Source: a virus
Length of the DNA stretch: 22,657 nucleotides
Virus record (IMG/VR): IMGVR_UViG_3300025286_000152
Location: 1 to 22,657 of that record
Reading direction: 5' to 3' (one strand)
Part shown: one piece after another, positions 1 through 22,657 of the stretch
Position numbering within the stretch: the first letter of the stretch is position 1
How the letters are laid out: every line of letters starts with the position of its first letter
Program-made: the position numbers and the translations under genes
The notes under the pieces: generated by a model
The model's input: only the letters and a program-made list of their open reading frames with translations
The model's database searches: none
What the model was told of the DNA's origin: nothing

Positions 1-2467
1 GGTCATAATCATATTTCATGTGAGTAGATGTAATTAAATCACCTCTTTTTGTTAAATTATAGCTATAGCTGATTATATCTAAATCTTCTATCATTATTGC
101 AGATTCAAAGTCCTCTGTTGTATATGATCTTTTAATTTGAGGAAATCTTAATACTCCATCAAATCCTATTCTTGGAAACATAAATGTTGATTTTGCTATA
201 TCTTCAATTAATAATTTACTATGTATTTTTTCTTTTTGAGTAAATGCAAAGTTCCAGCCATCATGTGAATCTTTTGTTAAACCTAAAGATTGTTGGTCTA
301 TTTTATCTCCAGAATGTCCTAATTCATTTACAAATATATCTGCAATTATATCTGATGGATGTGTTATTAAATTATTAGAAGCATCTACTCTGCCTAATAT
401 AGATCCATACATATTCTGAAAATTAATTTTAGTATCACAAGGAGTAAAACAAGTTACTTCAGGTAGCCACCCTTTTAACTTTCCACTATATTCAAAGCTA
501 TTAGCTGTATCATTAGGAGGATGATGATAAGTAGTAGTATTGTCATTGGTCATAGTATAGCTAGTTAGCCAACCATAAGCACCAAGCTCTATTATATATT
601 TACCAACATTGGAATAATTAGAATATTTAGCATAAGGGTTTAGATATTCTTTATTATAAGCAGTATTACCAGTTGTATTTATTGTTTCTAAACCAAAGAA
701 CTCTAAAGGAGATTTCCCATTTTCTTCATATTGATGCCAATTTACTTGTTCAGGATTCATATAACTATAATCTATATCATCATGATAATCTGAAAATCTT
801 ATAACATCTCCTAATCTAATTTCATTACCCCATGCATCTAATAATTGTTGGTCTGGTCGTCTTGATTCATAAGATTTATTAGTTAGTTCACCACCTATAA
901 CATCTTCTTCACCTTCAGGATCAAGCAAATATCTAAACCTGATACTATTAAAAGAATAATCCAATCTACCATCTTCACCTACATCATCAGCTAGGGATCT
1001 TTTTGCATAGGTATAATAATTGTGAGTATCATCAAATTGCCTCCATGATTGATTAGGCATTACCCAATGACCAAATGCTATCCAATGTGCATAATTACCA
1101 CCAAAAAGATCACTATCAACACCACCTCTATGCAAAAAAGGTATAGGAGGTTCTGTATCTATAACAAATCTGAATAAGCTATGTTTATAAAGATTGTAGT
1201 ATAATTGTGCTGCATTTGTACCAGCTTCAAAACCATCCCAATCCTCTGAATTTATCATAGCTTTAGATTGATGTGTCATTGTTGAATCTAATGCAGATAT
1301 TTCATTTCCTGAAGTAAAATTACCATCAACCATATTCTGAAATTCATCCTCTATCAATAAATCTACATTCTCCCAATCATGGTCAGTTTCATCACCAAGA
1401 GAAACCCAGTAGAATGTAGGATCATAGGTAGGTATGTCATTTCTTTTCTGCAATGTTATTTTAGAAGGTTTATAAGCAACCATTAATTGAACAATTCTTG
1501 CTGATAATAATCTATTTGAAATAAATTTTGATACTTTTGTATCATAAATATCATCTTGAACATTCCATTGAAGTTGTAACTCATTCTCTATATCACCATA
1601 TATCTCATTTGTAGAGGTTAATTCATACCATATTATATTAGAAATACAACATAAATGATCATCTACTGAAATAAATAATGGACTATAATCAGCACTTGCA
1701 AAAGGATAGCTATATCTATTTGGTGTATTAACATTATTTATAAACCAATTTTTAATAGGTCTTGAATCTGCATATACTTTTTGATTAGCACCCATTACTA
1801 CTGGTGATTTAGGCATATATCCATATACCATAGGAATTGTAGCATTTCTATAATGTTCTTCTATTGATGAATTTGCATCAAGTGAATTTTTAGGCAAATC
1901 TTGGTGTAATCTTGTAGAAGATAAATCTTCAGCAGTAATAATTAATACTTCATTGTCATGTTTTACATCAACAATTTCTCCAAAGTAAAAAGTAGGTGAA
2001 ATATATTCAAAATCATCATATAAATCTGTCCAGGAAGTAATGTTCTGACTATCTAAATACATAGATCCTACTTGGAAAGAACTATTAATTGATTTATATG
2101 CAAAATTAACTTTTCTACCTATAAGATTATCTGAATTTAATGTATCAGAAAATCTTATTCCATTATAAGGATTATTAGATATTTTAAATGTACATTTAGA
2201 TATAGTATATTTCCTATTCTCTACATCTATCTTCTCACTTATTATTGGATTATCTAATAATAATGGTTCAAAATACATTCCATCATCAAACTCACCATCT
2301 TCATAAGGAATACCAGAAGTTTTATTTATATTTATATCATGAGTAGATAAAAATATAGAATTAGTATCAATATGATTTGTTTCTGATTCTTTTTCAATAA
2401 TTAATAAAGGGATTAATTGTATATTATCACTTTGAATATCATCTAAAAATATTTTTGGTAGTTTCAT
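1..2467 (-). CDS. Large tail hub / tail tip-like protein, 3' end outside window
   Basis: The frame is open from the ATG at 2467 to the left edge, giving about 822 residues with no stop, so the C-terminus is missing. The ATG directly follows the stop of the tape measure gene (TAAATG). I see no transmembrane segment. The N-terminus is MKLPKIFLDD. A stretch near residue 230 reads IPMVYGYMPKSPVV, which recalls the 'PIVYG' motif of tail-tip proteins. The last 120 residues contain SDIIADIFVNELG, then WNFAFTQKEKIHSKLLIEDIA and GFDGVLRFPQIK, a pattern I associate with phage tail hub proteins. Lying immediately downstream of the tape measure fits a distal tail or hub role, contacting the tape measure tip and the host surface. 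The family call is inference from order and motif flavour; coding status is certain. Confidence 0.72.
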   Translation of the reverse strand, partial: MKLPKIFLDDIQSDNIQLIPLLIIEKESETNHIDTNSIFLSTHDININKTSGIPYEDGEFDDGMYFEPLLLDNPIISEKIDVENRKYTISKCTFKISNNPYNGIRFSDTLNSDNLIGRKVNFAYKSINSSFQVGSMYLDSQNITSWTDLYDDFEYISPTFYFGEIVDVKHDNEVLIITAEDLSSTRLHQDLPKNSLDANSSIEEHYRNATIPMVYGYMPKSPVVMGANQKVYADSRPIKNWFINNVNTPNRYSYPFASADYSPLFISVDDHLCCISNIIWYELTSTNEIYGDIENELQLQWNVQDDIYDTKVSKFISNRLLSARIVQLMVAYKPSKITLQKRNDIPTYDPTFYWVSLGDETDHDWENVDLLIEDEFQNMVDGNFTSGNEISALDSTMTHQSKAMINSEDWDGFEAGTNAAQLYYNLYKHSLFRFVIDTEPPIPFLHRGGVDSDLFGGNYAHWIAFGHWVMPNQSWRQFDDTHNYYTYAKRSLADDVGEDGRLDYSFNSIRFRYLLDPEGEEDVIGGELTNKSYESRRPDQQLLDAWGNEIRLGDVIRFSDYHDDIDYSYMNPEQVNWHQYEENGKSPLEFFGLETINTTGNTAYNKEYLNPYAKYSNYSNVGKYIIELGAYGWLTSYTMTNDNTTTYHHPPNDTANSFEYSGKLKGWLPEVTCFTPCDTKINFQNMYGSILGRVDASNNLITHPSDIIADIFVNELGHSGDKIDQQSLGLTKDSHDGWNFAFTQKEKIHSKLLIEDIAKSTFMFPRIGFDGVLRFPQIKRSYTTEDFESAIMIEDLDIISYSYNLTKRGDLITSTHMKYDYD

Positions 2468-4372
2468 TTATCCAATCCCAAAATCAGCTCCCCTTCGTAC
2501 TGCTTCTCTTATATTTTCTGCTAATTCTCCTTCAACAAAATCTGATGTTAAAACATTTCCAGATACATTTACTGTTATTCCTTGTCCACCACCTTGTACA
2601 CCTTCTAAATTAGGAGATTCAAGAGGTGTAATTGATACTTGTTCTGCTCCTGCTTCACCAGCAAGAATCATTGTAGGTTTATCCACAACTTCATTCATTC
2701 CATATTGAGCTTTTTCAATTTCTCTTATATTAGCCAACCCAGCTGCTATTGCTCCAGCTGCTGCTATACCACCTAATACAGGGCCAACAACAGGAATACC
2801 AGCCATAGCTGCATAAGCAGCAGTTGCTGCTTTATATGTATTAACTACTGCTTCTATTTGTGCTGCTCTTTTAGCTGCCTTTGCTAATTCTGGAAATTCT
2901 TTAGCAGCAGTTTGCATATTCTTCACAAATTGTTTTGCTTGTGTAGCCATAGCATCCTTCTGCTTTTTATCTAAACCTTTAAAATAATTAGAAACAGAAT
3001 CAAGCATACTGATATTATTTTCAGTAACATCTATGACATTTTGACCAATATTATTTTTTAATTCTTCACTTTTTTCTTCATGTGTAACAACCATTTGACC
3101 AAGAATATCTGACCAAACTTCATTTACAGCATCACCTGCATCTTTTATATTATCAATATTATCTTCTTTTGCTCCTACTAAAACTGCACCAAGAGTAGTT
3201 TCTCCAAATTGTTGTTTAAGATCATCTTGTGCTGTCTGGTAACCTTCTTTTATTCCTTCTACATCTACAACATCTGTTAATCCTATTGGTGTTAATCCAA
3301 GTTTTTCACCTAACCATGTATCAGCTAATGTATTAAATTGCTCTTTAATTGCATTAATCATTCCAATAAAAACATTTTTGACATTACCACTCATTACTGC
3401 AAAGAACTCTGAAATATTAGATCCTACTAATTGTGCAGATATTTTTAGAGGTTCCCAGATAATCTTTCCTAATGCTACCATTATATCAAAAACTTTTGTA
3501 GCAGCAACTTTTAAATGTTTCCATATAAATGACCATATTTCAGGAAGCATATCTATATATACTCGTAATGTATCTAATATACCTTGACCTATTAATCCTA
3601 TGTTATTCTTCATATTAGTCATAGTAGCTTTCCAATCAATCTTTTTTATAAAATTGAGAGCATCAGAAGTTTTTTCTGCAAATCCTTTTAATAATACAGC
3701 ACCTTCTTGTATTGCTGGAGCAAAGAATGAACCTAATACTTCAGCAGTATCTCCAAGAGCATTTTTCATTTGTGCAATAGAACCTGAAAATGTAGCTGCT
3801 TGTGCAGATGCTTGTCCACCAAATACATCTGCAATATTATTAGTTAAAGATTCTAATCTTTCAGTAGAACCTACTGCACCAGTAACTTCAATACCATATC
3901 TGCTCATAGCATTAGTAGATGAACCTAATGTTTTAGATACAAGGTCAGCAGCAGCTTTTAAATCCATTCCTTTTGCAGCAGCTAAATCTAATGTTGCTTT
4001 AGTAGCAGCCTTAACTGCTTCTTCATCTTTAACAAATGAACCAATTAATGCTTGTGCTTCCATTATCATTTCATCACCAAACATAGTTACTTCTTGTAAT
4101 GCTTTTGCCTGATTCATTAAAGCAGTAGATGTAAATCCAAGAGCAGCTTCTAATTTCTTTTCAGCCATTTCTTGTTCACCAAATGTTCCTACAACTTTTT
4201 TCATAGCAAGTCCAATAGCTAATAGTGGCATAGCTTTCATAGCACTAGACATAGCATTAAAACCTTTTTTAGCTTTTTGTGTAGCTTTAGTTACACCTTT
4301 TAATTCACTTTTAGTAAGTTTTATACCTTTAGCCTCTAAAAGGATCTTTAATTTTTGAACATCAACTGCCAT
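2468..4372 (-). CDS. Tail tape measure protein
   Basis: This 634-residue protein should set tail length inside the tail tube and leave at DNA ejection. The N-terminal third is alanine/lysine-rich and helical, with sequence typical of phage tape measure proteins: a hydrophobic stretch at about 48-62, a charged helix at 68-78, AADLVSKTLGSSTNAMSRYGIE at about 141-162 and FGGQASAQAATFSGSIAQMKNALG at about 184-207. Amphipathic or hydrophobic stretches follow at about 257-345, and a glycine/alanine-rich hydrophobic segment (IPVVGPVLGGIAAAGAIAAG) at about 526-545. It lies downstream of the G/GT chaperone pair and upstream of the hub gene, the standard siphovirus order. At roughly 1.5 angstrom per residue, 634 residues suggests a tail near 95 nm, short for a siphovirus. 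The T frame overlaps the first codons of this gene. Confidence 0.93.
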   Translation of the reverse strand: MAVDVQKLKILLEAKGIKLTKSELKGVTKATQKAKKGFNAMSSAMKAMPLLAIGLAMKKVVGTFGEQEMAEKKLEAALGFTSTALMNQAKALQEVTMFGDEMIMEAQALIGSFVKDEEAVKAATKATLDLAAAKGMDLKAAADLVSKTLGSSTNAMSRYGIEVTGAVGSTERLESLTNNIADVFGGQASAQAATFSGSIAQMKNALGDTAEVLGSFFAPAIQEGAVLLKGFAEKTSDALNFIKKIDWKATMTNMKNNIGLIGQGILDTLRVYIDMLPEIWSFIWKHLKVAATKVFDIMVALGKIIWEPLKISAQLVGSNISEFFAVMSGNVKNVFIGMINAIKEQFNTLADTWLGEKLGLTPIGLTDVVDVEGIKEGYQTAQDDLKQQFGETTLGAVLVGAKEDNIDNIKDAGDAVNEVWSDILGQMVVTHEEKSEELKNNIGQNVIDVTENNISMLDSVSNYFKGLDKKQKDAMATQAKQFVKNMQTAAKEFPELAKAAKRAAQIEAVVNTYKAATAAYAAMAGIPVVGPVLGGIAAAGAIAAGLANIREIEKAQYGMNEVVDKPTMILAGEAGAEQVSITPLESPNLEGVQGGGQGITVNVSGNVLTSDFVEGELAENIREAVRRGADFGIG

Positions 4373-4802
4373 CTTTTTCTGCCTTTTCTTGATTTAATTT
4401 TTTCATTCTTATATCCATAGATTCTTTAATTATAAAATATTTATCTATCCATTTCTTTGGCTGTACACCATAATGACCTGGATATATAGGTGTATTTGTT
4501 TCTTGTGTATAAATATATCTTCTTATATCTTTTTGACATTTATCTTCTAATAAATTATTTACACAGGCAAAGAATGGTAATTGATCATATACTGAATATA
4601 TACTATCTTCTTTTGCATAAATATCTGCTTCCTTTTTTAATAATTTGATATACTCCCATAAATCTTTTTTATTTTCTATTAAAATAGATCCTAAACAAGA
4701 TTGGAAAGTTATATCTTCAAATTCATAAGGAAAATGATGATATGAACAACCCCCACAGCTATTATCTATTAAGATATTTAGTTGGAGCTGGAGGGTTTCT
4801 TC
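4362..4802 (-). CDS. Tail assembly T extension, made as GT fusion by -1 frameshift
   Basis: The -1 frame relative to the G-like gene is open from before the slip site at 4802-4808 to a TGA at 4362-4364. It has no methionine codon until near its end (SMDIRMKK), so it has no usable AUG of its own. Slipping at AAACCCG joins residues 1-107 of G to 146 residues starting EETLQLQLN, giving about 253 residues. The extension includes SCGGCSYHH, an ITFQSC motif, then a helical charged region and a Lys/Glu-rich tail. In lambda and many other tailed phages the gene pair before the tape measure makes G and GT by this mechanism, and GT chaperones the tape measure. The stop lies 11 nt inside the tape measure gene. 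The assignment rests on position, frame, length and slip site; sequence similarity was not tested. Confidence 0.82.
   Translation of the reverse strand, partial: EETLQLQLNILIDNSCGGCSYHHFPYEFEDITFQSCLGSILIENKKDLWEYIKLLKKEADIYAKEDSIYSVYDQLPFFACVNNLLEDKCQKDIRRYIYTQETNTPIYPGHYGVQPKKWIDKYFIIKESMDIRMKKLNQEKAEKDGS
4748..4797 (-). promoter_or_regulatory. Possible stimulatory stem-loop downstream of the slip site
   Basis: On the minus strand AACCC (4797-4793) can pair with GGGTT (4752-4748), and CAGCT (4790-4786) with AGCTG (4760-4756). They are separated by a TC/TGG internal loop and capped by an A+T-rich loop of about 25 nt. It begins 4 nt after the heptamer. This is among the most G+C-rich patches in the local sequence, which makes it a plausible frameshift stimulator, but the pairing was done by eye only. 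Confidence 0.4.
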
Positions 4803-5122
4803 GGGTTTACAAATTGTGCTTTTTGTATTAAATCAACTAATTGGTCTTTTTCTGATTCAGTTAATTGTCTTAATACCATATCTGGTGGAATAGCACCATT
4901 TGGAGTTTTTCCCCATCCTTCAAATGTACCACCACATAATCCAGCTCTAATCCATGATGTTTTCTGCTTTGATAGTCCTTTAATAGTTTCAGGTTCTTCA
5001 TCACCATTTTCATTCTTTCTGAAAATAATGGTAGGAATATCTTTAATCTCATCTACTGTATCAATAGATATATCTTCCCTGATTATTATTTTTCTACCTG
5101 ATTTTAGCTTTTTTTCAATCAT
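4778..5122 (-). CDS. Tail assembly chaperone, G-like
   Basis: A 114-residue soluble protein in the lambda gpG position, between major tail protein and tape measure. It starts MIEKKLKSGRKI and has a mixed beta/alpha composition, a central SWIRAGLCGGTFEGWG stretch (about 56-71), and a helix TESEKDQLVDLIQKAQF at 88-104 just before the slip site. A strong ribosome binding site, AAAGGAG, lies about 9 nt before the ATG at 5122. Most translation would end at the TAA (4780-4778) to give G alone, with a minority slipping to give GT. The ratio of the two is normally important for tail assembly. The function is inferred from genome position and the frameshift architecture, not from a recognised domain. 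Confidence 0.8.
   Translation of the reverse strand: MIEKKLKSGRKIIIREDISIDTVDEIKDIPTIIFRKNENGDEEPETIKGLSKQKTSWIRAGLCGGTFEGWGKTPNGAIPPDMVLRQLTESEKDQLVDLIQKAQFVNPKKPSSSN
4802..4808 (-). promoter_or_regulatory. Slippery heptamer AAACCCG for programmed -1 frameshift
   Basis: On the minus strand the bases are A AAC CCG in the G frame, with AAC as codon 106 and CCG as codon 107 (QFVNPKK). This matches the canonical X XXY YYZ pattern. A one-base backward slip re-pairs the two tRNAs with AAA and CCC and continues in the T frame as GAA GAA ACC. The zero frame stops 24 nt beyond the heptamer (TAA 4778-4780), a position similar to known G/GT sites. Confidence 0.75.
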
Positions 5123-5141
5123 CTTCCAGTACTCCTTTTAA

Positions 5142-6224
5142 TTACATAGCTGCTATTGCTGTATCACTAAATAATGATATTTTTAATGCTTCAGTTGAAC
5201 TATTTTGAACACACTCAAATGGTATTGTCCAGAATATTCCATTTTCACTAATATCTTGTGTTGGATCACCAGTAAACTGAACCTCTGCAAGTATATTCAT
5301 TTCACTTACAGATGAAACAGTACCATCACCAAATTTAAGAGTTAAAGTTGAAGTATTCCCATCCAAGAAACTCTGAAGAACATTATCTGCTGCTGATAAA
5401 CTAAATTCAGTATCATATTTTAAAGTAATATCACCAGTTACTGTATATTCTGGGAAAGAATATGCTTCAGCATCTCCATTAGTATTTGAACCAACTCTAT
5501 TAACACCATTAGCAATACTTAAATTAAATGATTTTAATATCATATCCTGATTAGCACCATCAACTTCAAGTTGTTTAGTATTTAAAGAACCCATATTAAT
5601 GAATACACCTGCATCTGGTTCAACCCAAGTTCCATCAAATGTTTGTTCTAATACTGTTCCTGTACTTATTGGATTAGCAAAACCACTAAAGTAATTACCA
5701 CTTATTGCTAAATTTCCACCATTAGAACCTAAATCTCCTGAAAGATTAAGATCAGATACTACACAACCAGCAACCTTAATACCTTCTGCTGCTTTTGGAT
5801 AATATGCTAAATTAACTGAATGTGGTAATCCACTTGATATAGATCCACCAATTTCTGTGTTATTATTAGAACCATCTACTTCAACTGTATATACATTTGA
5901 ACCATCTGCATTATAAGTTTGTGTTACCATAGTTAAATGCTGTAATAATGTTTCTGGTGTTGCAATAAAATCAAATGGACAAGTAACTGTTCCACCTTTA
6001 GCAGTTATTACAGTATCTGCTGCATTTTTAACAGTACCTCTACCTGATAATAATCTTGATTCCCTAGTAATATTAAATGTTGGTTTTGTTGCTTGAACTA
6101 CAGGTAATTGTCTATAGGCAGTACCATCTGAACCAGAAGTATCTATTCCAGTTCCAAATGTTGTTTCACCTTTAATACCCATTTTAACATCACTAATAGG
6201 GATGACTGTTGTACTTATAGCCAT
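5142..6224 (-). CDS. Major tail (tube) protein
   Basis: The product is 360 residues, Ser/Thr/Asn/Gly-rich with predicted beta content throughout, as expected for a tube-forming protein, possibly with an added surface domain. It begins MAISTTVIPISDVKMGIKGETTFGTG, and an opening describing a 'target state' strand followed by GxETxFGT is common in phage tail tube proteins. The stretch at about 67-95 (NAADTVITAKGGTVTCPFDF) and the C-terminal ISENGIFWTIPFECVQN (about 325-341) fit a tube-like beta sandwich. AAAAAGGAG lies just upstream of the ATG. It is directly upstream of the chaperone pair, which is where the main tail protein gene normally lies. No sheath gene accompanies it. Confidence 0.8.
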   Translation of the reverse strand: MAISTTVIPISDVKMGIKGETTFGTGIDTSGSDGTAYRQLPVVQATKPTFNITRESRLLSGRGTVKNAADTVITAKGGTVTCPFDFIATPETLLQHLTMVTQTYNADGSNVYTVEVDGSNNNTEIGGSISSGLPHSVNLAYYPKAAEGIKVAGCVVSDLNLSGDLGSNGGNLAISGNYFSGFANPISTGTVLEQTFDGTWVEPDAGVFINMGSLNTKQLEVDGANQDMILKSFNLSIANGVNRVGSNTNGDAEAYSFPEYTVTGDITLKYDTEFSLSAADNVLQSFLDGNTSTLTLKFGDGTVSSVSEMNILAEVQFTGDPTQDISENGIFWTIPFECVQNSSTEALKISLFSDTAIAAM

Positions 6225-6226
6225 AA

Positions 6227-6415
6227 TTAATCTCCTTTTTTAGCTTTTTTATTATTTACTTTTTCTACTATCCCCATAGCCAACATTTTATCAGCTACTT
6301 CATCTTTAACTTCAACAGATGCTCCATCTCTTAATTGTCCAAATTCTAAATTAGAACAAGGAACATTCATAGCATTGAAATTTCCAATTTTGGTTAATTT
6401 TGCTTTTATTTTCAT
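6227..6415 (-). CDS. Small protein between tail terminator and major tail protein
   Basis: A 62-residue basic protein, MKIKAKLTKIGNF..., with a predicted beta-rich core (GASVEVKDEVADKMLAMGIVEKV, about 31-53) and a lysine-rich tail KKAKKGD. The 'DG..VEV.DE.A.KMLA.GIVE' pattern resembles small accessory proteins often found among phage head and tail connector genes. I do not know their biochemical role. AAAGGAG stands 4 nt upstream of the ATG. It is cotranscribed with the major tail protein, separated by only 2 nt. Confidence 0.7.
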   Translation of the reverse strand: MKIKAKLTKIGNFNAMNVPCSNLEFGQLRDGASVEVKDEVADKMLAMGIVEKVNNKKAKKGD

Positions 6416-6424
6416 AATACTCCT

Positions 6425-6865
6425 TTATGCTGTATTTCCTACATGAGAACATAAGTATTCCCATTGTACTGTATATGGATCTTCTAATTCACCTACATCT
6501 AATTCACAACTTTCCATTCTGCAGTCAAATAATGTAGTAGAATCAGCTAATGTTAATGTAACATTATCATGCATTAATGCTTCTGTTCTTGAAACAAATC
6601 TTAATATATGATCATATTCTGTCTTTCCAATTTCTTTACTATCAAAATAGAAGAAAATATTAATTGTAAATTGTCTTTGTTCTGAAAATGCAGCAAGTTC
6701 AATTAATGCAGAACCTACTGGTTCTAATCTAAAATATTGAGTACCAGAAGATTCATCTGCTCTGCCTATAAATACAGGAGCAGCACCTTTAAATTCACTT
6801 CTTAATGTAGATTGAACTTTATCCAATATATTCTTCCAATTATTTGTGAAATCTACTACTGCCAT
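6425..6865 (-). CDS. Tail terminator / tail completion protein candidate
   Basis: A 146-residue protein with an initial helix (NNWKNILDKVQSTLRSEF, about 8-25), then a strand-rich core (QFTINIFFYFD at about 65-75), a helix around EYDHILRFVSRTEALM and a final strand VQWEYLC. This alpha-beta order and the small size match tail terminator or completion proteins that cap the tail tube and join it to the head. It sits between the connector candidate and the major tail protein, the usual place. Its ATG at 6865 overlaps the stop of the upstream gene (TAATG), so translation is probably coupled. Alternative: a head-tail joining protein of the HK97 gp10 kind. Confidence 0.65.
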   Translation of the reverse strand: MAVVDFTNNWKNILDKVQSTLRSEFKGAAPVFIGRADESSGTQYFRLEPVGSALIELAAFSEQRQFTINIFFYFDSKEIGKTEYDHILRFVSRTEALMHDNVTLTLADSTTLFDCRMESCELDVGELEDPYTVQWEYLCSHVGNTA

Positions 6866-7839
6866 TATAATCTACTCAATTTAATATTTCCAACTTGTCC
6901 AGGAGTTGATGAATCTAAACTATGACCAAATACCTCTATTTCATATTCATCTGAAGCTGTTGTAATAGCAGCATCATTATCTCCACTCCATCTTATTTTC
7001 ATAGATGATAAACCTAAATTTTGATAATCACCAGTAATAACTTCTGAATCAACTAATGTTTCAGATTTTAATGTAGTTGAAGATTTACCTTTAACTGTCA
7101 TTTTAGTAGTACCTAAAACACCACCTTCACCACTATCAATATAAACTTTTAATAATTCATAAGATGATCCACTATAATGACCAGTTAGTTCTACAGGTCT
7201 TAAATCTGAAGAAGCACTTACTGAAACTTCTCTGATAATGCCTTTTGCAGCATCCATAGTCCTCTGATTGCCAAGTATGACAATAGTACCTGAATTAATA
7301 CCTTCAATGATTTCATTCAGTTCCTCTAAAAATGGCTCTATAATGGGATTTGTGGGATCTTCGGAAGTGAGGAGTAGGATAACAGATTGTAAGGATGCTG
7401 CTCTGACAATAATGTCTGGATAATTACCTTCTCTATCTTTAATTTGTGTATCTGTAACTCTATAACCAATTTTACTATCAATCATTCTTGATGATCTTTT
7501 AGCTACTCTTGTTATTAATGTAGCAAAATCATCTCCTGATTCCATTAATAAATCAATAGGATTTGAAGCTGAATTAAAATAATAAACAGTATCAAGATTA
7601 GAATCATAATACCATTCTCCATTAGTATCAACTACACCACTATTTGCTTCTGCATCACCTAAATCTTCTCCATCAGCAAATAATTGAGTAACTAAACCAG
7701 AATCTCTTGCTAAATAAAGACTAGTTGTTCCTGTTGTAGTCCACCCATAAATAGGTTTTTTATCATCAAAATCATTTATTTTAGGATATGTATCTTTAAT
7801 ATCTCTATGTGTACAATATTGTATATTACTTGTAGCCAT
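6865..7839 (-). CDS. Head-tail connector (adaptor) candidate
   Basis: A 324-residue protein starting MATSNIQYCTHRDIKDTYPKI. The N-terminal 'YCTHRDIKDTYP' and the helix-rich part at about 100-190 (DFATLITRVAKRSSRMIDSKIG, then RAASLQSVILLL and EPFLEELNEIIEGINSG) resemble the helical bundle of phage gp6-like adaptors, which bind below the portal. Two insertions look unlike the small classical adaptor: a strand-rich piece at about 30-95 and a C-terminal beta domain (about 215-324). These could be surface additions, making this about three times the classical length. Good ribosome binding site AAGGAG before the ATG. The role is inferred from the N-terminal pattern and from its place before the tail terminator. 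Confidence 0.55.
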   Translation of the reverse strand: MATSNIQYCTHRDIKDTYPKINDFDDKKPIYGWTTTGTTSLYLARDSGLVTQLFADGEDLGDAEANSGVVDTNGEWYYDSNLDTVYYFNSASNPIDLLMESGDDFATLITRVAKRSSRMIDSKIGYRVTDTQIKDREGNYPDIIVRAASLQSVILLLTSEDPTNPIIEPFLEELNEIIEGINSGTIVILGNQRTMDAAKGIIREVSVSASSDLRPVELTGHYSGSSYELLKVYIDSGEGGVLGTTKMTVKGKSSTTLKSETLVDSEVITGDYQNLGLSSMKIRWSGDNDAAITTASDEYEIEVFGHSLDSSTPGQVGNIKLSRL

Positions 7840-7850
7840 TTATATTCTCC

Positions 7851-9458
7851 TTAATCAAATGCCACTATTTCTATAGGTGTATTAATCTTGCTATTGCAAG
7901 ACCTTGCTGCTATCTCTACAATCATATTCTGTGAATTAGTAGTTGATCTATTACCACCACCATGAGCAGAATCATAATTAGCTGTTATAGCAAATTCTGC
8001 ATTAGCAAAACCATTAAAATCTATAGCTCCAGTTTGGTAGTTCACAGTTCCTTGTGCAGTACCTTTAATATTACCATGTCCATCATCATAGAAAAATACA
8101 TCATTATTAGAAACTGTTACACCTTCTGAATTAATAATTGTATCATCTGGTAATCTTGCTGCTACTGCACCAGAAGCAGCTACTGGTATTCTACCAATTT
8201 TATTAGAACCATCAAAAAATTCATCTGTTCCAGAAGTTCCATCAGTATTAGTTGTTAAAGATATTGCAGAAGTTGATAGCCTTTGATTAGATGTTACTCT
8301 TATATCACCATCTACTATTCCAACAGTAGCACCCTTCTGAAATCCATTTTTAGCTGGATTATAGAATAAAGCATTGATAGCATTTTGTAATTTTTGAACA
8401 ACTCCATTAGTTCCACCAAAATTAACATTATTTGCATCAGTAGCAAATGTAATTTTATCTGTTGTAGCTCCATCAATACTTACAGATAAATAATAAGTTG
8501 TAGAAGCAGATAGACCAGAATTTGTAGAAGGAGTAATACCTTTCATACCAAATGCTTGATAGCCTGATTCATAAAATTTACCTGCTATTGAACCAGGAAC
8601 TATACCATCAGAAGTAGAATCTGCTACTCTACCAAATCCAAAGAAATTATGTGCTTTAAATCTACCTGAAGCATCTGTCTGTGTTACAGTAAATTCATCA
8701 AAATCCCCATAAGCATTAAAGAATGGTAATCTTACTGGATCTGTATCTGCTGAATTTGTTGTTGCTGTAGAGCCATGAGTTGCTCTTATTACAGTTAATG
8801 TATTATTTGCTAAATTTGACTTATCACCAATAGCTGTTACTTCCATAATCTCATCATCAATTCTAATTAAATCTCCAATATGAAATAAATTAGCAGTACA
8901 ATTTGCAGCACTTGTATATGGTTCTAAATAAACTGTTGTAGCAGAAGCACTAGAAACCACACCATTTGCTGTAGCTGAATCTACATTAGCTGTACTATCT
9001 ACATATTCATTAGTATCTAATGTTAGATAAGTACCACTTGTAGTAGGTTTAGCATTTGCTCCAGATGTATCATTTTCATAAGAAATCCATCTTGCATTAG
9101 GTAAGAACATATATTCACCAGCACCTAATAATGTAGTTATATATCTTGTTGTAACTGCACCATCACCACTAATATCTATTGAATTAGCATCATCTACATT
9201 TGAACTATCAGCATAATCAGTTACCTGTAATTGTATTTCTGCACCAACTTCTCCATCATTTTTCACTACAATGGATTTTGCATTTCTAATGGAAGATTGT
9301 CCTATTGTGGTAGAAGGTGTCAATAAAGTAATAAAAGCATTAGTATTGTCCACTTCCTGCCTTAAATTGAATACTTCTGTATATTGTTCTGTAAAGTTGA
9401 AATTAAATGTTTCACCTTTTCCAGTTGTAATTGTTAAACTTTCAGTTAATTTTGCCAT
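7851..9458 (-). CDS. Virion structural protein, appendage or decoration-like
   Basis: A 535-residue, Ser/Thr/Asn/Gly/Ala-rich protein, probably beta-rich, with no membrane segment. It begins MAKLTESLTITTGKGETFNF. Around 190-230 it reads HIGDLIRIDDEIMEVTAI and NTLTVIRATHGSTA, a motif that recurs in phage structural proteins of the fibre or baseplate type. The sequence near 275-320 is glycine-rich, and the C-terminal FNGFANAEFAITANYDSAHGGGN (about 476-500) is strand-like. Strong AAAGGAG before the ATG. It belongs to a run of three appendage-like genes between the lysis genes and the connector. The exact location in the particle cannot be read from sequence. Confidence 0.6.
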   Translation of the reverse strand: MAKLTESLTITTGKGETFNFNFTEQYTEVFNLRQEVDNTNAFITLLTPSTTIGQSSIRNAKSIVVKNDGEVGAEIQLQVTDYADSSNVDDANSIDISGDGAVTTRYITTLLGAGEYMFLPNARWISYENDTSGANAKPTTSGTYLTLDTNEYVDSTANVDSATANGVVSSASATTVYLEPYTSAANCTANLFHIGDLIRIDDEIMEVTAIGDKSNLANNTLTVIRATHGSTATTNSADTDPVRLPFFNAYGDFDEFTVTQTDASGRFKAHNFFGFGRVADSTSDGIVPGSIAGKFYESGYQAFGMKGITPSTNSGLSASTTYYLSVSIDGATTDKITFATDANNVNFGGTNGVVQKLQNAINALFYNPAKNGFQKGATVGIVDGDIRVTSNQRLSTSAISLTTNTDGTSGTDEFFDGSNKIGRIPVAASGAVAARLPDDTIINSEGVTVSNNDVFFYDDGHGNIKGTAQGTVNYQTGAIDFNGFANAEFAITANYDSAHGGGNRSTTNSQNMIVEIAARSCNSKINTPIEIVAFD

Positions 9459-9476
9459 AATTCTCCTTTAAATTAA

Positions 9477-10259
9477 TTATCTCAAATGGTACTTACAGGT
9501 GATAGAAATCGAAAAATCTGATGAGATACTATCAGATCTAAAAAATGCTAATATTACTTTATTAGCAGCAATATCTGTTACATCTTTAGTTAGTGTAGTT
9601 TTATAAATCTGCTCTGATCCTGCATTTGTTGTATCTGATGTACTATGTGCAATTACTGATCCACTTGTTAATGCAGATGTACTTCCAGAATTAAATGTGT
9701 ATTGAAATAAATGAATCCTAGTAGTATCTCCAGTAGCAGTATCAGCTCCTACAAAAGCATATATATCATCAATAGTAATATCATCTGGAACAAGCCATAG
9801 ACAAGGAACTAAATCAGAAGCTCTTGTTGTATTTGCTTCAGCAGTTGTAAAAGTTGTAGCAGGGTCTGTTGATGTTCCAAATGCTGGTATTTCTCCTAAA
9901 TCTCCATACCCTTGACTATTAAATGGAATAGCCATGTGAGTATTAACTGTAAAATCAGCAGTATCTATATTGTTTGCACCAAAATGAGCATATTGAGTAT
10001 TAACATGGTGTTCTAATGCAGTTACATAAGGTGTGTTGGTGTTTACTCTAAATTGAGCAGCACCACTTCCATATACTTCAAATGCAGTACCTTCATCTTG
10101 TGGATCAACCCTCACTAAATCTTTTCCAATTATCAGAGGAAGATTAACTCCATCTCCATCAGTTATCTGTATAGGAGTTCCAGAAACCCCATTATTATCA
10201 GATATCCTAATTAATGATTTATATCCACCTGCTATTGTAGTATCTTTTAACCCTGCCAT
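9477..10259 (-). CDS. Virion structural protein, fibre-associated
   Basis: A 260-residue protein with a Thr/Ser/Asp/Asn-rich composition and strand-like spacing, no membrane helix. It starts MAGLKDTTIAGGYKSLIRISDNNG, and residues 27-52 (TPIQITDGDGVNLPL..) look like the short N-terminal repeats of phage fibres. The C-terminal half (TTRIHLFQYTFNSGS, KVILAFFRSDSIS, FSISITCKYHLR) looks like a beta-sandwich that could be a surface or binding domain. AAAGGAG precedes the ATG. It follows the longer fibre-like gene and precedes another appendage-like gene, so a role in the same appendage is likely. I do not recognise a named family. Confidence 0.58.
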   Translation of the reverse strand: MAGLKDTTIAGGYKSLIRISDNNGVSGTPIQITDGDGVNLPLIIGKDLVRVDPQDEGTAFEVYGSGAAQFRVNTNTPYVTALEHHVNTQYAHFGANNIDTADFTVNTHMAIPFNSQGYGDLGEIPAFGTSTDPATTFTTAEANTTRASDLVPCLWLVPDDITIDDIYAFVGADTATGDTTRIHLFQYTFNSGSTSALTSGSVIAHSTSDTTNAGSEQIYKTTLTKDVTDIAANKVILAFFRSDSISSDFSISITCKYHLR

Positions 10260-10269
10260 TTATTCTCCT

Positions 10270-11703
10270 TTATCCATATACTGCAAAATCTGCTGTTGCT
10301 GCTGGTAATGCTGTTACTTTCATAATAAATGGAGAATAATGACCTGACCCTGTTCCCCCATAATTTAATGTACTCCCAACAGAATTTGATTTTATACCAA
10401 ACCAATAATTATATGTATCTCCTGCTGTTAATCCTGATATTACCCAAGTGTTACGAATGACTTGACTATCGGCATCAGTATTTCTCCAAACTACTTCTTC
10501 ATGTACTGCTCCAAGAGTATTATATGTTGCATTATCAGACAATCCCAAATAGATATATCTTCCTGCTGCTGCTGATAATGAACCAGCTTGAACATGAACC
10601 TCAACAACTCCACTTGGGGGTGCTATAAATCTAACAGTAGCATCAGCATGTAAAGTTACAAAACCTGTTGTTATAGTATAACCAACTCTACCAGAATCAT
10701 GTCCAAGACATCTATATCCGAGTATCATTCCTGCATAAGCACTATTTGCTACACTAAATTCAGGAACTGTACCTGGACCTTTCATTATATATTTTCCAGT
10801 ACCAGCATTTAGTACAATATCTCCATCAGAAACTAATGACAAATGTCCATCAGCTGCTGCACTTACAGTTTCTAAGGTAGTAGCTCCTGTTCCTCCAACT
10901 ACTGTTAAAGAAGCATAATCATCAGGGTCGCCTGCATCAAGAAATTTAAATACTCCTGTACCTGCATCTAAAGTAATATCCCCTGCTGAATCTAAAGTAA
11001 TATTTCCAGCAGTAGTAATTGTATCTCCATCTATATCTACATTCCCTGCAATAGTAGTTAATGAAGCAGCACCATTTGCTATGGTTACATTAAGTTGGTC
11101 ATTAGTATCAGAGCCTTCAATGAGCAATCCTGTTTCCAAATCAGAACCTGTGAAGCCAGAATCTTTAGTTCTAACAGCTATACTAAGAGAACCTGCTTCA
11201 GTTGAATTTGTTACATCTGTCATATTTGATTTAAGTTGAGCAAAGATATGCTGTTCAGGATAATCGTTATAACCTTTAAACCTTATAAATCCTAAACTAT
11301 CTCCATCTTGACCAGCTGTTGTTCCAGACCCATCTCTGTCTTTAAGAAATACTAGATTACCAGCACTTGATGAACCATCATTAGATTTTATAATTAAATC
11401 TGGGTCTAAAGCAGTATTATCAGTAACAGTCATTTGTCCACCAGCAACATTAATTGTTAAATCTCCTGCTGAATCCAAAGTTATATCTCCACCAGAATCT
11501 AAAGTAACATTACCATCTGCTTTAATTATACTATTACTTCTAATTTTAATGTTGTCAGTATAGCCAGTTACATCTAAATCCCCAGATATTCTTGCACCAT
11601 TACCTTCAGTAGCAACTTCTAATGAAGATAATTCTCCATCTTCAGATTTTAATATCTTTAGATGTTTGTCAAGATTCTTGTCTATTTTTAATGATTGTTT
11701 CAT
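10270..11703 (-). CDS. Tail fibre-like repeat protein
   Basis: A 477-residue protein with an N-terminal charged helix (MKQSLKIDKNLDKHLKILKS) and then short beta-helix-like repeats: GNVTLDSGGDITLDSAGDLTI at about 64-84, GNITLDSAGDITLDAGTG at 233-250 and VSDGDIVLNAGTG at 291-303. Such G-D-I-T-L-D-x-G repeats form extended trimeric fibres in many phages. A C-terminal globular-like region (about 320-477) contains GYTITTGFVTLH, GVVEVHVQAGSLSAAAGRYIYLG and NTWVISGLTAGDTYNYWFGI, which could be the receptor-binding tip. Its ATG overlaps the stop of the upstream gene (ATGA). It is likely to be a host-recognition appendage. The gene lies next to the lysis genes rather than at the end of the tail operon. 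Confidence 0.68.
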   Translation of the reverse strand: MKQSLKIDKNLDKHLKILKSEDGELSSLEVATEGNGARISGDLDVTGYTDNIKIRSNSIIKADGNVTLDSGGDITLDSAGDLTINVAGGQMTVTDNTALDPDLIIKSNDGSSSAGNLVFLKDRDGSGTTAGQDGDSLGFIRFKGYNDYPEQHIFAQLKSNMTDVTNSTEAGSLSIAVRTKDSGFTGSDLETGLLIEGSDTNDQLNVTIANGAASLTTIAGNVDIDGDTITTAGNITLDSAGDITLDAGTGVFKFLDAGDPDDYASLTVVGGTGATTLETVSAAADGHLSLVSDGDIVLNAGTGKYIMKGPGTVPEFSVANSAYAGMILGYRCLGHDSGRVGYTITTGFVTLHADATVRFIAPPSGVVEVHVQAGSLSAAAGRYIYLGLSDNATYNTLGAVHEEVVWRNTDADSQVIRNTWVISGLTAGDTYNYWFGIKSNSVGSTLNYGGTGSGHYSPFIMKVTALPAATADFAVYG

Positions 11704-11948
11704 TTCTTTAATTTCTTTTCAATATCCAATACTTTATCTTCATAATTATCTAATCTAGTTGATAGTTCATGCATTTTGAGATCCTTATCTAAATTTAATT
11801 TCTTTAGCTTTTCAATCTCTTTATCTGCATCATTAGGATTCTCCATATAATCAACTAAATTATTAATCTTTTCAATTCCTGGAAATTGTCTTAATACTAT
11901 TTTAAGAACTTTAGGAACTACTGCTTTTATGATCATAGCTGGGATCAT
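11700..11948 (-). CDS. Small protein with amphipathic N-terminus and coiled coil
   Basis: An 82-residue protein. The N-terminus MIPAMIIKAVVPKVLKIVLRQFPGI (1-25) is hydrophobic but carries several lysines and an arginine, so it is more like an amphipathic membrane-surface helix than a clean transmembrane segment. Residues about 40-82 form a highly charged heptad-like region (KEIEKLKKLNLDKDLKMHELSTRLDNYEDKV) that should be a coiled coil. ATGA overlaps join it to the genes on both sides. Its place after the holin-like gene makes a lysis accessory role possible, or a fibre chaperone for the following gene. Neither is shown by sequence. Confidence 0.6.
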   Translation of the reverse strand: MIPAMIIKAVVPKVLKIVLRQFPGIEKINNLVDYMENPNDADKEIEKLKKLNLDKDLKMHELSTRLDNYEDKVLDIEKKLKK

Positions 11949-12139
11949 TTAATTCCTTTAACTACTACTAATGTCGTATCATAGATAGCATCTAATAATT
12001 CTTTCTCTTGTTTTTCATTCAAGATAGGAACATTTATTTCTTTATTTAATTTTGCAACTACTTCATCTTTATTATCATTTAAGTATTTAATCACATAATC
12101 AATAGCAAAGCCTTTTAAAAAATCAGTTAGTTTCTTCAT
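11945..12139 (-). CDS. Small helical protein of unknown function
   Basis: A 64-residue protein, MKKLTDFLKGFAIDYVIKYL..., predicted mostly helical with alternating charged and hydrophobic residues and no clear transmembrane segment. Its start codon lies in the upstream copy (in + coordinates) of a 41-bp duplication: the sequence around the holin-like stop codon and this start occurs twice, and only the copy at 12130-12170 leads into the full gene. The ribosome binding site AAGGA, 10 nt before the ATG, is part of the duplicated unit. An ATGA overlap couples it to the following gene. I do not recognise the family. Confidence 0.6.
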   Translation of the reverse strand: MKKLTDFLKGFAIDYVIKYLNDNKDEVVAKLNKEINVPILNEKQEKELLDAIYDTTLVVVKGIK

Positions 12140-12213
12140 TTTTTATCATTCCTTAATATTAGTTTATTTAGGGTTTCTTCATTTTTTATCATTCCTTAAT
12201 ATTAGTTTATTTA
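12130..12213. repeat. 41-bp perfect direct repeat, 43-bp period
   Basis: Bases 12130-12170 and 12173-12213 are identical over 41 positions, with a 2-nt gap. Each copy, read on the minus strand, holds the codons for a holin-like C-terminus, the ribosome binding site AAGGA and ATGAAGAAA. In the copy at 12173-12213 this is the true end of the holin-like gene (TGA 12181-12179) with an abortive ATG-AAG-AAA-CCC-TAA. In the other copy it opens the next gene. Confidence 0.93.
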
Positions 12214-12469
12214 TTATTTCTACTAATGCTTCATACTTACTTTTTATTCCTCTTAACTCAATCTGCATTTTCTTTTGCTGATTAATAAGAGCAATTATTA
12301 TATTCCTTAAATCTTCATTTATAATCTTCTCTAATAAATTAAACTTATGATGTAGGTCTTTAGTAAGATCATCCTGGATATACTTGTTCTGCTTGTATAT
12401 AAACCAAGCTAATCCCAGACAAAATGCTACTGGAACACCAAACTCTTGCAGTATCTCTATAGGATTCAT
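12179..12469 (-). CDS. Holin-like one-helix membrane protein
   Basis: A 96-residue protein with a short N-terminus, one hydrophobic segment at about 11-25 (GVPVAFCLGLAWFIY), a basic/acidic junction (KQNKYIQDDLTKDL) and a long charged helical C-terminal region likely to form a coiled coil. This layout resembles BhlA-type and related single-helix holin-like phage proteins that permeabilise the inner membrane. The lysozyme gene next to it lacks an export signal, so a hole-former is needed, which supports the call. Its ATG overlaps the lysozyme stop (ATGA). An alternative is a membrane anchor of another kind, since single-helix proteins are hard to assign. Confidence 0.62.
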   Translation of the reverse strand: MNPIEILQEFGVPVAFCLGLAWFIYKQNKYIQDDLTKDLHHKFNLLEKIINEDLRNIIIALINQQKKMQIELRGIKSKYEALVEIINKLILRNDKK

Positions 12470-12876
12470 TCATTACTCTGTGCTTTTACTATATTAGATA
12501 ATTTAATAGCTCTGTTAGGTGTTTGTCTTGCCCATCTGGAATCTAACATCTCCTTTGAAGCCTTATTATAATCTTTATCTGCTAGATATTTGATTGTTTT
12601 TTTGAATTTAGAGAATCCAGATATACCCATCTGATAACACATTTCATAAACTACATCTTGAATCTCATAAGGTGATTCATTAACCCAAGAGAATCTATTT
12701 TTAACTCTCCTGATTAATTTTTCTAGCACTCTTATAAGTATTTCTTCAGCAAGATCCATATCTAATTCTAAATCAGATACTTTAAAGCCAAAGCCTATAG
12801 TATCATGACCTTCTGTGCATTGATATACTTGAGATCTAAAACCTTCAGATTCCTTTATATTATCAATTAAGGACAT
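12466..12876 (-). CDS. Endolysin, T4-type lysozyme (GH24)
   Basis: A 136-residue muramidase-like protein that should cut the glycan strands of peptidoglycan at lysis. The N-terminus aligns position for position with the T4 lysozyme active site: E11-G12, then YQC at 18-20 and T26-I27-G28-F29-G30, so the catalytic Glu and Thr are in place at E11 and T26. The position of T4 Asp20 holds Cys20. The C-terminal portion carries the helical lobe (YEMCYQMGISGFSKFKKTI at about 79-97) and the typical ending DSRWARQTPNRA (about 112-123). No signal peptide or SAR segment is visible, so it probably waits in the cytoplasm for a holin. The ATG at 12876 shares its A with the stop codon of the upstream gene (TAATG). 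Confidence 0.88.
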   Translation of the reverse strand: MSLIDNIKESEGFRSQVYQCTEGHDTIGFGFKVSDLELDMDLAEEILIRVLEKLIRRVKNRFSWVNESPYEIQDVVYEMCYQMGISGFSKFKKTIKYLADKDYNKASKEMLDSRWARQTPNRAIKLSNIVKAQSNE

Positions 12877-13397
12877 TACAAATATTTAACACCAATTTTA
12901 ATAATCAAATCTGATGTTGAAGCTACATTCATTGTTTCCCCTGCAATAGCTGATATGTAAAGGCTTTGAGTTCTGTTTCCATCAGCCCAATTAGCACCTT
13001 TTACAACAGAGCCTATACCATCTACTGCTGGGTTAGTTAAAGTACAAATATTAGCTAAATCAACACTCCCTGCACCACCACCTGCAATCCAATCACCATT
13101 AACAATAGGAATAGTTGCTTGAATTTCTTCTAATACTCCAATAACTGCTCCTGCTGTTGCATTAATATTTCCAAGAGCTGTTGATGAATTTGTAAAGTAT
13201 AATGTGAAGTCATGTGTTCCAACAACTTGTTTATCAATTATACATATACTTACTATTTGTGCAGCACTTCCCTCATCTTTAAAAAAATTGTGTATTTCAG
13301 TTGGAGCAAACAATACATCACCAGCAGCATAATCAGGAGTAGCCTGTACTGTTGGTATAACTGTAAGCAAATCATATTTACTTGTTATATTAGCCAT
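12876..13397 (-). CDS. Virion-surface or decoration-like protein
   Basis: A protein of about 173 residues starting MANITSKYDLLTV, rich in Ala, Ile, Thr and Gly with mostly strand-like segments (DFTLYFTNSS, IGVLEEIQATIPI, SLYISAIAGETMNVASTSDLIIKIGVKYL). Two adjacent ATG codons are available at 13400 and 13397; AAGGAGGTGA ends 1-2 nt before the first, so the second (13397) has better spacing and I chose it. It follows the capsid gene by one small gene, so it may decorate the head or contribute to a fibre. No family is recognised. The strong ribosome binding site suggests high expression. Confidence 0.6.
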   Translation of the reverse strand: MANITSKYDLLTVIPTVQATPDYAAGDVLFAPTEIHNFFKDEGSAAQIVSICIIDKQVVGTHDFTLYFTNSSTALGNINATAGAVIGVLEEIQATIPIVNGDWIAGGGAGSVDLANICTLTNPAVDGIGSVVKGANWADGNRTQSLYISAIAGETMNVASTSDLIIKIGVKYL

Positions 13398-13566
13398 CAT
13401 TCACCTCCTTCTTTTTAGAAGGTTTTTTATCAGCTTTCTTTTCAACTTTTTTAATAGCTTTACCATTAGCATCACATTCTTCAAATCTATCTTTTAAAGA
13501 ATCAAGATCATGGGAAGGAGTTACTTCTATTACTACACCATTTGGTTTTTTAAAATATTTTGACAT
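13390..13566 (-). CDS. Small lysine-rich protein downstream of capsid gene
   Basis: A 58-residue protein, MSKYFKKPNGVVIEVTPSHD..., with a beta hairpin-like start (KKPNGVVIEVTP) and a basic C-terminal tail (KKVEKKADKKPSKKKEVNDG). The 'K.PNGVV.EV' opening is common among tiny proteins encoded near phage capsid and connector genes, whose role is unclear to me. TGGAGA lies about 6 nt before the ATG. The end overlaps the next gene by a few bases, and that gene's ribosome binding site lies within this coding sequence, so the two are probably translationally coupled. Confidence 0.68.
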   Translation of the reverse strand: MSKYFKKPNGVVIEVTPSHDLDSLKDRFEECDANGKAIKKVEKKADKKPSKKKEVNDG

Positions 13567-13587
13567 ACTATCTCCATTTGTGTAGGA

Positions 13588-13650
13588 GGGATCAATGTTA
13601 TTTAGGATATTTGCGAATTAAATAATGAAAAAGAATCGAACATTGATCCC
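13588..13650 (-). other. 12-bp perfect inverted repeat downstream of the capsid gene
   Basis: GGGATCAATGTT (13588-13599) and AACATTGATCCC (13639-13650) are perfect complements around a 39-nt spacer, lying in the 105-bp gap between the capsid stop and the next start. The spacer holds a second, smaller pair, TTATTTA (13598-13604) and TAAATAA (13619-13625), that would compete at its edge. No T-tract follows on the minus strand, so a simple intrinsic terminator is unlikely. A transcript-stabilising or processing hairpin that raises capsid yield is a fair alternative. Confidence 0.7.
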
Positions 13651-13671
13651 AACCTATATTGTGATTAGTTA

Positions 13672-14553
13672 TTAAGAAACATCAGTTAAGACATAAACAC
13701 CAAATGTATCTTTAACTTCTATTTCACCCCAGAAGCCAGTTGCTACATAGTTTACAGCTCTTAACATTTCATCTCTTTCAGATGCTACTCTAAATAAACC
13801 TTCAGCACCAATACCAAGACCAATGCCACCTTTAGACATAGCAAAACCTGCAGCATCACCACCTGATCCAACATCTTCATCTATTTGGTCAGACCAATAA
13901 ACATTGAAACCAGCAATACTACCAACAAAACCAGTTGACATAGCTTCTTCACCTTTAGCACCCATTAAAGACATAGGTTTAGCATTAGAGCCTGTTACTG
14001 CATCATCATGTAGTAAAGATATAATACCTTTAGAACCCCATACTTGTTTTGGTGATAAAACCAATGAATATGGAAATGGAGCAGAAGCTGATCTTAATTG
14101 TCGCATAGAACCAAAAACATGAGATAAAGCTAAAGCTGTACCTGCTGCTGCTTCTGTTTGTGAGAAACCTTTACCAAGTTCCACAAGATCATCATCAAGT
14201 TTAGCTGCTACTGCATTACCTAAAGCAGTTCCTGCTTGTCCTACTATATCATCATTAGAACCCATAAGAACTAAATCACTTACAGTTGAAGCAATTACAT
14301 GCTCTGATACTGTAGCTGTTCTTGCAGTAGTTGTTATAGCAACAGCAGTTGTAGTTGTTGCCTGTGTAGCTGCTGTTACATTACCAGAAGTTAATTTTGT
14401 CCAATCTGAAAAATTAACATGATTAGATCCTGGCGCACATTGTTGTACTGTTACCAATGGAAACATTACATTGGTATGATTAAATGCTATTACAGCATCG
14501 CCAATAGTTCTTCCTAAACCACCAGCTGCTGTTGTTGTATTAGTTAAAGCCAT
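13672..14553 (-). CDS. Major capsid protein (HK97-fold candidate)
   Basis: A 293-residue protein with features typical of phage capsid subunits: an N-terminal arm (1-45), a Thr/Ala-rich stretch that could be the E-loop (about 52-85), a long helix with DDIVGQAGTALGNAVAAKLDDDLVELG (about 101-127) matching the spine helix, then ALSHVFGSMRQLRSASAPFPYSLVLSPKQVWG (about 142-172), a globular A-domain and a C-terminal return strand (RAVNYVATGFWGEIEVKDTFGVYVL, about 265-290). It follows a scaffold-like gene and precedes connector genes, as in other tailed phages. The ribosome binding site is AAGAGGT. No delta domain or protease gene was seen. Shorter than HK97 gp5 but usual for compact phage coats. 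Confidence 0.87.
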   Translation of the reverse strand: MALTNTTTAAGGLGRTIGDAVIAFNHTNVMFPLVTVQQCAPGSNHVNFSDWTKLTSGNVTAATQATTTTAVAITTTARTATVSEHVIASTVSDLVLMGSNDDIVGQAGTALGNAVAAKLDDDLVELGKGFSQTEAAAGTALALSHVFGSMRQLRSASAPFPYSLVLSPKQVWGSKGIISLLHDDAVTGSNAKPMSLMGAKGEEAMSTGFVGSIAGFNVYWSDQIDEDVGSGGDAAGFAMSKGGIGLGIGAEGLFRVASERDEMLRAVNYVATGFWGEIEVKDTFGVYVLTDVS

Positions 14554-14621
14554 TATAAATACCTCTTAAATTACCCTCTATCAACTGCATAATGCCTTCA
14601 AGTAGGGTTTGATTTTATATT

Positions 14622-14879
14622 TTATAGAGGTCTTTTAATGTTTCCATTTTTATCAAAACTTACACCACTAAAAGTTCCAATAGAAGAAGTGGCTATAGAT
14701 TTACCTTTTTGATGTTTATCAGCTCTATCTTCCAATTCATCAACATAAGTATCAAAATCCATTTTCTGTCCTTTATATTTAACAGAACAATCTCCATCAT
14801 CTTTGACATCTAATTCCATATCACCTTTAGGATCAAAATCAACACCAAGTATCTTGCTATGGTTTTTTTTAATTGCCAT
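14622..14879 (-). CDS. Small acidic protein between scaffold and capsid
   Basis: An 85-residue hydrophilic protein, MAIKKNHSKILGVDFDPKGD..., with Asp/Lys-rich turns and a predicted beta-hairpin, then a helix (DTYVDELEDRADKHQKG, about 43-59) and a strand-turn-strand C-terminus (GVSFDKNGNIKRPL). It overlaps the 3' end of the scaffold-like gene by 11 nt, and its start is preceded closely by AGGTT. It could be a head decoration or an internal head protein. No family is recognised. Confidence 0.6.
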   Translation of the reverse strand: MAIKKNHSKILGVDFDPKGDMELDVKDDGDCSVKYKGQKMDFDTYVDELEDRADKHQKGKSIATSSIGTFSGVSFDKNGNIKRPL

Positions 14880-15459
14880 AACCTATTTTAATACCTTGAC
14901 CTGCTGGTGATTGATTTGCTTTTTTATATCCATCTGGATCTTTAGTTGCCCATTCTTGAAAAGATTCATAACCACCAAACTCTCCTAATTTAGCATCTCT
15001 GCCTTCAGGAACATTTGGTACATTTGTTTTAGAAACATTTAACCTCTTTGATAATTTTTCTATATCACTTAAAGGTAAATGACTAAATTGTTCTCTATCA
15101 TCTTCGGAAAAAGATTCTAATAGTTCAGATTTACGAGTATTTAAGTAATTATCATATTCTCCAGCTTTTTTAGTTAAAGATTCAATTTCTGAATCTTTTT
15201 CAGCAAGAATAGTTTTAAATTCACCAGCTTCTTCCATTTTTTTCTGTCTGGATGCTGCTTTATCTTTTTCAAACTGTTCTAATTTAGTTTCAAGAGCTTG
15301 ATTTTTACCTCGTAACTTCTTATTATAATCTACTTCAGTTCCATGTAGAGCTTTCCAATCTGTGTCATTTGATTTACTTTGATCTGTCTGATCGGTTTGA
15401 GCTGTCTGCTCTCCAGGACTTACTGTCTGTTCATTCTGGGTTTTTACTTCTTCAGCCAT
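14869..15459 (-). CDS. Capsid scaffolding protein candidate
   Basis: A 196-residue hydrophilic protein. Residues 1-35 are Gln/Thr/Glu-rich (EQTVSPGEQTAQTDQTDQSKS), followed by a long charged coiled coil from about 45-110 (NKKLRGKNQALETKLEQFEKDKAASRQKKMEE...). A C-terminal basic/glycine part ends in GQGIKIGYGN. Acidic, helical, coiled-coil proteins of this size directly upstream of the capsid gene are typical of scaffolds, which guide procapsid assembly and are then removed. The ribosome binding site AAGGAGA precedes the ATG at a good distance. It is the first gene of the long late operon. No serine protease motif is seen, so this is not a fused protease-scaffold. Confidence 0.72.
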   Translation of the reverse strand: MAEEVKTQNEQTVSPGEQTAQTDQTDQSKSNDTDWKALHGTEVDYNKKLRGKNQALETKLEQFEKDKAASRQKKMEEAGEFKTILAEKDSEIESLTKKAGEYDNYLNTRKSELLESFSEDDREQFSHLPLSDIEKLSKRLNVSKTNVPNVPEGRDAKLGEFGGYESFQEWATKDPDGYKKANQSPAGQGIKIGYGN

Positions 15460-15475
15460 TTGTGATAATCTCCTT

Positions 15476-15503
15476 TTGACTTTTTTAGTAAGATAAATAT
15501 ACT
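15476..15503 (+). promoter_or_regulatory. Sigma70-like promoter for the terminase-portal operon
   Basis: TTGACT (15476-15481) and TATACT (15498-15503) are separated by 16 bp and face the large terminase gene, which starts 71 nt after the -10 box. The -35 box overlaps the leader of the scaffold gene on the other strand. The -10 box lies on one arm of the dyad at 15496-15517. Confidence 0.6.
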
Positions 15504-15517
15504 ATTTGTAGTATATT
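15496..15517. promoter_or_regulatory. Perfect 9-bp dyad between divergent promoters, possible operator
   Basis: AATATACTA (15496-15504) and TAGTATATT (15509-15517) are exact complements with a 4-nt centre TTTG. Each arm contains one TATACT -10-like box, reading outward in opposite directions. The shared 9-bp arm is longer than needed to explain two -10 boxes, so a dimeric regulator could bind here and control both operons together. Confidence 0.55.
15510..15515 (-). promoter_or_regulatory. -10-like box for the long late operon
   Basis: AGTATA on the plus strand reads TATACT on the minus strand, about 51 nt upstream of the scaffold ATG. The best-spaced -35 candidates (AGTTTA or TAGTTT near 15533-15539) are weak, so this promoter probably needs an activator or uses a different sigma or phage factor. 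Confidence 0.45.
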
Positions 15518-15573
15518 CTTTAGTGAAATATATAAACTATTCTATTAAAATACAAAATTAATTAATATAAATT

Positions 15574-16953
15574 ATGGAATACACACAAAATATTGAAGAA
15601 TATAAGAATAAATGGTTTAACTTCGTAAACTATGAACCTCATAGTGGACAAAAGAAGTTGCATTTTCCTCCTGGTGGAATATATAATGCAGATAAAAATC
15701 CAGATGGAACAAGATATACTGTAGTATCTGCTGGAAGAAGATTTGGAAAGAGTTTTTCTGCTGCAAGAGAAATTGAAATCCAATTATGTATTCCTGATTC
15801 TGTTTGTTGGATTGTAGCTCCTAACTATGCTACATCCAGCAAGATATTTGAATTTGTATATTCAGAACTTGTAATTAAAAAAGGATATAAACCATCAAGA
15901 TACTCTGCAAAGGATCAATATTTAGCATTTGACTGGGATGGTGGAAAATCTGTATTAGAAGGTAAATCAGCAGAGTTTCCAAATTCTATGATTGGTGAAG
16001 GTGTATCTCTAGCTGTATTTGATGAAGCAAGTAAGATACAGAACTTAAAAAAGATATGGGAAATGTATATTAGGCCAACATTATCTGATGGTAATAGAGG
16101 AAAAGGTAGAGCAATATTCATTTCTACTCCACAAGGTCATAATTTTTTCTACAAATTATTTTTAAAAGGACAACAAAAAGATCCTAACTGGTATTCTTTT
16201 AATTCACCTTCATGGGATAATAAATATTCATTTCCAGAAGGAAAAGAAGATTTAGACCTATTAGAAGCAAAACAATCTTTAACTGATGAAATATTCAGGC
16301 AAGAATTTGCAGCAGAGTTTACTTCTCTGCAAGGTAGAGTATATAATGACTTTTCAAGGAATGATAATGTAGGCAATTATAGATATAAATATAATTTGCC
16401 TACTTTTATGTCTATTGACTTTGGATATAGAAGTCCTGCTGTATTATGGTTTCAAACAGAAAAGATTAATGATGTAGATCACATTTATTTTATAGATGAG
16501 ATAGTTCATGAAACTAATATTAAAACAACAGAATTAGTGGATATGATAAAGAGCAGGAAATATCAAATAGCTAATGTATATGGTGATCCTGCTGGTTATC
16601 AAGTTCAAGCATCTGTTGGTAAAGGTGAAGCAGATATATTTTATCAAAATACTGGGTGGAGAGTATTTGCAGTAAGAGATAAAGCATCAAGAAGTATAGC
16701 TTCTGGTGTATCTCATGTAAGAAACTTTATATTATCTTCTGATGGAACAAGAAGATTACATATAGACAAAAAATGTACTGGATTAATAGAAGATATGGAA
16801 GGTTATGCATATCCTGAAACTAAAGAAGGTTATGAAATGAAAGAACTTCCTAAAAAGGATGGTTATCATGATCACAGCATGGATGCTTTAAGATATGCAC
16901 TTGTGAATCAATTTCCAATAAAACAATATCAAATTAAATTCAGGAGCAGATAA
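15574..16953 (+). CDS. terL: Terminase large subunit (ATPase-nuclease)
   Basis: A 459-residue packaging motor. The ATPase part shows Walker A SAGRRFGKS (52-60), a hydrophobic strand plus acidic Walker B LAVFDEAS (146-153) and a coupling motif STPQG (184-188). The nuclease part shows acidic residues in the RNase H-fold order: MSIDFGYRS with D282, VYGDPAG with D338 and HDHSMDALRYAL with D433/D437 near 432-442. It translocates DNA into the procapsid through the portal and cuts it at the end. No clear Shine-Dalgarno site is seen before the ATG at 15574, unlike most late genes here. It is the first gene of the plus-strand operon, and its TAA overlaps the portal ATG. The small subunit lies 2.7 kb away on the other strand. 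Confidence 0.96.
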   Translation: MEYTQNIEEYKNKWFNFVNYEPHSGQKKLHFPPGGIYNADKNPDGTRYTVVSAGRRFGKSFSAAREIEIQLCIPDSVCWIVAPNYATSSKIFEFVYSELVIKKGYKPSRYSAKDQYLAFDWDGGKSVLEGKSAEFPNSMIGEGVSLAVFDEASKIQNLKKIWEMYIRPTLSDGNRGKGRAIFISTPQGHNFFYKLFLKGQQKDPNWYSFNSPSWDNKYSFPEGKEDLDLLEAKQSLTDEIFRQEFAAEFTSLQGRVYNDFSRNDNVGNYRYKYNLPTFMSIDFGYRSPAVLWFQTEKINDVDHIYFIDEIVHETNIKTTELVDMIKSRKYQIANVYGDPAGYQVQASVGKGEADIFYQNTGWRVFAVRDKASRSIASGVSHVRNFILSSDGTRRLHIDKKCTGLIEDMEGYAYPETKEGYEMKELPKKDGYHDHSMDALRYALVNQFPIKQYQIKFRSR

Positions 16954-18308
16954 TGATTTATTCAATGGCAAGAAAAATAATAGATGATTCTATTAAAAGG
17001 CAAAAGCTGGAACAAGCTAAAAACAGGAGAGCATTAACTTATAAAATGCTTGATTATTATAATGGTGATAATACTGAACAATATGTGAAAAATAGATTTA
17101 GTGCTTCTTCATTTCAGGAAGTTCCAATAAGTTCAATGAATATTACTAAAAGATTTGTAGATAAAATGTCCAGAGTTTATACTCTTGGTGCTAATAGAAC
17201 ACTACAAAATAAACAAGATGTTTATAATGATTTAACAAGAGTTAAAGATGTTAAATTAAAACATTTTGAGAAAATGACTAAATTACTAGGTACTATTGCT
17301 GTGCATATAGGAATGGAAGATAATTTAGATGGAAATAAATGTTTTAAATATACACCAAAATATGCTTTTGATGTTATACTTGATGAATTAGATCCATTTA
17401 AACCTATTGCTATTAAATATCCTATTCTCTTAAATACTGATGATGCATCTGTGGGAAATGAAGTATTACAGTATGCATATTATGATGATCAAGGATTTAT
17501 CATATATGATGATAATGGGAAGGAACTAAAAGCTGAAACTCATGATTTAGGTGTTTTACCTTTTGTGTTTATGCATAAAGATCATCAACAACTTGAATTT
17601 CATGTTCCAGGAGCTGTTGATATAATTAATGCAAATGAACAACTCAATATCCTATTTACTGAAATGAATTTAGGAATGAGATTTCAGATGTTTGGTCAAT
17701 ATACAGTTACTGGAATGTATGCAGATGAAAATATACAAAGAGCTGGTTCTGATGAGATTATAATCTTACCTGAAGGTGCTAATATGAGTATCTTATCTCC
17801 ACAAGTTAAAATAAATGATGCTATTGCTCTTGCTAAAACTATGCTTGAAGTAACTGCTTCTAATAATCATTTAACTGTATCATTTATAGATCCTCAAAAA
17901 GATAGACCTCAATCTGGAACTGCTCTCCAGATTAGGAATATTGAATATACTGAAAAATATCAGGATGATCTTGGACTATGGTCAGAAAATGAGATGGAAT
18001 TATATGATCTTGAAAAGATAGTTGCAGATTCTAATGGAATTAAATTACCAAATGAAATAGGTATTGATTTTAATGAACCTAAAGCAATTATGACTACTCC
18101 AGAGGAAATAGCCATGAATACATGGTTATTAGATAACAATTTTACAACTAAAGCTAAATTACTTAAAAAATATAATGATGATTTAACTTTAGAACAGGCA
18201 CAAGAAGAAATAAAAGAAAATGAAAGTATAAATGGCACAAAAGAAGAACCAGCAGCAAATGGATCAATCTTTAGTAGATTACGTACTACAACTGAAGAAA
18301 CTGAATGA
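16953..18308 (+). CDS. Portal protein
   Basis: A 451-residue protein with the composition and layout of phage portals: an N-terminal helix-rich part (ARKIIDDSIKRQKLEQAKNRRALTYKMLDYYNGDN, about 6-40), MNITKRFVDKMSRVYTLG (about 61-79), a strand-rich wing, helices in AVDIINANEQLNILFTEMNLGMRF (about 220-243) and SGTALQIRNIEYTEKYQDDLGLWSEN (about 317-342). A Lys/Glu-rich tail follows (ENESINGTKEEPAANG). Twelve copies should form the ring through which DNA enters and leaves. The ATG at 16953 shares a base with the terminase stop, and AGGAG lies 6 nt before it, so this start is preferred over the second Met at 16965. Its position between terminase and head morphogenesis genes supports the call. Confidence 0.87.
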   Translation: MIYSMARKIIDDSIKRQKLEQAKNRRALTYKMLDYYNGDNTEQYVKNRFSASSFQEVPISSMNITKRFVDKMSRVYTLGANRTLQNKQDVYNDLTRVKDVKLKHFEKMTKLLGTIAVHIGMEDNLDGNKCFKYTPKYAFDVILDELDPFKPIAIKYPILLNTDDASVGNEVLQYAYYDDQGFIIYDDNGKELKAETHDLGVLPFVFMHKDHQQLEFHVPGAVDIINANEQLNILFTEMNLGMRFQMFGQYTVTGMYADENIQRAGSDEIIILPEGANMSILSPQVKINDAIALAKTMLEVTASNNHLTVSFIDPQKDRPQSGTALQIRNIEYTEKYQDDLGLWSENEMELYDLEKIVADSNGIKLPNEIGIDFNEPKAIMTTPEEIAMNTWLLDNNFTTKAKLLKKYNDDLTLEQAQEEIKENESINGTKEEPAANGSIFSRLRTTTEETE

Positions 18309-18495
18309 TATAAAGATAGATATTCCAAAAGCTAATATTAAAGATGCTATAAAAAATCCAAAACAATTTGCATTAGATTTTATTGAATTGGAATTTGCTA
18401 AAGCATTACCTAAATATATTAAATCTTTTAAACTTGGAAAGAATTTTGGGAAGGAAGTTATAGAGAATGGCGAAAAAAGCAAAACAGACATTTGA
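18232..18495 (+). CDS. Small lysine-rich protein overlapping portal end
   Basis: An 87-residue basic protein (MAQKKNQQQMDQSLVDYVLQLKKLNDIKID...) with a helical N-terminal region and a C-terminal amphipathic part (ALPKYIKSFKLGKNFGKEVIENGEK). It overlaps the portal coding region by 77 nt if the first ATG is used, or by 50 nt if the ATG at 18259 is used. The overlap extends into the next gene by 29 nt. Both overlaps are long for this genome, so the start is uncertain, but the frame fills the only space between the portal and the next gene. The function is unknown; it is probably a minor head or connector protein. Confidence 0.5.
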   Translation: MAQKKNQQQMDQSLVDYVLQLKKLNDIKIDIPKANIKDAIKNPKQFALDFIELEFAKALPKYIKSFKLGKNFGKEVIENGEKSKTDI

Positions 18496-18937
18496 TTTAA
18501 AAGCATTAACAGAAAAAATGGATAATATAGTTATTGACAGTATCAATGCTTTAGGCAGACATCTTAATAAAGCTATTCAAGATAATATAAAAAAAGGTGT
18601 TGATATTAATGATGATCCTTTTGAGGAATTAAAACCAATTACTATTGCATTAGGTGGGAAACAGCCTTTAAACAGAACTGGTAAGATGATGAAAGCTATA
18701 TCAAAAACTCCTGCAACTAAAGCTAAACCAAGATTTACATTGGAAATTACAAGTAAGTATGGTGCATTACATCATACTGGATATACAACATCTCCAGAAT
18801 CCTTATTACCTAATAAAAAAGTTCCTGCAAGAAAATGGTTTGGAATCCCAGAATCATTCCAGCCAGGTGGAGATGAATTTGAAAAGATGAAATTAAATGT
18901 GTTTCTTCAAGTAAAAAATGCATGGAAGAAAAAATAA
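18467..18937 (+). CDS. Phage virion morphogenesis protein (gpG/tail completion-like)
   Basis: A 156-residue basic protein. It has an N-terminal helix (AKKAKQTFDLKALTEKMDNI), a FEELKP... segment, then the pattern LNRTGKMMKAISKTP (about 69-83), a strand set ...RFTLEITSKYGALHHTGYTTSPES (about 89-112) and PARKWFGIPESFQPGG (about 119-134). 'L..TG.m..aI' followed by 'hhtG....iPaRkWfGip' matches the virion morphogenesis / gpG family that Mu-like phages use for head-tail joining. It lies between portal and the MuF-like gene, as in Mu-like packaging modules. The first residues overlap the end of the preceding gene. Confidence 0.75.
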   Translation: MAKKAKQTFDLKALTEKMDNIVIDSINALGRHLNKAIQDNIKKGVDINDDPFEELKPITIALGGKQPLNRTGKMMKAISKTPATKAKPRFTLEITSKYGALHHTGYTTSPESLLPNKKVPARKWFGIPESFQPGGDEFEKMKLNVFLQVKNAWKKK

Positions 18938-19491
18938 TGGCAACTCCTGAAGAATATATTGGTTTGTTTGGTGAAGATTTTTTAAAAGTATTAGAATCTT
19001 TAGATGAATTAACTCCTGAATTAGAACAAATGTTATTATCTACTCTTGATGATATGGTCTTTGATGTAGAAGTATTTGGTAATCATATAGAGAAACAAGT
19101 TACAAAATTAACTAATGCTGGTTTAAGTATGTTAGCAATAGAAGAAACTTTAAATAATGATATGCTTACTGGTGGAAGAATATTCGGTCAATTAAGAAAT
19201 ACTATTAAAGATGCTATAGTAGATGGAGTAAATCAATCTTCAAGATTCGGACAATATAGTGGATATGATCTAGATAGAGGAATATTTACATGGATTACAG
19301 TTAGTGGCAGAGTATGTGATGATTGTGCAGCAAGAGAAGGTATGCAAGGAACTTTTGCAGATTTTGAAGCAGAAGGACTACCAGGAGCAGGTAATACTAT
19401 ATGTCAAGAATATTGTTACTGTGTTTTAGATCCAACTGGTGAATTATCTACTAGAACCACTATTCCAGGTGTAAGAGAAAAGAGAGCCTAG
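18937..19491 (+). CDS. MuF-like minor head protein
   Basis: With the start at 18937 the protein has 184 residues; an ATG at 18922 would add five. The later start shares its A with the previous stop (TAATG) and has GGAAG about 8 nt upstream, so it is preferred. The C-terminal part has the cysteine pattern of SPP1 gp7/Mu F proteins: FTWITVSGRVCDDCAAREGM (CxxC), followed after about 25 residues by NTICQEYCYCVLDP. The N-terminal half is acidic and helical. Such proteins enter the head in small numbers and associate with the portal. The closing stop TAG overlaps the antisense stop of the converging gene. The missing histidine in the usual P-x-H-xx-C-x-C ending is an oddity. Confidence 0.8.
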   Translation: MATPEEYIGLFGEDFLKVLESLDELTPELEQMLLSTLDDMVFDVEVFGNHIEKQVTKLTNAGLSMLAIEETLNNDMLTGGRIFGQLRNTIKDAIVDGVNQSSRFGQYSGYDLDRGIFTWITVSGRVCDDCAAREGMQGTFADFEAEGLPGAGNTICQEYCYCVLDPTGELSTRTTIPGVREKRA

Positions 19492-19694
19492 CATATAGGT
19501 AATGGAATATATGTTAAATCATCTCCAGCTAAAATAGAAAGTTCATGCAATACATCTTCAATAGCAACAAACAATTCATCATCATCTTCTTCCTCAAAAC
19601 AAATACAATCATATAAGAAAATATAATCTTCCATATACAATACTAATGCATTTGTTTTAGTATCTTTAATTAATTTTCTTTTCCAACCTAACAA
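19488..19694 (-). CDS. Acidic small protein of unknown function
   Basis: A 68-residue acidic protein if the TTG at 19694 is used. The sequence is MLGWKRKLIKD... then FLYDCICFEEEDDDELFVAIEDVLHELS, with the acidic cluster at about 34-40. The TTG start overlaps the end of the small terminase gene by 29 nt; an ATG at 19634 would give a 48-residue product. Neither start has a convincing Shine-Dalgarno site, though GGGAAAAAG is near the TTG. The gene ends at the shared CTAG with the plus-strand MuF-like gene. No family is recognised; it could be a small regulatory or packaging-accessory protein. Confidence 0.5.
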   Translation of the reverse strand: MLGWKRKLIKDTKTNALVLYMEDYIFLYDCICFEEEDDDELFVAIEDVLHELSILAGDDLTYIPLPIC

Positions 19695-20358
19695 GTTCTT
19701 TTTCCCATGCCCTTCTTTTAGCAGGATCTGGCTTTCCAGGTGGTAAAGGCTTTAAACCTACCTTTTTAGCTCTTTTTCTTAATAAGTACCACTTATTATA
19801 CTTCTTCTTATCTTTTTGCTTTTTAACACTAAATTGTTTCTTTATTTCAGTAATCCTATTTGTTTCAATAACATTCTTTACACTTGGAGTATCATTAGAT
19901 TCATGTCTTTCTGGTAATACTGACATATCTACATCTGTTAAGTTAAAACTTTCTCCAATTTCAATAGCATCTTCAGTTACAATCTCTGCTTCTTCAGAAT
20001 CATTCAATGTTTTTAAATGTTGCATGAATGGAGCTTCTACTTTAATCTTATGAGTTACTGAATCTTCATATTTACTATGCATTTTTAAGATCAACTCTGC
20101 TGCTCTTACATTTCCTTCCATTGCTTCTCTTACCATAGCTAATATGATATTAGGTAGGTGTACTCCAGATACTTCCATGAACCTATCATAACACTTATCT
20201 ATGAATTGAGCATTTCTTCTCCACTTACCTATTGTATTCTTATCTGCATTGACTAATTTACCAATCATTACATTTGTTATCTCTGGATTACAAGCTATAT
20301 GTTCTATTGCCTGAATCTGCTTTTCACTTAAAACATTCTTTTTTATAACTTTATTCAT
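19666..20358 (-). CDS. terS: Terminase small subunit candidate
   Basis: A 230-residue protein. Residues about 12-50 contain a helix-turn-helix (SEKQIQAIEHIACNPEITNVMIGKLVNADKNTIGKWRRNA) of the kind found in phage small terminases of the phBC6A51 type. This is followed by helices RFMEVSGVHLPNIILAMVREAMEGNVRAAELILKMHSKYED (about 59-99), the 'GNVRAAELILKMH' part being typical for the family. The middle part is acidic and the C-terminus is a basic, proline-containing region (KKQKDKKKYNKWYLLRKRAKKVGLKPLPPGKPDPAKRRAW, about 180-218). The subunit would recognise viral DNA ends and load the large subunit. It is not beside the large terminase: it lies 2.7 kb downstream and on the opposite strand. Some uncertainty remains because the HTH could also serve another role. 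Confidence 0.72.
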   Translation of the reverse strand: MNKVIKKNVLSEKQIQAIEHIACNPEITNVMIGKLVNADKNTIGKWRRNAQFIDKCYDRFMEVSGVHLPNIILAMVREAMEGNVRAAELILKMHSKYEDSVTHKIKVEAPFMQHLKTLNDSEEAEIVTEDAIEIGESFNLTDVDMSVLPERHESNDTPSVKNVIETNRITEIKKQFSVKKQKDKKKYNKWYLLRKRAKKVGLKPLPPGKPDPAKRRAWEKELVRLEKKIN

Positions 20359-20547
20359 ATTGTAGTTTAATATTATTTAAGTAAAACTTCAAAATATTAA
20401 GTATGGAGGTCTGCGATAGAGGATTATTCATTACCCCATTACTATACTATATATAGTGTTATGGATCATTATATTAGATTAAATTAAGGCTTCTCGACGA
20501 GAGTTTAGTTAACATAATGTATATTATCAGAAGTTATTAAGTAAATA
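20359..20547. promoter_or_regulatory. 189-bp intergenic region with two palindromes
   Basis: No gene is seen in this gap between the resolvase and the small terminase. It contains a 12-bp perfect palindrome, ACTATATATAGT (20446-20457), preceded by TATACTAT, an octamer also present in the dyad at 15496-15517. It also has the odd palindrome TCTCGACGAGA (20492-20502), one of the few G+C-rich spots here. Both look like protein-binding sites or promoter elements for the small terminase gene. No strong -35/-10 pair with normal spacing was found. Confidence 0.45.
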
Positions 20548-21027
20548 TTATGAGGTGGTATGTGAGCTGTTCCCATTAATCACAGCTTCTACAGCATCAG
20601 TTTGTTGTAGATAATGAGCTAACAATATAGCATCAGCAGTAGCTAATGTAACCTTTATATTAGGATATAATTGCTGTGCTAATTGCTTCAAATAGTTCTT
20701 CCTTTTTCTTTTATCTTTAGGCATTGAACCATAGAATTTCATCCAGGTATATGGAGGTACTAATACATATCTAACCTTAAGAGTTGCCAGTATAGCACAC
20801 CAATGAGCATAGTTCTCTGCGAATGTCCATACTGATCTAACACCTTGACCAGGCATACTATGTACCTTCTCTACTACTGCACTACATACACCTATATCAT
20901 TAGCTATCTCTATCTCATTAACCATATCATGTATAGTAGCAGGACACTTACATACTCTTATATCATCACCATTAAGGAAGCATACACCACCTGACTTACC
21001 AGGATCTATACCTATATATATCTTCAT
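20548..21027 (-). CDS. RuvC-like Holliday junction resolvase
   Basis: A 159-residue RNase H-fold nuclease. The first strand carries the catalytic aspartate in IGIDPGKSGG (D8), the second acidic residue is E53 in VVEKVHSMPGQG, and the C-terminal helix carries TLATADAILLAHYL with D132. This order and spacing matches phage RuvC-like resolvases. It would cut four-way junctions and branched DNA left by replication and recombination before packaging. Its ATG overlaps the stop of the replication protein gene (ATGA), so both are likely made together. The codon choice here (AAG, ATA, GTA frequent) differs from that in the late genes. Confidence 0.85.
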   Translation of the reverse strand: MKIYIGIDPGKSGGVCFLNGDDIRVCKCPATIHDMVNEIEIANDIGVCSAVVEKVHSMPGQGVRSVWTFAENYAHWCAILATLKVRYVLVPPYTWMKFYGSMPKDKRKRKNYLKQLAQQLYPNIKVTLATADAILLAHYLQQTDAVEAVINGNSSHTTS

Positions 21028-21944
21028 TGGTACTTATCCATTATATCAGATAGCTTAACAAAAGTATTAGTAGTAACCTCTGGTTCAGGCTGCATATCTA
21101 CATTAGGTTTAGTATTAAGCAGCATACCATTACAGCACTTACTATCCATAGTATGTACTTTAAAAGGATCATAGAAGTCAGATATACTACACTTACTACA
21201 GTAAGCAATAACAGAGTTACCAGTAGCATCTAATTTAAACTCTACTTTATCTGGCTGTTTAATTACAGTAGTATCTAACTCATCATTCCAATGCTCACCA
21301 TTAATATAAGTAGTAGGTAATTTAATAAGGGTTTTATCTACAATATTATTGACCTTTAACCATTGAACATAGATAGTAACACCTTCTATGCATAGCTTCT
21401 GATTAGCTTTAGTAAGGTTATTAAATGCTGTATATGCTCTTTTCTTATCTTGTTTTCTTGGATATAAAGAATAAAAAGAATTAAATAGTTCAAGGGTTTT
21501 ATCTTGAACATCTTTCTTTTCTTTTATTTCCTTTATATTCCTTTCCTTTTCTTTCCTTTCCTTTGGTATAGAGGACTCTTGGACTATTCTTGGAGGACTC
21601 TTGGAATGTTCTTGGATTACCTTCTTGAAATCATACTTGCTTGGTGTTTTTTTATCAATTCTTTGATGATCTTTCCATTTACATATCCTAATTAAGGTTT
21701 TTTCCTTATTTAGCTCTATCAAACCTACTCCAAGAATGTTCTTGATGTATTCTTGGACTACTCCAAGAGTAATCTTGGAATCAACTGGGAATATAGTAGC
21801 TTTAATCTGTAATGGACTATTCTTTAGTACACCTTCATCATCAGCCATATTAAACATTCCTATAAACAACAATCTTTCAGGGATCTGAATAGACAATATC
21901 CTATGACTTGTCCAGAACTCCTTTTTTATCATCCTATTTCTCAT
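21024..21944 (-). CDS. Phage replication initiator, winged-helix (O/DnaD-like)
   Basis: A 306-residue protein. The N-terminal domain (1-105) is typical of phage replication initiation proteins: MIKKEFWTSHRILSIQIPERLLFIGMFNMADDEG, SPLQIKATIFP (43-53) and IRICKWKDHQRIDKKTPSKY (85-104). This should be a winged-helix DNA-binding domain. A Lys/Glu-rich linker (128-150) follows, then a helical region (YPRKQDKKRAYTAFNNLTKANQKL, 161-184) that resembles replisome-organiser C-domains. The C-terminus adds a possible zinc site (C249, C252, C270, C271). The gene contains two iteron clusters. The start ATG has GAAAGGA 6-8 nt upstream. It may open the origin and recruit the host helicase. Confidence 0.78.
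   Translation of the reverse strand: MRNRMIKKEFWTSHRILSIQIPERLLFIGMFNMADDEGVLKNSPLQIKATIFPVDSKITLGVVQEYIKNILGVGLIELNKEKTLIRICKWKDHQRIDKKTPSKYDFKKVIQEHSKSPPRIVQESSIPKERKEKERNIKEIKEKKDVQDKTLELFNSFYSLYPRKQDKKRAYTAFNNLTKANQKLCIEGVTIYVQWLKVNNIVDKTLIKLPTTYINGEHWNDELDTTVIKQPDKVEFKLDATGNSVIAYCSKCSISDFYDPFKVHTMDSKCCNGMLLNTKPNVDMQPEPEVTTNTFVKLSDIMDKYQ
21577..21616. repeat. Iteron cluster A: four TCTTGGA at exact 11-bp steps
   Basis: TCTTGGA occurs at 21577, 21588, 21599 and 21610, each with a 4-nt spacer, within codons 110-123 of the replication gene. A further related TCTTGAA lies at 21623. An 11-bp step is not a multiple of three, so the repetition is not caused by a repeated peptide and points to a DNA-level role, most likely initiator binding sites of an origin. 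Confidence 0.85.
21729..21779. repeat. Iteron cluster B: five heptamers, mixed orientation, 11-bp steps
   Basis: TCCAAGA at 21729, TCTTGAT (one mismatch) at 21740, TCTTGGA at 21751, TCCAAGA at 21762 and TCTTGGA at 21773. All five are spaced 11 bp apart with 4-nt gaps, though two are inverted. They lie in codons 56-72 of the replication gene. Between clusters A and B is a very A+T-rich stretch with T-runs that could melt easily. Confidence 0.85.
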
Positions 21945-22024
21945 CTCTTATCCTTTCCCATTAAGTAACCTAAAATAAAGCCTAAAATCCATGCTATAAT
22001 ATATAATGCTATTAATTCTATAAT
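21941..22024 (-). CDS. Candidate tiny membrane peptide without AUG start
   Basis: A frame ending in TGA at 21943-21941, overlapping the ATG of the replication gene (ATGA), reads IIELIALYIIAWILGFILGYLMGKDKR. That is a hydrophobic helix with a basic end, like a single-pass peptide. No ATG, GTG or TTG exists upstream before the in-frame stop except an internal Met near the end; ATT at 22024 or ATA at 22021 would be the start. Only its composition, its fit in the tight gene order and the stop-start overlap support it. Confidence 0.25.
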   Translation of the reverse strand: MIELIALYIIAWILGFILGYLMGKDKR

Positions 22025-22125
22025 ATTATATTATGATTAGTGAGCAAGGATTGATCCCATAGTTCCTCAAGGAGGTGCAATCTACTATTTGTGAATTTCT
22101 CATACTCACTAATCAATTCTTCCAT
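22018..22125 (-). CDS. Small soluble protein, start uncertain
   Basis: A 35-residue acidic helical peptide (MEELISEYEKFTNSRLHLLEEL...) if it starts at the ATG at 22125, or 44 residues from a GTG at 22152 (VIGGGNSGLMEEL). The frame stays open further upstream (WNFIQELVIGGGNSG) with no usual start codon. It overlaps the preceding membrane peptide gene in another frame. It has no strong ribosome binding site (AGG 4 nt before the ATG), so this is a plausible but unproven gene. Confidence 0.35.
   Translation of the reverse strand: MEELISEYEKFTNSRLHLLEELWDQSLLTNHNIIL
22034..22115. repeat. 11-bp perfect inverted repeat, 60-nt spacer
   Basis: TGATTAGTGAG (22034-22044) and CTCACTAATCA (22105-22115) are exact complements. 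They lie upstream of the replication initiator gene, over the small frame at 22018-22125. The spacer also holds short self-complementary pieces such as GGATTGATCC and CCTCAAGG. The 9-mer ATTGATCCC in it also occurs in the capsid-side hairpin. Confidence 0.65.
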
Positions 22126-22243
22126 TAAACCTGAATTTCCACCACCAATCACTAATTCTTGAATAAAGTTCCATACTTAATAATAAAACTAATTCAAATA
22201 ATAATAAACCAAATAAAAACATTACTATTGTATATATATCCAT
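22109..22243 (-). CDS. Small membrane protein (44 residues)
   Basis: The ATG at 22243 overlaps the stop of the zinc-ribbon gene (TAATG). The 44-residue product has one hydrophobic segment, TIVMFLFGLLLFELVLLLS (about 5-23), followed by a basic, Trp-rich end (SDWWWKFRFNGRID). The second half looks less natural than the first, and the -2/+1 frame over the same bases reads QELVIGGGNSG, so a frameshift or true overlapping genes are possible. No function can be assigned beyond membrane association. Confidence 0.5.
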   Translation of the reverse strand: MDIYTIVMFLFGLLLFELVLLLSMELYSRISDWWWKFRFNGRID

Positions 22244-22413
22244 TATTCTATCCTCTCATCATCATATAAAAACTCTCCTAGAGTATCACATACCAGGAAA
22301 TCACATTTAGAATTAGTACAGGCAAGAGCTGGATCTGTAATATCGCAGCCTTTTAATACTTCTGTTTCAAATAATTCTGATTTACATTTAGGACAATCTG
22401 GTAAATTCATCAT
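22243..22413 (-). CDS. Small zinc-ribbon protein
   Basis: A 56-residue protein, MMNLPDCPKCKSELFETEV... The two cysteine pairs CPKC (7-10) and CTNSKC (32-37), separated by a beta-like stretch, form a typical zinc ribbon. Further cysteines are present at 23 and 42. The C-terminus is acidic (LYDDERIE). The ATG at 22413 overlaps the stop of the upstream gene (ATGA); a second ATG lies at 22410. Small zinc ribbons near replication genes often bind nucleic acid or host RNA polymerase, but that is only inference. Confidence 0.62.
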   Translation of the reverse strand: MMNLPDCPKCKSELFETEVLKGCDITDPALACTNSKCDFLVCDTLGEFLYDDERIE

Positions 22414-22595
22414 ATATACCTACCAATTATTTTCTTACCTATATATAATACTGCTACAACAAATATAATAGATGCAACATCTACTACATGACTTCCTGAA
22501 TCAGATTCTAATGATCCCATTGGAGTTTCAACTTTAAATGATTTATAAATAGGTGGTTCACTTAATGTATCTTGATTTATTGGTTTAGGTTTCAT
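22410..22595 (-). CDS. Small membrane protein (61 residues)
   Basis: A 61-residue protein with a proline-rich, polar N-terminus (MKPKPINQDTLSEPPIYK) and a C-terminal membrane segment VVDVASIIFVVAVLYIG (about 37-53) followed by KKIIGRYI. By the positive-inside rule the short basic end should be cytoplasmic and the polar N-terminus on the other side. AAAGGAAA lies a few nt before the ATG. ATGA overlaps with both neighbours indicate translational coupling. No function is known. Confidence 0.6.
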   Translation of the reverse strand: MKPKPINQDTLSEPPIYKSFKVETPMGSLESDSGSHVVDVASIIFVVAVLYIGKKIIGRYI

Positions 22596-22657
22596 ATAGT
22601 TTCCTTTTTTGACAACTCATCATATTTCTTTAATGCTTCTTTTAATATTAGCTGTTC
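22592..22657 (-). CDS. C-terminus of an unidentified gene, 5' end outside window
   Basis: The last 21 residues of a frame are visible: EQLILKEALKKYDELSKKETI, then TGA overlapping the ATG of the next gene (ATATGA). It is a charged, amphipathic helix. Too little is present for identification. Confidence 0.5.
   Translation of the reverse strand, partial: EQLILKEALKKYDELSKKETI

Follow-up and report, generated by a model that had tools for sequence, protein, structure and literature searches.

One-turn-spaced heptamer sites within a phage replication initiator gene: a candidate origin layout that recurs across a large initiator family

The window analyzed here, which is the whole of a virus record (22,657 bases), contains a gene for a 306-residue replication initiator (positions 21024-21944, minus strand). 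This gene, which occurs unchanged in two other contigs and houses the entire candidate origin described below, was identified both by a profile search, in which it matches PHROG 2149 (E = 4.7e-25) and also PHROGs 1408 and 270, all annotated as 'replication initiation protein', and by an AF2 model of its product. In the model a confidently predicted winged-helix DNA-binding domain (codons 1-95; 21660-21944, minus strand; pLDDT mostly above 93) is followed by a linker of low confidence (residues ~110-140), which is predicted to be disordered, and then by a confidently predicted helical C-terminal domain (codons 143-215, FYSLYPRK...YINGEHWNDE; 21300-21518, minus strand). This last domain, which is common to otherwise different phage initiators, is presumed to be a recruitment module for the helicase or the helicase loader; the C-domains found by Pfam across 46 family members include DnaT, Phg_2220_C and HNH. 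The N-terminal domain carries the family signature MxRIRxIKPEFW...ADDxG...FP...HQxI and is covered by no Pfam family. A sequence search found no solved structure for the initiator, and Foldseek with the initiator model returned generic winged helices only, none with E below 0.1; alignment of residues 2-92 by VIA-align yielded winged helix-turn-helix (wHTH) folds at Z of about 7, among which RepA_N initiators (4pql, 5kbj and 4pt7) score no differently from other wHTH proteins. In the window the initiator is followed by a gene for a RuvC-like Holliday junction resolvase (20548-21027, minus strand; PHROG 1770, E = 7e-26), which overlaps the stop codon of the initiator gene; in relatives, several named phages among them, the gene after the initiator encodes a DnaC- or P-like loader or a DnaB helicase.

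Nine exact copies of the heptamer TCTTGGA (TCCAAGA on the opposite strand) occur within the initiator gene, eight of which form two clusters that keep strictly to a spacing of 11 bp. Cluster A (21577-21616) lies in the part of the gene that encodes the disordered linker and consists of four TCTTGGA sites, all on the plus strand, at 21577, 21588, 21599 and 21610, with 4-nt spacers that vary (CTAT, GGAC and ATGT). Cluster B (21729-21779), which coincides with codons 55-72 and thus mostly with helix 60-73 of the modeled initiator, consists of five slots, at 21729 (minus), 21740 (plus), 21751 (plus), 21762 (minus) and 21773 (plus). The initial annotation had described two such clusters inside the initiator gene, and this is confirmed, every within-cluster step being exactly 11 bp; it had also counted eight perfect copies and one with a mismatch, of which the eight stand, but the degenerate slot at 21740 reads TCTTGAT and has two mismatches, with just TCTTG being kept. 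The additional sites that it listed were all located: a lone exact heptamer in the region encoding the C-domain (21456-21462, plus strand), which is out of phase with the clusters; a TCTTGAA site with one mismatch (21623-21629, plus strand), which falls 13 bp beyond the last site of cluster A and so off the 11-bp phase; and a second TCTTGAA site, likewise with one mismatch (21502-21508, plus strand), which borders the purine tract discussed below on the side away from cluster A.

The significance of these sites was assessed using codon-preserving shuffles, in which both the protein and the codon usage are held fixed. The nine copies, which the initial annotation had proposed comparing with such shuffles, stand against a mean of 0.98 and a maximum of 5 in 5000 of them, and the five exact 11-bp heptamer pairs against a maximum of 2 (again in 5000); when all 7-mers and all periods between 8 and 40 are admitted, the best score for the gene is 5 versus a shuffle maximum of 3 (n = 1000). 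For cluster B alone, a direct-repeat lag test is not significant (p = 0.3) because the orientations alternate, whereas the strand-indifferent test is significant. The whole window contains 17 copies of the heptamer, as against 3.6 expected from dinucleotide shuffles; nine of the 17 lie within the initiator gene, and the other eight are scattered. GC skew was rejected as origin evidence: it simply follows the coding strand, that is, gene orientation, and is uninformative; because the contig is incomplete, cumulative skew provides no independent sign of an origin either.

Could selection on the protein have produced this pattern, with a QE..SK..PR linker peptide repeat being favored and the DNA repeat arising as a by-product? 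Three 11-bp steps amount to 33 nt, or 11 codons, so that the heptamer passes through three frames in a QE..SK..PR..QE-type pattern, and a weak 11-residue peptide repeat does exist (VIQEHSKSPPRIVQESS in the window initiator, FQEYSKNVPRTF and FQDASKTHPRRVQDASK in relatives), contrary to the initial annotation's statement that the encoded peptides are not repeated. Its broader point nevertheless holds: the 11-bp heptamer phasing is not explained by coding, given that codon-preserving shuffles destroy the signal, that the heptamer is read in all three frames and in both orientations, that the linker is predicted to be disordered, and that relatives keep the 11-bp phase while encoding unrelated peptides. 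Coding constraint as the source of the array is therefore scarcely credible.

Adjoining cluster A, and likewise within the linker-coding region, is a 55-nt purine tract on the coding (minus) strand (21510-21564), a candidate unwinding element. The tract is made up of eleven in-register pentamers (AAAGG AAAGG AAAGA AAAGG AAAGG AATAT AAAGG AAATA AAAGA AAAGA AAGAT); its lag-5 identity is 36 versus 26.5 in codon shuffles (p = 0.002), and its lag-10 identity has p < 0.001. Across the family an array usually is followed within ~20 nt by a purine tract, composed, for example, of GGGAA or GGAACAGG repeats. An unwinding element would be expected close to initiator sites, which is where this purine tract of simple repeats stands; judging from its sequence, it may melt. 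In the linkers of the L300, L302, L305, L308 and L038 initiators, CTGATTCC-type 8-mer repeats occupy the place of the purine tract; initiators bearing these repeats belong to Pseudomonas, Bordetella and Acinetobacter phages, plus L038, and the repeats possibly constitute another unwinding element.

A scan of 2.9 million viral contigs for TCTTGGA occurring three times at 11 bp yielded 15 stretches, two of which are copies of the window phage. In six of the other 13 (L037, L038, L043, L045, L047 and L049) the array lies inside a homologous initiator having the same N-domain; five of these six share 27-37% identity with the window protein (by tblastn), and L038 was recognized from its translated ORF. 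Most of the initiators found in this way have, like the window gene, a second phased cluster ~140-180 bp away. A TCTTGGA array in L040 lies within another replication-like gene, and three viral contigs (L039, L042 and L048) carry a near-identical TGTCCAAGA array of three copies at 11 bp, where there is no ORF of 60 aa or more. As a control, the reversed heptamer yielded 4 stretches (versus 15), two of which are plain minisatellites. The database background thus is not zero, for which reason the argument for an origin rests on the codon-shuffle tests and on the location of arrays within homologous initiators. When the gap was allowed to vary in search of a preferred spacing, multiples of three, which come from coding repeats, dominated among the matches listed; among those not multiples of three, 10, 11 and 22 were favored in the same set.

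Some of the database matches are tandem minisatellites (L197, L185, L213 and L214), including arrays of TCTTGGA-bearing 11- or 22-bp units in Paenibacillus (L197:1144-2080) and Marinobacter (L185:1053-1158), and an ordinary minisatellite generated by replication slippage is accordingly one conceivable origin of the window array. This is very unlikely for an array in which a constant 7-base word alternates with 4-nt spacers that are different each time and in which the orientation is mixed, and whose phase is repeated in homologous genes without shared nucleotide sequence.

The initiator family was also surveyed without assuming any heptamer. The query consisted of initiator residues 1-54 only, which encode no array; at least 555 relatives were confirmed as having this 54-residue N-domain, and the best 80 of these were kept and were scored for strand-indifferent phased 7-mers against codon shuffles. 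Among these best 80 of at least 555 relatives, period 11 with three or more slots was found in 67 genes versus 13.5 expected and, with four or more slots, in 22 versus 0.65 expected; periods 10 and 22 were also raised, and most others were near background. After dereplication (into clusters at 60% identity, with nuclease fusions removed), period 11 was found in 25 of 34 initiators, as against 5.6 expected, about one quarter of this set having no clear 11-bp array; in ORFs taken from the same contigs it was found in 4 of 60, versus 3.5 expected. Autocorrelation over the linkers of 59 genes gave z = 22 at lag 11 and z = 15 at lag 22, with lags 12 and 13 at background; the peaks fall at 11, 22 and 33, corresponding to the iterons (33 being also a codon-length multiple), and at 5, 10, 15 and 20, corresponding to the purine tract. 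The cluster-B region, by comparison, gave 11 and 22 bp signals only across the family, and cluster B is present in just part of it. The 11-bp phase, which the initial annotation had suggested seeking in related phage genes, is thus present in homologous initiators at the same linker position and beside a purine tract; moreover, its reading of the clusters as a candidate origin is strongly supported by homology, namely by the initiator families to which the protein belongs and by the phased arrays of distant phages.

What is conserved in these arrays is the phase more than the word. The words found in phased arrays include TCCAAGA, TCACTGA, TCGACGA, TCGAAGA, TCGCGAG, TACNGTA and ACTCCCGTAG; most family sites fit the form TC-NNN-GA, the ends of which are palindromic. 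Pairs of TC-NNN-GA sites in the linkers number 81 at 11 bp (6.8 expected), 51 at 22 and 28 at 33, whereas spacings of 9, 10, 12 or 13 bp are not represented by a single pair. Because of the palindromic ends, flipping such a site alters only its central three bases, which accounts for the mixed orientation at fixed phase that the initial annotation had found unusual. TCTTGGA was rejected as a family-wide motif, inasmuch as the nearest relatives use other words. Closest to the window initiator in the N-domain tree is L215 (63% over 78 columns), which carries GACTCCCGTAGCGCTCCCGTAGTGCTACCGGAGG in the corresponding position; the lag-11 score of L215 was reached in 0 of 2000 shuffles. Relatives that keep the protein while losing the repeats had been named as evidence that would count against an origin: the nearest ones, L215, L031 and L029, do lack TCTTGGA, yet the position is taken in them by a different array with 11-bp phase (ACTCCCGTAG). 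The N-domain tree was built without the cluster B codons, from few columns, and many of its forks are open; on it the core class must have changed no fewer than 10 times, where shuffling gives a mean of 14.3 and a value as low in 1 of 200. Hence the core word is partly clustered on this tree, yet often switched.

Clear arrays occur within the initiator genes of seven of 16 named phages with complete genomes: Gordonia phage Gsput1, mycobacteriophages Butters and Bernal13, Propionibacterium phage PFR1, Stenotrophomonas phage SOVA965, Corynebacterium phage PSonyx and Marinomonas phage P12026. The array of Tyrion is suggestive, and F10, JBD44, Pitbull, AcinMD and Mx8 have no clear 11-bp array by the phased score. 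None of the 16 annotated phage records that were checked has an origin or repeat annotation at the array, and no description of 11-bp iterons in this initiator family was found in the open-access papers searched.

Considered together with their location, the clusters most likely are the initiator-binding part of an origin that lies inside the phage's own initiator gene, a lambda-like build, with the adjoining tract melting. The recurrence of one layout (sites spaced by one turn plus a purine stretch) in dozens of distantly related phages of many hosts very probably reflects a shared type of origin. Mechanistically, the N-terminal winged-helix domain would bind the 7-bp TC-NNN-GA site (here TCCAAGA/TCTTGGA), with one subunit per 11-bp step; the subunits, all on one face of the DNA, would pack as a cooperative nucleoprotein array; this array would strain the adjoining 55-nt pentamer-repeat purine tract, leading to its melting; and the C-terminal domain would then bring in either the replicative helicase or the helicase loader. 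That the encoded initiator binds the sites with this stoichiometry, that the tract melts and that an origin is active here is in each case deduced from sequence.

Several known systems bear comparison with this arrangement. The iterons of lambda are 18-19 bp inverted repeats that bind O dimers and that are followed by an AT-rich tract; the window gene differs in having single 7-bp sites, one helical turn apart and in either orientation, two clusters of them, and a pentamer-periodic purine tract. The lambda ori is situated in the middle of gene O, where repeated initiator-binding sites, on which the O-some forms, precede an easily melted tract (PMC7466680, PMC6022878). The window gene resembles it in having its sites inside the initiator gene beside a candidate melting tract and in encoding apparent N-terminal DNA-binding and C-terminal recruitment parts; the lambda O Pfam family has no match in the window protein at E up to 1. 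In RepA_N plasmid initiators such as pSK41 Rep, a winged-helix N-domain precedes a variable C-domain, and the origin boxes lie in the central part of rep, which codes for a dispensable linker (PMC5703833). Here too sites lie in the central linker-coding part, and the predicted N-domain aligns with 4pt7, 4pql and 5kbj over residues 2-92; but other winged helices match the predicted N-domain equally well, the sites are laid out differently, and PF06970 (RepA_N) has no match in the window protein or in 45 relatives. For mycobacteriophage initiators of the RepA type, compared here by description only, the authors suspected an origin inside repA or a short way upstream, on the model of lambda, but reported that they found no repeated motifs (PMC7157519). 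The site type appears to be a variant of the intragenic iteron origin known from lambda O and RepA_N plasmids, distinguished by its phasing at one turn, by its insensitivity to orientation and by a word that changes often at constant phase.

The nuclease fusions within the family are relevant to another system, in which one initiator DNA-binding domain is joined in some proteins to a C-domain for replication and in others to a nuclease, as in PLE RepA and ICP1 Odn (PMC8263062, PMC7145576). Three members of the window initiator family carry HNH, although the domain family is another one and the PLE iterons are ~30-bp semi-palindromes in a noncoding region. These three fusions of the N-domain (L216:1695-2648, L269:2495-3400 and L270:2495-3775) gave no 11-bp signal, and neither array nor tract was seen on inspection; though only three in number, they fit the notion that the sites are tied to replication rather than to coding of the N-domain. 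By analogy, the fusions could be origin-targeting nucleases like ICP1 Odn.

A more general reading, to which we give somewhat less than an even chance, is that a large phage initiator family shares an origin grammar. Its elements would be 7-bp sites, mostly TC-NNN-GA, that work in either orientation at a step of exactly one helical turn, and a purine tract phased in pentamers; the word would have changed at least ~10 times on the N-domain tree, and the 11-bp phase would have persisted because the initiator forms a filament with one subunit per turn on one DNA face. If true, this would be unlike both lambda O dimers and RepA_N boxes, and would render origins predictable from sequence in many phages. 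It provides a rule for locating them (11-bp-phased TC-NNN-GA sites in the initiator linker plus a 5-bp-phased purine tract) within a family that is widespread (at least 555 relatives). A constant phase with a switching word also amounts to a natural experiment on the joint change of a winged-helix initiator and its site, and the family allows a direct test of whether or not a subunit at every helical turn is required in origin complexes.

In bacterial genomes the 11-bp TCTTGGA array occurs in 46 stretches, including SLFN_AlbA_2 regulators, intergenic sites and minisatellites, and as a specific mark of origins it was therefore rejected. Arrays within or beside bacterial SLFN_AlbA_2/HATPase_c_4 ('RecG-like') genes, several of which encode a C-terminal winged helix, were found at L170, L174, L199 and L202, and additional loci of this kind are L167, L173, L184, L188, L189, L194, L196 and L203; these possibly are autogenous binding sites, and some winged-helix regulators may use the same 11-bp geometry. 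The presence of such arrays inside winged-helix genes that are not initiators lends some plausibility to an autoregulatory operator in the window as well, that is, to binding of the intragenic array by the initiator or a phage repressor as a transcription roadblock with no role as an origin. That reading is nonetheless improbable, since it leaves unexplained the pentamer-periodic purine tract, which is conserved together with the array, the fact that the three nuclease fusions have lost array and tract alike, and the lambda-like gene order in relatives; operators, moreover, are expected mainly upstream of a gene. A partition centromere is suggested by geometry instead: the parC of plasmid R1 consists of two groups of 11-bp direct repeats, similar to the layout here, and a ribbon-helix-helix or HTH partner would bind the repeats. 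No partition gene was recognized among the window proteins scanned (a subset of the ORFs), however, and in phages from many different hosts the arrays go with the initiator gene, so that a parC-like role is very improbable; an initiator-binding origin remains the preferred reading.

TCTTGGA arrays also occur near tRNA genes in bacterial and viral loci (L041:376-404, L171:6924-6952, L192:3693-3743 and L182:782-810), that of L171 being also just before an integrase-like ORF, which suggests that the tRNA-adjacent arrays are integrase arm-type sites; this interpretation, considered for the bacterial arrays, does not apply to the window array. Finally, a different phage initiator (L007:5464-6390) has six AAACCCC copies in its linker, mostly 34-35 bp apart and with 0 of 200 codon shuffles as high, which from their sequence would appear to be intragenic iterons with another geometry.
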